Assembly: GCF_036013525.1 (NCBI RefSeq)
Contig: NZ_CP107853.1
Span: forward strand, 8,184,001-8,248,000
DNA length: 64,000 bases
Reading direction: 5' to 3'
Source of the DNA: Nonomuraea sp. NBC_00507
GTDB taxonomy: Bacteria > Actinomycetota > Actinomycetes > Streptosporangiales > Streptosporangiaceae
The translations under genes were made by a program, and so were the position numbers. The notes beneath the pieces were generated by a model. That model worked only from the letters and a program-made list of their open reading frames with translations. It did not search any database and was not told the origin of the DNA. The first letter of the stretch is position 1, and the number at the start of each line of letters is the position of its first letter. Positions 1-64,000 of this stretch are shown here, one piece after another.

Positions 1-306
1 CGTGGCGGACGGCGAATCCGGGTTGCCCAGATCGCACCCGCCGCCGTGCGCCGCCACCGTCTCCTCGATGGCCCGCTCCAGCACCCCGGCCAGCGGCGTG
101 TCACCGTCCGCGGCCAGCCGCGCCGCCAGTGCCCCGCCGAGCCGCGCCACCAGCCAGGTCACGTCGTGCACGCAGCCGCTGTCCACCCCGGCCGCCGCCG
201 TGGCCCCGTCGAGCACGACGATCCAGGACGGCCCGGCGATCACCAGATCCTCGTTGGGCCGGTCGGCCGAGCCGGGACGGGTGGCGTAGGTGACCTCCGC
301 GAACAT
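1..306 (-). CDS. PP2C-like protein, N-terminal part (runs off the window)
   Basis: The 102 N-terminal codons of a minus-strand gene are present and the rest lies outside the window. The product starts MFAEVTYATRPGSADRPNED and has two PP2C-type signatures: an early N-E-D and a following VVLDGAT strand, which in PP2C phosphatases carry metal-binding acidic residues. The reading frame is open to the window edge and the ATG at 306 is the only plausible start. The start lies just 27 bp from that of the divergent DUF6968 gene. Whether the full protein is an active phosphatase cannot be judged from this fragment. Confidence 0.7.
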   Translation of the reverse strand, partial: MFAEVTYATRPGSADRPNEDLVIAGPSWIVVLDGATAAAGVDSGCVHDVTWLVARLGGALAARLAADGDTPLAGVLERAIEETVAAHGGGCDLGNPDSPSAT

Positions 307-313
307 GACAGCG

Positions 314-326
314 ACTGTGCCACAGT
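314..326. promoter_or_regulatory. Palindrome in a 27-bp divergent intergenic gap
   Basis: ACTGTG and CACAGT form perfect 6-base arms around one central base. The palindrome nearly fills the gap between the divergent starts at 306 and 334, so a protein bound here could control both genes. No binding protein can be named from the sequence. Confidence 0.35.
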
Positions 327-333
327 TGCCCTC

Positions 334-681
334 ATGACGATGACCTACGAGCTCGGCGACGTCGTGGCCGAGCGGCAGCTGGAGGCCGTCGCCGAGGACG
401 GCGCCCGTACGCCCGTGACGGTACGGATCGGCAGGCCGAGGCCGGACCGGCTCAGCTCACACGGGGATTGGTGCTGCCCCCATCAGATCGCAGGGCTGGG
501 CGAGGAGCGGGCCGGGGCGGCCTTCGGGGTCGACTCCCTGCAGGCGTTGCTGCTGAGCGTTTACAAGCTGCGGCTGGAGCTGTCCCGGCGCGCGCAGGAC
601 GCGCGGGTCCGGCTGGACTGGCTGGACCAGCCGGACCTCGGCCTGAAGGTGGACCCGGAGGTCCACAAGCTCCTCGAGTGA
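334..681 (+). CDS. DUF6968 family protein
   Basis: A 115-residue protein starting MTMTYELGDVVAERQLEA. It resembles the small actinomycete DUF6968 family: a short N-terminal beta-rich part with VTVRIGRP, a central CPHQI segment, then a helix with LQALLLSVYKLRLEL. No signal peptide or membrane segment is visible. The ATG at 334 was chosen because family members start at this point; the frame stays open further upstream but overlaps the divergent gene. Function is unknown. The gene is probably transcribed alone, because the next gene is convergent. Confidence 0.7.
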   Translation: MTMTYELGDVVAERQLEAVAEDGARTPVTVRIGRPRPDRLSSHGDWCCPHQIAGLGEERAGAAFGVDSLQALLLSVYKLRLELSRRAQDARVRLDWLDQPDLGLKVDPEVHKLLE

Positions 682-687
682 CGGCGC

Positions 688-1797
688 TTACACGATCACG
701 AGCTCGCGCGGCGTGTTGTTGAGCCGCTCACCTCCGCTGTCGGTGCACACGACGATGTCCTCGATCCTGGCCCCGTGCCGCCCCGGCAGGTAGATGCCCG
801 GCTCGACGGAGAAGGCGAAGCCGGGCTCCAGCGGCTCCCCGTTGCCGGCCACGATGTAGGGCTCCTCGTGCGTCTCGATCCCGATCCCGTGCCCGGTCCG
901 GTGGATGAAGTAGTCGCCGTATCCGGCCTCGGCGATCACCTCGCGGGCGGCCGCGTCGACCGACTCGCACGAGACGCCCGGCCGCACCGCCGCGCACGCC
1001 GCATCCTGGGCGCGGCGCAGCACCTCGTAGTAGGCGCTGAACTCGGCGGGCGGCTCGCCCACGCTGTAGGTGCGGGTGGAGTCGGAGCAGTAGCCGCTGT
1101 GCAGCTGGCCGCCGATGTCGACCACCACCGGCTCGCCTTTCTGGATCACCCGGTCGGACACGTCGTGGTGCGGGCTGGCCCCGTTGGGGCCGGAGGCGAC
1201 GATCACGAAGTCGACCGTCGCGTGCCCGGCCGCCAGGATCGCCTCGGCGATGTCCCTGGCCACGTCGCGCTCGCTCCGCCCGGCGCGCAGAAACTCGGGG
1301 ACCCGCCGGTGGACGGCGTCGATCGCCTCCCCCGCCTCGCACAGCGCCGCCACCTCGGCCGGGGACTTGCGCATCCGCAACTGCCGCAGCACACTCCCGG
1401 CCAGCACCTGCTCGGCGTCCGGCAGCACCTCGCGGAAGCGCAGCGACGACATGGCCCACATCCGGTCGGCCAGCCCGACCTTGCCGGCCTGCCCCAGCCG
1501 GGCCGCCGCGATCGCATAGGGGTCGTCGGTCTCGTCCCAGGCCACGAACTCCAGCCCGAGCCGCGATGCGGGCGAGGCCTCGGCGGCAGGCAGCTCCAGC
1601 CGGGGCACCATCATGAACGGCTCCCCCGCCGCGGGCACCACCAGGCACGTCAGCCGCTCCAGCGGCTTGGCGTCATAGCCGCTCACATAGCGCAGATCGG
1701 GCCCTGGCGTGAGCAGCAGGGCGTCAAGGCCGCTCTTGGCGGTGGCCTCCTGCACGGCGGCCAGACGGGACACGGGATACAGGTCTGAGGACGTCAC
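688..1797 (-). CDS. M24 family metallopeptidase (Xaa-Pro aminopeptidase-like)
   Basis: A cytoplasmic metallopeptidase of the creatinase/prolidase (pita-bread) fold that probably removes N-terminal residues from X-Pro peptides. The five metal ligands are visible: the two Asp in VVVDIGG and CSDSTRTY, the His in HRTGHGIG, and the two Glu in SVEPGIY and ARIEDIVV. The N-terminal 120 residues form the usual creatinase_N domain. Two GTG starts are possible, at 1830 and 1797. I prefer 1797, because the protein then begins VTSSDLYPVSRL as relatives do. A GGCGGAG lies about 13 bases upstream, which is a little far. Substrate is unknown. Confidence 0.88.
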   Translation of the reverse strand: MTSSDLYPVSRLAAVQEATAKSGLDALLLTPGPDLRYVSGYDAKPLERLTCLVVPAAGEPFMMVPRLELPAAEASPASRLGLEFVAWDETDDPYAIAAARLGQAGKVGLADRMWAMSSLRFREVLPDAEQVLAGSVLRQLRMRKSPAEVAALCEAGEAIDAVHRRVPEFLRAGRSERDVARDIAEAILAAGHATVDFVIVASGPNGASPHHDVSDRVIQKGEPVVVDIGGQLHSGYCSDSTRTYSVGEPPAEFSAYYEVLRRAQDAACAAVRPGVSCESVDAAAREVIAEAGYGDYFIHRTGHGIGIETHEEPYIVAGNGEPLEPGFAFSVEPGIYLPGRHGARIEDIVVCTDSGGERLNNTPRELVIV

Positions 1798-1941
1798 AGG
1801 CCCAAATCTACTCCGCCCCGGGTCTCCCACTATCCGCGAAAAGCTCTCACAACACGGGAAGCACTCGCTACACTCCGTTCAACAACGATCACGTAGTGTG
1901 GGGACAATTGTTCAGATCCACTGCACTTTGAGAGTGAGACT

Positions 1942-3153
1942 ATGGTCGACGTCATAGGCGCGGCCGGGCTGCTCGGGCACAAATCCGATGCGGAGTTGCT
2001 CGCCGCACGGCTGGCGCACGCGCAGCGGCTCGGCAACATGGGCTGGGCGGAATGGCACCTCCACACCGGCCAGACGATCTGGTCCGAGCAGGTGTATACG
2101 ATCTTCGGCCGCGACCCGGCCCAGGGTCCCATCGCCCTGCCCCAGCTCGCCAAGCACGTCGAGCCCGCCGACGTGGCCGCGCTGGACCGGCTCCTGTGGT
2201 CCGCCGTGCAGAGTGTCGAGCCGGTCCAGGCCGAGTTCCGCATCCGCCGCAGCGCGAGCTCCGGCGATCTGCGCGACATTCGCATGGTGCTCGAGCCGCT
2301 GATGGCCCCCGGCGGCCCCATCGGCCTGCACGGCGTCATCCAGGACATCACCGGCCGCCGCCGCGCCGAGCGCCTGATGTCGGAATCTCGCCGCCAACTC
2401 CTGGAGGCCCGCGAGCAGGCTGCCGAGGAGCGCCACGTGATGCTGGCGCTGCGCGATGCGATCCTTCCCGATCCCGCCTGCTATCCGGGCCTGCCGGACA
2501 CCAGCATCGCGGTGCGCTACGTGCCCGCCGAGAAGACCGCGAACCTGGGCGGCGACTGGTTCGAGGCGGCCCCCTCCCCCGACGGCCGCCTACTGCTGGC
2601 CATCGGCGACGTCTCCGGCCACGGCCTGCCCGCGATCGCGCACATGGCCCAGCTCCGCCACGCCCTGGTGGGCCTCGCCATGACGGGGCGGCCCGCCAAC
2701 CGGCTACTGGACTGGCTGAACGAGCTGGTCCTGCACCAGCTCAACGACACCACCGCCACGGCGGTCATCGGGCATCTGGACCCGCGGACCCGGGTGTTCG
2801 CCTGGAGCCAGGCCGGCCACCTGGCGCCCATCCTGGTCCGCGACGGGGTGGCCAGCCGGCTCGGCCAGCCCAGGGGCGTGCTGCTCGGCGCCGCGTGCGG
2901 GCGCCCGTACGAGCTGGCCACGACCCGGCTGCGGCCCGGGGACGTGCTGCTGCTGTTCACCGACGGCCTGGTCGAGCGGCGCACCCGCGACATCGACGTC
3001 GGCCTCGACCTGGCCCTCGCCGCCGCCGCCCACGTGCGGGGAAGCGAGCTGGAGTCCGGGCTCGACCGCCTGCTGTCCGACATCGGCGGGCCCAACCCCG
3101 AAGACGACGCCTGTCTCCTGGGGGTTGGCATCCTGGGGGATCCCTGCGCATAG
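1942..3153 (+). CDS. PAS domain-containing SpoIIE-type protein phosphatase
   Basis: A 403-residue signalling phosphatase. Residues of about 25-140 form a PAS/PAC sensor ending in VIQDITGRRRAERL. A short helical linker follows, then a SpoIIE-type PP2C catalytic domain from about residue 195 with GGDWFEA, AIGDVSGHG, TDGLVE and EDDACLLG, which supply the metal-binding Asp residues. Such proteins usually dephosphorylate STAS anti-anti-sigma factors, so an input to stress sigma control is likely. No anti-sigma kinase gene lies next to it. The nearest STAS gene in the window is at 63096, with no evidence of a link. Confidence 0.88.
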   Translation: MVDVIGAAGLLGHKSDAELLAARLAHAQRLGNMGWAEWHLHTGQTIWSEQVYTIFGRDPAQGPIALPQLAKHVEPADVAALDRLLWSAVQSVEPVQAEFRIRRSASSGDLRDIRMVLEPLMAPGGPIGLHGVIQDITGRRRAERLMSESRRQLLEAREQAAEERHVMLALRDAILPDPACYPGLPDTSIAVRYVPAEKTANLGGDWFEAAPSPDGRLLLAIGDVSGHGLPAIAHMAQLRHALVGLAMTGRPANRLLDWLNELVLHQLNDTTATAVIGHLDPRTRVFAWSQAGHLAPILVRDGVASRLGQPRGVLLGAACGRPYELATTRLRPGDVLLLFTDGLVERRTRDIDVGLDLALAAAAHVRGSELESGLDRLLSDIGGPNPEDDACLLGVGILGDPCA

Positions 3154-3231
3154 ACCGGAGCAACGAGCAGGGTCCGAGAGCGGCAGCTTGCGTAACCAGC
3201 GAGGACCCGTTGGGAGTGCGACCATAGACAC

Positions 3232-4131
3232 GTGCTGATGGTTCTGGACACCCCGTCCCTCTACTTCCGCGCCTTCTACGGCATACCGGAGTCGATCATG
3301 GCCCCCGACGGCTCGCCCGTCAACGCCGTGCGCGGCCTCATCGACATGATCGCCACTCTCGTGCGCAAGCACTCCCCCGCGGAGCTCGCGGCCACCATGG
3401 ACGCCGACTGGCGTCCGGCCTTCCGCGTGGCGGCGATCCCGACCTACAAGGCGCACCGCGTCGCCCACGGCAACACCGAAGTGGTGCCCGACGCGCTCGT
3501 GCCACAGATCGCCGTCATCCAGGAGGTGCTCGACGCGCTCGGCATCGCCCGCCTGGAGTCCGCCGGTTACGAGGCCGACGACGTCATCGGCACGCTCACC
3601 CACCGGTCGGGCGGCGCGGTCGACATCGTCACCGGCGACCGCGACCTGTTCCAGCTGGTCGACGACGCCCGCCCGGTCCGCGTGCTCTACACCGCCCGCG
3701 GCATCCGCAACCTGCAGATCGTGGACGAGGCGTTCGTCACCGCCAAATACGGCGTCCCGGGCCGCGCCTACGCCGACTTCGCCACGCTGCGCGGCGACCC
3801 CAGCGACGGCCTGCCCGGCGTGAGCGGCGTCGGCGAGAAGACCGCGGCCGCGCTCATCACCCGCTTCGGCTCCCTCGAGGCCCTGCTCGAGGCCTTGGAC
3901 GCGGGCGTGACCGACGGCTTCCCCGCCGGCAGCCGCACCAGGCTGGCCACCGCCCGCGACTACCTGAGCGCCGCTCCCGCGGTGGTCAAGGTGGCCCATG
4001 ACGCCCCGCTCCCGGCCGCCGACCTGGCACTGCCGGCCAAGCCGCGCGACCCCGAGGCGCTGGTGCGCCTGGCCGACCGCTACGGCCTGGACGGCCCGCT
4101 CAACCGCCTCCTCGACGTGCTGGGCGGTTGA
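3232..4131 (+). CDS. 5'-3' exonuclease (FEN/Pol I exonuclease-like)
   Basis: A stand-alone 299-residue 5'-3' exonuclease related to the N-terminal domain of DNA polymerase I and to flap endonucleases. Visible features are the early acidic motif MVLDTPSLYFRAFYG, the YEADDVIGTL and TGDRDLFQL motifs with metal-binding Asp residues, and the helix-hairpin-helix GLPGVSGVGEKTA that grips DNA. It probably removes RNA primers or flaps during replication and repair. The start may be the GTG at 3232 or the ATG at 3238. Stand-alone copies are common in actinomycetes next to a full polA elsewhere. Confidence 0.9.
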   Translation: MLMVLDTPSLYFRAFYGIPESIMAPDGSPVNAVRGLIDMIATLVRKHSPAELAATMDADWRPAFRVAAIPTYKAHRVAHGNTEVVPDALVPQIAVIQEVLDALGIARLESAGYEADDVIGTLTHRSGGAVDIVTGDRDLFQLVDDARPVRVLYTARGIRNLQIVDEAFVTAKYGVPGRAYADFATLRGDPSDGLPGVSGVGEKTAAALITRFGSLEALLEALDAGVTDGFPAGSRTRLATARDYLSAAPAVVKVAHDAPLPAADLALPAKPRDPEALVRLADRYGLDGPLNRLLDVLGG

Positions 4132-4167
4132 CCGCCCGGACGCCGCAAGGCGGCCAGCAGCGGGCCG

Positions 4168-5829
4168 CTAGGTGGCCAGCAGGGCGCGGACGGCCGCCTG
4201 CGCGGCCTCACGCAGGCGGGCGTGCATGAGCACGTTCTCCTCGCGGTCGGTACGCACCTCGACCACGCGCGGCCCCTCGCCGCGCAGCGCCTTCGGCAGC
4301 TCCGTGATCTCCGACACCAGCGTGTAGGGCGTCCCGGTCGCGGCCGTCGCATACCCGAGATCGACCCCGTGCGGCGTGCCGAAGACCCGCTCGAACGGAT
4401 CGCGCACCGCCGCCTGCGGCAGCAGCGAGAAGATCCCGCCCCCGTCGTTGTTGACCACCACGAAGCAGACGTCGGGCCGGGGCTCGCGGGGCCCGAGGAT
4501 CAGCCCGTTCTGGTCGTGCAGGAACGACAGGTCGCCGAGCAGCGCGAAGGCGGGCCCGTTGTGCGCCAGCGCCGCCCCCATCGCGGTCGAGACCAGGCCG
4601 TCGATCCCGGAGGCGCCCCGGTTGGCCATCACCCTGATGCCGCGCCGCGGCCGCATCGCCTGGTCCAGGTCCCTGATCGGCATCGACGACCCGCAGAACA
4701 GCAGCGCCCCGTTCGGCAGCGCGTCCACCAGGTCCCTGGCCAGGCGCGGCTCGCTGACACCCGAGACGTCGAGCACCTCGTCCACGGCCGACCTGGCCGC
4801 GAGGTCCGCCCGCCGCCAGGCGTGCAGCCAGCTGTCGTCGCCCGCAGCCACCGGGATCTCCACCGCCTGCGCCACCTGTGTGGCCGACCTGGTCGGGTCC
4901 GGCCAGCGGTCCAGGTCGGGCGCCACAACGATGTGCTCCGCGGTCCGCCGCAGCCAGGACAGCAGCGGCCGCGACAGCCCGGGCCGCCCCAAGGTGACCA
5001 CCACATCGGGCCGGTGCGCGTCGGCGAACTCAGGCGTCCCCAGCAGGTAGTGGTAGGTCGAGATGGCGTGGTCGCCGTAGCGGGCACCGCCGTTCGGCTC
5101 CGACAGCACGGGCCAGCCCGCCATGCCGGCGGCGGCCACGTAGCGGCGCACGTTCGCGGCGCCGTCACCGACGACCAGCACGCCGCGCCGGGTCGGCGGG
5201 ATGTGCAGGGCGATCGGCGGGGGTGCGACCCTGGCCCGCACCCACGGGCCGTTGGCGCCGCCGTCGAGCGGCTCGCACCAGGTGGTGTCGCCGTCGGGGA
5301 TGAGCGGCTCCCTGAAGGCCAGGTTGAGATGGACCGGGCCGGGGTTCGCCGGTCCGGCGGCCCGCTGGTAGGCGCGGCAGGCCAGCGACCGCCAGTAGGC
5401 CACCTGCCCGGGGCGGTCCTCCGGCACGCCGACCTCGGCGAACCAGCGCGTGGCCGTCCCGTAGAGCTTGATCTGGTCGATCGTCTGGTTGGCGCCGGTG
5501 CCGCGCAGCTCGGGCGGGCGGTCGGCGGTGAGCACCAGCAGCGGCACGCCCGACTCGCTCGCCTCGATCACGGCCGGGTGGAAGTTCGCGGTGGCCGTGC
5601 CGGACGAGCAGATCAGCGCGACCGGCCGCTCGGACCGCTTGGCCAGCCCGAGCGCCAGGTATGACGCCGAGCGCTCATCGATGCGCACGTGCAGCCGCAC
5701 CCGCGACTCGGCGTGCAGCGCCAGCGCCAGCGGGGCCGAGCGCGAGCCGGGCGCCAGCACCACGTCGGTCAGGCCGCAGCGCACCAGCTCGTCGACCAGC
5801 ACGGTGGCCAGCGCGGTCGCGGGGTTCAA
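4168..5829 (-). CDS. menD: 2-succinyl-5-enolpyruvyl-6-hydroxy-3-cyclohexene-1-carboxylate synthase
   Basis: A thiamin-diphosphate enzyme that joins isochorismate and 2-oxoglutarate in the classical menaquinone pathway. The 553-residue length is typical. Recognisable parts are the N-terminal pyrimidine-binding domain (APGSRSAPLALAL, ICSSGTATANFHPAV) and the C-terminal pyrophosphate-binding domain (LLGDLSFLHD, VVNNDGGGIFS). I place the start at a TTG at 5829: the protein then begins LNPATALATVLVDEL like known MenD, and GGAGG sits 7 bases upstream. The TTG overlaps the menC stop as TTGA, so translation is coupled to menC. An in-frame ATG at 5859 lies inside menC. Confidence 0.93.
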   Translation of the reverse strand: MNPATALATVLVDELVRCGLTDVVLAPGSRSAPLALALHAESRVRLHVRIDERSASYLALGLAKRSERPVALICSSGTATANFHPAVIEASESGVPLLVLTADRPPELRGTGANQTIDQIKLYGTATRWFAEVGVPEDRPGQVAYWRSLACRAYQRAAGPANPGPVHLNLAFREPLIPDGDTTWCEPLDGGANGPWVRARVAPPPIALHIPPTRRGVLVVGDGAANVRRYVAAAGMAGWPVLSEPNGGARYGDHAISTYHYLLGTPEFADAHRPDVVVTLGRPGLSRPLLSWLRRTAEHIVVAPDLDRWPDPTRSATQVAQAVEIPVAAGDDSWLHAWRRADLAARSAVDEVLDVSGVSEPRLARDLVDALPNGALLFCGSSMPIRDLDQAMRPRRGIRVMANRGASGIDGLVSTAMGAALAHNGPAFALLGDLSFLHDQNGLILGPREPRPDVCFVVVNNDGGGIFSLLPQAAVRDPFERVFGTPHGVDLGYATAATGTPYTLVSEITELPKALRGEGPRVVEVRTDREENVLMHARLREAAQAAVRALLAT

Positions 5830-6737
5830 CGTGACGCCTCCTGCATCCGGCGAAGCCACTGGGGAGATTCAATCTCAAAAGCCGACAACTGCTGATCATC
5901 CACTGATGGGCGGCGTACCGCCAGCCGCCCGTCCACGGGCGTCAGCGGGTCGTCCACGACGTCGCCCGCCAGCAGCGGCAGCGTGCCGAGCCCGCACGCG
6001 TACGGCAACGACGGCAGCGCCGCCGCCAGCGCCAGCCCCGCCGCGAGACCCACGGAGGTTTCGACGGCGCTGGAGACCACGGCGGGCAGCCCGCACGCCT
6101 CCACCACCCGCAACGCGTTTCGCACCCCGCCCAGCGGCTGCACCTTGACCACCGCGACGTCGGCCGCCTCGGCCGCCCTGACCCGCAGCGGGTCCTCGGC
6201 CCGCCGGATGGACTCGTCGGCCGCGATCGGCACGTCGCAGGCCCGCCGCACCGCCGCCAGCTCCTCCAGCGTGGCGCACGGCTGCTCGGCGTATTCCAGG
6301 TCGTAGGTGTCCAGGCGCTTCAGCCGCCGCACGGCCTCATCGACGCTCCACGCGCCGTTGACGTCGACCCGGAGCCTGCCCGCCGGGCCGAGCGCGTCAC
6401 GTACGGCCTCCACCCTGGCCACGTCCTCGTCGAACGTCTGCCCCCGCTCGCCCACCTTGACCTTGGCCGTGCCGCAGCCGGAGCGCCGCACCAGCTCGTG
6501 GGCCTGCTCGGGGTCGACCGCAGGCACCGTCGCGTTGACGGGGACGCTGTCACGCACCGGCTCCGGCCAGCCCTCGAAGGCCGCCTCGTGGGCGCACGCC
6601 AGCCACCGGGCGCACTCGCGCGGGCCGTACTCCGGGAACGGGGAGAACTCCCCCCACCCCGCCGGGCCGCGCAGCAGCACCCCTTCTCTGACGGTCTGTC
6701 CCCGGAAACGCAGGCGCATCGGGATTCGGAAGACCAC
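5826..6737 (-). CDS. menC: o-Succinylbenzoate synthase
   Basis: A 303-residue enolase-superfamily enzyme that dehydrates the MenH/MenD product to o-succinylbenzoate. The barrel shows the KVKVG catalytic lysine motif, the metal ligands in RVDVNGAW, EYAEQP and IAADES, and the second lysine in VVKVQPLGG. The GTG at 6737 is chosen because the protein then starts VVFRIPMRLRFRG, the usual MenC N-terminus; the frame remains open far upstream into divergent menE but without homology. The gene is followed directly by menD with a 4-base overlap. The divergent promoter region shared with menE is only about 90 bp. Confidence 0.9.
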   Translation of the reverse strand: MVFRIPMRLRFRGQTVREGVLLRGPAGWGEFSPFPEYGPRECARWLACAHEAAFEGWPEPVRDSVPVNATVPAVDPEQAHELVRRSGCGTAKVKVGERGQTFDEDVARVEAVRDALGPAGRLRVDVNGAWSVDEAVRRLKRLDTYDLEYAEQPCATLEELAAVRRACDVPIAADESIRRAEDPLRVRAAEAADVAVVKVQPLGGVRNALRVVEACGLPAVVSSAVETSVGLAAGLALAAALPSLPYACGLGTLPLLAGDVVDDPLTPVDGRLAVRRPSVDDQQLSAFEIESPQWLRRMQEASR

Positions 6738-6828
6738 GGGACCCCCGGGGGCTTCGGGAGAACCTGCCACGACCCTCCCCGCTTTCCCCTGCGCCGCTGT
6801 CCGACGTGTCGCCATTAACCTTACGAGC

Positions 6829-7974
6829 ATGTGGAGGAACCCGTCGCATCCGGACCGTCCGCTGCATGCCATTGTGCAGCCTCCGGGACCCGCACTGTTC
6901 ACGGCCGTCCGCGACGCGCTGACCGGCGACGGACCCGCCGTCCTCCCCCTGCCTCCCGGCCAGGCCGATGCCGCGCTGGCCGCGCTGCGCCCCACCCACG
7001 TTGACGGGACGCCCCAGGACGGCGGCGCCGGCGTGCCCGCCGACGTGGCGGTCGTGATCGCCACCAGCGGCAGCACCGGCACGCCCAAGGGCGTGATGCT
7101 CTCGGCCACCGCGCTGCGCGCCTCCGCGGCCGCCTCCCTGCGGCGCGTGGAGGCCTCCAAGGGTGAGCGCTGGCTGTGCTGCCTGCCCATCTCCCACGTC
7201 TCCGGCCTGCAGGTCCTGGTGCGCGCCCTGCTGTCGGACAGCGAGCCGATCATCCACCCGCGCTTCGACCCGCGCGCGGTCCTGGACTCCGGCGCCGACC
7301 ACGTCTCGCTGGTGCCGACCCAGCTGCACCGGCTCGTGGAGCTGGGGGCCGACCTGTCGGGGTTCCGCACCATCCTGCTCGGCGGCGCCGCGCCCCGTCC
7401 TGGCCTGCTGGAGCGCGCCCGGGACCTCGGCGGCCGGATCGTGACGACGTACGGAATGAGCGAGACGTGCGGCGGCTGCGTGTACGACGGCCGGCCCCTT
7501 TACAATGTAGATCTCAAGATCGGCGAGGACGGCCTGATCCGGATCGCCGGTCCCGTGCTCTTCTCCGGCTACCGCTCCGGCGAGCCCGACCCGTTCGACG
7601 GCGGCTGGTTCGTCACCTCCGACCTGGGCGAGCTGGCCGGCGGGCGGCTGCGGGTGCTGGGCCGGGCCGACGACGTCATCAACACCGGCGGCGAGAAGGT
7701 GATGGCCGCCGCCGTGGCCGCCGTGCTCGGCACCCACCCCGCGATCGCCGACGTGGCCGTGATCGGCGTGCCCGACCCCGAATGGGGCGAGCTCGTCACC
7801 GCGGTCGTGGTCCCCGCCGCCCCCGACACGCCACTCACGCTTGCCCAATTGCGGGCATACTGCCGCGATAGGCTTCCCCCTCACGCCGCCCCGCGCGAGC
7901 TGCGCCTGGTCACCGGACTGCCGCTGCTGCCGAACGGCAAGACCGATCTAGTACGGCTGAAAGCAGGAACCTGA
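6829..7974 (+). CDS. menE: o-Succinylbenzoate-CoA ligase
   Basis: A 381-residue adenylate-forming enzyme that activates o-succinylbenzoate to its CoA thioester for MenB. Motifs include the phosphate loop TSGSTGTPKGVML, the TTYGMSETCGG adenine-site motif, TSDLGEL and GRADDVINTGGEKV, and the C-terminal catalytic lysine in PNGKTDLVRL. It is shorter than acyl-CoA synthetases but normal for actinobacterial MenE. The ATG at 6829 gives MWRNPSHPDRPL, which contains the first conserved residues. It is transcribed divergently from menC-menD, so the three enzymes form one menaquinone locus. Confidence 0.92.
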   Translation: MWRNPSHPDRPLHAIVQPPGPALFTAVRDALTGDGPAVLPLPPGQADAALAALRPTHVDGTPQDGGAGVPADVAVVIATSGSTGTPKGVMLSATALRASAAASLRRVEASKGERWLCCLPISHVSGLQVLVRALLSDSEPIIHPRFDPRAVLDSGADHVSLVPTQLHRLVELGADLSGFRTILLGGAAPRPGLLERARDLGGRIVTTYGMSETCGGCVYDGRPLYNVDLKIGEDGLIRIAGPVLFSGYRSGEPDPFDGGWFVTSDLGELAGGRLRVLGRADDVINTGGEKVMAAAVAAVLGTHPAIADVAVIGVPDPEWGELVTAVVVPAAPDTPLTLAQLRAYCRDRLPPHAAPRELRLVTGLPLLPNGKTDLVRLKAGT

Positions 7975-8017
7975 CGAGGTGCGGCTGCGTCAGAGTGGGG
8001 AGAAGGAGGGAGCCTTC

Positions 8018-8347
8018 ATGGACCAGACCCGCAAGATGTGGGCATCCGTGGCCATCATCGGCGTGATCGTCGTCGCCGGCGTCTCGGTCGCGGCGGCCGC
8101 CTCCGCGGGCAGGCTCGACCAGGTCGGCGAGGAGACCAGAGCTGTGGTGGAGAAGGCATCACCGTCCGGTCCGCCGGCGACGCCGGCCCCGTCTCCCGAG
8201 CCCACCGATGACGACATCGTGGTCTCCCGGGAGGTCAACCCCGACCCCAGCAAGGTGCTCGAATACTGGACGGACGAGCGCATGGAGGACGCCGAGCCCA
8301 TGCCCATGCCGGAGGTCACGACCGGCGAGATCGACGTGACCGAGTAA
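8018..8347 (+). CDS. Small membrane-anchored or secreted protein
   Basis: A 109-residue protein of unknown function. Residues of about 8-30 form a single hydrophobic segment (ASVAIIGVIVVAGVSVAAAA) acting as an anchor or uncleaved signal. The remainder is a Pro- and Glu-rich extracellular tail with PSGPPATPAPSPEPTDDD. A good AGGAGG lies 7 bases before the ATG. The gene follows menE by 43 bases on the same strand and ends just before a terminator, so it may be co-transcribed with menE. Confidence 0.7.
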   Translation: MDQTRKMWASVAIIGVIVVAGVSVAAAASAGRLDQVGEETRAVVEKASPSGPPATPAPSPEPTDDDIVVSREVNPDPSKVLEYWTDERMEDAEPMPMPEVTTGEIDVTE

Positions 8348-8358
8348 GACCCGCACGA

Positions 8359-8394
8359 GGGGCGGCTCGCCACGTGGGCGATCCGTCCCTTTTT
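8359..8394 (+). terminator. Rho-independent terminator after the menE segment
   Basis: An imperfect GC-rich stem (GGGGCGG and CGCC pairing with GGGCG and CCGTCCC) is followed by five T residues. It separates the upstream transcription unit from the sigma factor gene. Confidence 0.55.
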
Positions 8395-8411
8395 GGCATT
8401 TCGTCCGGGCG

Positions 8412-8439
8412 GGAACAAATGGCGGAGAATGGCGTTATT
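8412..8439 (+). promoter_or_regulatory. Possible ECF-type promoter before the sigma factor gene
   Basis: GGAAC at 8412-8416 and GTTATT at 8434-8439 are separated by 17 bases. This resembles the GGAAN/GTT layout recognised by SigR- or SigE-type sigma factors in actinomycetes, which are known to drive some principal-like sigma genes. The transcript would have a leader of roughly 75 bases. This is a pattern match only. Confidence 0.35.
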
Positions 8440-8522
8440 GATACTGGTGCGCCGTGCGGACAACGAAGCCGCCCGCCATAACCTGCCTGATCGCTTCTAC
8501 TCCGTACGGAGGAGGTGTCCTC

Positions 8523-9914
8523 ATGCCCACATCCGCCGTGGCGACCCCACCCGCGACTCTCGACCAATTGCTTGAACGAGGGCGTAACCAGGGTCACCTT
8601 TCTCTGGCGGAGCTGCGTGACGCGTTCGCCGAAGCCGGGATCAGCCCCTCTGAGGGCCGCACGATACTGCGCGAACTGTCGGAGGCCGGCGTGAGCCTGG
8701 CCGCCGAGAACGAGCCGTCTCTCAGCAAGACCGCCCCCAAGAAGACCACCACCAGGAAGCCCGCACAGCCGAAGGCCACCGAGGAGCAGGGAGAAGCCGC
8801 TCCGAAGAAGTCTTCGACCTCGCGAGCAAAGGCTACCGGCCGCAAGGCGGCCAAGGCAAAAACCGACATGCCGGCCGTGGCGAAGGGCGTCGTCCCGCCC
8901 GACCCCAAGCCGGAACACGAGGAGGACGTGCCCGACGACATCGTCATGACCTCTGAGAACGAAGAAATCGAGACCGAGCAGCTCGACCTGGACGACACGC
9001 AGTCCACCATGGGCGACTCGGTGCACACCTACCTCAAGTCCATCGGCCGCCGCACGCTGCTGACCGCGGCGCAGGAGGTCGAGCTGGCCAGGCGGATCGA
9101 GGCCGGCCTGTACGCCGAGTACAAGCTGGAGACCCACCCCGAGCTGCCGCTGGACGTCCGCGAGGACCTGCGCATGGTCGTCGAGGACGGCCGGCAGGCC
9201 AAGGACCACATGCTGGAGGCCAACCTGCGGCTGGTCGTCTCGGTGGCCAAGAAGTACACCGACCGCGGCATGTCCCTGCTGGACGTGGTCCAGGAGGGCA
9301 ACCTGGGGCTGATCAGGGCCGTGGAGAAGTTCGACTACACCAAGGGTTTCAAGTTCTCCACCTACGCCATGTGGTGGATCAGGCAGGCCATCCAGCGTGG
9401 CTTCGCCGACTCGGCGCGGACGATCCGGCTGCCCGTCCACGTGCTGGAGATGCTCTCCAAGCTGTCGCGGATCGAGCGTGACATGCACCAGCGCCTGGGG
9501 CGCGAGCCCACGCCCGAGGAGCTGGCGGTCGAGCTGGACAAGACGCCGGACCAGATCGAGGAGCTGCTGCGCACCAGCCGCCAGCCGATCTCGCTGAACG
9601 CGACGATCGGCGAGGACGGGGAGACCACGATCGGCGATCTCATCGAGGACGTCGACTCGCCGGAGGCCTCGGAGATCGTCGACCGCCAGCTGCTGGGCGA
9701 CCAGCTGCGCGGTGTGCTCGACAACCTCTCGCCGCGGGAGTCGAAGATCATGGCGCTGCGGTTCGGCCTGGTGGACGGCAAGCCGCACACGCTCGACGAG
9801 ATCGGCAAGCACCTGGGGCTGACCCGGGAGCGGATCCGTCAGCTGGAGAAGGAGTCGCTGTCCAAGCTGCGCCACCCGAGCAACACCCGCCCGCTGCTCG
9901 ACTGGGCCAGCTGA
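8523..9914 (+). CDS. RNA polymerase sigma factor, principal (HrdB/RpoD) type
   Basis: A 463-residue sigma-70 protein. The N-terminal 60 residues ([20 protein letters not shown]) look like a region 1.1 fold, followed by a Lys/Ala-rich linker to about residue 120. Region 1.2 has [12 protein letters not shown], region 2 has the core-binding and -10 recognition helices ([24 protein letters not shown]), region 3 follows, and region 4.2 is [26 protein letters not shown] precedes the ATG. The C-terminus after region 4.2 ([13 protein letters not shown]) differs from HrdB/SigA proteins as I know them, so it could be the housekeeping factor or a close group 2 paralog. Confidence 0.88.
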
Positions 9915-9926
9915 CCGCTCTGAAGC

Positions 9927-9967
9927 AAAGCCCCGGCCACACGAGGGAGGCGTGACCGGGGCTTTTC
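9927..9967 (+). terminator. Rho-independent terminator after the sigma factor gene
   Basis: The arms AAAGCCCCGGCCAC and GTGACCGGGGCTTTT pair with one mismatch around a purine-rich loop and end in four T residues. It starts 13 bases after the sigma factor stop codon. The A residues on the other side let it also serve the convergent gene. Confidence 0.85.
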
Positions 9968-9982
9968 CATGCGCGCGTCGAG

Positions 9983-10381
9983 TCAGACGGTGGAGGGCAC
10001 CGGGCGGGGCACGCTCGGGATCCCCCAGAGCCGGTTTTCCTCGCGCAGCGTCCGCAGCCGCTCCACCTCATCGGTCCACATCCGGCCGGCCGGCGTGGCC
10101 CGGGCCTTGCGCCGCGCGATCCGATCGTCGTAGGACTTCACCCCGAACGTGGCCCGCTGCCCCGCTTCGGCGGCCCGCAGCGCGTCGGTCAGCGCCCGGT
10201 CGAACGCCCGCCCCGCGGCCAGCAGCTCGATGTCGTCGGCCGCCGCGGCCCGCAGCTCCCGCAGCAGCTGCTCGGCCTGGCGCGCCTTTTCGAGCAGCTC
10301 GGGGAAGCTCTTGGAGATCTCCTGGTCCGCGTGATAGCGAACCTCGGCCTCCCGGCTCACCCGCGGACGGAAAAACGCCAT
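9983..10381 (-). CDS. Conserved hypothetical helical protein
   Basis: A 132-residue soluble protein with no recognised domain. Most of it is predicted to be helical, with a charged heptad-like stretch ISKSFPELLEKARQAEQLLREL that could be a coiled coil, and a C-terminal basic segment DDRIARRKARATP. The ATG at 10381 gives MAFFRPRVSREAEVRYHADQ; an in-frame start further upstream at 10417 is possible. It is divergent from the TetR gene and convergent with the sigma factor gene. Function is unknown. Confidence 0.6.
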   Translation of the reverse strand: MAFFRPRVSREAEVRYHADQEISKSFPELLEKARQAEQLLRELRAAAADDIELLAAGRAFDRALTDALRAAEAGQRATFGVKSYDDRIARRKARATPAGRMWTDEVERLRTLREENRLWGIPSVPRPVPSTV

Positions 10382-10474
10382 CGACCCTGCCCTTTCGCCA
10401 GCCTGCACCTCGTTCAACCGCCAAGAGTACGCCGTCGCGCGACACGAACGGAAATCACCCCGGCGCGGCCGCCT

Positions 10475-10485
10475 TTACATTGTAA
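10475..10485. promoter_or_regulatory. Candidate TetR operator
   Basis: TTACA and TGTAA form a perfect palindrome around one T, two bases before the first ATG of the TetR gene. Palindromes of this type are common operators of TetR regulators, so autoregulation is likely. Confidence 0.45.
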
Positions 10486-10486
10486 G

Positions 10487-11056
10487 ATGATCGCCATGCC
10501 CGCCAAGCGACCACCCGTTCCCCTCTCCCGCGAGCGCATCATCGAGGCCGCGCTCCACATCGCCGACAGCCAGGGCCTGCGCCGGCTGACCATGCGGCGC
10601 CTGGGCGACGCCCTGCAGGTGGAGGCCATGGCCATCTACCACCACCTGCCCCGGGGCAAGGAGGCGCTGATGGACGCCCTGGCCGAGCACGTCACCACCG
10701 TGCGCGTGGAGCAGGGCCCGACCTGGCAGGAGACGGCCAAGGCCTGGTGCCGGGCCGAGCGCGAGCTGCTGCGCGAGCACCCGGGCGTGCTCGCCCTGGC
10801 CCTGACCAAACCCCCGAAGGGGGCCACGGCCCTCGCCGTCAGGGAGCAGGTCGAACAACTCGCCGACGGCGGCCTGGACGACGCGGCGCAGGCCGTACGC
10901 GCGCTGCGGGCCTTCGTGTTCGGCAGCGTCGCCGTCGAGGTCCAGCAGTCCGGCTGGGCCGATCCCGAAGTCGACGAGTGGGTAAGACCGGATGAAAGAG
11001 CCGACATGGACTTCGAGCGCGGACTCGACGCTCTCCTCAAGGGTTTGCAAACGTGA
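10487..11056 (+). CDS. TetR family transcriptional regulator
   Basis: A 189-residue repressor. Residues of about 12-60 are the helix-turn-helix domain (SRERIIEAALHIADSQGLRR, GDALQVEAMAIYHHLPRGKE), and the C-terminal half is an all-helical ligand-binding domain of the TetR_C type related to TetR itself. Starts at 10487 and 10496 are both possible; the first follows the palindrome directly. No exporter or enzyme gene is adjacent in the same direction, and the divergent gene is an uncharacterised helical protein, so the target is unclear apart from likely autoregulation. Confidence 0.85.
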   Translation: MIAMPAKRPPVPLSRERIIEAALHIADSQGLRRLTMRRLGDALQVEAMAIYHHLPRGKEALMDALAEHVTTVRVEQGPTWQETAKAWCRAERELLREHPGVLALALTKPPKGATALAVREQVEQLADGGLDDAAQAVRALRAFVFGSVAVEVQQSGWADPEVDEWVRPDERADMDFERGLDALLKGLQT

Positions 11057-11253
11057 TGCGCGTGTCACGCTTGGCCCGTTATCCTGCATAAGGCACGCTG
11101 TGTCGAAGGTCACACGTTCCGGGGACCCCCCTGTAACAGTCCGAAGGGACTATGTCGGAATGTGTGACGGACATCGCACACTTGCCAAAACGACAACCCG
11201 AGCCGCTCCCGTCCCTCAGCGGGGGCATTTCACGAGATATCGGAGGCACGCCG

Positions 11254-11445
11254 ATGTGCCCGCACGACCCGGCCTGTCCGGATGCAGAGGCGCCAGACCG
11301 CGAGAAGGCACGCACTCTCGCCTGCCACCCCGAGCAGGGATGGAGCCTGCTCTGCAACGGCGTCGTCCTGTTCGAGGACACCGGGGAGCTCCTGCCCAGC
11401 GGCGCCAGCATCGAACCGCACCGGCCCGTGGTCGGCGCGGCCTGA
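11254..11445 (+). CDS. DUF5999 family small protein
   Basis: A 63-residue protein with the conserved DUF5999 pattern found widely in actinomycetes: MCPHDPACPDAE with three Cys/His residues that could hold a metal, then CHPEQGWSLLCNGVVLFEDT and TGELLPSG. The ATG at 11254 has CGGAGG 8 bases upstream; the frame is open further upstream without similarity. Function is unknown. The four Cys residues (positions 2, 8, 27 and 36) suggest a small zinc or Fe-S fold, which is inference. Confidence 0.85.
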   Translation: MCPHDPACPDAEAPDREKARTLACHPEQGWSLLCNGVVLFEDTGELLPSGASIEPHRPVVGAA

Positions 11446-11454
11446 CCTACGGAC

Positions 11455-12045
11455 CTACGCGTAGTGGGTGATCCACTCCGCCACCACCTCGCCCACCCGG
11501 GCGGGGTCCTTTTTCAGGTCGTGGCCCTCCCCCGGCAGCACCACCAGGAGCGCCGCGTCCGCCGCGTCGGGGATGCCGAACGGATCACGGTCTCCGTTGA
11601 CGACCAGCACGTCCACCCCGGCGCCGCGTAGCTCCTCGGCCCTGGACCGCTCGGGCTTGCCGGGCGGATGCAGCGGGAAGGCCAGCGCCACGACCGCCGC
11701 CGCGCCGACCGCCTTGGCCGTACGGCAGGCGACCCGCGCCCCGTTGCTCCGCCCGCCCTGCACCAGCGGCAGCTCCGGCCACCGCGCACGCAGCTCGCTC
11801 AGGACGACCTCCCATGCCTCGTCCTGCCGGGCCGGCGAGCCGGGCGCCCGCGCCCCCGCCACCCTGAACGCCTGGGTCACCCTCGCCACGACGGCCCCGG
11901 CCCCGAGCGCGGCGGCACGCACGGCCACCAGGTCGGGAGCGTCCACTCCCCCGGCGGCCCCGTGGGTCAGCACGAGCAGCAGCCGCGGCTCGGCCACCTC
12001 GTCGACCTCGACCATCGCGGGCCCTCGCGGGGTCATGACCTCCAT
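11455..12045 (-). CDS. Small alpha/beta hydrolase (dienelactone hydrolase-like)
   Basis: A 196-residue minimal alpha/beta hydrolase of the KANL3/Tex30-like group. The nucleophile elbow is QGGRSNGARVA, the acid is in VVNGDRDPFG and the His is in LPGEGHDLKKD, so a full Ser-Asp-His triad is present. The oxyanion region is LTHGAAGG. No signal peptide is visible, so it is cytoplasmic. Relatives have unknown substrates. It is convergent with the DUF5999 gene, only 9 bases away. Confidence 0.82.
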   Translation of the reverse strand: MEVMTPRGPAMVEVDEVAEPRLLLVLTHGAAGGVDAPDLVAVRAAALGAGAVVARVTQAFRVAGARAPGSPARQDEAWEVVLSELRARWPELPLVQGGRSNGARVACRTAKAVGAAAVVALAFPLHPPGKPERSRAEELRGAGVDVLVVNGDRDPFGIPDAADAALLVVLPGEGHDLKKDPARVGEVVAEWITHYA

Positions 12046-12126
12046 GGGAGAACCGTACCTTCGGACGATTCCGGCCTACCCCTCAGGGCTGATGACGGCG
12101 TGCCGCGTACGGGGCATGATTTTCCT

Positions 12127-12480
12127 ATGCCAGACAAGCGTCCCCTCCGGGATGATCTGCAGGCCACGCTCGACGCGCGCCGCGATCTCGGCCCGGACTA
12201 CGAAGCCGCGTTGGTCGAGTCGTTCGTGGAACGTCTCGACGAGACGATCGCCGCCCGCGTGCAGGCCGAGCTGGCCGTACGCGGCGCCGCCCCACACCGG
12301 CACCAGGGCAAGAACCCCGGCTCCGCGATGATCCCGGTCGCGCTGGGCTCGATGGGCATCGGCATCCCGCTGACGGCGATCGCGGCGGGCAACGCCGGCC
12401 TGGTGGGGCTGACGATCACCTGGCTGGCGATCGTCATCATCAACGTGGCCGCCGCCGCGGCCATCATGCGCCGCGGCTGA
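12127..12480 (+). CDS. Small membrane protein
   Basis: A 117-residue protein. The first 65 residues are charged and helical (DLQATLDARRDLGPDYEAAL, VERLDETIAARVQAEL). Two closely spaced membrane segments follow at about residues 70-88 and 93-112 (IPVALGSMGIGIPLTAIAAG and GLTITWLAIVIINVAAAAAI). The layout resembles many short actinomycete membrane proteins of unknown role. The ATG at 12127 has no strong ribosome-binding site. It is convergent with the TPR gene. Confidence 0.72.
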   Translation: MPDKRPLRDDLQATLDARRDLGPDYEAALVESFVERLDETIAARVQAELAVRGAAPHRHQGKNPGSAMIPVALGSMGIGIPLTAIAAGNAGLVGLTITWLAIVIINVAAAAAIMRRG

Positions 12481-12490
12481 GCCGGGCCCG

Positions 12491-13279
12491 TCAGGCGTCG
12501 CGGTCGTAGCGGAGGCGGACCTCGGCTGCCAGGCTCTCGTCCTCGTGCTCCAGCCCGTACGCCCACACCCGCTCGGCGTCCTCCTCCCGCCCGCGCAGCG
12601 GCAGGGTGCGGGCCAGCAGCTCGATGGCCAGCGCGCTGGTCTGGGGGTCGGCGCCGCCCTCCACGGTGTCGGCGAACTCGGCGCAGGCCAGCTCCAGATG
12701 CGCGATCCCCAGCTGCACCCGCAGCCCCGGCACGTCCTCCTCGGGAGCCGACTCCAGCGCCTCCATGAGGACGTCGGCCGCCATCCCGGGCTCGTCGTGC
12801 TCCATCAGCAGATCGGCCAGCTGCCGGGCCGCGTGTGCGCCGATCTGGCCGTCGCCGGCCGCCATGGCGGCCCGCAGCTCCGCCTCCGCCTCCTCGAGGC
12901 TCGTGGCCAGCCGGGCCAGCGCGAGATGGGCCAGCGGCACGTACGCGGCGGTGCCGACGCCCAGCACGGCCTGCCAGGCGGCCCTGGCCTGCTCGGCCCG
13001 TCCCTCCCGCTCGAAGCCCTGCGCGAGATGGCAGGCGGCCTGCGCGGCGTATTCAGGATGGCCGGTGGACAGCGCGGTCCTGGCCGCGGCGCGGGCGGCC
13101 TCGACGTCGCCGCGCTCCTCCAGCACCACGGCCAGCCCCACGGCGGCCTGGGCCCGGTCGGGTCCTTCAGGGTCGGCGGCCAGCCGGCTCAGGATGGCGG
13201 CGGCTCCGTCGAGATCACCGTCCTCGGCGAGGCGGCGGGCGGTGTCGAGGGGCGGTGTCTCCAGCTCTGAGAACGTCAA
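12491..13279 (-). CDS. Tetratricopeptide repeat protein
   Basis: A 262-residue soluble protein built from helix-turn-helix repeats such as DTARRLAEDGDLDGAAAILS, AVVLEERGDVEAARAAAR and HLAQGFEREGRAEQARAAW. These match the TPR pattern used for protein-protein contacts. I place the start at a TTG at 13279 because AAGGAG lies 5 bases upstream; a start at 13306 would give 9 extra residues. No enzymatic domain is present, and the partner is unknown. Confidence 0.8.
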   Translation of the reverse strand: MTFSELETPPLDTARRLAEDGDLDGAAAILSRLAADPEGPDRAQAAVGLAVVLEERGDVEAARAAARTALSTGHPEYAAQAACHLAQGFEREGRAEQARAAWQAVLGVGTAAYVPLAHLALARLATSLEEAEAELRAAMAAGDGQIGAHAARQLADLLMEHDEPGMAADVLMEALESAPEEDVPGLRVQLGIAHLELACAEFADTVEGGADPQTSALAIELLARTLPLRGREEDAERVWAYGLEHEDESLAAEVRLRYDRDA

Positions 13280-13358
13280 GAGAGCTCCTTCTGGCGACGG
13301 TCGCACGAAGCTTAACCACTTCTGGCGATCATGTCTGCTCAGTTGACGCTGAAGGACT

Positions 13359-13384
13359 GGCCGGCCCTCGATTCAGGGCCGGCC
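13359..13384 (-). terminator. Strong hairpin just after gcvP
   Basis: Perfect 10-base arms GGCCGGCCCT and AGGGCCGGCC surround a 6-base loop. The hairpin begins 8 bases after the gcvP stop codon. There is no T run, which is common for high-GC actinobacterial terminators. Confidence 0.65.
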
Positions 13385-13391
13385 GGACGAC

Positions 13392-16217
<2,826 letters not shown>

Positions 16218-16271
16218 GGACAGTGCCTCCCGAGGCTATGGAGACCGGCGCCAGGGCGCGGGCGAGTGCCG

Positions 16272-16484
16272 GATCTCCCCACTCTGTCAGCGCGGCGTCA
16301 CCGCGACCTGAGAGCTTCACCCCCGTGAACAGGGGCTTGCACCGTCGGTGAGGCACGCCTGGCGGGCGCGCCTGCTTTCCAGAGTTGCCTCGCCCGAGCG
16401 GTACGGGGTGCCTGAGAGATTCCGGGGAGGGTTGCTCCTTCGGCGCCCCGGGACCCGTGGGCCCCAGAGACTCTCCCGCACGGG
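16272..16484 (-). promoter_or_regulatory. Tandem glycine riboswitch controlling gcvP
   Basis: Read on the minus strand, the first aptamer shows CGGGAGAGTCTCTGG, CGCCGAAGGAGCAA, ATCTCTCAGGCA and AACTCTGGAAAG. A second aptamer follows with CCGACGGTGCAAGCC, GGTGAAGCTCTCAGGTC and GACAGAGTGGGG. These are the conserved blocks of the glycine riboswitch. The element ends about 55 bases before the gcvP start codon. Glycine binding is expected to switch on the degradative gene, as known for this RNA family. Confidence 0.92.
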
Positions 16485-16536
16485 GTCGTCAGCCTTGCTG
16501 TCCTACATTACAGCCCCTATGCGTTACAAGGGGATT

Positions 16537-17205
16537 TCACCCGATGCGTCGGGCGCGGCGGCGGCGGGCGAGTTCGTCAGCGGGGTGGTCGGCCGGGACG
16601 GTGTCCTCGACCGCCGCTCTTTCCCCCGGCAGCTCCGCGAGGGATCCCTCGACCTCGCGCCAGACCCGGCCGAGCGCGATGCCGAACACGCCCTGGCCGC
16701 CCTGGAGCAGGTCGATCACCTCGTCGGCGGAGGTGCACTCGTAGACGCTGACGCCGTCGCTCATGAGCGTGATCTGGGCGAGGTCGGCGACCCCGCGATC
16801 GCGCAGATGCTGCACGGCCGTGCGGATCTGCTGCAGCGACACCCCGGTGTCGAGGAGCCGCTTGACGACTTTGAGCACCAGGATGTCGCGGAAGCTGTAG
16901 AGCCGTTGGGAGCCCGAGCCTTGCGCGGCCCTGATCGTGGGCTCTACCAGGCCCGTGCGCGCCCAGTAGTCGAGCTGCCTGTAGGTGATGCCGGCCGCCG
17001 CGCAGGCCGTGGGCCCGCGGTATCCGATGTCGCCCGGCAACGCCGCCGGCTGCTCGTCGAAGAGCAGTCCCTGCTCCCCGGCACGCTGCCGCGCGTCCTC
17101 ACGCCGTACCGGATCTTCCTGGCCGGCCGTCTTTCCCTCGCCGCTGCTGACCGCCACGCGGACCTCCGGCTTTCTCTCATCCCGTGGCCTGATCTGGGGG
17201 TTCAT
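16537..17205 (-). CDS. MerR family regulator (Rv1830-like)
   Basis: A 222-residue protein with an unusual charged N-terminal extension of about 60 residues. The MerR winged helix follows (GYRGPTACAAAGITYRQLDY, ARTGLVEPTIRAAQGSGSQR, LYSFRDILVLKVVKRLLDTG). The C-terminal part is helical and ends in a basic RRRRARRIG tail. Position between DUF151 and gcvP matches Rv1830 in mycobacteria. It has its own promoter at 17232-17260. The signal and targets are unknown; no metal-binding Cys cluster is seen. Confidence 0.85.
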   Translation of the reverse strand: MNPQIRPRDERKPEVRVAVSSGEGKTAGQEDPVRREDARQRAGEQGLLFDEQPAALPGDIGYRGPTACAAAGITYRQLDYWARTGLVEPTIRAAQGSGSQRLYSFRDILVLKVVKRLLDTGVSLQQIRTAVQHLRDRGVADLAQITLMSDGVSVYECTSADEVIDLLQGGQGVFGIALGRVWREVEGSLAELPGERAAVEDTVPADHPADELARRRRARRIG

Positions 17206-17231
17206 GAAGGGCGGCCACGGGTTTCACTTGC

Positions 17232-17260
17232 ACCGTAGGACCGTGACCATGCTCAGTCAA
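17232..17260 (-). promoter_or_regulatory. Sigma-70 type promoter for the MerR gene
   Basis: On the minus strand, TTGACT and TACGGT are separated by exactly 17 bases, close to consensus for a principal actinobacterial sigma factor. The -10 box lies about 26 bases before the ATG at 17205. Confidence 0.7.
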
Positions 17261-17304
17261 CGATCCGGCTCGGCGCGTCGTGAAGCGTAAATGCACCGAA
17301 ATAC

Positions 17305-17775
17305 CTACCCCGCCCTGCCGAAGTCTTCGGGAGTGATTGTGTCAAGGAACTCCCTGAACTTCTCCACCTCGTCCTCTTGGTCGTCGGGGATGACCACGCC
17401 GGCCTCCTGGACCACCTCCTCGCTGGCGAAGATGCGGGCTCCGGTGCGCAACGCGAGCGCGATCGAGTCCGACGGCCGCGCGCTCACCTCCACGCCGTTG
17501 GAGAACACCAGATCGGCGAAGAAGATGCCATCACGCAGCGCGACAATGTTGACCGCCCGCAGGCCGACGCCCAGGGCGCTCAGGACGTCACGGAAAAGGT
17601 CATGGGTGAGCGGCCGCGGCGGTGGCTCCTCCGCTTGGGCCAGGGCGATCGCCGTCGCCTCGGTCATGCCAATCCATATCGGAAGGAACCGCTCCCCGTG
17701 TGCCTCCTTGAGCAAGACGATCGGCTGGTTTGTGGGCATTTCAACTCTTACGCCCACGACCTCCATCTGCAACAC
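17305..17775 (-). CDS. Bifunctional nuclease family protein (DUF151)
   Basis: A 156-residue cytoplasmic protein of the BFN/DUF151 family, homologous by position and sequence type to Rv1829. It has the family core NQPIVLLKE, RFLPIWIGMTEATAIALA, PLTHDLF, and NGVEVSARPSDSIALALRTG, with an acidic C-terminal tail. Plant members have nuclease activity; the bacterial role is uncertain. The GTG at 17775 has GGAG 6 bases upstream; the ATG three codons later is also possible. It follows the ftsR-like gene by 120 bases, a gap containing TTGAATTGAA that may be a regulator site. Confidence 0.88.
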   Translation of the reverse strand: MLQMEVVGVRVEMPTNQPIVLLKEAHGERFLPIWIGMTEATAIALAQAEEPPPRPLTHDLFRDVLSALGVGLRAVNIVALRDGIFFADLVFSNGVEVSARPSDSIALALRTGARIFASEEVVQEAGVVIPDDQEDEVEKFREFLDTITPEDFGRAG

Positions 17776-17895
17776 GGGCTGCTCCGTATTCCTGACCGGT
17801 CACCCGGCACAGCTCTTCGCTCGACTGGCTACTTCAATTCAACGTAACACCCGGCGGGCCTGGAATGTGCCGTCGGCTCCCTGCTCGCCTCGCTC

Positions 17896-18549
17896 TCAAC
17901 GGCCCAGCACCGACCGTACGCCCGTGCGTACCAGAGATGCGTGCAGATCGAGCAAGAGGGCCGAAAGCTCCCTGGCGATCTCCTCCGCCTCGCCGGCGGC
18001 CCCGGGGGCGCGCCGTTTCAGCACGGGCGCGACGGTCTGCTCGACCAGACCGCACTCGCGCTCGGCCGCAGCCTTGACCGCGCGCAAATGCCGGGCGTGC
18101 AGGCCGAAGCGGGCCAGGGCGCCGACGGTGCGCGCGACCTTCAGCGCCTCCTCGTCGTAGCGCCTGGCCACCGGGGCGAGCAGGCCGTAGTCCTCCAGCT
18201 CGGTGAGCGTCTCCTCGTCGATCTCCGCGGCCTCGAGCAGCTCGGCACGGCTGAGCTTGACCTCGTGCTTGTCCTGCACCGCGCGGGGGCGGCCGAAGCT
18301 CTCGGCCATCCTGTCCTTGATCACCCGCAGCGGCAGGTAGTGGTCGCGCTGCTCGGTGAGGATGAAACGCAGCTGCTCGACGTGCAGATGCGTGAACTTG
18401 CGGTAGCCGGAGGGGCTGCGCTCGGGCTCGATCAGCCCTTCGCCCTCCAAGAACCTGATCTTGGAGATGGTGACATCGGGGAACTCGCCCTGCAGGAGCG
18501 CGAGCACCTCCCCGATGCTCATGTGCGAGCGTGCCGCCTGGGGGCTCAT
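17896..18549 (-). CDS. ftsR: MerR family regulator, FtsR-like (Rv1828 type)
   Basis: A 217-residue MerR protein. The DNA-binding winged helix is at the N-terminus (MSIGEVLALLQGEFPDVTIS, FLEGEGLIEPERSPSGYRKF) and a long helical C-terminal domain follows. The corynebacterial homolog FtsR activates the cell-division gene ftsZ, and the mycobacterial homolog is Rv1828. Its place directly downstream of the garA-type gene and upstream of DUF151 supports orthology. No effector is known. The symbol is assigned from synteny and fold, not from direct evidence of function. Confidence 0.85.
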   Translation of the reverse strand: MSPQAARSHMSIGEVLALLQGEFPDVTISKIRFLEGEGLIEPERSPSGYRKFTHLHVEQLRFILTEQRDHYLPLRVIKDRMAESFGRPRAVQDKHEVKLSRAELLEAAEIDEETLTELEDYGLLAPVARRYDEEALKVARTVGALARFGLHARHLRAVKAAAERECGLVEQTVAPVLKRRAPGAAGEAEEIARELSALLLDLHASLVRTGVRSVLGR

Positions 18550-18607
18550 GCGACCTTCGGCCTCATGAGCCCAGGGGCCGTGTCCATGCGTCGCTCGCTT
18601 GACTCGC

Positions 18608-19120
18608 TCATGCCCCGGCGTTGCCCCGCATCAGGAAGACCAGGCGGAACTTGCCGATCTGCACCTCGTCGCCGGAGTGCAGCGGCACCTCCTCGATCCG
18701 CTCCCTGTTGACGTAGGTGCCGTTGAGGCTGCCGACGTCGCGGACGGAGAACTGGCCACCACGATGCCGGTAGAACTCGACATGGCGGCGGGAGACCGTG
18801 ATGTCGTCGAGGAAGATGTCGCTCTCCGGGTGGCGCCCGGTCGTGGTCAGCTCCTTGTCGAGCCGGAAACGACTCCCCTGATTGGGGCCCCTGGTCACCG
18901 TGAGCAACGCCGTGCCGGGCGGCAGCTGCTCGACGAGCGCCCGCTCGGCCAGGAGCATGTCACCTGTCTCAGCCTCGTATGCCTCGATTCCCGCGACGGA
19001 GATCGTCGACGTGGTGTCCCCGGAGACCTCGGGTCTGGTCAGCGGTGACCCACAACGGGAACAGAAACGGGCATCCTCGGGGTTGGCGTGCCCGCACTGC
19101 GTGCAGTAGACGCTCGGCAT
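18608..19120 (-). CDS. garA: FHA domain protein of the GarA/OdhI type
   Basis: A 170-residue signalling protein. Residues 6-23 form a zinc ribbon with CTQCG and CSRCG. A motif DTTST at 35-39 matches the double-Thr site that PknB/PknG-type kinases phosphorylate in GarA/OdhI. The FHA domain spans about 75-165 with TTGRHPESDI, TVSRRHVEFY and DVGSLNGTYVN. In mycobacteria and corynebacteria GarA/OdhI inhibits 2-oxoglutarate dehydrogenase and steers glutamate metabolism. The N-terminal zinc ribbon is absent from the mycobacterial protein. It is first in the operon, behind the promoter at 19207-19235. Confidence 0.88.
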   Translation of the reverse strand: MPSVYCTQCGHANPEDARFCSRCGSPLTRPEVSGDTTSTISVAGIEAYEAETGDMLLAERALVEQLPPGTALLTVTRGPNQGSRFRLDKELTTTGRHPESDIFLDDITVSRRHVEFYRHRGGQFSVRDVGSLNGTYVNRERIEEVPLHSGDEVQIGKFRLVFLMRGNAGA

Positions 19121-19206
19121 CGATCGGCTCGGCCTCCTACCGCGAAGACGCGGCGACGGTGCTCGGGGCGCGCCTCGCTTCGCTTTCTCACGTTTGCGAA
19201 TGCCGC

Positions 19207-19235
19207 AACATACGCTGATCAGCGGTAAAGGTCAA
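19207..19235 (-). promoter_or_regulatory. Promoter of the garA-ftsR operon with a palindromic spacer
   Basis: On the minus strand, TTGACC and TATGTT are 17 bases apart, a near-consensus promoter. The spacer contains the perfect 12-base palindrome CGCTGATCAGCG at 19213-19224, adjacent to the -10 box, so a repressor or activator may bind there. The leader to the garA start is roughly 80 bases. Confidence 0.75.
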
Positions 19236-19389
19236 CTCGGGGCGCTGGACTGTGGTGTGGACGCAGACAAAGTTACCGCCGCTTCCGCCCCGTGGTCCAT
19301 GCCGCCGCGCGTTTCAACATTACGATCTTGCGGCGCCGTCCGCGCGCTTCGCGGGCGAACTTTTTCAGATCACACTCGGTGACCGGCCC

Positions 19390-21894
19390 CTAGGTGGCGG
19401 CCTGCTCCACGATGCGCGCCCAGTGTTCGAGCAGCGCCTGGGCGCCGTCCATGTCGGGCGCCTCGGCCCACAGATCGGTGAGGGGCTCGGTGGCGGCGGG
19501 CAGGATCAGCACCCAGCTCCCGTCGTCGTGGGTCACGCGCACCCCGTCGGTGGTGTCGATGCGGTGCCCCTCGGCCTCGGCCTCGGCCGCCTCGATGACC
19601 GAGCGCATGACGGCGCCCTTGGCCGCCCAGGGCGTGGGCACGGCCCGCTTGAGCAGCTTGACCTCGGGGATCCTGGCGTCGATCTGGCTGAGCGACAGGC
19701 GAGTGCGGGCGACCAGCCCCAGCAGGCGCATGAACGCGGCCAGCCCGTCGATGGCCGGGCTGAACTCGGGCACGACGAAGCCGCCGCGCCCGTCCGCCGC
19801 GAAGATCATGTCGGCTCCGGCGGCGGCCGAGGTGAGGGCGTCCAGCGCGGTGGAGGTCCACTGCACCTGCACGCCGTGGAAGCGGCAGACCTGCTCGGCG
19901 ACCCTGGTCGTGGTGACCGGAAGCGCCACCTGGCCGCCCCGGCGCTCGGCGGCGACGAGGTCGAGCACGACGAGCAGCGCCCGTTCGTCGTTGATGAGCT
20001 GGCCCATCTCGTCCACCAGGGCGATGCGCTCGCCGACCGGGTCGAACCGCACGCCGAAGGCCGCACGCGAGGAGCTGACCAATTCGGACAGGCGCTGCAG
20101 GTCGCGGCGGCGCTCGGCCAGCGTCTCGGTGGGCGAGAGGTCGTCGAGGCGGGCGTTCACGGTCAGCACCTCCACCCCGAGCCGGCCGAGTAACGCCGGC
20201 AGCACCAGCGACGAGGTGCCGCCGGCGCAGTCGACGACGACCTTCATGTCCCTGATGCCCTCCATGCCGACGTGGCGCAGCAGCTCACGCGTGTAGTCCT
20301 CGACCGCCCTGGCCGGGTAGGTGAGCTCGGCGATCTCGCCGGGGAAGGCGCGGCGGAACTCCTGCCGGGAGAAGACCCGCTCCAGCTTGCGCTGGGCGGC
20401 CGGCGGCAGGTCGGCGCCGCGGCCGTCCATGAGGACGATGTCGACGCTCTGCGGATCGCCTGGCGTGGTACGCAGCGATATGCCGCCCGCGGCCGACTCG
20501 CGGCCGGTGTGGAAGCGGGCCACCGGCAGCGGGGCCGCCTCCAGGTCGAGCACGTTGATGGCGCTGGCGGTGAGCGCGGCGTTGACGGCCCGCTTAAGCG
20601 CCCTGGCGGCCAGTGAGCAGTCGCGGGAGGTGACGACGTGCTCGCCCTTGTTCAGGGTGGTGGCGTACGCGCTGGCCAGGCGCACGCACAGCTCGGCGGT
20701 GATCTCGACGTTGACCAGGCCGCTGACGCCCCGGGGCCCGAACAGGTTGCGCTGGCCGCGCGACTCCCAGATGACGCTCGTGTTGACGACCGCGCCCGCC
20801 TCGATGGTCTTGAACGGGTAGACCCTGACGCCGCTGGAGACGTACGCCTCGGCCTCGATGACGCACTCGTCGCCGACGACGGCGTTCTCCTCGATGCGGG
20901 CCCCGGCCATCACATCCGTGCTCTTGCCGATCACGCAGCCGCGCAGGTGGGCCCCCGGGCCGAGGTAGACGTTGTCGTGGACGATCGCGCGGTGCAGGAA
21001 CGCGCCCTCGCGCACGACTACGTTGTTGCCGAGCACGGTGAACTCGCGTAGCTCGGCGCCCGCCTCGACCTTGGCGTACTCGCCGATGAGCAGCGGGCCT
21101 TTGAGCACGGCGTCGGGGTCGACCGAGGCCGACTCGGCGACCCAGACGCCGGGCGAGAGCTCGAAGCCGCCGATGTCCAGGGCGACCTTGCCGGACAGGG
21201 CGTCGGCCTGCGCCTTGAGGTAGCTCTCGTGGGTGCCGACGTCCTCCCAGTAGCCGTCGGCCACGTACCCGTAGAGGGCGGCGCCGCGCTCGAGCAGGGC
21301 GGGGAAGACGTCGGATGACCAGTCGACGGGCTCGTCGGCCGCCACGGCCTCGAGGACCTCTGGCTCCATGACGTAGACGCCGGTGTTGACGGTGTCGGAG
21401 AAGACCTGCCCCCAGGTGGGTTTCTCGAGGAAGCGCTGCACGCGGCCTTGTTCGTCGACGATGATGATCCCGAACTCGAGCGGGTTCGGTACGCGTTTCA
21501 GGCCGATTGTCACAAGCGCCGCATTTTCCCGATGAAATCGGATCATTTCCGTTAAATCGATATCCGTCAGGGCATCGCCGGAGATCACCAGGAATCGATC
21601 GTCGCGAAGGCGGTCGGCGGCGTTCTTGACGCTGCCCGCGGTGCCGAGGGGCAGGTCCTCGGTGGCGTACTGGAGGCTCATGCCGAGTTCGTCGCCGTCG
21701 CCGAAATAGTTGCGCACCAACGCCGCGAGGAACTGCACCGTCACCACCGTCTCGGTGACGCCGTGCCGCTTGAGCAGGCGCAGCACGTGCTCCATGATCG
21801 GGCGGTTGACCACGGGGAGCAAGGGTTTGGGCTGGTTGGCGGTCATCGGACGCAGCCGAGTGCCCTCCCCGCCCGCCATGACGACCGCCTTCAC
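19390..21894 (-). CDS. NDP-sugar pyrophosphorylase fused to a degenerate phosphohexomutase domain
   Basis: An 834-residue fusion. Residues 1-230 are the nucleotidyltransferase ([33 protein letters not shown]), likely a mannose-1-phosphate guanylyltransferase or related enzyme. Residues of about 245-375 are left-handed beta-helix hexapeptide repeats. From about 385 on the fold is that of phosphoglucomutase/phosphomannomutase. The mutase catalytic residues look degenerate: the phosphoserine loop region reads [13 protein letters not shown] (470-482) and the metal loop reads FDPVGERI (617-624) instead of a DxDxDR motif. It is 4 bases downstream of the pgsA-like gene. Confidence 0.88.
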
Positions 21895-21898
21895 CCGA

Positions 21899-22480
21899 TC
21901 ACTCCTTTTTGGCCGACGTTACGAGCTGCCGCACCTGTACCGCATACAGCACCCCTGCCCACCAGTAGAGGCCTGTTCCCCAGAGTGCGAACGCCCATCC
22001 GGCAATTCGGGCTATATCGGCATACCACCCAGTGTGGGATGCAAGGAAGAGGAGAGGGAAGGCATACATGAGGTTGAACATGGCGGCCTTGCCCAGGAAA
22101 TGCACCTGAAGTGCCCTATAGCCGTATTTGCGGAGTACGGGGAAGCAACTCGCGACGAAGAGTTCCCGCGCCACGATCACCGCGACCAGCCACCAGGGGA
22201 TGACGTCGCGCAGCAGCAGCGCCAGGATCGTGGCGCCCACATACAGCTTGTCGGCGGCCGGGTCGATGATCCGGCCGAGCTTGCTGGTCTGGTTGAACGC
22301 GCGAGCGATCTTCCCGTCGAGCCAGTCGGTGAACCCGGCCACCGCGAGGACCCCGATGGCCCACCCGTCCGCCTTGGGCCCGAGAACCAGCCAGAGGAAC
22401 ACGGGCACGCCGAGGAGGCGCAGAAAGCTCAGCAGGTTGGGAACCGTCCAGATCCGGTCCTCGGCGGAAGTTTCGCTCAC
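21899..22480 (-). CDS. CDP-alcohol phosphatidyltransferase family protein (PgsA-like)
   Basis: A 193-residue integral membrane enzyme with about six hydrophobic segments. The family signature DG(x)2AR(x)8G(x)3D(x)3D is complete in [20 protein letters not shown] and the following AAD. Family members transfer a phosphatidyl group from CDP-diacylglycerol to an alcohol such as glycerol-3-phosphate or inositol phosphate. The position upstream of this locus matches pgsA2 (Rv1822). The exact acceptor cannot be told from sequence. It forms an operon with the sugar nucleotidyltransferase fusion. Confidence 0.88.
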
Positions 22481-22548
22481 GAGGCAGACCCTACTGCCTG
22501 GAACTCCACCACAGCGGCCCCGCCTGCGGCGGACTGCCCGGGGACCGG

Positions 22549-23355
22549 TCAGGTGCGCAGGAACGCGTGGACGCGGCCCAGCTCCTCGAAGCCGAGCCGG
22601 GCGTAGAACTCCTTCGGCCAGCCGGACGCGCCGGCCACCAGGAAGATCAGCTCGGCCCCAGCAGCCTCCGCCAGGAGCGCGATGATCAGGGCACGCGCGT
22701 ATCCCCGGCCCCGGTGCTCCTCGCCGGTGAAGACGTCCTCGATCTGGGCCACGCCGCCGTGCGCGTAGAGGTCCGCCCTGGCGGCGATCCGGCCGTCCGG
22801 GGCGCGCAGGCCGCGGAAGGCCACCGCGTCGGCGCCGCGCAGCCGGGTCTCCACGCGGCGGGCGAGATCGTCGATCACGTGCTCCGGGGCCTGGGGCAGA
22901 CTGCGGCGCCAGTCGCGGCGCAGCACCGGCACCAGCTCCTCCAGATCGAGGTGCACGGCGGCGGGCGGGTCGGCCGGGATCGCGCCGCGGAAGGCCATGA
23001 CCACGTTGGTCTCGTGGTCGTAGCCGGCGGCGGCGAACGCGTCCGCCAGCGCCGTGCCCAGGCGGTCGTCGTCGACCGACACCAGCCGGTGGGCACGCTT
23101 GGCGAGGACCTCGTCGGCCGCCCGCAACAGTGCGCCGGAGGCCGGGCCGGGACCGTCACCGGCGCCGACGATCAGCTTGTTGTCGTCGTAGGAGCCCGGG
23201 TAGCGCTCGTCGAGCACCGCGAAGCCGCCGGGCACCGGGAGCGTCCGCGGCGCCCTGCGGCGGGCGAAGGCGCGCATGAAGCCGACCGCGCGGGCCAGGT
23301 CGGCCGCCGCGCCCTGTCGCGCCAGAGCGGCGGCGCGCGCGAGCTCCTCCGTCAC
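22549..23355 (-). CDS. GNAT family N-acetyltransferase
   Basis: A 268-residue protein. The C-terminal 130 residues are a GNAT domain with the acetyl-CoA loop EEHRGRGYARALI and the FYARLGFEELGRVHAF end strand. The N-terminal half (VLDERYPGSYDDNKLIVGAG, LVSVDDDRLGTALADAF) is a second, more divergent GNAT-like unit, as in several actinomycete tandem proteins. The GTG at 23355 overlaps the trpF stop as GTGA, so the two are translationally coupled. Substrate unknown; the link with trpF is probably not functional. Confidence 0.82.
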   Translation of the reverse strand: MTEELARAAALARQGAAADLARAVGFMRAFARRRAPRTLPVPGGFAVLDERYPGSYDDNKLIVGAGDGPGPASGALLRAADEVLAKRAHRLVSVDDDRLGTALADAFAAAGYDHETNVVMAFRGAIPADPPAAVHLDLEELVPVLRRDWRRSLPQAPEHVIDDLARRVETRLRGADAVAFRGLRAPDGRIAARADLYAHGGVAQIEDVFTGEEHRGRGYARALIIALLAEAAGAELIFLVAGASGWPKEFYARLGFEELGRVHAFLRT

Positions 23356-23975
23356 GCCGATCGGCTTGCCGGGCGGGCGCCCCGCACCGCCTGCAGGAAC
23401 GCCGTGATGAGGGCCGGGTCCTTCACGCCGGGCGAGGACTCCACGCCGCTGGACACGTCGACCCCCCACGGCTCGGCGGCGGCGATCGCCTCCGTCACGT
23501 TGGCCGGGGCGAGGCCGCCGGCCAGCAGCCACCTCCCCGACGGGCGGCCGCGGATCGCGGCCCAGTCCCACGGCAGACCGGAGCCCGCATGGGGGGCGTC
23601 GACGAGGAGCAGGTCCTCGTCGTAGGCGCCGCACCGCAGGTCGGCCTCGGCGTCCACCGCCCTGATCAGAACGGCTCCGAGGTCCTTGAGCGCGGTGAAG
23701 TCGCCGTGCGGGTGCCTGCCGTGCAGCTGGACGGCCCGCACGCCGGAGGTCAGCGCCGCCGCCCGCACCGCGCCGGGGTCCTCGCCGCGGAACACGCCGA
23801 CGGTCAACACGTGCGCGGGAACCAGCGCGGCCAGCTCGGCGGCACGCTCGGGCGCGATCTGCCGGGGGCTGCGGGTCATGACGAACCCGACGGCGTCGGC
23901 GCCGGCCTCGACCGCGGCGGCCACGTGCTCGGGCTCGGTCAACCCGCAGATCTTGACGTACACATCCTGGGGCAC
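23352..23975 (-). CDS. trpF: Phosphoribosylanthranilate isomerase
   Basis: A 207-residue TIM barrel that converts N-(5'-phosphoribosyl)anthranilate to CdRP in tryptophan synthesis. The general base Cys is in VKICGLTEPEH and the acid Asp in LLLVDAPHAGSG; the phosphate-binding GGLAPANV and VDVSSGVESSPG loops are intact. trpF is isolated here from trpEG, which lies 19 kb away, and from other trp genes. Many actinomycetes use the bifunctional PriA instead, so a dedicated trpF is worth noting. It overlaps the following GNAT gene. Confidence 0.93.
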   Translation of the reverse strand: MPQDVYVKICGLTEPEHVAAAVEAGADAVGFVMTRSPRQIAPERAAELAALVPAHVLTVGVFRGEDPGAVRAAALTSGVRAVQLHGRHPHGDFTALKDLGAVLIRAVDAEADLRCGAYDEDLLLVDAPHAGSGLPWDWAAIRGRPSGRWLLAGGLAPANVTEAIAAAEPWGVDVSSGVESSPGVKDPALITAFLQAVRGARPASRSA

Positions 23976-24104
23976 ACCTGAAACCTTAGCGGCGGCGCGC
24001 GGTTGCCGGTGACCGCGCCCGGATCAGCGCCGTGGCGTCAGCCTGCGGGATGATCGCCGATCCGCCGGACGGCGGACACCTGGACCTCCGGGGCCGGGGA
24101 GGCG

Positions 24105-24779
24105 TCAGCCGGGGCCGCGGCGTACCGGGCGGAAGGAGGCGTCCACGAGGCCGGTGCGGTGAGCCACGACCGCGGCCTGGATGCGGTTGCGCAGTCCCAG
24201 TTTCTCCATCGCGGCGGCGATGTGGGTCTTGACCGTGGTGACGCCGACGTGCAGCTCCTCGGCGATCTCCGCGTTGGACAGGCCGGTGCCGACCAGGGCC
24301 AGCACCTCCACCTCGCGTTCGGTCAGCCCCGGGGGCGGCGGCGCGGTGGCCTGCTCCTCGGCCGCCAGGAACCCTTCGACGACCCTGCGCAGCACCGACG
24401 GCGCGAGCAGCTGCTCGCCGGCCGCCGCCCGGCGCACGGCCTCCACCATGCGCTCCGGCTCGTCGTCCTTGACCAGGAAGCCGACGGCCCCGGCCCGCAG
24501 GGCGGCGTAGACGTTGGCGTCCTCGGCGAACGTGGTCAGCACCACGATCCTGCTCGCCGGGCGGGCGGCCAGCACCCGCCTGATCGCCTCCAGGCCGTCG
24601 ACCCTGGGCATGCGCAGGTCCATGAGGATCACGTCGGGCACGTGGCGGTGGGCCAGGCGGACCGCCTCGGCGCCGTCCTCGGCCTCGCCCACGACCTCCA
24701 TGCCGCCCGCGGCCTGCAGCAGCATGCGCACGCCCGCGCGGACGAGCGCCTGGTCGTCGGCCACCAGCACGCGGATCAC
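24105..24779 (-). CDS. LuxR/NarL-type response regulator
   Basis: A 224-residue two-component regulator. The receiver domain has the acidic pair in VLVADDQALVRAG, the phosphorylation Asp in DVILMDLRMP and the Lys in FLVKDDEPE. The C-terminal LuxR helix-turn-helix is LTEREVEVLALVGTGLSNAE and IAEELHVGVTTVKTHIAAAM. The GTG start overlaps the upstream kinase stop as GTGA, so the pair is translationally coupled and surely cognate. Targets are unknown. Confidence 0.95.
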   Translation of the reverse strand: MIRVLVADDQALVRAGVRMLLQAAGGMEVVGEAEDGAEAVRLAHRHVPDVILMDLRMPRVDGLEAIRRVLAARPASRIVVLTTFAEDANVYAALRAGAVGFLVKDDEPERMVEAVRRAAAGEQLLAPSVLRRVVEGFLAAEEQATAPPPPGLTEREVEVLALVGTGLSNAEIAEELHVGVTTVKTHIAAAMEKLGLRNRIQAAVVAHRTGLVDASFRPVRRGPG

Positions 24780-26395
24780 ACGGCGCTCCCCGAGGGCAGG
24801 CGCGCAGGCAGGCTGGCGGCCAGCAGCCAGCCGCCCTCGCCGTCGGGGCCGGCGGTGAGGGTGCCGCCGAGCGCGCGCACGCGCTCGCGCATGCCGGCCA
24901 GCCCGCGGCCGGAGGACGGCAGGCGTTCGATGCTGGTGGGCGGCCGGCCGTTGCGGATCTCCACCGACAGCGCCTCACCGGCGGGGACCACGCTGACGCG
25001 GACCCGGGTGCCGGGGCCTGCGTGTTTGAGCACGTTGGTGAGTCCTTCCTGGACGATGCGGGCGGCGGAGGTGCGGGCGATGAGCGGCGCCTGGTCGGTG
25101 GCCGGGTCGAGGTCCAGGTCTACCACGAGCCCGGCGGCGGCCATGCGCTCGGCCGACTCGCGCACCACGTCGGCGGGGTTGGCCAGCAGGTGGGGCTCGT
25201 TGTCCGGCCGGGTCCCCTCGCGCAGCAGGTCGAGCAGATCCCGCAGGTCCTGCAGCACTTGATGGCCGGTCTCGCGGATGTCGTTGAGCGCGTCGGCGAC
25301 GGGGCCGTCGGGCGCGGTGTAGCGGGCGGCGCCGGCCCGCAGCACCATGGCGCCGACGTGGTGGGCCACGATGTCGTGCACGTCGCGGGCGATGCGCTCG
25401 CGTTCGGCCAGCTGGTCGGCCCGCACCTGCGCGAGCGCCGCCCGGGCGGCCTCCTCGGCGCGCAGCCGGTCGGCGGCCACGGCGGACTGCCGCACGCCGA
25501 GGTAGCGGCCGATCGCGATGGGCGTGGCGACCAGCGTCATGAGCACGCCGACGCGGAACGGGGTGATGTCGGTGTCGTCGCCGACCACGGCGATCGCGGT
25601 CAGCAGGCAGCCGGCGAAGTACGCCGCCACCGTCCACGGCCAGGAGGCCACGCGCATGGCGAACACACCGACAGCGATGAGGGTGAGGATCACGCACGTG
25701 TTGACCGCGTCGTTCAGGTAGGTGTCGGCGGACAGCAGCAGCACGCCCTGCAGGAGGAAGACCAGCCCGGGAAAGCGCCGGGCGATGCCCAGTGCCAGGC
25801 CGCCCACCACGGCCAGCAGCCCGACGACCCAGACGGGCTGCGTGCCCGAATGCCAGGAGGTCCAGGTGCTGAGCACGGTGATCGCCACCCCGGCGGCCGC
25901 CAGCAGCGCGTCCGGGGTGACGTCGCGCTCCTCCAGGCGCCCGGCCGAGCTGCGCAGGTAGGCGCCCAGCACGGCGGGGAAGACCGGCAGCAGCACCGCG
26001 TACATCCACGCGTTGGCGGTGAGCGCGATGCCGGGGTCGGCGATGTTGACCGCGGTCGCGCCGATCGTGGCGGCAACGGCCACCGCCGTGGCCCGCCGGC
26101 CGGACCGGAACCCGGCCACACCGAGCGCGACGCACACGAGGATCTGCGCGGTGTTCGAGGTGAGCGATCCCAGCTGGTCGGTGACGACGAGCAGGACGGC
26201 CAGGTAGAGGGTGACCGGCACCGGCCACCGCCGGACCAGCCCCATGGGCAGGCCCGCCAGGAGCGCCATCGGAATGTTCAGCTCCGCGGGCAGAGAGTTC
26301 GTCTCGCCCGCATGGGCCGTGGTCAACAGGGCCAGAGCCACACCCGAAACGGCCAGCAGGACATCCAGCGGCACACCGCGCCAACGCATGCGCAC
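24776..26395 (-). CDS. Sensor histidine kinase (HisKA_3, NarL-type)
   Basis: A 539-residue membrane kinase. The first 310 residues contain about ten hydrophobic segments with short loops and no large sensor domain, so the signal is probably sensed in or near the membrane. The dimerisation/phosphoacceptor helix is RERIARDVHDIVAHHVGAMV, and the ATPase domain has QEGLTNVLKHAG and SGRGLAGMRERV. The start is a GTG at 26395 or the ATG two codons later. It is followed by its response regulator with a 4-base overlap. Confidence 0.93.
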   Translation of the reverse strand: MRMRWRGVPLDVLLAVSGVALALLTTAHAGETNSLPAELNIPMALLAGLPMGLVRRWPVPVTLYLAVLLVVTDQLGSLTSNTAQILVCVALGVAGFRSGRRATAVAVAATIGATAVNIADPGIALTANAWMYAVLLPVFPAVLGAYLRSSAGRLEERDVTPDALLAAAGVAITVLSTWTSWHSGTQPVWVVGLLAVVGGLALGIARRFPGLVFLLQGVLLLSADTYLNDAVNTCVILTLIAVGVFAMRVASWPWTVAAYFAGCLLTAIAVVGDDTDITPFRVGVLMTLVATPIAIGRYLGVRQSAVAADRLRAEEAARAALAQVRADQLAERERIARDVHDIVAHHVGAMVLRAGAARYTAPDGPVADALNDIRETGHQVLQDLRDLLDLLREGTRPDNEPHLLANPADVVRESAERMAAAGLVVDLDLDPATDQAPLIARTSAARIVQEGLTNVLKHAGPGTRVRVSVVPAGEALSVEIRNGRPPTSIERLPSSGRGLAGMRERVRALGGTLTAGPDGEGGWLLAASLPARLPSGSAV

Positions 26396-26517
26396 ACGGT
26401 ATCCGGCCGCGATGAAGGGCCAATCCTCCCGGCGGAGGACCCCTCCTCCTCCTTGTGGCCGCAGGGACCGTCCTCAGGGGGGAGCGATTGGTCAGATCTT
26501 GGCCCTAGTTTTGTCCT

Positions 26518-27108
26518 ATGTCTAACGGCACTGCTCTCTTTCTCGGTCAGTTCCTCCGCTCCCCTGCCATGATCGGCGCGCTGGCGCCGAGTTCCCGGCA
26601 GCTGGCCGCCGCGGTGTGCACGCCGATCCCCGAGCGTGGCGAGCCGACCGTGGTGGAGCTGGGCCCCGGCACGGGGTCGTTCACCGCGGAGATCCAGCAG
26701 CGGCTCTCCGGGCGCGGCCACCATCTGGCCGTGGAGGTCAACGAGCCGCTGGCGCGGTTGCTCACCGAGCGTTTCCCCACCGTGGACGTGGCGCACGCGG
26801 ATGCGGCGCACCTGAGCGAGCTCCTGCGGGAACGGGGATTGCGACAGGCGGACGTGGTGGTGAGCGGGCTGCCGTGGGCGGCTTTCCCGGAAGGCTTGCA
26901 GAGGGATCTGCTGGGCGCCGTGACGGCGTCGATGTGCCAGGGAGCGGCCTTCACGACGTTCTCCTACATTCACGCCATCCCGCTCAACTCGGCGCGGCGT
27001 TTCCGGGAGCTGCTGGCCGAGCGTTTCGAAGAGGTCGTACGGGGACGCACGGTGTGGCGCAACGCTCCCCCGGCCTTCGTCTTCCACGCGCGCCGTCCCA
27101 GGCCCTGA
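26518..27108 (+). CDS. SAM-dependent methyltransferase (phospholipid N-methyltransferase-like)
   Basis: A 196-residue class I methyltransferase. The SAM-binding motif I is VVELGPGTGSFT, followed by an acidic strand end in LAVEVNEP, and the later motif VVSGLPWAAFPEG. The N-terminal FLGQFLRSPAMIGALAPSSR and the SGLPW motif resemble PmtA-type phosphatidylethanolamine N-methyltransferases and the KsgA-like group. No membrane span is present. A role in lipid modification is plausible but not certain. The ATG at 26518 has no strong ribosome-binding site. Confidence 0.8.
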   Translation: MSNGTALFLGQFLRSPAMIGALAPSSRQLAAAVCTPIPERGEPTVVELGPGTGSFTAEIQQRLSGRGHHLAVEVNEPLARLLTERFPTVDVAHADAAHLSELLRERGLRQADVVVSGLPWAAFPEGLQRDLLGAVTASMCQGAAFTTFSYIHAIPLNSARRFRELLAERFEEVVRGRTVWRNAPPAFVFHARRPRP

Positions 27109-27111
27109 CGG

Positions 27112-27169
27112 AAAAAGGGGCACCCGCGGCGGAGGAGCTCCTGCTCAACTACCTCACTGCCCCGGGTGC
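27112..27169 (-). terminator. Possible shared terminator between convergent genes
   Basis: On the minus strand GCACCCG and CGGGTGC pair across a loop that itself contains GGAGCTCC, and the stem is followed by CCC and five T residues. It would end the hemerythrin transcript. Confidence 0.45.
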
Positions 27170-27186
27170 TCGGCCCTGCTCGCGCT

Positions 27187-27741
27187 TCAGCCCGGCTTGC
27201 CCATAGCCTTGTGGATCACGTCCCGGGCCCGATCCATGATGGCAACGGGCGGGCCTACGAGCAGGTTCTGCGCCGCCGTCTCGACCCCCGGGTGCGGGTG
27301 CGTGGGCGCCATGGCCTCCGCTGCCTTCACCCCGACGGCCATCGCCTGACGCTCCTTGTCGCCGGTGGCCTGCTTGAACTTGGGAAACTCTTCGTGTTCC
27401 TCATGCTCGGCGTGCGCGACGACGGCTTTGCGCAACGTGGCGAGGTTGGTGGCGAACTGAGGATGGTCGACGCCGTCCTGCTCCATCTGCGTGAGCATGT
27501 CCTTGGCGGCGTTCTCCTCGGCCAGCCGTTCATCGACCACCTCCTGGCCGTGGTCGAGTTTGCGGCGCGCGTACGGGTGGACGATCTCCTCCTCCGCTGT
27601 CTCGTGGACGGCCAGCAGCCGCACCAGGCTTCGGAAGGCCTCTTCTTTGTCCTCCGGGGCGGCGTTCTCGACCTCGTCGAACAGGCCTTTGATCTCCTCG
27701 TGCTGGCGTAGCAGCAGGTCGATCACATCGTTGTCCTTCAT
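27187..27741 (-). CDS. Hemerythrin HHE domain protein
   Basis: A 184-residue helical protein with a non-haem di-iron hemerythrin fold. Metal ligands are seen in LLRQHEEIKGLF, LLAVHETAEEEIVHP, and VAHAEHEEHEEFP. The C-terminal 50 residues after GDKERQA are less ordered. Such proteins bind oxygen or nitric oxide or take part in iron handling and stress responses in actinomycetes. I start at the ATG at 27741 (MKDNDVIDLLLRQHEE); the frame is open upstream to 27774. No iron-related gene is adjacent. Confidence 0.9.
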   Translation of the reverse strand: MKDNDVIDLLLRQHEEIKGLFDEVENAAPEDKEEAFRSLVRLLAVHETAEEEIVHPYARRKLDHGQEVVDERLAEENAAKDMLTQMEQDGVDHPQFATNLATLRKAVVAHAEHEEHEEFPKFKQATGDKERQAMAVGVKAAEAMAPTHPHPGVETAAQNLLVGPPVAIMDRARDVIHKAMGKPG

Positions 27742-27784
27742 GAGCTTGCGCCTACCCGAGGCCTGGGGAAGCACACGCCAGCCC

Positions 27785-28573
27785 TCAGCCGAAGGACGGG
27801 GGCCGTTTCTCCCGCAGGGCGCGCACTCCCTCGGCCACGTCGGGGCCGGTGAAGCCGAGGAACTCCATCGCCAGCGAGGCGTCGAAGGTCGGCCCGGCCA
27901 GCCGGAGCCAGTTGTTGAGCGAGTATTTGGTCAGCCTGATCGCCTCCTGGGAGCCGGCGGCGAGCCGGACGGCGATCTCCATGGCCTTGTCGTGCACCTG
28001 GTCGTCGTCCACGCACAGGCTGACGAGCCCCATCCGCTCGGCCTGCTCACCGGTCACCGGCTCGCACAGCAGCAGGTGGTATTTGGCCTTGGCCAGGCCG
28101 CACAGCAGCGGCCAGACGATCGCGGCGTGGTCGCCCGCCGCGACGCCGAGCCTGGTGTGCCCGTCGATGATGCGCGCGGTGCGGCCGGCGACGGAGATGT
28201 CGGCCAGCAGCGCGACCGCGAGCCCGGCACCCACGGCGGGACCCTGGATGGCGGAGACGACCGGCTTGGCGCAGTTGAGCACGTTGTAGACGATGTCGCG
28301 GGCCTCGGCGAACACGCGCAGCCTGGTGGCGTGGTCGCGGGTCATCTCCTCGATCATGGACAGGTCGCCGCCGGCGGAGAACGCCCGGCCCTCTCCCCTG
28401 ACCACGATCGCCCGCACGCTCTCGTCGCGGCCGGCGTCGCGCCAGATCTCGGCCAGCTCGCGATGCGCGGTCATGTCGACGGCGTTGAGCCTGCCCGGCT
28501 CGCTGATCGTGATCCGCAGCACGCCGCCGGCCGGGGTGTCGATCGCGAGCTTGGTGTAGGCGTCGTAGGTCAC
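27785..28573 (-). CDS. Enoyl-CoA hydratase/isomerase family protein
   Basis: A 262-residue crotonase-fold protein. Oxyanion-hole strands are seen in [17 protein letters not shown] and [17 protein letters not shown], and the C-terminal helix [19 protein letters not shown] is typical. The most likely role is in fatty-acid or aromatic-CoA breakdown. The GTG at 28573 overlaps the stop of the upstream hydrolase gene as GTGA; another GTG one codon earlier is possible. It is in an operon with the lipase-like hydrolase. Confidence 0.9.
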
Positions 28574-29487
28574 CACGATTCCCTGAGCCGTCGCGCCACG
28601 TAATCACGGGCCTCGGCCGCCTGGTCGAACAGGCCGGGCAGGGCGAAGAAGCCGTGCAGCGCGCCGTCATACCTGCGGCTCTCGGCCGGCACGCCGGCCT
28701 GGGCCAGCCGCCGGGCGTAGGCCTCGCCCTCGTCGCGCAGCACGTCGTATTCGGCCGTCACCACGGTCGCGGGAGGCAGCCCCGCGACGTCGGGCAGCCG
28801 CAGCGGGGACAACCGCGGGTCCGCGCGATCCACCCCGTCGGCGTATTGCCGCGCGAACCATGCCATCTCCGCGGCCGGCAGGACGTAGCCCTTCGCGCAT
28901 TCGGCGTAGCTGGGCGTGTCCATCGCGGCGTCCAGCACAGGGCAGACGAGGGCCTGGTGCGCCAGCCGCAGCCCGGCGTCGCGGGCCTGCCAGGCCGCGA
29001 CCGCCGCGACATTGCCGCCCGCGCTCTCGCCGACCACCGCCACGCTGCCATTGCTCTGGTAGAAGGCGGGCCGGGCGAAGATGTCGCGCACGACGGTGAA
29101 CGCGTCGTCGGCGGCGGCGGGGAACGGATGCTCCGGCGCCAGCCGGTAGTCGGCCGACACCACCACCGCCCCGCTGTGGACGGCCAGGAAGCGCCCGAAC
29201 GCGTCGGACCGCCTGATGCTGCCGAAGACCCAGCCGCCCCCGTGGAAGTAGACCACCACGGGCAGCGGCCCGTCGCCCGGGTCGGCGCGGTAGATCCGGA
29301 TGGGCACGCCCTCGGCCACCTCGTCGCGGACGAAGGGCAGCTTGGTGAGCGGGCCGCGGTGGAGCGCGACGCCGTCGGGCTGTGCGCGCCTCTCGTGGAT
29401 CTCGGCCAGTGTGATCGCGTCGAAGTCGGTGTCCTCGTCCGGCCCGAGGGAGGCGAGGTAGTCCCGCGCCTGGGGGTGCAGCGGCAT
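28570..29487 (-). CDS. Alpha/beta hydrolase, hormone-sensitive lipase family
   Basis: A 305-residue esterase or lipase. The HSL-family oxyanion motif is [13 protein letters not shown], the nucleophile motif is [13 protein letters not shown], the acid Asp is in [13 protein letters not shown] and the His in [12 protein letters not shown]. No signal peptide is visible, so it acts in the cytoplasm, probably on short acyl esters. The ATG at 29487 gives [15 protein letters not shown]. It lies 9 bases after the GATase-like gene and overlaps the enoyl-CoA hydratase gene. Confidence 0.9.
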
Positions 29488-29496
29488 GATCGCAGC

Positions 29497-30183
29497 CTAG
29501 CGGGCCGCCTCCATGAACGCATCGAAGAGCCGGTTGTCCGCGCCCCGCTCCGGGTGCCACTGCACACCTACGCCGAACCTGTGGCCCTGCAGCTCGATGC
29601 CCTCGACGATCTGGTCATCGGCCCAGGCCACGGCCAGCAGGCCGCTGCCGAGCCGCCGGACGGACTGGTGGTGCGGCGCGACGACCTCGACGTGGTCGCC
29701 GATCGCCTTGCCGAGTTTGCTGGAGACGCTGACCTGGATCGCGTGCGTGGCGCCCGGCTCGCCGTGCCGGTCGTGGTCGAGCATCTCGGGCAGCCACGGG
29801 ATCAGCGTGCCGCCCTGCGCGACGTTGAGCACGTGCATGCCCCTGGCGATGGCCAGGATGGGGACGTCGGCGCGCACGGCCGCCCTGGCCAGGGCCAGCT
29901 CGAAGCGGTCGCGGTGCACCTGCGGCTCGGGGACGTGCTCGTCCTGCTCGCCGTTGTAGGCGGCGGCCGCCATCTCGACGCCGCCGGCCAGCAGCACGCC
30001 GTCGAGCCCGCGTACGTAGTCCTCGATGGCGTGGGGGCCGAGCGGCGGCAGCACCACGGGCGCACCCCCTGCCCGAGCGACCGCCTTGGCGTAGGAGGGC
30101 GGGGAGATCACGGCCTCCCGCACCCAGTCGCCCCAGCGGGCGGCTTCGAAGTAGGCGGTGATTCCGATCAGCGGTCGGGCCAT
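29497..30183 (-). CDS. Class I GATase-like protein (PuuD type) lacking the catalytic Cys
   Basis: A 228-residue protein of the gamma-glutamyl-GABA hydrolase family. The fold is clear: PLIGITAYFE, GVLLAGGVEM, and the C-terminal VGVQWHPERG with His210 and Glu212 of the catalytic triad. In active members the nucleophile elbow reads like GICRG; here residues 110-115 are LAIARG, so Cys is replaced by Ala113 (codon GCC). The protein therefore probably cannot hydrolyse gamma-glutamyl amides by the usual mechanism. GGGAG lies 5 bases before the ATG. The two genes downstream encode a hydrolase and an enoyl-CoA hydratase. Confidence 0.85.
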   Translation of the reverse strand: MARPLIGITAYFEAARWGDWVREAVISPPSYAKAVARAGGAPVVLPPLGPHAIEDYVRGLDGVLLAGGVEMAAAAYNGEQDEHVPEPQVHRDRFELALARAAVRADVPILAIARGMHVLNVAQGGTLIPWLPEMLDHDRHGEPGATHAIQVSVSSKLGKAIGDHVEVVAPHHQSVRRLGSGLLAVAWADDQIVEGIELQGHRFGVGVQWHPERGADNRLFDAFMEAAR

Positions 30184-30302
30184 GCGATCTCCCGGAGCAG
30201 GGTGGAGTTCGTGCCGCCGCCAGCCCGTCTGCGGTGACGGCCACTTGTCCCAATCATGGCGCACAGCCTTTCCGATATGTCACCCATCCCAAAGATCCCC
30301 GG

Positions 30303-30632
30303 CTACCACTTGCCTCCCCCGCCACCGGATTCGTGCCTTTTCATCCGAAGGCGGAAGGATGTCTCGCTGATCAGCTGGGTGAGGATCGAGGCGGTCTCCG
30401 GGTGGGTGTCGAGCAGCTCGTCCAGGCGGGCCCGCCACGCCCCTGCCTCGGCGTAGAACGCGTCGTCCTCCGCCTGCAGGCGCAGCCGGGTCTCGCACAG
30501 CTGCAGCTGATACATCAGCCCGAGGTAGTGCCCGACCGTGTCGCTGAGCCACCAGTAGGCGTCCGTGTTGGCGGCGAAGACGAAGATCCGAGCGCCTTCC
30601 CAGGCCACCCGTCTGGGGTGGAGGACTGCCAT
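30303..30632 (-). CDS. Hypothetical protein
   Basis: A 109-residue soluble protein with no recognised domain. It is helical, with ANTDAYWWLSDTVGHYLGLM, then charged helices LRLQAEDDAFYAEAGAWRAR, and a Gly-rich tail. The ATG at 30632 gives MAVLHPRRVAWEGARIFVF and is preceded by TACGAT six bases upstream, which fits a -10 box with a leaderless transcript. It is separate from the GATase-like gene by 119 bases. No function can be proposed. Confidence 0.6.
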   Translation of the reverse strand: MAVLHPRRVAWEGARIFVFAANTDAYWWLSDTVGHYLGLMYQLQLCETRLRLQAEDDAFYAEAGAWRARLDELLDTHPETASILTQLISETSFRLRMKRHESGGGGGKW

Positions 30633-30720
30633 GGCCGGATCGTACGCCCGCCGGGCGGTTTCCGGAACGTTTCGGGCTCTGTCCGCCGCAGGTGACATAC
30701 TCCGGCGGCACTGGGAACGC

Positions 30721-30831
30721 GTGCCGCCGGCGACGCAGCAGGAGGAGGAGCTGACCGCGGCCGCGCCGATCCAGGCCAACGGGCAGCCGAACCGAACACC
30801 AAACTGCGAACACGACTTTTATTCACATTAA
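30721..30831 (+). CDS. Possible small peptide gene
   Basis: A 36-codon frame from a GTG. The predicted peptide has an acidic QQEEEL segment, then AAAPIQANGQPNRTPN and a C-terminal CEHDFYSH. An acidic first part with a short Cys/His-containing end looks loosely like a peptide precursor, but no modification enzyme gene is adjacent and the ribosome-binding site (GGGAA) is weak. I do not recognise a family and it may not be translated. Confidence 0.2.
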   Translation: MPPATQQEEELTAAAPIQANGQPNRTPNCEHDFYSH

Positions 30832-31025
30832 TCGTCCGAAACGATATTAACGCCCTGTGCGCAGAATCACGAGACCACTACGCAAAGTTCTGCTTCGCAC
30901 CGTATTGGGGGGAAACGGTTGTGGCGTGTCGTGGGCGGTGTAAGACTCATTTTCGAGCGCGCCGGATGTGCCGGGGCCGCCGCACGCTCACGACCCGGAG
31001 CCGTCAGGGAGGTGGAACGACAAGA

Positions 31026-31042
31026 CCGGAATATATTTCCGG
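31026..31042. promoter_or_regulatory. Palindrome upstream of the flavohemoglobin gene
   Basis: CCGGAA and TTCCGG are perfect arms around TATAT, ending 19 bases before the flavohemoglobin ATG. It could be an operator for nitric-oxide- or redox-dependent control, or a promoter element; the regulator cannot be named. Confidence 0.4.
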
Positions 31043-31061
31043 GCGAAAAGTGGGGCTCTTT

Positions 31062-32180
31062 ATGTCGCTGAATCCGCGCCTGGTGAAGGAGAGTTTCTCC
31101 GTCGTCGAGCCGCAGGCCGAGCGCGCCACGGCCTATTTCTATGGCCGCTTGTTCGCGGAGAACCCGCACCTACGCGCCATGTTCCCGCCCGCCATGGACG
31201 TCCAGCGCGACCGCCTGTTCAGCGCGCTGACCCGGATCGTGTGGAGCCTGGACAGCCCGGACAGCCTGGCCGCGTTCCTGGGCCAGCTGGGCAGGGACCA
31301 CCGCAAGTACGGCGTGATCGCCGAGCACTACACGGCGGTCGGCAACGCCCTGCTCGCCACGATCCGCCGCTTCGCCGCCGACATCTGGGATCATGAGATC
31401 GAGGCCGCCTGGGTGGCGGCCTACACGGCCGCGGCCAATCTGATGATCGAATCCGCCGACGACGATTCAGGCGTCTCCCCCGCGTGGTGGCTGGCCGAGG
31501 TGATCGACCATGAGCTGCGCCATCGCGACATCGCGGTCATCACGCTGCGGCCCACGCAGCGGCTGCCGTACCAGGCGGGCCAGTACGTCAACGTGCAGAC
31601 CGCGCGCTGGCCGCGCGTGTGGCGGACGTTCTCCATCGCCAACGCGCCGCGCACGGACAACACGATCAGGCTGCACGTGCGCTCGATCCCCGGCGGCTGG
31701 GTGTCCACGACGCTCATCAGGCACACCCGCATCGGCGACACGCTCATGGTGGGCCCGCCGATGGGCACGATGACGTTGCGCGAGCAGAGCATGCGCGACG
31801 TGTTGTGCGTGGCGGGCGGCACCGGGCTGGCGCCGCTGAAGGCGATCATCGAGTCGATCATCGCCTCCGGCCGCCGCCCCAACATCCACCTGCTGTACGG
31901 CGCCCGCACCGCCGAGGAGCTCTACGACCTGCCCGACCTGATCGCGATGGAGTCGTCGTTCCCCTGGCTGCGGGTGCTTCCTGTGGTCTCCCACCAGCAG
32001 TCGTACGACGGGATGCGCGGCCGCCTGCCCGAGGTGACGCAGCGCTTCCACTCCTGGGCCGAGCACGACGTCTACGTGTGCGGCCCGCCCGGCATGGTCA
32101 ACGAGACCGTCCGCCGCCTGCAGATCGACGGCGTGCCGCTGTCGCGCATCCACCGGGACATCATCCAGGGCGAACGCTAA
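31062..32180 (+). CDS. Flavohemoglobin (nitric oxide dioxygenase-type)
   Basis: A 372-residue fusion of a globin (about 1-135) and an FAD/NAD reductase. The globin keeps the B10 Tyr region (TAYFYGRLF, residues 23-31), CD1 Phe41 and proximal His80 in GRDHRKYG. The reductase has the FAD motif RTFSIANAP, the NAD motif VAGGTGLAPLKA and the C-terminal VYVCGPPGMV. Such proteins turn nitric oxide and O2 into nitrate. A GTGGGG lies 9 bases before the ATG at 31062. No second haem gene is nearby; regulation may involve the palindrome at 31026. Confidence 0.92.
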   Translation: MSLNPRLVKESFSVVEPQAERATAYFYGRLFAENPHLRAMFPPAMDVQRDRLFSALTRIVWSLDSPDSLAAFLGQLGRDHRKYGVIAEHYTAVGNALLATIRRFAADIWDHEIEAAWVAAYTAAANLMIESADDDSGVSPAWWLAEVIDHELRHRDIAVITLRPTQRLPYQAGQYVNVQTARWPRVWRTFSIANAPRTDNTIRLHVRSIPGGWVSTTLIRHTRIGDTLMVGPPMGTMTLREQSMRDVLCVAGGTGLAPLKAIIESIIASGRRPNIHLLYGARTAEELYDLPDLIAMESSFPWLRVLPVVSHQQSYDGMRGRLPEVTQRFHSWAEHDVYVCGPPGMVNETVRRLQIDGVPLSRIHRDIIQGER

Positions 32181-32220
32181 CCCTTTACCGAAATGTCCAC
32201 ATGAGGTCAGCGTCGAGGGA

Positions 32221-32249
32221 TTGGCGCTGCGGCCAGACAGGCATAGCGT
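32221..32249 (+). promoter_or_regulatory. Promoter for the first secreted BNR protein
   Basis: TTGGCG and TAGCGT are separated by 17 bases, with a leader of roughly 80 bases before the ATG at 32335. It fits the actinobacterial principal-sigma pattern. Confidence 0.6.
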
Positions 32250-32334
32250 CCAAGTTCTCGGGTCCTTCCCCCAAGGGTGGAGCGGCCGATCGGGGAGAAC
32301 CCGACATCGGTTCCGACCGTCTCTTGGAGGCAGG

Positions 32335-34218
32335 ATGCGCTTCCGGCATGCCCTCAGCATGGCCGCCGCGGGCACTCTCGTGCTCGCCGCGACCTCCTTA
32401 TCGGGCCCCCAGGCCAGCGCCGAGGGGTTCGGCTACGACGATCTCAAGCCCTGGCAGCAGCGCCTGGTCTCGGGTGCCCTCGTGGACGGCCTGGCCGAGC
32501 GGTCCGGCGCCGCCCGGCGCGGGCTGACCGGTTTCAAACCCGCGGCCACGCCGGACTGCGGCGACCGCCGCGGCGACAACGTCAAGGTCAACGTCAACTG
32601 CGCCACCGTCACCGACGCCGACCTGCACGGGCGCTCGCAGGCCCAGAACGAGACCTGGATCGCGGTCAACCCGAACGACCCCAGGCAGATCGTGGCCGGC
32701 TACAACGACTACCGGCGCGGTGACGGCACCTGCGGTGTGTCGTACTCGGGCGACGCCGGCGCGAGCTGGGCGGACTCCACCGTGCCGAACGGCTTCACCA
32801 GGGGCACCGCGTTCGGCGGGGCCGCCCGCCAGTACTGGCAGGGCGGCGGCGACCCGTCGGTGGACTGGGACAGCCGCGGCAACGTGTACCTGTCGTGCCT
32901 GGCCTTCAACCGGGGCCGCACCGTCAGCCCCAACCCCGACCAGTCCAGCGCCATGTTCGTCTTCCGCTCCACGGGCACGGCCGGCGCCTCCTTCAACTTC
33001 ACCGGGCGGCCCGTCGCCGAGCACGCCGACACCGCGGGCGCCGGGAACGTCCTGCTGGACAAGCAGCTCATGGCGGTCGACCACTACGTCTCCAGCCCGT
33101 TCAGGGACCGCGTGTACGTGACGTGGACGACGTTCGACGCCGACGGGACGGCGTACATCTTCGGCGCGTACTCGGCGGACTACGGCGAGTCGTTCAGCGA
33201 CCCCGTCCTGATCAGCGGCGACTCCGCGCTGTGCTCCAGCACCTTCGGCGTCCCCACGCCGCGGGGCAGGTGCAACGTCAACCAGTTCTCGCACCCCAGC
33301 GTCGGCCCCGACGGCGCGCTGTACGTGGTGTGGGCCAACTACAACACCACCCCGGCCGGGCCGGGCGACAACCACTTGCAGGTGCTGCTGGCCAAGTCCA
33401 CCGACGGCGGCGCCAGCTACTCCGCGCCGGTGAAGGCCGGCGACTTCTTCGACCTGCCCGACTGCGCCACCTACCAGAACGGCCAGGACCCCGGCCGCTC
33501 CTGCGTGCCGGAAAAGGGCCCCACGTTCACCTCGATCTTCCGGGCCGCCAACTACCCCTACGTCAACGTCAACCCGAAGAACCCCGCGCAGGTGACGGTG
33601 TCGTACGGATCGTTCATCAGCCGCAACTCGCGCGAGTCCGGCGGCTGCACGCCGACCGGCTTCACCGGGCCGCTGGGCAACCCGCTCTACACCGGCGTCA
33701 AGTCCGCCTGCAACAACGACATCGTGGTCTCCGAGTCCACCGACGGCGGCGCGAGCTTCGCCGGCACCTCGGCCGATGTGCGCACCCTGCCCTCGGCCAC
33801 CGACCGGCCCGGGCAGCGCACCACCGACCAGTTCTTCCACGGCTCCGACTACACCCCTGGCGGCAAGTACGTCGTCACCTACTACGACCGCCAGTACGGC
33901 AACGCCGCCGTCACCGGCTTCTCCGACATCTCTCTGTCCACCCGCACCGGCTCCGGCTACGCGACCCAGCGGGTGACCTCATCGAGCATGCCGCCGCCCA
34001 CGCAGTTCGGCGGGCTGTTCTTCGGTGACTACATCCAGGTGTCGGCCAGCGCGACCGGCGCCTACCCGGCCTGGGTGGACACGCGCGAGCCGGCGCTGTT
34101 CCTGTGCCCGGGCACGGGTGAGCCGGGTGTACCGCCGAAGACGTGCACGGCGCCGATGCCGCAGGCCGACCCGGCCAACGAGCAGGAGATCTTCACGGCG
34201 CGCAGGCCCGTCTTCTGA
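32335..34218 (+). CDS. Secreted BNR/sialidase-like beta-propeller protein
   Basis: A 627-residue exported protein. An N-terminal signal peptide (MRFRHALSMAAAGTLVLAAT, cleaved near AQASAEG) is followed by a large domain with Asp-box turns such as SYSGDAGASWAD, STDGGASYSAP and STDGGASFAG, a hallmark of sialidase-type propellers. Paired Cys residues (CGVSY, CSSTFGV, CNVNQ, CNND) suggest disulfides outside the cell. The catalytic Arg triad of true sialidases cannot be confirmed. TTGGAGG lies 6 bases before the ATG. A second BNR protein follows in the same direction. Confidence 0.85.
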   Translation: MRFRHALSMAAAGTLVLAATSLSGPQASAEGFGYDDLKPWQQRLVSGALVDGLAERSGAARRGLTGFKPAATPDCGDRRGDNVKVNVNCATVTDADLHGRSQAQNETWIAVNPNDPRQIVAGYNDYRRGDGTCGVSYSGDAGASWADSTVPNGFTRGTAFGGAARQYWQGGGDPSVDWDSRGNVYLSCLAFNRGRTVSPNPDQSSAMFVFRSTGTAGASFNFTGRPVAEHADTAGAGNVLLDKQLMAVDHYVSSPFRDRVYVTWTTFDADGTAYIFGAYSADYGESFSDPVLISGDSALCSSTFGVPTPRGRCNVNQFSHPSVGPDGALYVVWANYNTTPAGPGDNHLQVLLAKSTDGGASYSAPVKAGDFFDLPDCATYQNGQDPGRSCVPEKGPTFTSIFRAANYPYVNVNPKNPAQVTVSYGSFISRNSRESGGCTPTGFTGPLGNPLYTGVKSACNNDIVVSESTDGGASFAGTSADVRTLPSATDRPGQRTTDQFFHGSDYTPGGKYVVTYYDRQYGNAAVTGFSDISLSTRTGSGYATQRVTSSSMPPPTQFGGLFFGDYIQVSASATGAYPAWVDTREPALFLCPGTGEPGVPPKTCTAPMPQADPANEQEIFTARRPVF

Positions 34219-34295
34219 TCGGGAGGTTGACAGGAGGGGCTGGACGGTGCGTTGTGGAAGGTGACACGCGCGCCGTCCAGTCCTGGAGGTCGACT

Positions 34296-35729
34296 GTGCC
34301 ATCGCCCGCCGGCCGCCGAGCCATCGGCGCGCTCGTCATCGCCGGCACGCTGCTGCTCGCCTCTACCCCGGCGGCGGCGGACGTCCGGCTGACCGAGATC
34401 GGGGCGGACGCGTACGCCAATGCCACCAGCCAGCACGGCACGCAGGCCGGGCCCGACACCTTCCAGTGGGGCACGACCATCGTGACCGCGCAGCAGGCGG
34501 GCAGGTTCTTCGACGGCGGGGCGTCCGGCATCGCGTTCGCGACGTCGGGCGACAACGGCGCCACGTGGGCCAAGGGCGTGCTGCCGGGGATCACCGGGTT
34601 CGGCGGAGGGCCGTACCAGCGGGTCAGCAATCCCTCCGTGGCCTATGACGCCAGGCACGACGTCTGGCTCGTGGCCTCGCTGGGGCTCACCGACACGGAC
34701 GGGATCACGGGCGCGGCCGTCGTCGTCAGCCGCTCCGACGACGGCGGCCGCACCTGGGCGGACCCGGTCGTCGTCGCGGCGGGCGGTGACCTCGACAAGA
34801 GCTGGATCGCCTGCGACAACACCCCCGCCAGCCCGCACTACGGCCGCTGCCACGTCGCGTTCGACGACCACGGCGCGGGCAATGCGATCAGCGTCGCCCG
34901 CTCCGCCGACAGCGGCCTGACCTGGACGGTGACCGCCACCGCCGCGACCGGCCTCGGCGCGCAGCCGGTGGTGCGGCCCGACGGCGCCGTCGTGGTGCCC
35001 TACCTGGGCGACGACGACCGGATCCGCGCCATCCGCTCCCGCGACGGCGGCGCCACCTGGAGCGACAGCGTGCCGGTCTCCACGGTGCAGCGACACACGC
35101 CGGCGGGCGGGTTACGCGCTTTACCCCTGCCGTCGGCCGAGACGGACGCGGCCGGCACCGTGTACGTCGTCTGGCAGGACTGCCGCTTCCAGCTCTTCTG
35201 CGCCGGCAACGACATCGTGCTGGCCACGTCGGCCGACGGCGCCCAATGGGACCACGTCACCCGCGTCACCGCTGACGGCGGCGACCACTTCATCCCCGGC
35301 CTCGGCGTCGACCGCTCCACCTCCGGCGGCTCGGCCAGGCTCGCCCTCACCTACTACCGCTACCCCGACGCCGCCTGCGCCGAGGCGACCTGCCGGCTAA
35401 CCGTCGCCTACACCTCCTCGGCCAACGGAGGCGGCAGCTGGTCCCCGCCCGCCGAGCTGCGCGGGCCGATGAAGCCGGACTGGCTCGCCAACACCGCGCA
35501 GGGGCGCATGGCCGGCGACTACATCTCCACCTCGATCGTCCCCGGCGGCAACGCCTTCCCCGCCTTCACGGCCGCCGCCGCACCCGCGGGCGGCGCGTAC
35601 GACGTGCGCACCTACACCGTCTCCGGCGGCCTGCCCATCACGGGCGGCGGCCCCGCCCTGCTGTCCATCGAGGGCCCCGTCGCGGCCGGCGACACCCCGC
35701 CGCCCGACGCGCCGGCCACTGCCCGCTGA
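34296..35729 (+). CDS. Secreted BNR/sialidase-like beta-propeller protein
   Basis: A 477-residue exported relative of the preceding gene. The signal peptide is VPSPAGRRAIGALVIAGTLL with cleavage near STPAAADV. Asp-box repeats include TSGDNGATWAKG, SDDGGRTWADP, SADSGLTWTV and RDGGATWSDS. Two Cys pairs (CDNTP with CHVAF, CRFQLFC) suggest disulfides. GGAGG lies 6 bases before the GTG start. The gene is 77 bases after its neighbour, and the two may act together on extracellular glycans, but substrate and activity are unknown. Confidence 0.83.
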   Translation: MPSPAGRRAIGALVIAGTLLLASTPAAADVRLTEIGADAYANATSQHGTQAGPDTFQWGTTIVTAQQAGRFFDGGASGIAFATSGDNGATWAKGVLPGITGFGGGPYQRVSNPSVAYDARHDVWLVASLGLTDTDGITGAAVVVSRSDDGGRTWADPVVVAAGGDLDKSWIACDNTPASPHYGRCHVAFDDHGAGNAISVARSADSGLTWTVTATAATGLGAQPVVRPDGAVVVPYLGDDDRIRAIRSRDGGATWSDSVPVSTVQRHTPAGGLRALPLPSAETDAAGTVYVVWQDCRFQLFCAGNDIVLATSADGAQWDHVTRVTADGGDHFIPGLGVDRSTSGGSARLALTYYRYPDAACAEATCRLTVAYTSSANGGGSWSPPAELRGPMKPDWLANTAQGRMAGDYISTSIVPGGNAFPAFTAAAAPAGGAYDVRTYTVSGGLPITGGGPALLSIEGPVAAGDTPPPDAPATAR

Positions 35730-35757
35730 CCCCTGGCCACCACCCGACGCCCGACGG

Positions 35758-36549
35758 CTACCGGAACGCCGCCGCGGTCTCCTCGTCATTGGGCCAGAAC
35801 GTCTCGATGGCCAGCTCCGACACCGTCACGTCCACCGGCGTCCCGAACGTCGCGATCGTCGTGAACATCGACAACACCCGGTCACCGGCCGCGATCCGCA
35901 GCGGCACCAGGATGTCCGCCGGCCCCGGCACGTGCGCCACGTTGAGATCCACCCCGGGATAGGTGTACGACGCCAGCTCGTCGTGCAACTCGGCCAGCCG
36001 CCCGTTCCCGGACATCTCGGCCTGCCGGCGCAGCTGATGCAGCAGGTGCGCGCGCACCTCGGCGAGGTTGAGCAGCCTGCCGCCCATGGCGTCCGGGTGC
36101 AGCGACAGGCGCATCACGTTGATCGGCTCCTTCAGCAGCTCGGCCGGCACGCCCTCCATGAACATCCCGGCCGCCGAGTTGGCCGCCACCAGATTCCACG
36201 TCGCGTCCACCACGAGCGCCGGATAGGGCTCGTGCCCCGCCAGGATCTTGTCCAGCGCCTGCCGGACGACCTGCATCTCGGGGGCGCGTACCTCGCGTTC
36301 GGGATAGACCGGCGCGAACCCCGCCGCGACCAGCAGCCTGTTGCGGTGCCGCAGCGGCACTCCCAGCTCCTCGGCCAGCTTCATCACCATCTCACGGCTC
36401 GGCCGGGCGCGCCCGGTCTCCAGAAAGCTGACGTGGCGAGCCGAGACGTCGGCCTCGATGGCCAGGTCGAGCTGGCTCACGCGGCGCCGCTGCCGCCATG
36501 AGCGCAACAGATCACCAAAAGACTCTTCTGTTATGGCTACCGCTCCCAT
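35758..36549 (-). CDS. XRE family regulator with MmyB-like ligand-binding domain
   Basis: A 263-residue regulator. Residues 11-70 are an XRE helix-turn-helix (WRQRRRVSQLDLAIEADVSA, RHVSFLETGRARPSREMV). The rest matches the MmyB-like ligand-binding fold (PALVVDATWNLVAANSAAG, LSLHPDAM, LDLNVAHVPG-like). Members of this family often act as repressors or sensors of small hydrophobic molecules in actinomycetes. The ATG at 36549 is used; upstream is a 160-base divergent gap shared with the propeller gene. The ligand is unknown. Confidence 0.88.
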   Translation of the reverse strand: MGAVAITEESFGDLLRSWRQRRRVSQLDLAIEADVSARHVSFLETGRARPSREMVMKLAEELGVPLRHRNRLLVAAGFAPVYPEREVRAPEMQVVRQALDKILAGHEPYPALVVDATWNLVAANSAAGMFMEGVPAELLKEPINVMRLSLHPDAMGGRLLNLAEVRAHLLHQLRRQAEMSGNGRLAELHDELASYTYPGVDLNVAHVPGPADILVPLRIAAGDRVLSMFTTIATFGTPVDVTVSELAIETFWPNDEETAAAFR

Positions 36550-36709
36550 GCCCGGAAACCTATCGGTTGGAGGGAAGCGTCACGATTACCCGGCAGGTAA
36601 TGCCGGCCCCGGCCGAGGGCCTCGTGGAGCGGGCGGGCGGGAATCTCCCAGTCCTCGGAACTTGTCGGCCCCGCGTGGCACGATGGCCGCAAGCGAAGGG
36701 AGCAACCGC

Positions 36710-37789
36710 ATGAGTGACACACTGCTCGCGATCGGCACCCGCAAGGGCCTTTTCCTCGCCCGCTCGGCGGACGGCGGTCCGTTCGAGATCGAGCCGATCC
36801 AGTTCTCCACGGTCGCGGTGCCCTCGGTGGCGATCGACACCCGCGGCACCACACCCCGGCTCCTGGCCGGCATCGAATACGGTCACTTCGGTCCATCCGT
36901 CATGTATTCGGACGACCTCGGCCAGACCTGGGGTGAGGCGGACAAGCCGCCCATCGCCTTCCCCGAAAAGACCGAGGCGACCCTGACCAGGGTGTGGCAG
37001 CTGACGCCTTCACCCTCCGAGCCCGACGTCGTGTGGGCGGGCGTCGAGCCGGGCGCGCTGTTCCGCTCGCAGGACCGCGGCGTCACCTACGAGCTCGTCG
37101 AAGGCCTCTGGGAGCACCCCCACCGGCCGCAGTGGCAGCCGGGCGGCGGCGGCCTGTGCCTGCACACGATCATCCCGCACCCGTCCAACCCCAAGATCAT
37201 CGGCGTGGCGATCTCCACAGGCGGCTTCTACCGCTCGACCGACGGCGGCCTGTCCTGGGAGGCGGCCAACCAGGGCATTCGCGCCCCGTTCATGCCCGAG
37301 GGGCAGCAATATCCGGAGTTCGGGCAGTGCGTGCACAAGGTCGCCATGCACCCGTCCCGGCCCGACCGGCTCTATCTGCAGCACCACTTCGGCGTCTATC
37401 GCAGTGACGACTTCGGCGGGGCCTGGCACGACATCGGCTCCCCGCTCCCGTCGGACTTCGGCTTCCCGATCGTCGTGCACCCGTCCCGGCCGGACACGGT
37501 CTACGTGCTGCCGCTGCACGCCGACATGGACCGCACACCCGTCGACCACCACTACCGCGTCTACCGCAGCGACGACGCCGGCACCACGTGGCAGCCCCTC
37601 GACCGGGGGTTGCCGGAGGAGCCCGTGCACGCGACCGTCCTGCGCGACGCGATGACCATGTCGGAGGCGGGCCTGTTCTTCGGCACGCGCGACGGCGAGG
37701 TCTATGGATCCCGCGACGACGGCGCGACGTGGACGCTGGTCGGCCGGCACCTGCCCGACGTGCTCACCGTGCGCGCGGCGGTGCTGTAG
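36710..37789 (+). CDS. Cytoplasmic BNR/YCF48-like beta-propeller protein
   Basis: A 359-residue beta-propeller protein with no signal peptide. Repeated Asp-box-like turns are visible: MYSDDLGQTWGEAD, FRSQDRGVTYELV, YRSTDGGLSWEAAN, YRSDDFGGAWHD, YRSDDAGTTWQP and GSRDDGATWTLV. These are structural propeller turns seen in sortilin/sialidase-like proteins. AGGGAG lies 7 bases before the ATG. The next gene, 3 bases downstream, encodes a MoaD/ThiS-like protein, a pairing that suggests a shared function, perhaps as partner or carrier. Function unknown. Confidence 0.85.
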   Translation: MSDTLLAIGTRKGLFLARSADGGPFEIEPIQFSTVAVPSVAIDTRGTTPRLLAGIEYGHFGPSVMYSDDLGQTWGEADKPPIAFPEKTEATLTRVWQLTPSPSEPDVVWAGVEPGALFRSQDRGVTYELVEGLWEHPHRPQWQPGGGGLCLHTIIPHPSNPKIIGVAISTGGFYRSTDGGLSWEAANQGIRAPFMPEGQQYPEFGQCVHKVAMHPSRPDRLYLQHHFGVYRSDDFGGAWHDIGSPLPSDFGFPIVVHPSRPDTVYVLPLHADMDRTPVDHHYRVYRSDDAGTTWQPLDRGLPEEPVHATVLRDAMTMSEAGLFFGTRDGEVYGSRDDGATWTLVGRHLPDVLTVRAAVL

Positions 37790-37792
37790 GCG

Positions 37793-38104
37793 ATGGTGAC
37801 GAAACCCGTGACGATGGTGGTGTTCGTGCTGCCGAGCGTGCTGCGCCGCTGGGTGAGCGGGCGCACGGAGGTCAAGGTCTTCGCCGTGGGCGCCGACCGC
37901 GACTCCCCGCCCACGCTGGGCTCCGCCCTCGACATGCTCCGGCGTACGCATCCGCTGCTGGAGGAGCGGCTGCGCGACGACTACGGATGCATCCGCAGGC
38001 ACATCAGCATGATCGTGTGCGGGGAGAACTCCCGGGGACTCGGCGGCCTGGACTGCGCCCTGCCGCCGGGCGCCGAGGTCTACGTGATGCCCGCGCTGGC
38101 CTGA
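37793..38104 (+). CDS. MoaD/ThiS-like (ubiquitin-fold) protein
   Basis: A 103-residue protein with the beta-grasp fold of MoaD/ThiS. A strand TMVVFVLPSVLRRWVSG starts the domain, the helix is TLGSALDMLRRTHPLLEERL, and the core is SMIVCGENSRGLGGLDCALP, like the VNGE..LDGLDTPL strand of MoaD. The C-terminus is VYVMPALA and lacks the diglycine used for sulfur transfer, so it is not a normal sulfur carrier. It is in an operon with the propeller protein upstream. The function is unknown. Confidence 0.75.
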   Translation: MVTKPVTMVVFVLPSVLRRWVSGRTEVKVFAVGADRDSPPTLGSALDMLRRTHPLLEERLRDDYGCIRRHISMIVCGENSRGLGGLDCALPPGAEVYVMPALA

Positions 38105-38229
38105 GCCCACGCCTGGCCGATCCTGCGGTCGCCGTCTCGCGCCACGGCGACCGACCGGGTCTCCACGCATGCCGGCCGCGCAGGTTCCACGTCGCTCGCC
38201 TGGGCGGTGGCGATCATACTGTTGACATC

Positions 38230-38976
38230 ATGAGCTTCGACGGCACACCCCGGCCGGACCCGCGCTGGCACCACGCGCAGACCGACCTCGACGACTTCTC
38301 CATCATCAGTTACCGGGTGGATGCCGACGCGGTGGCCCGGCACCTGCCCGAGGGCTTCGCTCCGATGAAGATGGACTTCGACGACGGACCGGGCACCCTG
38401 ATCTCCGCGGTGGCCTTCAAGGACCGCGACTTCCACTTCCGGTTTCTGCCGCAGATGAGCATCGATTGTGGTCAGATCAACTACCGGGCCTACGTCACGG
38501 CGTACGGCAAGACGGGCGTGTGGTTCTTCGGCACCAGCCTCGACCACCCCGTCGTCGCGATCCCGCAGCACCTGTGGGGCATGCCGTGGCGCCGCGACCG
38601 CATCCGCATCGAGGCGGACTGGGACGGCACCCCGGCGCGCTGGCGGCTCGACGCCGGGGACGCCTCTTGTGACGCCACCGAGCTCCCCCAGCCGCTCAGC
38701 CTCCTGGACGGCTTCACGGGCGAGCCCGACTGGCTGGAGCGGCTCACCCATCCCACCCTGGGCTGGTATCGGCGTCGGGGCGGCAAGCTGGGGGTCTACA
38801 GCATCTGGCACCCGGTCATGCGCCCTCGCTATCTCGCCGCGGCCTCCGCGAGCTTCCCCGCGTTCGAGCGCCTCGGCCTGATCACGCCCGGCACGCCGCC
38901 GCACTCGATCCTGGGCCAGCGGCGCCTGCCTTTCGACATCCACACCCCGCCCCGCCGCTTCCGCCCGGAGGCGTGA
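38230..38976 (+). CDS. DUF2071/acetoacetate decarboxylase-like protein
   Basis: A 248-residue soluble protein with a conserved two-part fold seen in the acetoacetate decarboxylase superfamily and DUF2071 proteins. Segments such as ARHLPEGFAPMKMDFDDG, AYVTAYGKTGVWFFGTSLDH, and HLWGMPWRRDRIRIEADWDG are typical of that group. The catalytic Lys of acetoacetate decarboxylase cannot be located with confidence. CATACT lies 10 bases before the ATG and could be a -10 box for a nearly leaderless transcript. Substrate is unknown. Confidence 0.65.
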   Translation: MSFDGTPRPDPRWHHAQTDLDDFSIISYRVDADAVARHLPEGFAPMKMDFDDGPGTLISAVAFKDRDFHFRFLPQMSIDCGQINYRAYVTAYGKTGVWFFGTSLDHPVVAIPQHLWGMPWRRDRIRIEADWDGTPARWRLDAGDASCDATELPQPLSLLDGFTGEPDWLERLTHPTLGWYRRRGGKLGVYSIWHPVMRPRYLAAASASFPAFERLGLITPGTPPHSILGQRRLPFDIHTPPRRFRPEA

Positions 38977-39001
38977 GCGGGGGTGCGTGAGGCGATGCCG
39001 T

Positions 39002-39730
39002 TCAGGGGCAGACGCGCCCGTTGGCCTCGAAGGCCTCATGGGTCAGGGGCATGAGCTCCGCCCACAGTCTCTCCATCTTCTCCGCGACCATCTCGATCTC
39101 CCGCTGCGGGAAGGACGGGAACGCGGAGTCCTCTCGCTTGACCCGGAGAGACAGGAAGTTCATCAAGGCGCGGGCGTTGCAGGTCGCATACATCGAGGAG
39201 TAAAGACCGACCGGGAGCACCGTGCGGGCCACTTCGCGGGCGACCCCGGCTTCCAGCATGTCCAGATAGGCACGGTAGGACTGCCGGTAGCTCTCCTGCG
39301 TCGCCTCGGTCACGATCTCGTGCTGCTTGGGAGTGCCGTCCTTGAACACGTATTTGCCGGGCTTGCCTTCCTGCACCAGCTGGCGATCAGGGCCGGGCAC
39401 ATAGAAAACCGGGACCAGCTGACGGTATCGGCCGGACTCCTCGTTGTAGGAGAAGGTGCGGTGCCGCATGAACTCGCGGAAGACGAAGATCGGCGCGCTG
39501 ATGTAGAAGGTCATGGACGAATGCTCGAACGGCGTGCCGTGCCTGTCGCGCATCAGGAAGTTGATGAGGCCCTTGGAGCGCTGAGGGTCGGCTTCGAGCT
39601 CGGCCAGCGAGCTCTCCCCCTTCGTGGAGACGCGTGCGGCCCACAGCACATCGGCGTCCGATGCGGCGGACTTGATCAGCTCCACGTCCATGTCACTACG
39701 AAACTTGATCTCGGGTTCGACAGTGCCCAT
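39002..39730 (-). CDS. thyX: Flavin-dependent thymidylate synthase
   Basis: A 242-residue FAD enzyme that makes dTMP from dUMP using methylenetetrahydrofolate and NADPH. The ThyX signature RHRxxSxNExSxRY is complete in RHRTFSYNEESGRY. Other hallmarks are DVLWAARVS, GTPFEHSSMTF and RALMNFLSLR. I use the ATG at 39730 (MGTVEPEIKFRSDMDVELIK); the frame is open upstream to 39829 but this part has no similarity. GGGGG lies 5 bases upstream. The dapA/dapB genes that often flank thyX are not here. Confidence 0.96.
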   Translation of the reverse strand: MGTVEPEIKFRSDMDVELIKSAASDADVLWAARVSTKGESSLAELEADPQRSKGLINFLMRDRHGTPFEHSSMTFYISAPIFVFREFMRHRTFSYNEESGRYRQLVPVFYVPGPDRQLVQEGKPGKYVFKDGTPKQHEIVTEATQESYRQSYRAYLDMLEAGVAREVARTVLPVGLYSSMYATCNARALMNFLSLRVKREDSAFPSFPQREIEMVAEKMERLWAELMPLTHEAFEANGRVCP

Positions 39731-39885
39731 GGGAGCCCCCGCTCGGATCGGCTGCGTTGTGACAGCCCCAGCAAACCAGCTCGCGCGCCTCGGCGCGAGT
39801 CGGCGTCCCTCCCCGTCCTCTGGCCCCATTCTCTGCGGTACGACGTGCGCCCGGGCAGGTCAGGGGCGGTGCGGCCAGACAATGC

Positions 39886-39914
39886 TTGTCGCTTCAAGTT
39901 TTTAGGTCTACAGT
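39886..39914 (+). promoter_or_regulatory. Promoter of the doxX-marR operon
   Basis: TTGTCG and TACAGT are separated by exactly 17 bases. One arm of the inverted repeat at 39892 lies in the spacer directly after the -35 box. Confidence 0.7.
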
Positions 39915-39938
39915 CGGGGCCCCAGTGAAAACTTGAAG
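39892..39938. promoter_or_regulatory. Inverted repeat operator flanking the doxX start site
   Basis: CTTCAAGTTTT at 39892-39902 and AAAACTTGAAG at 39928-39938 are perfect 11-base inverted copies, separated by 25 bases that include the -10 box and probable transcription start. A MarR dimer from the gene downstream could bind each half and block transcription, so autorepression is likely. Confidence 0.6.
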
Positions 39939-39948
39939 GGTCAAGCTT

Positions 39949-40299
39949 ATGGACGTTTTCCTCTGGATCGTGCAGATCCTGCTAGGCGTCGCCTTCGTCC
40001 TCTCGGGGATCGGCAAGTTCGTACCGCTCAGCGAGCGGATGCGGCAGCAGCAGGCGTACCAGGAGGACTTCACCGGCGCGCAACTCAAGGGCATCGGGGC
40101 ACTGGAGGTGCTCGGCGGGATCGGCGTGGTGCTGCCCTGGGCCACCAGGATCGCCCCTGTCCTCACCCCGCTCGCGGCCGCCGGGCTCGGGCTCATCATG
40201 ATCGGTGCCGCCCTGGTGCACCGGAGGCGGAAGGAGCCTTTCACGGTTAATCTGGTCTTGCTGGCGATGGCCGTCGTCGTAGTGGCGGGACGCATCTGA
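39949..40299 (+). CDS. DoxX family membrane protein
   Basis: A 116-residue membrane protein with about four hydrophobic segments and the DoxX pattern VQILLGVAFVLSGIGKF and GALEVLGGIGVVLPW. DoxX-like proteins are linked to thiol or redox stress and to quinone oxidation in several bacteria. It is the first gene of an operon with a MarR regulator 13 bases downstream. Control by the regulator through the repeat at 39892 suggests that an oxidative or small-molecule signal induces both genes. Confidence 0.88.
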   Translation: MDVFLWIVQILLGVAFVLSGIGKFVPLSERMRQQQAYQEDFTGAQLKGIGALEVLGGIGVVLPWATRIAPVLTPLAAAGLGLIMIGAALVHRRRKEPFTVNLVLLAMAVVVVAGRI

Positions 40300-40312
40300 C
40301 CGTGGGGGTTCG

Positions 40313-40771
40313 TTGGTCGAAGGGCTCGGCGAGGACGAGCAGCGGGCGTGGCAGGGTCTGCTCGCGGTCATGCTCGTCGGCATCCCGCAGGTGGAGCGCA
40401 CCTTCCGGGCCCACGGCCTGGTCCACATCGAATACGGGCTGCTCAACGCCCTGACCAGGCAACCGCTCCGGCTGAGCGACCTGGCGACCGTGGGCAACGT
40501 GTCGATCAGCCGGCTCAGCCATCGGGTCAGCAAGCTCGTCGAGCGCGGGTACGTACGGCTGCGGCCGGACGCGAGCGACGGGCGGGCCAGCGTGGCGGAG
40601 ATCACCGATGCGGGGCGCGCGGTCATCGCGGAGATCGCCCCTCACCATGCACAGGCTCTTCGTGAGGTCCTCTTCGACCACCTGACGCCGGAGCAGACGG
40701 CCGCCCTGGCCGACGCCATGCAGGTCGTCGGCACCAAACTCGGCGCCTGCCTCGACGGCCGCCCCCACTGA
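40313..40771 (+). CDS. MarR family transcriptional regulator
   Basis: A 152-residue winged-helix regulator. The DNA-binding part reads LLNALTRQPLRLSDLATVGN, SISRLSHRVSKLVERGYVRL and RPDASDGRASVAEITDAGR, the usual MarR wing. The start is a TTG at 40313 with GGGGG 4 bases upstream. It lies 13 bases after doxX and the pair is probably co-transcribed. The ligand is unknown. Confidence 0.9.
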   Translation: MVEGLGEDEQRAWQGLLAVMLVGIPQVERTFRAHGLVHIEYGLLNALTRQPLRLSDLATVGNVSISRLSHRVSKLVERGYVRLRPDASDGRASVAEITDAGRAVIAEIAPHHAQALREVLFDHLTPEQTAALADAMQVVGTKLGACLDGRPH

Positions 40772-41083
40772 CCCGACGGCCCCGAGCGCGAATCCGGACT
40801 GGCGATGACCCGCAGCCGGCGTACGAACAGTCGACGCCGACGCGACTCGGCGGCAGCAGGCCGGACATCACCTCCCGGGTTCCGCGCCATCGAGGATCGG
40901 CCGGGCAGCGCCTGGATCGGCACGCCCGTCAGCCGTCCTACGTCTACGGGACTGTCATCATGCGCCTGCGGTGCGACACGTCCGGGGAGGTGCAGCCCTG
41001 ATCCACCCAGTCGGCAGCATCCCTTGGGAACCACAGCGGGCCGAGGGCCTGGACGCTCACTCCCTCCAGGAGGAGGAGTCCTC
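40772..41083. other. Intergenic region with no gene recognised
   Basis: This 312-base stretch between two convergent genes has no recognisable RNA, repeat or reading frame with similarity. The reverse frame continuing past the amidohydrolase stop shows no known domain. Confidence 0.55.
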
Positions 41084-42274
41084 TCACAAGCGGTAAATGC
41101 GGCGGGCGTTCCCTGAGCCGATCATGTGCGCGATTTTGGCCGCGTCCGCGGCGCTCCACTCCCCCGCGCCGACCCTGGCCGCGAGCGCCGCGCCCAGCGC
41201 CTGCCGGTAGTAGAGGGCGCCCAGCAGACAGCTCTCGGCCGCGCCGCGGCAGCCGGAGCTGAACAGCAGCTTGTGGAACGGCGCCAGCTCCAGCAGCTCC
41301 TCCATGACCCTGGCGGACGCGGCGGCGGTGTGCGGCAGGGCGAGCCCGACGTCCACGTAGACGTGCGGGTAGCGGCCGGCCAGGTAGGCGGCCTGGCGGT
41401 GGAACGGATGGCAGTGCAGCAGGATCACCGGCACGCCGGCGGGCTGGAGCCCGGCGATGAAGGTGCTCAGCCTGGCCGGGTCCGTGCGGTGCAGGTCCGC
41501 CCCCGCGCCACCGCCGAACCGCGCCGCCCCGCCCCCGCCGAGTCCCGGCACGCCGCCGAGGCCCGTGTGGAACTGCACGGGCAGGCCGCGTTCCCTGGCC
41601 ACCTCGATCGCGTTCCACAGCAGGTGGCGCAGCAGGACGGGGTCGGTGAGCGGCTCCTTCGGGTCGGCCAGCCGCCGGTTGGCCGCCGCGATCACAGAGC
41701 CTCTGCTCGGCCTGGCCGGGTCGAAGTCCAGCCCGCAGAGCCCGGCCATGACGGTCTTGAGGCCGACCGCCCTGGCGGCCCTGGCGGTCAGCTCCTCGCC
41801 GAGGTTGTCGAGGTAGTCGACGGCGAGCTCGGCGGTCTCGGCCACGTCGTGCTCGATCTGCTCGATTCTGACCAGTTCGTCGGCCGCCGCGCCGCCATAT
41901 CGTCCGATCTCGGCCGCCGACAGCAGGTCCGCGTCCTCGGACCCGGTGTCCACGAGGAACGCCACCACCCCGGCCGCGGCCAGCAGCCGGCTGTTGACCT
42001 CGGCCGCGCCCAGCTCGGCCCGGCGGGCGAGGTAGACGGCGGGCGGGGCGTGCGGCTCCAGGTCGAGCAGGGGCGCGCACCAGCGCCGGATCGCCAGGCC
42101 GAACGGCGTGTCGAAGTGGGTGGTGCCCGGCGGGGCCGCGCTGCCGCCCTCGTGGATGAGCAGCTCGAACTGGGCCCTGGTCAGGTCGTCTCTGCGCACC
42201 CCGTGACAGTGGTGGTCGACGAGCGGGGCCAGCAGCGCGTCACGCACCGTGCCGGGTAGATCTACGGGGTGCAT
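41084..42274 (-). CDS. Amidohydrolase family protein (FluG-like barrel)
   Basis: A 396-residue metal-dependent hydrolase barrel of the amidohydrolase_2 type. The metal motif HxH is in VDHHCHG, followed by QFHTGLGG and ILLHCHPFHR with His ligands. The segment where family members have the essential Asp reads LLFSSGCRGAAE, so that residue seems to be replaced. Substrate is unknown. It is the last gene before the downstream spacer of trpEG, with which it may share a transcript. Confidence 0.8.
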   Translation of the reverse strand: MHPVDLPGTVRDALLAPLVDHHCHGVRRDDLTRAQFELLIHEGGSAAPPGTTHFDTPFGLAIRRWCAPLLDLEPHAPPAVYLARRAELGAAEVNSRLLAAAGVVAFLVDTGSEDADLLSAAEIGRYGGAAADELVRIEQIEHDVAETAELAVDYLDNLGEELTARAARAVGLKTVMAGLCGLDFDPARPSRGSVIAAANRRLADPKEPLTDPVLLRHLLWNAIEVARERGLPVQFHTGLGGVPGLGGGGAARFGGGAGADLHRTDPARLSTFIAGLQPAGVPVILLHCHPFHRQAAYLAGRYPHVYVDVGLALPHTAAASARVMEELLELAPFHKLLFSSGCRGAAESCLLGALYYRQALGAALAARVGAGEWSAADAAKIAHMIGSGNARRIYRL

Positions 42275-42341
42275 GCGGAGACTCTATGGGAGTCCCGCAT
42301 GCACCCGCCGCCCTTTTACGAGCTACGCGCGCCTGGGCGTG

Positions 42342-42381
42342 TTGCGCGACAGCGCGGGCCGCCCCATTGCGCGACAGCGCG
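42342..42381. repeat. Two 15-base direct repeats after trpEG
   Basis: TTGCGCGACAGCGCG occurs at 42342-42356 and again at 42367-42381, 25 bases apart. Each copy has internal GCGC/GCGC symmetry. They lie between the trpEG stop and the amidohydrolase start on the minus strand and might act as a weak terminator or protein-binding site. Confidence 0.6.
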
Positions 42382-42418
42382 AGCATCCCCCAGCCGGGCG
42401 GCTCAGACTCGCACCGCC

Positions 42419-44545
42419 CTAGCGGCGGCAGAGCCGTAGCACGTTCGCGATGACCTTCGCGCCGGCGCCGCCTTCCTGGGTCAGGATCGACTCGGGGTGG
42501 AACTGCACGGCGTAGCGCCGCCGCTCGACGTCCTCGATGGCCATGACGTTGCCGTCGGGCGTGAGCGCGGTCGCGGCGAAGCCGACCACCCCGGGCTGCT
42601 TGGCGTGCAGCGAGTGGTAGCGGGCCGCGGTGAACTGCTCGGGCAGCCCGTCCAGCAGCGCGCTGTCGCCGAGCCGCGTGACCTGGCCGCGCTTGCCGTG
42701 TTCGGGGTAGCCGAGCAGCTCCAGTGTGCCGCCTGCCTGCTCCACCATGGCCTGCAGGCCCAGGCAGACGCCGAAGACCGGCAGGTCGCGGGCGTAGACC
42801 TGGTCGAGCAGCGCCGCCATGCCGAAGTCGGTCGGCCAGCCCGGCCCCGGCGACAGCACCACGAGGTCGGGGCCGATCTCGTCGATCATGTGGGCCGGGA
42901 AGCCGTGACGCAACGTCACCACGTCCGCGCCCTCCTGACGGAAGTAGTCGGCGAGCGTGTTGACGAAGGAGTCCTCGTGGTCGACGAGCAGCACCTTCAT
43001 GCCCAAGCCCGGCTGCGGCCTGGGCTCGGCGACCGGGACGGCGTCGGGCTGGTTGACCGTGGCCAGGGCGCCGAGCAGGGCGCTGGCCTTGAGCTCCGTC
43101 TCACGCTCCTCGGACTCGGGGTCGGAGTCGAACAGCAGCGTGGCCCCGGCCCTGACGGTCGCCACACCGTTCTTGACCTGGGCGGTGCGCAGGGTCAGGC
43201 CGGTGTTCATGGAGCCGTCGAAGCCGATGAAGCCGATGGCGCCGCCGTACCACCGGCGGGTGGTCGCCTCGTGGTCCTCGATGAACTGCATGGCCCAGGT
43301 CTTGGGGGCCCCGGTGACGGTGACGGCCCACATGTGGGTGAGGAAGGCGTCGAGCGCGTCGAACTCGGGGCGCAGCCGGCCCTCGATGTGGTCGACGGTG
43401 TGGATGAGGCGGGAGTAGAGCTCGATCTGGCGGCGGCCGATGACCTTGACCGTGCCCGGCACGCAGATCCGCGACTTGTCGTTGCGGTCGACGTCGGTGC
43501 ACATGGTCAGCTCCGACTCCTCCTTGATGCTGGACAGGAGCGTGCGGATGGCCTCGGCGTCCTCGACCGGGTTGCTGCCGCGGGCGATCGTGCCGGAGAT
43601 GGGGCAGGTCTCGACACGGTCGCCGGTGACCCGGACGTACATCTCGGGCGAGGCGCCGACGAGGTGCTCGCCCTCGCCGAGGCTGATGATGAACTCGTAC
43701 GGGGCCGGGTTGCTGTGACGCAGGCCGCGGTAGAAGGCGGCCGGGTCGGTGCAGGCGGCGTGGAAGACCTGCCCGGGCACGACCTCGAACAGGTCGCCGC
43801 GCTTGAACTTCTCCTTGGCGGCGGCCACGACCTTGGCGTAGTCGCCCTTCGTGGGGTTCGCGGGCAGTTCGCCGGGGACGGCGAGGGGCGTGCTCGCGCC
43901 GGTGCGCTCCAGGCCGCGGGTGGTGGTCCCGTCCACGGTGAACTCGTAGCGGTATTCGACGCACGTCTCGCGCTGCCGGTCGATGACGACCAGCCGGTCG
44001 GGCAGGTGGAGCACGAGGTCGCGCTGGTCGTCGGGGCGCGGGAGCTCCTGCCTGATGGGCTCGAACTGGAAGGCCAGGTCGTAGCCGAAGGCGCCGTAGA
44101 GACCCAGGTGCGGGTCGTCGCCGCGGAAGGCGGCGATGACCTCACGGATCGCGGTGAAGACGGTCGGCCGGCGGCTGCGCATCTCCTCGGGCAGCAGGTC
44201 CTCGGATTCGGGTACGTGGACCTCGACGCGGTCGGCCGTGGGCTCGGTGACCGGCTTGCCCGCGGCCAGCAGGCAGGAGGCGACGGCGGGCAGCACGACC
44301 CTGCCGCGCTCGTTGAGCGCGGTCGCGCTGATCGTGCGCCCCTTGGCGACCAGCTCCAGGCACGGATCGACATAGCCGAACGCCCACCGGCTGTAACGGC
44401 CCGGATAGTCCATGCCCGAGGAGAACGCGCCGCCGCGTCGTTCGCCGAGAGCCGTCACGATCTCTTCGAGCGCCGTCTCGTCCACCTCGCGAGCCTCGCG
44501 CTCGACCCCGATGCCCCCGGCGGTGGTATATCCGCTGGTCTCCAT
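42419..44545 (-). CDS. trpEG: Anthranilate synthase, fused TrpE-TrpG
   Basis: A 708-residue fusion of both subunits of anthranilate synthase, the first enzyme of tryptophan synthesis. Residues 1-505 are chorismate-binding TrpE with PISGTIARGSN, MCTDVDRNDKSRI, TVTGAPKTWAM and WYGGAIGFIG. Residues from about 515 are the TrpG glutaminase with DHEDSFVNTLADYF, the nucleophile Cys in GVCLGLQAMVEQ, and QFHPESIL. The ATG at 44545 is preceded by an attenuator with a leader peptide. Fused TrpEG is known in streptomycetes and other actinomycetes. Confidence 0.95.
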   Translation of the reverse strand: METSGYTTAGGIGVEREAREVDETALEEIVTALGERRGGAFSSGMDYPGRYSRWAFGYVDPCLELVAKGRTISATALNERGRVVLPAVASCLLAAGKPVTEPTADRVEVHVPESEDLLPEEMRSRRPTVFTAIREVIAAFRGDDPHLGLYGAFGYDLAFQFEPIRQELPRPDDQRDLVLHLPDRLVVIDRQRETCVEYRYEFTVDGTTTRGLERTGASTPLAVPGELPANPTKGDYAKVVAAAKEKFKRGDLFEVVPGQVFHAACTDPAAFYRGLRHSNPAPYEFIISLGEGEHLVGASPEMYVRVTGDRVETCPISGTIARGSNPVEDAEAIRTLLSSIKEESELTMCTDVDRNDKSRICVPGTVKVIGRRQIELYSRLIHTVDHIEGRLRPEFDALDAFLTHMWAVTVTGAPKTWAMQFIEDHEATTRRWYGGAIGFIGFDGSMNTGLTLRTAQVKNGVATVRAGATLLFDSDPESEERETELKASALLGALATVNQPDAVPVAEPRPQPGLGMKVLLVDHEDSFVNTLADYFRQEGADVVTLRHGFPAHMIDEIGPDLVVLSPGPGWPTDFGMAALLDQVYARDLPVFGVCLGLQAMVEQAGGTLELLGYPEHGKRGQVTRLGDSALLDGLPEQFTAARYHSLHAKQPGVVGFAATALTPDGNVMAIEDVERRRYAVQFHPESILTQEGGAGAKVIANVLRLCRR

Positions 44546-44593
44546 CTGCTGCCCCTTATCACGTCAAAAGATCGAGCCCCGGGGGCGGACACG

Positions 44594-44618
44594 AGAAAGG
44601 CCGCCATCCGGGGCGGCC
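44594..44618 (-). terminator. trp attenuator terminator
   Basis: On the minus strand GGCCGCC and GGCGGCC form a perfect 7-base stem around a 6-base loop, followed by TTTCTCGT. It lies between the leader peptide and trpEG and would end transcription when tryptophan is plentiful. Confidence 0.75.
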
Positions 44619-44641
44619 GTCCGTCGAGAAATGCGAAACCC

Positions 44642-44661
44642 GCGCCGCCTAGGAGCGGCGC
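44642..44661 (-). promoter_or_regulatory. Leader-peptide hairpin with antiterminator strand
   Basis: GCGCCGC and GCGGCGC form a perfect 7-base stem right after the tandem Trp codons. When a ribosome stalls on these codons this stem cannot form, and GGCGGC becomes free to pair with GCCGCC of the terminator, giving an antiterminator. Confidence 0.65.
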
Positions 44662-44690
44662 CACCACTGGAGCTGAGCGTGATTTCGCAT
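44649..44690 (-). CDS. trpL: trp leader peptide
   Basis: A 13-codon frame, MRNHAQLQWWRRS, with two adjacent Trp codons (TGG TGG) near its end. The ATG lies 6 bases after the TAACCT -10 box, so the leader mRNA probably begins at the ATG itself. A hairpin directly follows the Trp codons and a terminator lies 31 bases past the stop codon. All parts of a trp attenuator are present, as known for the streptomycete trp leaders. Confidence 0.85.
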   Translation of the reverse strand: MRNHAQLQWWRRS

Positions 44691-44696
44691 GCCGAC

Positions 44697-44725
44697 AGGT
44701 TATCCGGCCAATCAAGATCGCGCAA
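44697..44725 (-). promoter_or_regulatory. Promoter of trpL-trpEG
   Basis: On the minus strand TTGCGC and TAACCT are separated by 17 bases. The distance of 6 bases to the leader ATG fits a leaderless transcript. Confidence 0.7.
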
Positions 44726-44848
44726 CGCGGCTCGCGCGGCGCGTCCAGCCCGACGGCCCGTCAACGTCGTGCGCGTCCCCGAACGTCATCCGCAACGGTC
44801 CCATCAGCGAAGAAAGGGGCAAGGCAACACCCCACACAAGGAGATCTG

Positions 44849-45712
44849 ATGCGTAAGCAACTGGCGCTCGCCGTCGCCGTCCTCGGCGCGGGCGCGGTAC
44901 TGGCCTCGCCCGCGCAGGCCCAGCACCGAAACGCCGGACCGCTCGTGGCGGGCCTGACGACCGCCGGCGACCTGGTGGTCTTCCGTAGCGACAAACCGGG
45001 CAACGTCGACCGGGCCGGCAGGATCAGCGGCCTCAGGGGCGACATGAGGGTGGTCGGCATCGACTACCGCGTCCAGGACGGCCGGCTGTACGCGGTCGGC
45101 GACCGGGGCGGCATCTACACGCTCGACAGCCGCGCGCGGGCGACCAAGGTGTCGCAGCTGACCGTCGCGCTGCAGGGCGGGACCTTCGGCGTCGACTTCA
45201 ACCCGGCCGCCAACCGGCTGCGCGTGATCAGCGACACCGGCCAGAACCTGCGGCACAACATCGACGACCCGAACGGCGCGCCCGCCCGCAACACCACAGC
45301 CACCGACGGCACTCTCACCAACCCGCCCGTGCCCCCCGCCACGGCCGGGGCGACCGCGACCGGCGTGACCGCCGCCGGCTACACCAACAACGATCTGAAC
45401 GCGGCCACCGCGACGAGCCTGATCGACGTGGACACCATGAACGACCAGGTCTCGCTCCAGTCCCCCGCCAACGCCGGCAACCTGGCCCCCACCGGCAAGC
45501 TGGGCGTGGACGCGGCCACCGACGCCGGGTTCGACGTCTACAGCAGGCTGAGCAGGGGCGTGACGGTGTCCAACGCCGCGTACGCCACACTCAAGGTCCG
45601 CGGTGCCTACCGCTTCTACTCGGTCAACGTGCTCACCGGCGCGGCGACCCTGGTTGGAACGTTCCCGTCCAACCGCCAAGTGAGCGACATCGCGGTCCAG
45701 CTCGACAGATAG
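44849..45712 (+). CDS. Secreted DUF4394 domain protein
   Basis: A 287-residue exported protein. The signal peptide is MRKQLALAVAVLGAGAVLAS with cleavage near PAQAQHR. The rest fits DUF4394, a family of extracellular beta-propeller-like proteins: GLTTAGDLVVFRSDKPGNVD, GIDYRVQDGRLYAVGDRGGI, GVDFNPAANRLRVISDTGQN and TGVTAAGYTNND. AAGGAG lies 5 bases before the ATG. No partner genes are adjacent. Function is unknown. Confidence 0.88.
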   Translation: MRKQLALAVAVLGAGAVLASPAQAQHRNAGPLVAGLTTAGDLVVFRSDKPGNVDRAGRISGLRGDMRVVGIDYRVQDGRLYAVGDRGGIYTLDSRARATKVSQLTVALQGGTFGVDFNPAANRLRVISDTGQNLRHNIDDPNGAPARNTTATDGTLTNPPVPPATAGATATGVTAAGYTNNDLNAATATSLIDVDTMNDQVSLQSPANAGNLAPTGKLGVDAATDAGFDVYSRLSRGVTVSNAAYATLKVRGAYRFYSVNVLTGAATLVGTFPSNRQVSDIAVQLDR

Positions 45713-45769
45713 GTCCCACGGTGCCCCCGGGCTACCGCACCCCGGGCGGCATCTGTTACTGGTTAGTAC

Positions 45770-47350
45770 ATGAGACGCGTGCGGCTCCACCGCGATCTTC
45801 CGGTGCCGATGCCCGACGGCGTGACGCTGCTGGCCGACCACTACGCTCCGGCCACGGGCGAACGGGCTCCCGTCATTCTGATGCGCTCCCCCTACGGCCG
45901 GCGCGGGCCGTTCGGCTGGTTCTTCGGCCGCGGCTTCGCCAGGCAGGGCTTCCACGTCGTGATCCAGAGCTGCCGGGGCGGGTTCGGCTCCGGCGGCCTG
46001 CTCGATCCGCTCGGCGACGAGCACGACGACGGCCTGGCGACCGTCGCGTGGCTGCGCCAGCAGCCCTGGTACGGCGGGTCGTTCGCGATGTTCGGCCCTT
46101 CCTACCTCGGCTACACGCAGTGGGCGATCGCCCCCTACGCCGGGCCGGACCTGAAGGCCATGTCCCTGCAGATCACCGCCTCCCAGTTCAGGGACGCCGC
46201 CTACGTGGGCGGCGCGTTCGCGCTGGAGTCGGCGTTGAGCTGGACCACGCTCACCGACGCCATGTCGCGCCGCTTCGGCGGCGCCGCGTTGTGGACCGCG
46301 CCCCGGCTCACCCGCAGGGCGGTGCTGTCCGGCCGGCCGGTGGCCGAGCTGGACCTGGTGTCGGCGGGCCGGCCGCTGCCCTTCTTCCAGGATCTGGTGA
46401 CGCATCACGCGGACCCGGCGGTGCCGTACTGGGACAAGCGGGACTTCTCCCTGAAGGTCGGCGACGTGGACGCGGCCGTCACCATGCTGGGCGGCTGGTA
46501 CGACGTGTTCCTGCCGTGGCAGCTGAAGGACTACGCGGCGCTGCGGGCGGCGGGCCGGCGGCCTTATCTGACGATCGGGCCGTGGTACCACATCGACACG
46601 CGGCACGCCCGGCCCACGATGGTGGAGGCGTCGGCGTGGTTCCGCGCGCATCTGATGGGCGACCTGTCCCGGCTGCGGCCCGACCCTGTGCGGATCTACG
46701 TGACGGGCGCCGAGGAGTGGCGTGACTACCCCGACTGGCCGGTGCCGGGCATGCGCGAGCAGCGGTGGCATCTCCAGCACGGGTTCGGGCTGGGTGTGGA
46801 CAGTCCGCGGGAGGCCGGGCCCGACCGGTTCCGCTACCATCCTGACCATCCGACGCCGGTGATCGGCGGGCCGGTTCTGCTCGGCGACTCCCGGCCGCGC
46901 GACCAGCGGCGGCTGGAGCAGCGCCGCGACGTGCTGGTCTACAGCTCGCCCGCGCTGGAGTCGGGCGTGGAGATGATCGGCCCGGTCCGCGCGGAGGTGT
47001 TCGTGCGTTCCAGCACCCCGTACGTGGACGTGGTGGTGCGGGTGTGCGACGTCTGGCCGGACGGGCGCTCGGTCAACGTGTGCGAGGGGGTGCGCCGCCT
47101 CGGGCCGCTGTCAGCCGGGGAGGTGCGGCGGGTGGAGGTGGACCTGTGGCCGATCGCGCACCGGTTCCGGCGCGACCACCGCATCCGGGTGCACGTGGCG
47201 GCCGGGGCGTACCCGACGATCGCCCGCAACCCCGGCACCGGCGACCCCCTCGGCGCGGGCGGCCCGATGGTGCCCGCCGACGTCGAGGTGTTCCACTCAC
47301 CCGACCGGCCCTCGGCGGTGGTGATGCCGGTGTGCGCGCCTCGCGGCTGA
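45770..47350 (+). CDS. CocE/NonD family hydrolase
   Basis: A 526-residue serine hydrolase related to cocaine esterase and X-Pro dipeptidyl-peptidases. The nucleophile is in MFGPSYLGYTQW, the acid Asp in LGGWYDVFLPW and the His in IGPWYHIDTRH. The C-terminal jelly-roll domain typical of the family starts near residue 385. The ATG at 45770 lies directly after TACTGGTTAGTA, which may be an operator. The WYL regulator downstream overlaps this gene and probably controls it. Natural substrate unknown. Confidence 0.9.
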   Translation: MRRVRLHRDLPVPMPDGVTLLADHYAPATGERAPVILMRSPYGRRGPFGWFFGRGFARQGFHVVIQSCRGGFGSGGLLDPLGDEHDDGLATVAWLRQQPWYGGSFAMFGPSYLGYTQWAIAPYAGPDLKAMSLQITASQFRDAAYVGGAFALESALSWTTLTDAMSRRFGGAALWTAPRLTRRAVLSGRPVAELDLVSAGRPLPFFQDLVTHHADPAVPYWDKRDFSLKVGDVDAAVTMLGGWYDVFLPWQLKDYAALRAAGRRPYLTIGPWYHIDTRHARPTMVEASAWFRAHLMGDLSRLRPDPVRIYVTGAEEWRDYPDWPVPGMREQRWHLQHGFGLGVDSPREAGPDRFRYHPDHPTPVIGGPVLLGDSRPRDQRRLEQRRDVLVYSSPALESGVEMIGPVRAEVFVRSSTPYVDVVVRVCDVWPDGRSVNVCEGVRRLGPLSAGEVRRVEVDLWPIAHRFRRDHRIRVHVAAGAYPTIARNPGTGDPLGAGGPMVPADVEVFHSPDRPSAVVMPVCAPRG

Positions 47351-48276
47351 TGTCCCTGGTCCTGCTGTTGCAGGGCCGGGGCGGGATGACGGCGACCGAG
47401 CTGGCCAAGGAGCTGGAGGTCTCCGAGCGCACCGTGCACCGCGACGTGCTGGCGCTGTCGGAGGCCGGCGTGCCGGTGTACGCCGACCGCGGCCGCGGCG
47501 GCGGCTACCGGCTGCTCGAGGGCTACCGGACCCGGCTGACCGGGCTGGACCGCTCCGAGGCCGAGGCGTTGTTCCTGTCGGGCGTGCCGGCCGCGCTGCG
47601 CGAGATGGGGCTGCACGACGTGGCGGCGACCGCCCGGCTGAAGGCGGCCGCCGCGTTGTCCCCGGCCCTGCGTGACGCGCCGGCGACCGCGGCGCAGCGC
47701 TTCCACCTGGACGCGCCGGGCTGGTTCGCCGGCGACGACCCGCCGCCGCCTGCGCTGGCGCCGCTGGCCAGGGCGGTGTGGAACGACCGGCGCGTGCGGA
47801 CGGTGTACAAGGGCAACCAGCGCACGCTGGAGCCGTACGGGCTGGTACTGAAGGCAGGCGTCTGGTACCTGGCCGCGCGGCTGGGGACGCGGTTCCTGAT
47901 CTTCCGGGTGCACCGGTTCGGCGCGATCGACGTGCTCGCCGAGGCCTTCGACCGGGATCCCGGCTTCGACCTGGCCGCCTTCTGGGCGCAGCAGTCGGCC
48001 GAGTTCACCCGCTCGCTGCTGCGGGACGTGATCACGTTGCGGCTGAGCGAGCGGGGGCAGCGCATGTTGCGGCACATCGCCGACCCGGCCGCGCTGGCGG
48101 ACGCGCTCGGCTCGCTCCAGCCGGACGGGACCGTGCAGCTGGCGGTGGAGTCGGTGGAGGTGGCGTTCTCGCAGGTGCTGCGGTTCGGGCCGGACGCGGA
48201 GGTGCTGGCGCCGCCGGAGCTGCGGACGATGGTCGCCGAGGCCGCCGCCCGCACCTCCGCCCTCTACGGTGGGTAG
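47332..48276 (+). CDS. YafY-type regulator with WYL domain
   Basis: A 314-residue regulator. The winged helix at the N-terminus reads SRLMSLVLLLQGRGGMTATE, LAKELEVSERTVHRDVLALS and AGVPVYADRGRGGGYRLL. The WYL domain spans about 130-210 (YKGNQRTLEPYGLVLKAGVW and YLAARLGTRFLIFRVHR) and a C-terminal WCX-like part follows. A GTG at 47332 gives the family N-terminus and overlaps the hydrolase by 19 bases; an ATG at 47350 overlapping the stop is the alternative. WYL proteins sense nucleic acids or small ligands. Confidence 0.88.
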   Translation: MRASRLMSLVLLLQGRGGMTATELAKELEVSERTVHRDVLALSEAGVPVYADRGRGGGYRLLEGYRTRLTGLDRSEAEALFLSGVPAALREMGLHDVAATARLKAAAALSPALRDAPATAAQRFHLDAPGWFAGDDPPPPALAPLARAVWNDRRVRTVYKGNQRTLEPYGLVLKAGVWYLAARLGTRFLIFRVHRFGAIDVLAEAFDRDPGFDLAAFWAQQSAEFTRSLLRDVITLRLSERGQRMLRHIADPAALADALGSLQPDGTVQLAVESVEVAFSQVLRFGPDAEVLAPPELRTMVAEAAARTSALYGG

Positions 48277-48288
48277 CGGGGTCCGCGG

Positions 48289-49212
48289 CTACCGGTAGTC
48301 GGCCGGGTCGGCGTCCTTGCCGGTCTCCTCCACCTCGGTGATGAAGCGCCACACCTGCGGGCGGCTGCCGTCCACGTCGGTGAGGCCGTACGCCTCGGCC
48401 AGCTGCCCGCTGTCCACTGACCTGCCCGACCAGCGTTGCTTGTCAGGGTCGGCGGCGATCGCGGCGATCGCGCGGCCCACGTAGGCGGGGGTCTCGGAGA
48501 CCAGCCAGCTCTTGTGGTCGACCTTGGCCTCGCGCCAGTTGTCCTCGGTGACCCCGAAGTTGTCCAGCATCGCCTCCGAGCGCAGGAACCCGGGCGTGAC
48601 CGCCACGCCCGTCCCGCCGTACGGGCGCAGCTCCTTGGACCAGGCGAACGCCAGCCGGTTCACCGACATCTTGGCCAGGTCGTAGTAGACGTTCTCCCGG
48701 TAGCGGGTCTCGTTGAACTCCCAGGTGCCGTCGGTGACCTCCACGACCAGCCCGCCCTCGTTCCTGATCAGCAGCGGCAGCAGGAACCTGCTGCTGATGA
48801 TGTGGGTGTCGACGGCCAGCCGGAGCAGCCGCAGCCCCTTGTCCATGTCGTGTTTCCACACGGGGGTGTCCCACTCCCACAGGTGGTCGCTCCCCCACAC
48901 GTCGTTGACCAGCACGTCGAGCCGGCCCTGCTCGCGCTCCACGCGCACCGCGAGCGCCTCGACCTGCGCGGGGTCGAGGTGGTCGACCTGGACGGCGATG
49001 CCCGTGCCGCCGGCCGCCGTGACCAGTTCCGCCGTCTCCTCGATGGTCTCCGGCCTGTTCATCTCCGAGCGCCGCTCGCGCGTGCTGCGGCCCGTGCAGT
49101 AAACCGTCGCGCCGGCCGCGCCCAGCGCGACCGCTATTCCTCGTCCCGTGCCGCGGGTCGAGCCCGCCACCAAAGCAATCATGCGACCGATGGTGTCCGG
49201 AAAAGAGGACAT
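48289..49212 (-). CDS. Short-chain dehydrogenase/reductase
   Basis: A 307-residue NAD(P)-dependent oxidoreductase. The Rossmann motif is ALVAGSTRGTGRGIAVALGA with TGRS after the second strand, which favours NADPH. The catalytic Tyr-Lys pair is in YYDLAKMSVNR, with Asn in LVNDVWGSDHLWEWD. It belongs to a longer SDR subgroup annotated only as oxidoreductase. The start may be the ATG at 49212 or 49182. Substrate unknown. It is divergent from the symporter operon across a 270-base gap. Confidence 0.87.
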   Translation of the reverse strand: MSSFPDTIGRMIALVAGSTRGTGRGIAVALGAAGATVYCTGRSTRERRSEMNRPETIEETAELVTAAGGTGIAVQVDHLDPAQVEALAVRVEREQGRLDVLVNDVWGSDHLWEWDTPVWKHDMDKGLRLLRLAVDTHIISSRFLLPLLIRNEGGLVVEVTDGTWEFNETRYRENVYYDLAKMSVNRLAFAWSKELRPYGGTGVAVTPGFLRSEAMLDNFGVTEDNWREAKVDHKSWLVSETPAYVGRAIAAIAADPDKQRWSGRSVDSGQLAEAYGLTDVDGSRPQVWRFITEVEETGKDADPADYR

Positions 49213-49386
49213 CTCTTGTCATGTTTTCCGTGAGAGGCCGTTCGGCGCGTGCAACCGACCACTCGCCGATCGATGACGGGCAGGCGAGGTCCCGGTAACT
49301 AAGCTCCCACAACGGCGTTACGGCTGCGTGTCTCATATGCCGGGACGGAATCTCAGTATTTAGGCCAAACCGTAACATAACCGACA

Positions 49387-49416
49387 TTGGGTTTAATACC
49401 GCCATAAAGCTAGTCT
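49387..49416 (+). promoter_or_regulatory. Candidate promoter for the DUF3311-symporter operon
   Basis: TTGGGT and TAGTCT are separated by 18 bases. The transcript leader, about 60 bases, carries a short hairpin with AGCCGG and CCGGCT arms at 49440-49457. The rest of the 270-base divergent gap shows no other clear element. Confidence 0.5.
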
Positions 49417-49482
49417 CCCTCCATTGACTACCTGTCAGGAGCCGGTCACCGCCGGCTGCTGATCCATGCCATCGGAGGGTCG

Positions 49483-49692
49483 ATGACTACCGGGGAACCC
49501 GGGCAACCGCGCACCGACCGCAGCCCCTGGAACTGGCTGCTGCTCGTGCCGATCGTGTTGCCGTTGCTGACGTTCCTGTTCAACGGCGATGAGCCCCGCT
49601 TGCTGGGCTTCCCGCTGTTCTACTGGCTGCAGCTCGCCTTCATCGGGGTCGGCGTCGTGTCCACGACGATCGTGTACAGGATGACGAAGTGA
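49483..49692 (+). CDS. DUF3311 small membrane protein
   Basis: A 69-residue protein with two membrane segments (LLLVPIVLPLLTFLFNG and LFYWLQLAFIGVGVVSTTIV). DUF3311 proteins commonly precede sodium:solute symporters of the MctP type and are thought to assist or belong to the transporter. The stop overlaps the symporter start as GTGA, so translation is coupled. CGGAGGG lies 6 bases before the ATG at 49483. Confidence 0.9.
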   Translation: MTTGEPGQPRTDRSPWNWLLLVPIVLPLLTFLFNGDEPRLLGFPLFYWLQLAFIGVGVVSTTIVYRMTK

Positions 49693-51299
49693 GCGGGCAC
49701 ACGACCGAGCTGGTCGTCTTCACTGTGCTGTTCCTGGTCGTCAGCGCCATGGGATTCGTGGCGGCCCGCTGGCGGCGGCCCGACAACATCGAGAGCCTGA
49801 ACGAGTGGGGCCTGGGCGGCCGCAACTTCGGCTCCTGGATCACCTGGTTCCTCGTGGGCGGCGACCTGTACACCGCATACACGTTCGTGGCGGTGCCCGC
49901 GCTCGTGTTCGGCGCCGGCGCCATGGGCTTCTTCGCCGTGCCGTACACCGTGATCATCTACCCGCTGGTGTTCCTGGTCCTGGTCAGGCTGTGGTCGGTG
50001 TCGCACGTGCACGGGTTCGTCACGCCGGCCGACTTCGTCCGGGCCCGCTTCGGCTCGCCGACGCTGGCGCTGCTGGTGGCGATCACCGGGCTGGTGGCGA
50101 CCATGCCGTACATCGCGCTGCAGCTGGTCGGCATCGAGGCCGTGCTGAAGTCGATGGGCGTCACCGGGCACCTGCCGATCATCATCGCGTTCGCGATCCT
50201 GGCCGCCTACACCTACCAGTCGGGCCTGCGCGCCCCCGCATTGATCGCCTTCGTCAAGGACACGCTGATCTACATCGTGATCCTGGCGGCGGTCTTCTAC
50301 ATCCCGGCCAAGCTCGGCGGCTGGGGATCGGTCTTCGACGCGGCGAAGGCGAAGTTCGACGCCTCCCCCGCGCCCGGCGACGGGATCATCCTCAACGCCG
50401 CCAACCAGCTGCAGTACATCACCCTGGCCTTCGGCTCGGCGCTGGCGCTGTTCCTCTACCCGCACAGCCTCACCGGCGTGCTGGCCTCCAAGAACCGCAA
50501 CGTGATCAAGCGGAACATGTCGGCGCTGCCCGCCTACAGCCTCCTGCTCGGCCTGATCGCGCTGCTCGGCTACATGGCGATCGCGGCCGGCACCAAGCCG
50601 GTCATGAACGCGAACGGCAAGCCGGACAACAACACGATCGTGCCGCAGCTGTTCGACCAGATGTTCCCCGACTGGTTCACCGGCGTCGCCTACGCCGCGG
50701 TCGGCATCGGCGCGCTGGTCCCGGCGGCCATCATGTCGATCGCCGCGGCCAACCTGTTCACCCGCAACATCTACCGCGAGTACTTCAACAAGCACGCCAC
50801 AGACGCCCAGGAGGCCAAGGTCTCCAAGCTGACCTCGCTCCTGGTCAAGGTCGGCGCGGTGCTCTGCATCCTGGTGCTGGACCCGCAGTTCTCCATCGAC
50901 CTGCAGCTCATCGGCGGCGTGATCATCCTGCAGACGCTGCCGTCGGTGGCGCTCGGCCTCTACACGCGCTGGTTCCACAAGGGCGGCCTGATCGCGGGCT
51001 GGGCGGCCGGCCTTGGGGCGGGCATGTGGATGCTCTACCTCATCCCGAACCCCGCCACCGGCAAGCTGCACTTCGGCGGCTCGGCGTTCCCGCTGTCCAA
51101 CTTCGGGTTCGACACCAAGATGACGATCTACGTCGGGTTCGTGGCGGTGATCGTCAACCTGGTGGTGGCGGCGCTGGGCACGCTGGTGTTCCGGGCGCTC
51201 AAGATGGCCGACGGGCCGGACGCGACCTCGCGCGACGACTACTTCGCCGACGAGGGCGACCCCAAGGTCAAGGACCTGGACCTGACCGGCTCGCACTGA
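49689..51299 (+). CDS. Sodium:solute symporter, monocarboxylate (MctP)-like
   Basis: A 536-residue membrane transporter of the SSS family with about 13 membrane segments. Conserved parts include ESLNEWGLGGRNFGSWITWF, LVGGDLYTAYTFVAVPALVF and the fifth-helix region VATMPYIALQLVGIEAVL. Partnership with DUF3311 points to the MctP subgroup that takes up lactate, pyruvate or other monocarboxylates. Sodium dependence follows from the family. No catabolic genes for a single substrate are next to it. Confidence 0.92.
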   Translation: MSGHTTELVVFTVLFLVVSAMGFVAARWRRPDNIESLNEWGLGGRNFGSWITWFLVGGDLYTAYTFVAVPALVFGAGAMGFFAVPYTVIIYPLVFLVLVRLWSVSHVHGFVTPADFVRARFGSPTLALLVAITGLVATMPYIALQLVGIEAVLKSMGVTGHLPIIIAFAILAAYTYQSGLRAPALIAFVKDTLIYIVILAAVFYIPAKLGGWGSVFDAAKAKFDASPAPGDGIILNAANQLQYITLAFGSALALFLYPHSLTGVLASKNRNVIKRNMSALPAYSLLLGLIALLGYMAIAAGTKPVMNANGKPDNNTIVPQLFDQMFPDWFTGVAYAAVGIGALVPAAIMSIAAANLFTRNIYREYFNKHATDAQEAKVSKLTSLLVKVGAVLCILVLDPQFSIDLQLIGGVIILQTLPSVALGLYTRWFHKGGLIAGWAAGLGAGMWMLYLIPNPATGKLHFGGSAFPLSNFGFDTKMTIYVGFVAVIVNLVVAALGTLVFRALKMADGPDATSRDDYFADEGDPKVKDLDLTGSH

Positions 51300-51302
51300 A
51301 CC

Positions 51303-51344
51303 CCGGCGGTCCGCCCCCGTCCCCCCGCGGGGGCGGGCCGCCGG
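51303..51344. terminator. Bidirectional terminator between symporter and DUF6285
   Basis: Two 17-base arms (CCGGCGGTCCGCCCCCG and CGGGGGCGGGCCGCCGG) pair with one G-U pair and an 8-base loop. It lies exactly in the 46-base gap between two convergent genes and can serve both. Confidence 0.85.
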
Positions 51345-51345
51345 T

Positions 51346-51693
51346 TCAATCCGCCACGAGATAGCCGGGGTTGGCAACCTCCAGCTTGGCCCGCACGGCA
51401 TCCACCAGGGCGGCGACGAGCTCGTGGTCGTCGGCGATCCGGCCCTCGCGAACGGCGGCGGCCAGCTCGGCGTCGCCGGCCACGCCCAGCGCGGCCAGCC
51501 GGGCGGCGTGCTCGGCCGCCTGGGCGGGACCCAACTCGATCTCCCGCTCGACCATGCCCAGCACGTTGATCGCGACCCGGGTGTGGAACCGCACCCGGCC
51601 CTCGACGGCCGGCAACACGTCACTCTCGAGGAAATCACGCACGGCGGCCACCAGCTGCGCCGCCGTGGGTACGTCGTGCGGCCCCTTCGTCAT
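51346..51693 (-). CDS. DUF6285 protein
   Basis: A 115-residue helical protein. It matches DUF6285 with PTAAQLVAAVRDFLESDVLP, RVRFHTRVAINVLGMVERE and DDHELVAALVDAVRAKLEVA. Family members normally sit with an acyl-CoA dehydrogenase and a phosphotransferase, which is true here, though the gene is on the opposite strand and a protease gene lies between them. AGGAGATCAG precedes the ATG. The function is thought to be linked to acyl-CoA breakdown; a direct activity is not known. Confidence 0.85.
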   Translation of the reverse strand: MTKGPHDVPTAAQLVAAVRDFLESDVLPAVEGRVRFHTRVAINVLGMVEREIELGPAQAAEHAARLAALGVAGDAELAAAVREGRIADDHELVAALVDAVRAKLEVANPGYLVAD

Positions 51694-51732
51694 CTGATCT
51701 CCTTTTTAGCAGGGAACGACTACCCTGCGGCC

Positions 51733-52515
51733 ATGCGCACAGAGTCTCCCACCGCATCTACCCCGGTGCTCGGACCCCAGCTGATCCGGGCCGAGATCTT
51801 CGTCGTGATGTCGGTCTCGCTCGGCGCCAGCGGCCTGGTGGCGCTCGTGCGGCTGATCGGGGCGCTCACCGCGCCGAAGGAGCTGAAGAGCCAGCAGGCC
51901 GTGCTCGTCGGGTCCATGGCCCCGGGGCGGCCGTGGCTGGACCTGACGTTGCAGCTGGTCCAGATCGTGATCTCGGTGGCGCCGGTCGGGCTGGTGGCGT
52001 ACCTGCTGGTGCGCTCCGGGGAGTCCATGCGCACGATCGGCGCGGACCTGCGCGAGCCGCGGCGGGACCTGGTGCGCGGGGCCCTGCTCGCGGCCGCGAT
52101 CGGCGGCAGCGGGCTGGCGTTCTACCTGGCGGTGTGGGCCTCCGGGGTGAACCTGACCGTCGTTCCCGGTGCGCTGCCCGAGGTGTGGTGGCAGGTGCCG
52201 GTGCTGCTGCTCGCGGCGGCTCAGAACGGCGTGCTGGAGGAGGTGCTGGTCGCCGGCTACCTGCTGCACCGGCTCGGGCAGGCCGGATGGAGCCCGTGGA
52301 AGGCCCTCGCGCTCTCGTCGCTGCTGCGCGGGTCGTACCACCTGTATCAGGGGTTCGGGGGGTTCGCCGGAAACGTGGTGATGGGCGTGGTGTTCGGGCG
52401 GCTGTACCAGCGGTGGGGGCGCGCGACGCCGCTCGTGGTGGCCCACACGCTCATCGACGCCGTCGCCTTCGTCGGGTACGCGTTCCTGCGCGGACGGGTC
52501 AGCTGGCTGCCCTGA
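51733..52515 (+). CDS. CPBP family intramembrane metalloprotease
   Basis: A 260-residue membrane protein with about seven hydrophobic segments. The CPBP (CAAX protease/bacteriocin-processing) motifs are EEVLVAGYLL, the second motif with His in GSYHLYQG, and the C-terminal AHTLIDAV. In many members the first motif is EExxxR; here Ala replaces that Arg (EEVLVAG), which is a known actinomycete variant as far as I recall. It starts 40 bases from the divergent DUF6285 gene. Substrate unknown. Confidence 0.85.
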   Translation: MRTESPTASTPVLGPQLIRAEIFVVMSVSLGASGLVALVRLIGALTAPKELKSQQAVLVGSMAPGRPWLDLTLQLVQIVISVAPVGLVAYLLVRSGESMRTIGADLREPRRDLVRGALLAAAIGGSGLAFYLAVWASGVNLTVVPGALPEVWWQVPVLLLAAAQNGVLEEVLVAGYLLHRLGQAGWSPWKALALSSLLRGSYHLYQGFGGFAGNVVMGVVFGRLYQRWGRATPLVVAHTLIDAVAFVGYAFLRGRVSWLP

Positions 52516-52520
52516 CACCG

Positions 52521-52549
52521 TTGACTCGGCAACGATTGTCGGCTGAGAT
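52521..52549 (+). promoter_or_regulatory. Promoter for the acyl-CoA dehydrogenase gene
   Basis: TTGACT and TGAGAT are 17 bases apart, and the ATG at 52556 follows 6 bases later, which fits a leaderless transcript. Confidence 0.6.
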
Positions 52550-52555
52550 CATTTC

Positions 52556-53749
52556 ATGAGCTTCGCCGTGCCCGCCGGTGTCCGGCCGATCCGCGATGCC
52601 GTCCACGCGTTCATGACCGAGCGGGTCGAGCCCGCCGAGCCGGTGCTGCACGCCGGCGGCGCCGCCGCCGCCGCGGCCGCGCTGGACGAGCTGCGGGCCG
52701 AGGCGAAGAAGGAAGGCCTGTGGGCGCTCGGCCACCCGCGGGAGCTGGGCGGCGGCGGGCTGTCGTTCCTCGACTACGTCTACGTCAACGAGGTGCAGGG
52801 ACGCAGCGAGTACGGGCAGCTGGCGCTGGGCACCTTCACGCTGCAGGACTCGCTCATGCTGCACGAGCACGCCTCGCCCGAGCAGCGCGAACGCTACCTC
52901 GAGCCGCTGGTGCGCGGCGACATCTGGCCCAGCTTCGCCATGACCGAGCCGTCGGTGTCCAGCTCCGACCCCACCCGGCTCCGCACGGCCGCCGTGCTCG
53001 ACGGCGACGAGTGGGTGATCAACGGGCACAAGTGGTTCACGACCGGGGCGTCGCGGGCGGCGTACACGACCGTGATGTGCCGCACCGAGCCGGACGCCCC
53101 GCCACACCGGGCCTTCTCCATGATCCTGGTGCCGACCGACACACCCGGCTACACCATCGTCCGCGAGACGCCGGTGCTGGGACTGGACGGGGCGCACTGC
53201 GAGGTGCGCTACGAGGACGTCCGCGTGCCCGCCGCCAACCTGCTCGGCCGGCGCGGCCATGGGTTCGTCATCGCGCAGCAACGCCTGGGACCCGGCCGGA
53301 TCTTCCACTGCATGCGCTGGCTGGGGCAGGCGCAGCGGGCCTTCGACCTGATGTGCCGCAGGCTGCACGAGCGCAGCGCGTTCGGCGAGCCGCTGGCGAA
53401 CAAGCAGCTCATGCGGCAGCACGTGTTCGACTCCTACACCGAGATCCAGGCGGCCAGGCTGCTCACGTTGCAGGCCGCCGAGGCGATCGACGCCGGTTCC
53501 GACGCACGGGTGGAGATCGGGGCGATCAAGGTCGTCGGAGCGCGTATGCTGCACAACGTGATCGACCGCGCCATCCAGGTCTACGGGGCCGCGGGCCTGA
53601 CGCCGGACACTCCGCTCGAGCGGATGTACCGGCACGCTCGGGCCGGGCGGATCTACGATGGCCCCGACGAGGTGCACATCGACTCGGTGGGGCGGCGCAT
53701 CCTGGGCACGTACGCGGCGGGCGGCACCTGGGAGTTCGGCCTGCGATGA
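52556..53749 (+). CDS. Acyl-CoA dehydrogenase
   Basis: A 397-residue FAD enzyme for the first step of beta-oxidation of a fatty or branched acyl-CoA. Features are the middle-domain FAMTEPSVSSSDPT and NGHKWFTTGASRA, and the C-terminal helices with QVYGAAGLTPDTPL and ARAGRIYDGPDEVH, whose Glu region is near the catalytic base in this subgroup. It is the ACAD11-like type that pairs with an aminoglycoside-phosphotransferase-like kinase. The following gene overlaps it by ATGA and encodes that kinase. Confidence 0.93.
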   Translation: MSFAVPAGVRPIRDAVHAFMTERVEPAEPVLHAGGAAAAAAALDELRAEAKKEGLWALGHPRELGGGGLSFLDYVYVNEVQGRSEYGQLALGTFTLQDSLMLHEHASPEQRERYLEPLVRGDIWPSFAMTEPSVSSSDPTRLRTAAVLDGDEWVINGHKWFTTGASRAAYTTVMCRTEPDAPPHRAFSMILVPTDTPGYTIVRETPVLGLDGAHCEVRYEDVRVPAANLLGRRGHGFVIAQQRLGPGRIFHCMRWLGQAQRAFDLMCRRLHERSAFGEPLANKQLMRQHVFDSYTEIQAARLLTLQAAEAIDAGSDARVEIGAIKVVGARMLHNVIDRAIQVYGAAGLTPDTPLERMYRHARAGRIYDGPDEVHIDSVGRRILGTYAAGGTWEFGLR

Positions 53750-54717
53750 GCCGGCTCGAGGAGATCGTCCGCACGGTGTTCGGTGCCGGGTCGGCGATCC
53801 CGCATCGGGTGCGGCTGCCCGGCGGGGCGTCCCGCGAGACGTGGGCCCTGGACGTCGCCGCGGCCGACGGCACCCGGCATGAGCTGGTCCTGCGGCTCGA
53901 GTCTCCCGGTGCCGCCCTGGAGGCCGGCGCCACCCTGGCGGCCGAGGCCGTGCTGATGCGCACCGCGTTTCAGGCGGGGGTGCCGGTGCCGCGGATCGTC
54001 TCCAGCGGCGAGTCCCACATCCTCATGACCCGTGTCCCCGGCGAGACGATCCCGCGCAAGATCCTGCGCGACGACGCCTACGCCACGGCCCGGCGCAGAC
54101 TCGCCGCGCAGTGCGGCCAGGCGCTGGCCGCCATTCACCGCATGCCGCTGTCGTGCGTGCCCGCTGAGGCTGAGACCGCGGCCGAGACCGATCCGCTGCG
54201 CCGCTGGCGGGACGTGCTCGACCGGCTGGGCGAGCCGCACCCGGTGTTCGAGCTGGCGTTGCGGCGGCTCGCCGCGACGCGGCCGCGCCCCGGCCGGCGC
54301 GCCGTGGTGCACGGCGACTTCCGCAACGGCAACCTCATCGTCGGCCCCGAGGGGATCAGGGCAGTGCTCGACTGGGAGCTCGCCCATGCCGGGGACCCGC
54401 TGGAGGACCTCGGCTGGTTGTGTGTGAAGGCCTGGCGGTTCGGCTCGCCGCTGCCGGTCGGCGGGTTCGGCACGTACGACGACCTCATCCACGCCTACGA
54501 GCGGGCCGGCGGCGACCCGGTGGACCGGGACGCGCTGCGCTGGTGGGAGACCTTCGGCGTGCTCAAATGGGGCGTCATCTGCGTCATGCAGACCATGCGG
54601 CACCTGCGTGGCGGCGCCCGCTCCGTCGAACTGGCGGCGATCGGCCGCCGCGTGTGCGAGAACGAGTGGGATCTGCTCGGCATGTTGCGCGAGCGGGCGG
54701 AAAACCCGTTGCCTTGA
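53746..54717 (+). CDS. Phosphotransferase (ACAD10/11-type kinase domain)
   Basis: A 323-residue aminoglycoside-phosphotransferase-fold kinase. The nucleotide-binding lobe has LPGGASRETWALDV, the catalytic loop is VVHGDFRNGNLIVG, and the DWELAHAGDPLEDLGW motif carries the metal Asp. In mitochondrial ACAD10/11 the same two activities phosphorylate and then break down 4-hydroxy acyl-CoAs, so this gene pair may do the same. It overlaps the dehydrogenase gene as ATGA. DUF6285 nearby belongs to the same functional set. Confidence 0.9.
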   Translation: MSRLEEIVRTVFGAGSAIPHRVRLPGGASRETWALDVAAADGTRHELVLRLESPGAALEAGATLAAEAVLMRTAFQAGVPVPRIVSSGESHILMTRVPGETIPRKILRDDAYATARRRLAAQCGQALAAIHRMPLSCVPAEAETAAETDPLRRWRDVLDRLGEPHPVFELALRRLAATRPRPGRRAVVHGDFRNGNLIVGPEGIRAVLDWELAHAGDPLEDLGWLCVKAWRFGSPLPVGGFGTYDDLIHAYERAGGDPVDRDALRWWETFGVLKWGVICVMQTMRHLRGGARSVELAAIGRRVCENEWDLLGMLRERAENPLP

Positions 54718-54743
54718 CCCGGGCAGCGGCGCAGGCTTGTGCG

Positions 54744-55459
<716 letters not shown>

Positions 55460-55463
<4 letters not shown>

Positions 55464-56281
55464 CGACCTTGACCCTGCCTCCGCTGAGCCTGGCCGCGCG
55501 GCGCATGCGCGTCATGGGCGTGGTCCGGCGCGACTTCGCGGCATTGCGGCGCAGCTCGATCCGGGTGTTCGAGATCCTGTTCTGGCCGACGGTCGAGCTG
55601 GTGCTGTGGGGCTTCATGACGCTGTTCCTGCAGACGCAGCGGGTGCCGTTCGTGGTGTCGTTCCTGCTCGGCGCGGTGCTGCTGTGGCAGCTGCTGCAGA
55701 AGGCCAGCAACGAGATCTCCATTGCCTTCCTCGAGGACATCTGGTCGCGCAACCTGCTCAACGTGCAGGTCAGCCCTCTGTCCAGCGTCGAATACCTGAT
55801 CGGGCTGATGCTGTTCTCCCTCGGCAAGGTGGCCTTCGCGGTCGCGATCATGGCCGCGCTCGCCTTCGGCCTCTACGGGTTCGGGGTGACGAGCATCGGC
55901 GTGGGACTGGTCCCGTTCATGGGCGTGCTGCTCGTGCTCGGCTGGTCACTCGGCCTGGTCGGCATCGCGGCGGTGCTGCGTTTCGGCGAGAACGCGCAGG
56001 TCATCGCCTGGTCACTGGTGTTCGTGGTGCAGCCGCTCGCCGGGATCTTCTACCCGGTGTCCGTGCTGCCCGCGCCGCTGCAGGCCGTGTCGTGGTTCCT
56101 GCCCGCCTCCCACGTGTTCGAGGGCATGCGCACGGTCATGGCGGGCGGCGCGCTGCCCTGGGACCGGCTGGCCTGGGCGGCCGCGCTCAACGTGGGATAC
56201 CTGGCGGCGACGCTGGGGTTGTTCGCGTGGGCGCTGAAGTACGCCCGGCGGCATGGGAAGCTCTCGCGCTTCGGGGACTGA
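55460..56281 (+). CDS. ABC-2 type transporter permease
   Basis: A 273-residue membrane protein with about six hydrophobic segments, the partner of the ATPase upstream. An N-terminal MGVVRRDFAALRR amphipathic part is followed by LFWPTVELVLWGFMTLFL and the conserved loop IFYPVSVLPAPLQAVSWFLP. These are typical of ABC-2 exporters for drugs, lipids or polysaccharides. The last 95 bases overlap the convergent TetR gene at 56187-56281. Substrate unknown. Confidence 0.93.
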
Positions 56282-56843
56282 GCGCGGCGGCGATCACCTC
56301 CACCAGGCCCTCCACCACCTGATCCCGCTCCACCTCGGGATGCTCCAGCCACCAGTCGCCGGTCGTCTGCACCATGCCGACGAACGCGTGGCCGAGGACC
56401 TGCGCCCGCACCGGGTCGAGCGCCGCCCGCTCGGCGGCCAGCACCCCGCCCAGCTCCTCGCCCAGGCCGCGGACCAGCGAGGTCATGTGGGAGCGGGTCC
56501 TGCTGTCCTCGGCGCCGGCCCGGTGGAACAGGAAGCGGTAGAGGTTGAGGTTGGCCGCGATGAGGTCCAGATAGGCGCCGATCGTCGCCCTGGCCCGGCC
56601 GCGCAGGTCGGCCCCCGGCTCGGCGAACCGCGGCCGCAGCTGGGCGATCACCGTGCGCACGTGCCGGTCGGCGAGCGCCTCGTACAGGCCGCTCTTGTCG
56701 CCGAAGTGGCGGTAGAGGATGGGCTTGGTGATGCCGGCCGCGGCCGCGATGGCCGCCATCGACACCTCGGGCCCCTCGCTGGAGATGACCCGGTCCGCGG
56801 CGTCCAGCAGCGCCCTGCGCCGATCCGGGTCCCGTCCGCTCAC
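56187..56843 (-). CDS. TetR family transcriptional regulator
   Basis: A 218-residue TetR protein. The helix-turn-helix reads RRALLDAADRVISSEGPEVS, AAIAAAAGITKPILYRHFGD and KSGLYEALADRHV. The C-terminal domain is helical, followed by a low-complexity tail [20 protein letters not shown] that overlaps the end of the ABC permease gene on the other strand. The GTG at 56843 overlaps the stop of the membrane protein upstream as GTGA, so these two are coupled. A likely target is that membrane protein gene or the ABC exporter. Confidence 0.86.
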   Translation of the reverse strand: MSGRDPDRRRALLDAADRVISSEGPEVSMAAIAAAAGITKPILYRHFGDKSGLYEALADRHVRTVIAQLRPRFAEPGADLRGRARATIGAYLDLIAANLNLYRFLFHRAGAEDSRTRSHMTSLVRGLGEELGGVLAAERAALDPVRAQVLGHAFVGMVQTTGDWWLEHPEVERDQVVEGLVEVIAAALSPRSARASHAAGRTSAPTRTTPASPPGIPR

Positions 56844-57280
56844 CCGCCCAGGATAGATCGCCAACGCGTCGGCAGCAGCGCCGAGAGCACGAGCAGGGCG
56901 CCGATGATGGTGTAGAGGCCGGTAAGCCCGGCCAGCGTGCCGGGCGGCTCGGCCAGCTCCGCCGGCGGCAGGCCGTCCCAGGTCGGCCCCGACCACGGAA
57001 GGGTGGCCGCCAGGCCCAGCGCGGCGCCGGTGTCCAGGGCGAACAGCGCGCCTGCCGAGATCAGTGGAACGCCGCAGGTCAGCGCCGCCGCGGGCCAGGC
57101 GGTCAGGACGGCGACGAGCACCGCCACGGCCGCCAGGCAGGCCAGCCCGGCGGGCGCGGGACCGGCCGCAGCCGTGCCCACGCGCAGCGCCTTGGCACCG
57201 GCCTCGGTCAGGTAGTAGACGGGGACGAGGGCGGCCAGGCCGGCGGCGGCTCCCATCACATGACGACTCTCACGGGTCAC
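56840..57280 (-). CDS. Small multi-span membrane protein
   Basis: A 146-residue protein with four hydrophobic segments (AAAGLAALVPVYYL, ACLAAVAVLVAVLTAWPAAA, ALFALDTGAALGLAATL, GLYTIIGALLVLSALLPTRW). No family is recognised. The GTG at 57280 gives MTRESRHVMG. It is translationally coupled to the TetR gene downstream through GTGA. It may be the transporter or sensor controlled by that regulator, but this is inference. Confidence 0.72.
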   Translation of the reverse strand: MTRESRHVMGAAAGLAALVPVYYLTEAGAKALRVGTAAAGPAPAGLACLAAVAVLVAVLTAWPAAALTCGVPLISAGALFALDTGAALGLAATLPWSGPTWDGLPPAELAEPPGTLAGLTGLYTIIGALLVLSALLPTRWRSILGG

Positions 57281-57335
57281 ACCGGCATCGTCCCCACCTG
57301 CCTCACCGGTTACGCGTGGAGGGCGAGCATGGCGG

Positions 57336-57479
57336 GTGACCCCGCCCGGCGGCTCTCTGCTGGAGCTGGGCTGCGGCGTGGGACGGGTGACGGCATGGGG
57401 CGGGTCAGGCCCTTTACACCGTAGATCACGCGATGGCCTCGATCCTCAGGTAATTACTGGAAAATACTGGGACTATTGA
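57336..57479 (+). pseudogene. Remnant of a SAM-dependent methyltransferase
   Basis: A 47-codon frame starting at GTG contains SLLELGCGVGRVTAW, the SAM-binding motif I of a class I methyltransferase with its upstream PPGG. The frame then leaves the family pattern and stops after KYWDY, just before the nuclease-helicase operon. The rest of the enzyme is missing. It is best read as the broken N-terminal end of a lost gene, probably marking an old rearrangement at this site. Confidence 0.6.
57455..57470. repeat. Direct repeat before the nuclease-helicase operon
   Basis: TACTGG occurs at 57455-57460 and 57465-57470, one helical turn apart, about 20-40 bases upstream of the first gene. A TACGCT at 57480-57485, 7 bases before the ATG, could be a -10 box. 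The repeats could bind an activator or repressor. Confidence 0.4.
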
Positions 57480-57492
57480 TACGCTCGCGGCC

Positions 57493-58263
57493 ATGAGTGA
57501 CCGCCTGGACGATTTGGAGCGGCGGATCGACGAGTTGCGGGCCGGTGTGCGCAAGGCCATGCGGGCCAGGGACGGCGCGAAGGCCCGGGTGCTGCGCGCC
57601 GAGCTGCGCACCGCCGAGCGGGACTGGGACGTCCTGGTCAGCGGCGAGCGGCCGGAGGGCGCGCCCGAGCCGGCGCCGCTGGTCACCGTGCGCGAACAGG
57701 TGCACCAGGGGCTGCGGCTGCTCGGGGCGACCGCCCAGCCCCGCCTGATCGTGGCCGTCAGCGAGGCGTTCCTCGGCGGCACGATCCGCAGCACGCAGCT
57801 CACCAGCCTGCGCAGGGACGAGGAGCGTTCGTTCCGTTCCTCCCCGTACGGGCGGCCGTACTACCTGTGCGCGGCGCTGACGGACCGCCTCTCCCCCGCC
57901 CGCGGCCTGCTCACACTCAGCAGCTGGCCGCTGGAGCGGCGTGTGGTCGGGCCCCTCAGTCCCCGCGTCGACTTCCTGACCTGCGCCATCGCGGTGGCTT
58001 CACACGCGGCCGAGGATGAGCGGGCGGCCAGGTTATTGGTGCGGATGGCCAGGAACATCCCCGGCGCCACCAACGGCTCGCTGGCCCCGCCACACCCCGG
58101 GCGGGTGATCGAGGCGGCCCGCGCCGAGCTGGCGGTGCACGCCGAGCGCGACACGCGCGACCGCGCCGAGCTGGCGCGACGCGCCGCAGCGCAGCTGGAT
58201 GACGCCGCCCGCCTGTTCGGCGCCGCTACGCTGAGCACGATCAAGAAGGAGTACGTCACGTGA
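57493..58263 (+). CDS. Nuclease-helicase operon gene 1: coiled-coil protein with possible winged helix
   Basis: A 256-residue protein of no recognised family. Residues 1-48 (LDDLERRIDELRAGVRKAMR and following) form a charged coiled coil. Residues of about 70-120 (VREQVHQGLRLLGATAQPRL, VAVSEAFLGGTIRSTQLTSL) look like a winged-helix DNA-binding unit followed by YYLCAAL. The C-terminal half is helical and Arg/Glu-rich. The ATG at 57493 follows GCTCGCGGCC without a ribosome-binding site, so a leaderless start is possible. The stop overlaps gene 2 as GTGA. It may be the DNA-recognition or scaffold part of the system. Confidence 0.75.
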   Translation: MSDRLDDLERRIDELRAGVRKAMRARDGAKARVLRAELRTAERDWDVLVSGERPEGAPEPAPLVTVREQVHQGLRLLGATAQPRLIVAVSEAFLGGTIRSTQLTSLRRDEERSFRSSPYGRPYYLCAALTDRLSPARGLLTLSSWPLERRVVGPLSPRVDFLTCAIAVASHAAEDERAARLLVRMARNIPGATNGSLAPPHPGRVIEAARAELAVHAERDTRDRAELARRAAAQLDDAARLFGAATLSTIKKEYVT

Positions 58264-59390
58264 GCGGCTTGAAGCGCGAAGGCGACACCCTGCGCCGGCT
58301 GGACGCGTTGCGGGGCACGACGCCGCCGCGGCCGCACGACGCCCGCGCCATCGCGGCCCTGGCCGCCAACCCCGGCTGCACCCGCCGGGCGCTCATGGAC
58401 GGGGCCGGCGTCGACAAGGACGCCGCGGCCCGGCACCTGGGGTTCCCCGCGCCGTTCGGGCAGTCGCCGTTCGCGATCACGCGCGGCAACGTGTTCGAGG
58501 CGCTGGTCAAGGCCGACGGGTGCGCGGAGCTGCTGCGCATGCTGCGCGAGCTGCTCGGCCTGCCGATCGCCGAGGTGGCCTACCACGACGTGGAGAACGT
58601 CGGCGCCCACCTGCGCCACGCTCACACCCGCGCGCTGATCGACCGGGCGGCCCGTGACGAGCAGGACGCGGGCACTCTGTACGACCACCCGCTGCTCACC
58701 CTCCAGATCGCCGGCCACACCGCCTACCTGGAGCCGGATGTGGTGGCCTTCCAGCTGGGCGGCCGCTTCCACATCGTGGAGGTCAAGTCGTTCGCGGTGA
58801 TCGACGGGCAGGCCGACCCGGCGGCGGTCGCGGCGGCCGCCCGGCAGGCGGCCGTCTACGTACTGGCGCTGCGCACGCTGCTGGAGGAGCTGGGCCACGA
58901 CCCGCTGAAGGTCTCCCACGACGTGGTGCTGGTCTGCCCTGAGAACTTCGCCAACCGCCCGGTCGCGACACTGGTCGACGTGCGCAAACAGCTGGCCGTG
59001 CTGAGGCGCCAGCTGACCAGGATGACCACGCTCGACCGGCTTCTCGAGGGGCTGCCCGACGATCTCACGTTCGACCTGCAGCCGGGTGAGGACGGCCGGC
59101 CCACCAGGCCCGTCGCCGAGCTGGCCGACTCACTGCGCACGACGACGGCGCGTTACGCGCCCGACTGCCTGTCCGCCTGCGACCTGTGCTTCTTCTGCCG
59201 TGACGAGGCCCGGCAGGAGGGTGCGTCCGACCAGCTCGGCAGGCAGGTGCGGGACGAGCTGGGCGGGGTCGCGTCGGTGGCGGAGGCGCTGGGCCTGGCC
59301 GACGGGGTCCGGGATCCGCGGGAGGGTCAGGAGGAGATCGCCCGGCTGCTCCGCAACGCCGAACGCCTGCGCAGAGAGTGCCTGGCATGA
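58260..59390 (+). CDS. Nuclease-helicase operon gene 2: Fe-S PD-(D/E)XK nuclease
   Basis: A 376-residue nuclease of the RecB/AddB/Cas4/DNA2 group. Motifs in order: RGNVFEALV at 75-83, active-site Asp160 in YLEPDVVAF, E174-V-K176 in FHIVEVKSF, and QxxxY at 196-200 in RQAAVYVLAL, the signature of this group. Four Cys at 303, 307, 310 and 313 (DCLSACDLCFFC) plus Cys40 near the N-terminus are placed like the cluster ligands of Fe-S exonucleases. AAGGAG lies 8 bases before the GTG, which overlaps gene 1. It should cut single-stranded DNA ends, possibly 5'-3'. Confidence 0.82.
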   Translation: MSGLKREGDTLRRLDALRGTTPPRPHDARAIAALAANPGCTRRALMDGAGVDKDAAARHLGFPAPFGQSPFAITRGNVFEALVKADGCAELLRMLRELLGLPIAEVAYHDVENVGAHLRHAHTRALIDRAARDEQDAGTLYDHPLLTLQIAGHTAYLEPDVVAFQLGGRFHIVEVKSFAVIDGQADPAAVAAAARQAAVYVLALRTLLEELGHDPLKVSHDVVLVCPENFANRPVATLVDVRKQLAVLRRQLTRMTTLDRLLEGLPDDLTFDLQPGEDGRPTRPVAELADSLRTTTARYAPDCLSACDLCFFCRDEARQEGASDQLGRQVRDELGGVASVAEALGLADGVRDPREGQEEIARLLRNAERLRRECLA

Positions 59391-60814
59391 GCCTGCTCAC
59401 CTCGCTCGCCCGGTTGCGCGCCCTGGACGAGGGCATCGCGCAGCCCATCGCGACCGTCCGCCACTGCCATCTGTCGGACCGGCCGATGGTGTTCATCCCG
59501 CTGAAGCTGTCGGGCGAGGCCGCCGCGCCGCTGGCGGCCATGCTCGGCACCGAACGCGACCGGCCGCGCCTGCTCGTGGTGACCCAGCCGCGCAACCGCG
59601 ACCTGCGCTTCGCCTGGGCGGCCGAGCTGGCCGGGGTGCTGCTGCCGTACCTCGAGGGTTTCCTCGCCGACACCGAGACGGTGGAGCGGCGCGGCGCCGA
59701 CCCCTACGAGCGGGCGGTGGACGCGCCGCAGCTCATCGTGCCGAACGCGGCCGGCGTGGCCTTCACCCGGCTCCTCGGGCGCTCCACCCGCTTCCGCCGC
59801 GCCGACGGGCCCTACCCGGTGCCGGACGTGGTGCCGCTGCTGGGCCGGTGGCTGACCTATTTCGGGGAGCGGGCCGCGTACCCGGGCTCGTCGCTCATGA
59901 CGGCCGCGACCGAGGAGCTGGGCCGGCACTGGGCGAGCGGGCAGAGCTCGCTGGAGGACGCCAACCTGGCCGCGTTGCTCGGCTGGATCACCGAGGGGCC
60001 GAGCGAGGCCGCCGAGGACCCGCTGATCTGGCCGCCCGCCGGGCCCGCGACCGACCCGGGGTTCGACGCGGAGGTGCTCGCGCCCGCCATCGACAGCGGG
60101 TCGGCCGAGCGCGTCACCGAGGCGCTGCGCCGCCAGCTGGAGCCCACGTGGCGGCTCATGTGGCAGGCGATCGACCTGCTGGCCGGCCTGGAGGCGGGCG
60201 CGAGCGTGGCCCAGCGGTGGGAGCAGGACCGCGGCTCGTTCAGCGGCATGGCGCAGAGCATCGCCGAAGGCGGGCCGCCGCAGGCCCGCAGGGACGGCGC
60301 GGTCGCGGCCGCGGCCAAACTGGCCCGCATGGAACGCGCCCAGGCGGCGTACGAGGTGCAGCGCGCCTACGACGACCCGCTGATCATGGCCGAACACCGG
60401 CTCACCGGGGAGGCCTTCGCGGGCGAGGTGGTCGAGACCGTCCCGGACAACGTCGAGGGCGAGGGCCGCTCACGCAAGCTCCGCCCGCTGGTGGTGATCA
60501 AAACCGACGATCCGGTACGGCTGCCGCCCGGCGCGTCCCTCGGCACCCCGCAACGCCGCGGCCAGGGCGCCGAGCTGGTGTCCGCGGACGAGGGCCTGAT
60601 CACCGTGAAGATCACCAAAGGGATGGGGCGCGGCAAGACGCCGACCCCCGGCGCCGTGCCCGAGGTCGGCGAGCGCGTCTGCTACACCTCACTCACCGAC
60701 GACTTCCAGGGCTCGCCGACCCTGCCCGACGCGGAGGCCACGCCGTGGACGCACGGCGGCCCGCCCCAGGAGTACACGCCCGACGACGAGGACGCCCAGG
60801 AGGAGTGGTCGTGA
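59387..60814 (+). CDS. Nuclease-helicase operon gene 3: possible helicase accessory domain protein
   Basis: A 475-residue protein with no family that I recognise. The N-terminal 330 residues are mostly helical with a beta start (PRLLVVTQPRNRDLRFAWAA). Residues of about 375-450 are beta-rich: RKLRPLVVIKTDDPVRLPPG, GAELVSADEGLITVKITKGM and PTPGAVPEVGERVCYTSL. This resembles the beta-barrel inserted in the motor of UPF1/DNA2-type helicases, which the next gene lacks. The C-terminus is acidic. It overlaps both neighbours as ATGA and GTGA. This assignment is inference. Confidence 0.6.
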   Translation: MSLLTSLARLRALDEGIAQPIATVRHCHLSDRPMVFIPLKLSGEAAAPLAAMLGTERDRPRLLVVTQPRNRDLRFAWAAELAGVLLPYLEGFLADTETVERRGADPYERAVDAPQLIVPNAAGVAFTRLLGRSTRFRRADGPYPVPDVVPLLGRWLTYFGERAAYPGSSLMTAATEELGRHWASGQSSLEDANLAALLGWITEGPSEAAEDPLIWPPAGPATDPGFDAEVLAPAIDSGSAERVTEALRRQLEPTWRLMWQAIDLLAGLEAGASVAQRWEQDRGSFSGMAQSIAEGGPPQARRDGAVAAAAKLARMERAQAAYEVQRAYDDPLIMAEHRLTGEAFAGEVVETVPDNVEGEGRSRKLRPLVVIKTDDPVRLPPGASLGTPQRRGQGAELVSADEGLITVKITKGMGRGKTPTPGAVPEVGERVCYTSLTDDFQGSPTLPDAEATPWTHGGPPQEYTPDDEDAQEEWS

Positions 60815-62088
60815 CCGGCAGCCCGGAGCAGGTCATCGCGGACGTGCTGGCCGACCTGCCGCGGCACCGGGGCGTGGTCGTCGACTCGCCGCCGGGGGCG
60901 GGCAAGTCCACCCTCGTCGTACGCGCCGCCGCGCACATCGCGGCCGCCGGTGAGCCGCTGATGATCGTCGCCCAGACCAACGAGCAGGTCGACGACCTGG
61001 TGTCCAGGATCTCGGACAAACATCCGCGGCTGACCGTGGGGCGGCTGTCGGCCGGCGGATACGTGCCGCCGCTGCGCCTGCTGGAGCTGCCCGGCGTGCG
61101 GTTCGGCACCAGGATCCAGGACCTCGGCGACCCGGACATCGTCATCGCGACCGCCGACAAGTGGGCGTGGATCGGCGACCGGGTCTGGCCGTGGGCGATC
61201 GTGGACGAGGCCTACCAGATGCGCTCGGACAAGCTGCTGCGGATCGCGGGGCTGTTCGAGCGGGCGTTGTTCGTGGGCGATCCCGGACAGCTGGACCCGT
61301 TCTCGATCGTGGACGGGGACCGGTGGTGGGGACTGTCGTGGGATCCGCTGCAGAGCGCGGTGGCGGTGCTGCTGCGGCACAATCCGGACCTGCCGGTGCA
61401 CCGGCTGCCGGTGTCGTGGCGGCTGCCGGCGTCGGCGGCGCCGGTGGTGTCGCGGGCGTTCTACCCGTTCACCGGGTTCAGGTCGGGGACCGGGCCCGGG
61501 GATCGGCGGCTGGAGCTGGTCACGGAAGGCATGGGGACCGTGCACGACCGGGCGCTGGAGGAGGCCGCCCGGTCGGGGTGGGCGCTGCTGGAGCTGCCGA
61601 ACCGGCACACGGTGCGTACCGACGGGGAGGCCGTGCAGGCGGTGGCGCTGCTGGCCGAGCGGCTGCTGCAACGGGGCGCGGTGGCGAGTTCGGAGCAGGG
61701 CGAGCGGCCGGTGACGGCGGATCGGATCGCCGTGGGGGCCGCGCACCGGGACCAGGTGGCGGCGATCCGGGCGGCGGGGCTGCCGCCGGAGATCACCGTC
61801 GACACCGCGAACCGGCTGCAGGGCCGCGAGTACGACGTGACGATCGTGCTGCACCCGCTGTCCGGGCGGCGTGACGCGACGGCCTTCCACCTGGAGTCGG
61901 GGCGGCTGTGCGTGCTGGCCTCGCGGCACCGGCACGCCTGTGTGGTGGTGGCCCGGGCGGGCATCGCCGAGCTGCTGGACGCCCACCCGTCGGCGGAGCC
62001 GGTGCAGCTGGGCGTGCCGGTGAAGTTCCCGGACGGGTGGGAGGCCAACCAGTCGGTGCTGGAGCATCTGTCCCGCCACCGCGTCTAG
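60811..62088 (+). CDS. Nuclease-helicase operon gene 4: SF1 (UPF1/DNA2-like) helicase
   Basis: A 425-residue superfamily 1 helicase motor. Walker A is SPPGAGKST (26-34), Walker B WAIVDEAYQM with D132-E133, motif III GDPGQLDP (156-163), motif IV VSWRLP (201-206), motif V DTANRLQGREYDVTIV (331-346), and motif VI near SRHRHACVVV (371-380). The 1A and 2A RecA-like domains are present, but the beta-barrel normally inserted after Walker A in UPF1-like enzymes is not seen. The GTG overlaps gene 3 as GTGA. It should unwind nucleic acid for the nuclease of gene 2. Confidence 0.85.
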   Translation: MTGSPEQVIADVLADLPRHRGVVVDSPPGAGKSTLVVRAAAHIAAAGEPLMIVAQTNEQVDDLVSRISDKHPRLTVGRLSAGGYVPPLRLLELPGVRFGTRIQDLGDPDIVIATADKWAWIGDRVWPWAIVDEAYQMRSDKLLRIAGLFERALFVGDPGQLDPFSIVDGDRWWGLSWDPLQSAVAVLLRHNPDLPVHRLPVSWRLPASAAPVVSRAFYPFTGFRSGTGPGDRRLELVTEGMGTVHDRALEEAARSGWALLELPNRHTVRTDGEAVQAVALLAERLLQRGAVASSEQGERPVTADRIAVGAAHRDQVAAIRAAGLPPEITVDTANRLQGREYDVTIVLHPLSGRRDATAFHLESGRLCVLASRHRHACVVVARAGIAELLDAHPSAEPVQLGVPVKFPDGWEANQSVLEHLSRHRV

Positions 62089-62106
62089 CGCGGCGACGCT
62101 GCTGGT

Positions 62107-63036
62107 TCAGAGGCGGCGGCGCCAGACGTCGATGACCATGACCGGCCGCATCCCCGCCGACTCGTACAAGCCCAGCGCCGGCGTGGTGTTGTTGGAGTCC
62201 ACGTGCAGAATCGTGCCCTTGCGCCCGCGGGCCGCGTCGGCGGCGAAGGCGTGCCGCAGCAGGAAGCGCCCCAGCCCCTGCCCCCGGAACTCGGGCAGCA
62301 CGGCCAGCGTGGCCACATACCCGCACTCCTGGTCCGGCAGGAACTGGTTGTTGCCGATCAGCACCGCCGCCGCGCGCCCGTCGACCCTGGCGAGCGCGAG
62401 CTGGCTCCAGTCGTTGACGCTCTGCGCCTGCCTGCGCTCGTGCCACAGCTCGTAGTCGATGTTCACGAACCCGAAGTGCTCGGCGAACGCTTCCTGGTGC
62501 ACGCGGTGCGCCTCCCGCCGCACGTCCTCGCTCTCGCCGGAGTGCAGCGTGAGCCCGGCCGGCGGGACCGGCGCCTCGACGGGGCCCTCGTAGTCGATGC
62601 GCATGCGGTGGAAGCTCGTGCCGGGCTCGAAGCCCTGTTCCTTGGCCATGGCCTGCTTGACCTGGTCGGCGCGGTAGATCCCGATGTGCAGGGTGACGCC
62701 GTCGTGCCCCCGCTCGGCGGCCAGCTCGCGGGCGCGCCCGATGACCAGTGGCCACAGCTCGTCCGCGAGCTCTTCGACGCCGGGCCGGACGATCACGTCG
62801 ACGTGCACGAGATCGCTGTCTCCGTTGCTACATGCCCAGGCCGACGCGAGGAGCCTGCCGTCGGCGTCCTGTGCCAGCCACCCGTCCTTGTCGCGGTCGA
62901 AGTCGGGCTCCACCAGCTCGTCCTGGACGTCTTGGAGCGTCATGTCCGGCGCCCCGAGGACCGCGGTCTCATATGCCGAGATGAGCTCGTACATAGCGGC
63001 GGCGTCGTCCACGCGGGGCCGGCGAAGAGTATGCAT
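62107..63036 (-). CDS. Tandem GNAT acetyltransferase
   Basis: A 309-residue protein of two GNAT units, like mycothiol synthase and related actinomycete enzymes. The C-terminal unit has the acetyl-CoA loop PEFRGQGLGRFLLRHAF and the strand ALGLYESAGMRPVMVIDVW. The N-terminal unit (residues 1-150) is degenerate. The ATG at 63036 (MHTLRRPRVDDAAAMYELIS) is used; the frame is open upstream without similarity. It ends 18 bases after the nuclease-helicase operon, convergent to it. Substrate unknown. Confidence 0.85.
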   Translation of the reverse strand: MHTLRRPRVDDAAAMYELISAYETAVLGAPDMTLQDVQDELVEPDFDRDKDGWLAQDADGRLLASAWACSNGDSDLVHVDVIVRPGVEELADELWPLVIGRARELAAERGHDGVTLHIGIYRADQVKQAMAKEQGFEPGTSFHRMRIDYEGPVEAPVPPAGLTLHSGESEDVRREAHRVHQEAFAEHFGFVNIDYELWHERRQAQSVNDWSQLALARVDGRAAAVLIGNNQFLPDQECGYVATLAVLPEFRGQGLGRFLLRHAFAADAARGRKGTILHVDSNNTTPALGLYESAGMRPVMVIDVWRRRL

Positions 63037-63095
63037 GGGCTGGATTGTGCACCGGCCGCCCTGCCCGGCGCCTCCCATTTTCGCCCGGTTAAGCT

Positions 63096-63422
63096 ATGGG
63101 AGTGCTCGACAGGATGCCCTTGCGCATCGAGGTCGCCGCCCCGGACGCGACGACCGTCGCGCTCGCGCTCCGCGGCGACCTGGACCACGGCTCGGCCTAC
63201 CAGCTCGCGGCCCTGACCTTCGCCGACGGCTATCGCAGGATCGACGTGGACCTGTCGGCGCTGACCTTCATCGACTCCTCCGGCCTGGCCGCGCTCGTCC
63301 GCCTCCAGCAGCGGGCCGCGGCCGCCCGTGCGGTGATGCAGGTGGTGGCGTTGACGCCCTATCTGCGCAAGCTCCTCACGATGACCGCGCTCGACCTGCT
63401 GTTCAGCCTGCCGCCGGAGTGA
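63096..63422 (+). CDS. STAS domain anti-anti-sigma factor
   Basis: A 108-residue single-domain STAS protein. The phosphorylatable serine is in LTFIDSSGLAALVRLQ, and the N-terminal TVALALRGDLDHGSAYQL is typical of SpoIIAA/RsbV proteins. It would bind an anti-sigma kinase and be reset by a PP2C phosphatase. No kinase or sigma gene is adjacent. Its last 20 bases overlap the end of the convergent MFS gene. Confidence 0.88.
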   Translation: MGVLDRMPLRIEVAAPDATTVALALRGDLDHGSAYQLAALTFADGYRRIDVDLSALTFIDSSGLAALVRLQQRAAAARAVMQVVALTPYLRKLLTMTALDLLFSLPPE

Positions 63423-64000
63423 CGGGCTCCTTCGCCGAGGCGGTCACGGGGCCGCCGCCGCGCAGCGGGGTCTCCTTGATGAACGCCGCCAGCACGGGCA
63501 CCACCACGACGAAGGCGATGGCCCACCAGAAGACGCCGGAGATCGACGTCGCCAGCGATTCCAGCATCCCCGTCCGCTGCGCGCTCGGCAGCTGAGCGAG
63601 GGACGCGGGGTCCATCCTGCCGCCGCCCGCGGCGATCCCCTCCGCCGCGGATGCCCCGAACCTGGCGGTCAGCTCGGAGTGGAAGGTGCTGTTGAAGACC
63701 GCGCCGAACAACGAGACGCCGAACGAGCCGCCGATCGACCGGAAGAACGTGGTCGCGCTGCTGGAGACGCCCAGGTCGCGCTGCTCGACGCTGTTCTGCG
63801 CGATCAGCAGCGTGGTCTGCATGAGGAAGCCCATGCCGAGGCCGAGCACCGCGATGTAGACGCCGGTCAGCCAGGTGGGGGTGCCGGCGTCCATCGTGGA
63901 CAGCAGCCACATGCCGGCCGCCATGCCGACGCCGCCGATCACCGGGTAGATCTTGTACTTACCGGTGCTGGTGATGGCCTTGCCCACGATGAGCGACACG
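63403..64000 (-). CDS. MFS drug exporter, C-terminal part (runs off the window)
   Basis: The C-terminal 199 residues of a DHA2-family (EmrB/QacA-type) exporter. Membrane segments such as GVGMAAGMWLLSTM, GVYIAVLGLGMGFLMQTTLL, and WWAIAFVVVVPVLAAF are present, with the conserved loop RDLGVSSSATTFFRSIGGSF. The start and the first helices lie beyond the window edge. It probably exports drugs or small toxic molecules. It overlaps the STAS gene by 20 bases at the 3' end. Confidence 0.88.
   Translation of the reverse strand, partial: VSLIVGKAITSTGKYKIYPVIGGVGMAAGMWLLSTMDAGTPTWLTGVYIAVLGLGMGFLMQTTLLIAQNSVEQRDLGVSSSATTFFRSIGGSFGVSLFGAVFNSTFHSELTARFGASAAEGIAAGGGRMDPASLAQLPSAQRTGMLESLATSISGVFWWAIAFVVVVPVLAAFIKETPLRGGGPVTASAKEPVTPAAG

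Follow-up and report, generated by a model that had tools for sequence, protein, structure and literature searches.

The four overlapping genes analysed here, from Nonomuraea sp. NBC_00507, probably encode a DNA-end-processing machine (we put the probability at about 0.58): a three-chain helicase-nuclease of the DNA2 type, formed by genes 2, 3 and 4, that is accompanied by SbcCD and Wadjet in accessory copies. This reading is drawn from gene order, predicted folds, conserved residues and linkage. The window – the whole stretch of 64,000 nt that was analysed – comes from contig NZ_CP107853.1; all coordinates refer to its plus strand.

A conserved four-gene operon

The operon extends from 57493 to 62088 (gene 1, 57493-58263; gene 2, 58260-59390; gene 3, 59387-60814; gene 4, 60811-62088), with three 4-base overlaps that read GTGA, ATGA and GTGA. 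Coordinates, strand and junctions were re-read from the sequence and agree with the preliminary description, which had also proposed a search for the same gene order in other genomes. Such a search yielded 204 loci: 200 fetched through gene 2, which lean to the family of the window copy, and four plasmid loci fetched through gene 4. Genes 2 and 3 are both present at 201 of these, and removing duplicates by the final 900 bases of gene 2 leaves 186 distinct loci. Gene calling relied on a simple script based on GC3. In all 145 distinct loci that hold four genes, order and strand are identical, confirming that the arrangement is more than chance. Overlaps of 4 bases are found at 92, 69 and 124 of the 145 for junctions 1, 2 and 3, respectively; these counts lean upward, because the script prefers a start codon that overlaps the preceding gene. 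Compared with five relatives, each of the four genes has a dN/dS below 0.45.

Upstream of gene 1 (57413..57470) are two elements, TTTAC-N3-GTAGA and the direct repeat TACTGG-N4-TACTGG, which are kept in relatives: the alignment comprises 16 Nonomuraea-type loci (at least two of them duplicates), with one of the two elements missing in a few rows. Scans for sigma-70 promoters and terminators found none. For SOS control we used a LexA-like pattern of actinobacteria, which has no match upstream of the operon; allowing up to two mismatches it has six matches in the window (1.85 expected).

Genes 1-3 fall below every Pfam, NCBIfam and PADLOC cut-off, and their profiles gave no credible match to PDB sequences. 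No description of the four-gene set was found in the literature searched, where a search on ZacA/B/C returned unrelated matches only. The initial impression that this is not a described system thus holds.

A predicted nuclease with invariant cysteines in a 1+3 arrangement

Gene 2 (376 aa; 58260..59390) is predicted to adopt the RecB/Cas4 fold of PD-(D/E)XK nucleases. The residues originally listed for it are all present: D160, E174-x-K176, Q196/Y200 and C303-x3-C307-x2-C310-x2-C313. The three residues of the nuclease core (D160 ... E174-V-K176; 58737..58787) are intact in 169 of 200 aligned rows, a count that includes one misaligned row, that of a fused form.

The cysteine cluster is real, but it is not the conserved set: C310, which lies between C307 and C313, is cysteine in 28 of 82 homologues, and an upstream cysteine, C40 (codon 58377..58379), had been missed. 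C40 is conserved in 82 of 82 homologues and in 198 of 200 rows (the other two being gaps), while each cysteine of C303-x3-C307-x5-C313 (59166..59198) is present in 82 of 82 homologues and 200 of 200 rows, the 200-row set being larger than the set of homologues and containing some duplicates. The variability of C310 rules out the four-cysteine cluster as a metal site; given the invariance of the remaining four, the likely ligands are C40 plus C-x3-C-x5-C, which together would make a putative Fe-S site.

Predicted helicase parts divided between two chains

Gene 4 (425 aa; 60811..62088) was recognised from the start as an SF1 motor, and matches above cut-off to Pfam AAA_11, AAA_12, AAA_30 and AAA_19 bear this out. 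It comprises the RecA1-RecA2 core of a UPF1/IGHMBP2/DNA2-like helicase, in which Walker K32 and D132-E133 are invariant (196 of 196 rows). Matches to gene 4 on Rhodococcus and Mycobacterium plasmids were considered as further copies; the two inspected belong to a MoxR/VWA operon that lacks genes 1-3.

Gene 3 (475 aa; 59387..60814) joins an RNase H-like N-terminal part to the stalk and 1B barrel of a helicase. Residues 31-324 (59477..60358) have a fold resembling the exonuclease region in family B DNA polymerases, although the acid set seems to be missing; the fold of residues 337-437 (60395..60697) resembles the 1B barrel of IGHMBP2, the best match, followed by those of SETX, Sen1 and DNA2. 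Foldseek alone gave no match for gene 3 at E 0.001 or better. In the predicted structure, stalk and barrel together span residues 303-453 and lie on a different chain from the motor. The proposal that gene 3 is a specificity part is not supported, because its C-terminus folds as a helicase barrel and stalk; the proposal that a DNA2-like enzyme here has its nuclease and its motor on separate chains is supported, the two being separate open reading frames.

Of the 200 loci retrieved with gene 2, 199 have gene 3 next to it, and the remaining locus encodes the fused form. This fused protein matches no PADLOC 2.0.0 model, and neither the gene 1 nor the gene 3 profile matches the fused family significantly. 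Gene 1 (256 aa; 57493..58263), which has an N-terminal coiled-coil-like helix, a conserved region L-R-R-D-E-E at 106-111 and no family match, is present at 146 of 186 distinct loci and is therefore not essential to the core. Of the two genes whose co-occurrence with genes 2 and 4 was in question, gene 3 is a constant companion and gene 1 an optional one. At some Streptomyces-type and Micromonosporaceae-type loci the gene upstream of gene 2 was considered as a diverged gene 1; the few that were read are a PAP2-like membrane protein and a lipase-like protein (names given by reading, without a model).

Accessory copies are linked to SbcCD and Wadjet

Neither SbcCD nor Wadjet adjoins the window copy. 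Among relatives, SbcCD (Mre11-Rad50) adjoins 11 of 186 distinct loci, in four separate places in the tree and in two arrangements, and at two loci it follows gene 4 with gaps of 8 and 16 bases. As a test of this linkage, second copies were fetched from four of the five two-copy genomes (one copy each; G664 was left out): SbcCD, expected beside them, adjoins all four, and Wadjet genes adjoin two. Overall, Wadjet genes (types I-III) adjoin eight of the 11 SbcCD-linked loci as against none of 193 other locus windows, in a comparison whose Wadjet seeds were taken from the linked loci themselves.

A wider defence association was assessed with PADLOC. At least 18 of 65 neighbours in the 11 SbcCD-linked loci match (SbcCD left out), compared to six of 87 around 11 core loci, hand-picked as one per branch, at 1e-15 if models of the same name share one protein, and ten at most (Fisher P = 0.0006 with six, 0.019 with ten; these values ignore common descent). 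The suggested enrichment in defence genes thus applies to the SbcCD-linked copies, a minority, but is lower round the core copies. At one locus, L113, cas genes (Cas_GSU0053, Cas_GSU0054, Cas3, Cas4-Cas1) were seen beside the set; in the accessory and fused forms the set is repeatedly linked to genes of Wadjet, CRISPR, Hma and restriction systems. The neighbourhood of some relatives suggests a part for the set in destroying DNA that is broken or foreign. One review (PMC10586767) describes Wadjet as cutting small circles while linear DNA escapes it, and Rad50 complexes as recognising DNA ends: the activities would thus be complementary.

Proposed mechanism and alternatives

In the machine we propose, gene 4 would be the RecA motor, and the C-terminus of gene 3 would provide the stalk and 1B barrel missing from it; the N-terminus of gene 3 would be an RNase H-like scaffold, probably non-catalytic. 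Gene 2 would be the iron-staple nuclease of an ATP-driven Fe-S helicase-nuclease, and gene 1 an optional adaptor. The complex would load at DNA ends, unwind them and cut the unwound strand. In accessory copies the adjoining SbcCD may open or clear the end and the machine work with it, commonly also with Wadjet. Since Wadjet cuts small circles it makes linear DNA; with Wadjet, SbcCD and the set together, circular and linear invaders alike would be cut and destroyed. The window copy would be a chromosomal resident, performing the same end processing with SbcCD encoded elsewhere.

The alternative that the set is a housekeeping repair enzyme – acting in chromosomal end resection or fork repair in large actinobacteria, its defence-linked copies being secondary recruitments – we regard as unlikely, yet as the most serious rival. 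Gene 2 has a match in 24 of at least 25 other genomes sampled from the genus and in 109 of 200 from the order (the source's own included), mostly as one copy per genome; searches of viral contigs and phages with gene 2 gave no confirmed relative, and the sparse PADLOC matches round core copies point the same way. However, the 91 order genomes with no match argue that the gene is not essential, the neighbours of the set vary from genus to genus, and the recurrent defence linkage of accessory and fused forms tells against this reading.

It is improbable that the set is a helicase acting on RNA or R-loops, its scaffold derived from a nuclease, in the manner of UPF1, SMUBP2 and Senataxin. The ranking of barrel matches would suit it, as would the fact that gene 4 is the most conserved of the four genes while some clades have lost the nuclease acids; but those residues are intact in most rows, the linked genes are those of SbcCD and of systems that cut DNA, and DNA2 has the same barrel and motor. 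Least probable, by a small margin, is that the set merely hitch-hikes in defence islands, functionally unconnected with SbcCD or Wadjet. Most copies do lack these neighbours, yet a passenger would hardly be joined by SbcCD in four places in the tree, at such close spacing, and beside every second copy fetched.

The DNA-end-processing reading can be extended, tentatively and at rather less than even odds, to the suggestion that Wadjet has an unrecognised actinobacterial partner: a six-gene end-degradation machine of Mre11-Rad50, the three-chain DNA2-like helicase-nuclease and the adaptor gene 1. Wadjet would sense and cut circles, and its partner would degrade the resulting, and any invading, linear DNA – a bacterial counterpart of MRN-DNA2 resection that was perhaps put together on several occasions and came to serve immunity. 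If true, unnamed conserved families of many actinobacterial genomes (109 of 200 in the order sample, 71 of 394 in a class sample) would gain a function, nuclease, barrel and motor would prove separable in a divided DNA2-type enzyme, and the Mre11-Rad50/DNA2 resection pair would have an immune version in bacteria. It would also bear on a question that Wadjet raises: who destroys the linear product once the circle is cut?

Comparison with known systems

Mokosh MkoA and the PLuB helicase show weak partial matches to gene 4 (34.9 and 36.1 bits, respectively) and leave genes 1-3 unmatched; SbcCD and Wadjet JetABCD are neighbours of accessory copies and not part of the set in the window. AddAB, RecBCD and AdnAB fuse a UvrD-like SF1A helicase to a nuclease, whereas gene 4 is UPF1-like and the chains are separate. 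Cas4, AddB, Exo5 and MGME1 share the nuclease fold of gene 2, and the 1+3 cysteine arrangement is known from Cas4, AddB and Exo5; unlike Cas4, gene 2 has no Pfam Cas_Cas4 match. TM0106-type RecB nuclease-helicases (TIGR03491) have the domain order nuclease, RNase H-like, SF1 helicase, and in this order lies their likeness to the set; gene 2 does not match the model, which has no match at E 0.001 in the source's own genome. With the SF1B helicases IGHMBP2/SMUBP2, UPF1 and SETX the set has motor and 1B barrel in common, but it places them on different chains and adds a nuclease partner.

DNA2 has 1+3 cysteines and works beside Mre11-Rad50. The set has in the same order a RecB-type nuclease, a stalked 1B barrel and a UPF1-like RecA core, and gene 2 follows the DNA2-type layout at its putative Fe-S site, where the nuclease core is preceded by one cysteine and followed by three. 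DNA2 holds nuclease and helicase in one polypeptide, whereas the set divides them over three chains plus gene 1; the set is, moreover, bacterial, has an RNase H-like region in between, and is weakly similar to DNA2 in sequence.

A conserved set of adjacent genes

In all, 204 loci (each of at most 21 kb) were compared: 200 were fetched via gene 2 (the predicted RecB/Cas4-fold nuclease) and four, all from plasmids, via gene 4 (the SF1 helicase). Genes 2 and 3 are adjacent in 199 of the 200 loci fetched via gene 2, the remaining one being a fused form; two of the four plasmid loci carry the set and two carry gene 4 only. The 201 loci with genes 2 and 3 reduce to 186 distinct ones, and in these gene 4 lies within the window of 183 and gene 1 in 146. 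All four genes are present in 145 distinct loci, invariably in a single order and on one strand, and the three junctions show 4-base overlaps in 92, 69 and 124 of the 145 (start codons having been chosen by a script that favors overlaps). Gene 4 is missing from three distinct loci: L211 stops at a contig end, and L257 and L258 belong to one genus in which gene 4 is found elsewhere, one full-length copy being retained in 8/8 genomes searched. In that genus (L257, L258 and six more genomes) gene 4 stands outside the operon, approximately 17-55 kb from gene 3 in seven of the eight genomes; in the eighth the two genes are on different contigs. Chromosomal Streptomyces-type copies, and several others, yielded no gene 1.

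Of 200 genomes from the window's order, 109 carry gene 2 (the window's own genome counted), as do 71 of 394 from the class (one of the 71 with the fused form only); gene 3 was seen in 41 of 298 genomes from another order. A search of viral contigs and phages with gene 2 confirmed no relative. In L224 and L056 some 2 kb of other sequence separates genes 3 and 4 (in L224 the script called a 780-aa gene there). A 551-aa protein, belonging to the same cluster in both loci, adjoins second copies of the set in L096 and L097; in L096 it is a DUF6119 protein, and a large UPF1-type helicase is present there too.

The operon and its predicted motor

In the window (bases 8184001-8248000 of contig C1; genome of 12.9 Mb) genes 1-4 occupy 57493-62088 on the forward strand, with a 4-base overlap at every junction. 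Genes 1, 2 and 3 reached no Pfam or NCBIfam cut-off and gave no PADLOC match. Gene 4 is above the Pfam cut-off for AAA_11, AAA_12, AAA_30 and AAA_19, and weakly resembles MkoA and the PLuB helicase. Against five relatives, dN/dS was 0.26-0.44 for gene 1, 0.14-0.31 for gene 2, 0.15-0.28 for gene 3 and 0.035-0.16 for gene 4. Upstream of gene 1, alignment of 16 Nonomuraea-type loci (some duplicates) revealed a near-palindrome, TTTAC-N3-GTAGA (57413-57426), and a direct repeat, TACTGG-N4-TACTGG (57455-57470): both are kept in most of the 16 and appear operator- or promoter-like.

Gene 4 (425 aa) comprises two RecA domains and little besides; the P-loop lysine and the DE box do not vary across the 196 aligned rows, and a PDB search with its profile returned IGHMBP2, DNA2 and UPF1. 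Combined with gene 3, which has a predicted helicase stalk and 1B barrel, it would form one complete UPF1/DNA2-type motor. In gene 2, E174 is replaced in, for example, L093, L094 and L105-L111, and D160 in, for example, L067, L081, L084-L087, L090, L091, L098, L100, L103, L188 and L213, with the cysteines and K176 retained; these may be clades with a dead nuclease and an intact motor. Rhodococcus and Mycobacterium plasmids (L032 and L033) encode a gene-4-like SF1 helicase (36% and 33% identity) without genes 1-3, preceded by a MoxR ATPase, a VWA protein and a protein of ~390 aa.

Linkage to SbcCD, Wadjet and other defence genes

The linkage was seen first on two Streptomyces plasmids, where the set lies between SbcC-SbcD and Wadjet JetABCD (in one, L034, SbcC and SbcD are fragments only). 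SbcCD lies beside the set in 11 of the 186 distinct loci, 8-141 bases away in 10. Second copies in two-copy genomes were expected to carry SbcCD: this is true for all four examined, with SbcCD directly downstream (in one second copy, L280, the gene 1 match is weak, at 33 bits). SbcCD was absent from two of two single copies of another family, within windows of 11.5 kb. On a tree of 72 loci built from genes 2-4, the linkage occupies four positions, by gain or loss; SbcCD is divergent and upstream in one large clade, and co-directional after gene 4 in another, 8 and 16 bases past gene 4 in L208 and L223. In six of seven linked-copy genomes checked, linked SbcD is closer to that of L208 (41-45%) than the cell's other SbcD is (29-34%); in the seventh, G689, it is no closer (32%, vs 35% for the other). 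Two genomes without a linked copy (the window's own, G000, and G050) also have two SbcD each.

Eight of the 11 windows with linked SbcCD contain Wadjet genes, those of L031, L034, L104 and L243 being type I, those of L230, L260 and L261 type II and those of L241 type III, and no Wadjet match was found in the other 193, with seeds taken from linked loci (Fisher P = 2.5e-12, relatedness ignored). Among second copies, G689 has a type II JetC (in two pieces) and G761 one of type I, each on the SbcC contig at a distance of a few kb; in G669 and G800 none of the three JetC models used gave a match. Wadjet is also found without the linkage, since a type II JetC match (G000:C1:8739678-8744039, one in-frame TGA counted) occurs in the genome of the window, ~0.5 Mb away from the operon. 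For other accessory copies the neighbors are CRISPR genes with Cas4-Cas1 (L113), Hma genes (L233, and similarly L240 by reading), or PDC-S37/Hhe-like and GajB-like genes (L112). PADLOC matched at least 18 of 65 neighbors of linked loci; among 87 neighbors of core copies it matched 6, or 10 at most (P = 0.0006 with 6; P = 0.019 with 10).

A fused two-gene form

The fused family contains 707 proteins at E 0.001 or better; among the 120 matches listed are proteins of ~890 aa from Nocardioides, Micromonospora, Actinoplanes, Geodermatophilus and others. The N-terminus is related to gene 2 (profile probability 93.6%, E 2e-7), with C21 aligned to C40 of gene 2; D146, D168-A-K170 and C280-x2-C283-x5-C289 are invariant in 18/18 aligned rows, and C21 nearly so. 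Sequence comparison gave no link between the C-terminal part and gene 3, and no PADLOC or NCBIfam model matched the protein. A gene-4-like helicase adjoins the fused gene in six of seven loci examined, the seventh (L278) having no full-length fused gene. L262 and L273-L277 have this two-gene arrangement of fused nuclease protein and helicase. In L274 PADLOC places ZacABC-type genes on one side of the fused gene and, on the other, a type III-like methyltransferase that comes with a weaker match to type III restriction; L276 apparently has the same order, as does L275 within its window, by reading only. In L262 and L273 it adjoins type I/IIG restriction-methylation genes.

Proposed mechanism

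The analysis shows the predicted folds, invariant residues, gene order and linkages; the roles of motor, nuclease, SbcCD and Wadjet are inferred. The gene 4 motor and gene 3 barrel would draw DNA to the gene 2 nuclease, SbcCD would open blocked ends, and Wadjet would provide cut circles. According to a review (PMC10586767), JetABCD cleaves small DNA circles but leaves linear DNA uncut, and Rad50 complexes recognize DNA ends; the proposed activities would therefore fit together. For the window's own copy, which has neither SbcCD nor Wadjet as neighbors, end processing in the service of repair and end processing in the service of a general barrier are about equally possible.

Comparison with known systems

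No description of the set was found in open papers, searched by listing and abstract, and the defence models compared were those of PADLOC 2.0.0. Membership tests rejected Cas4, AddAB, AdnAB, TM0106-type proteins and Mokosh as the identity of the set. In its mode of working the set would resemble DNA2; because DNA2 is a single chain and the set is not, it is not classed as DNA2.
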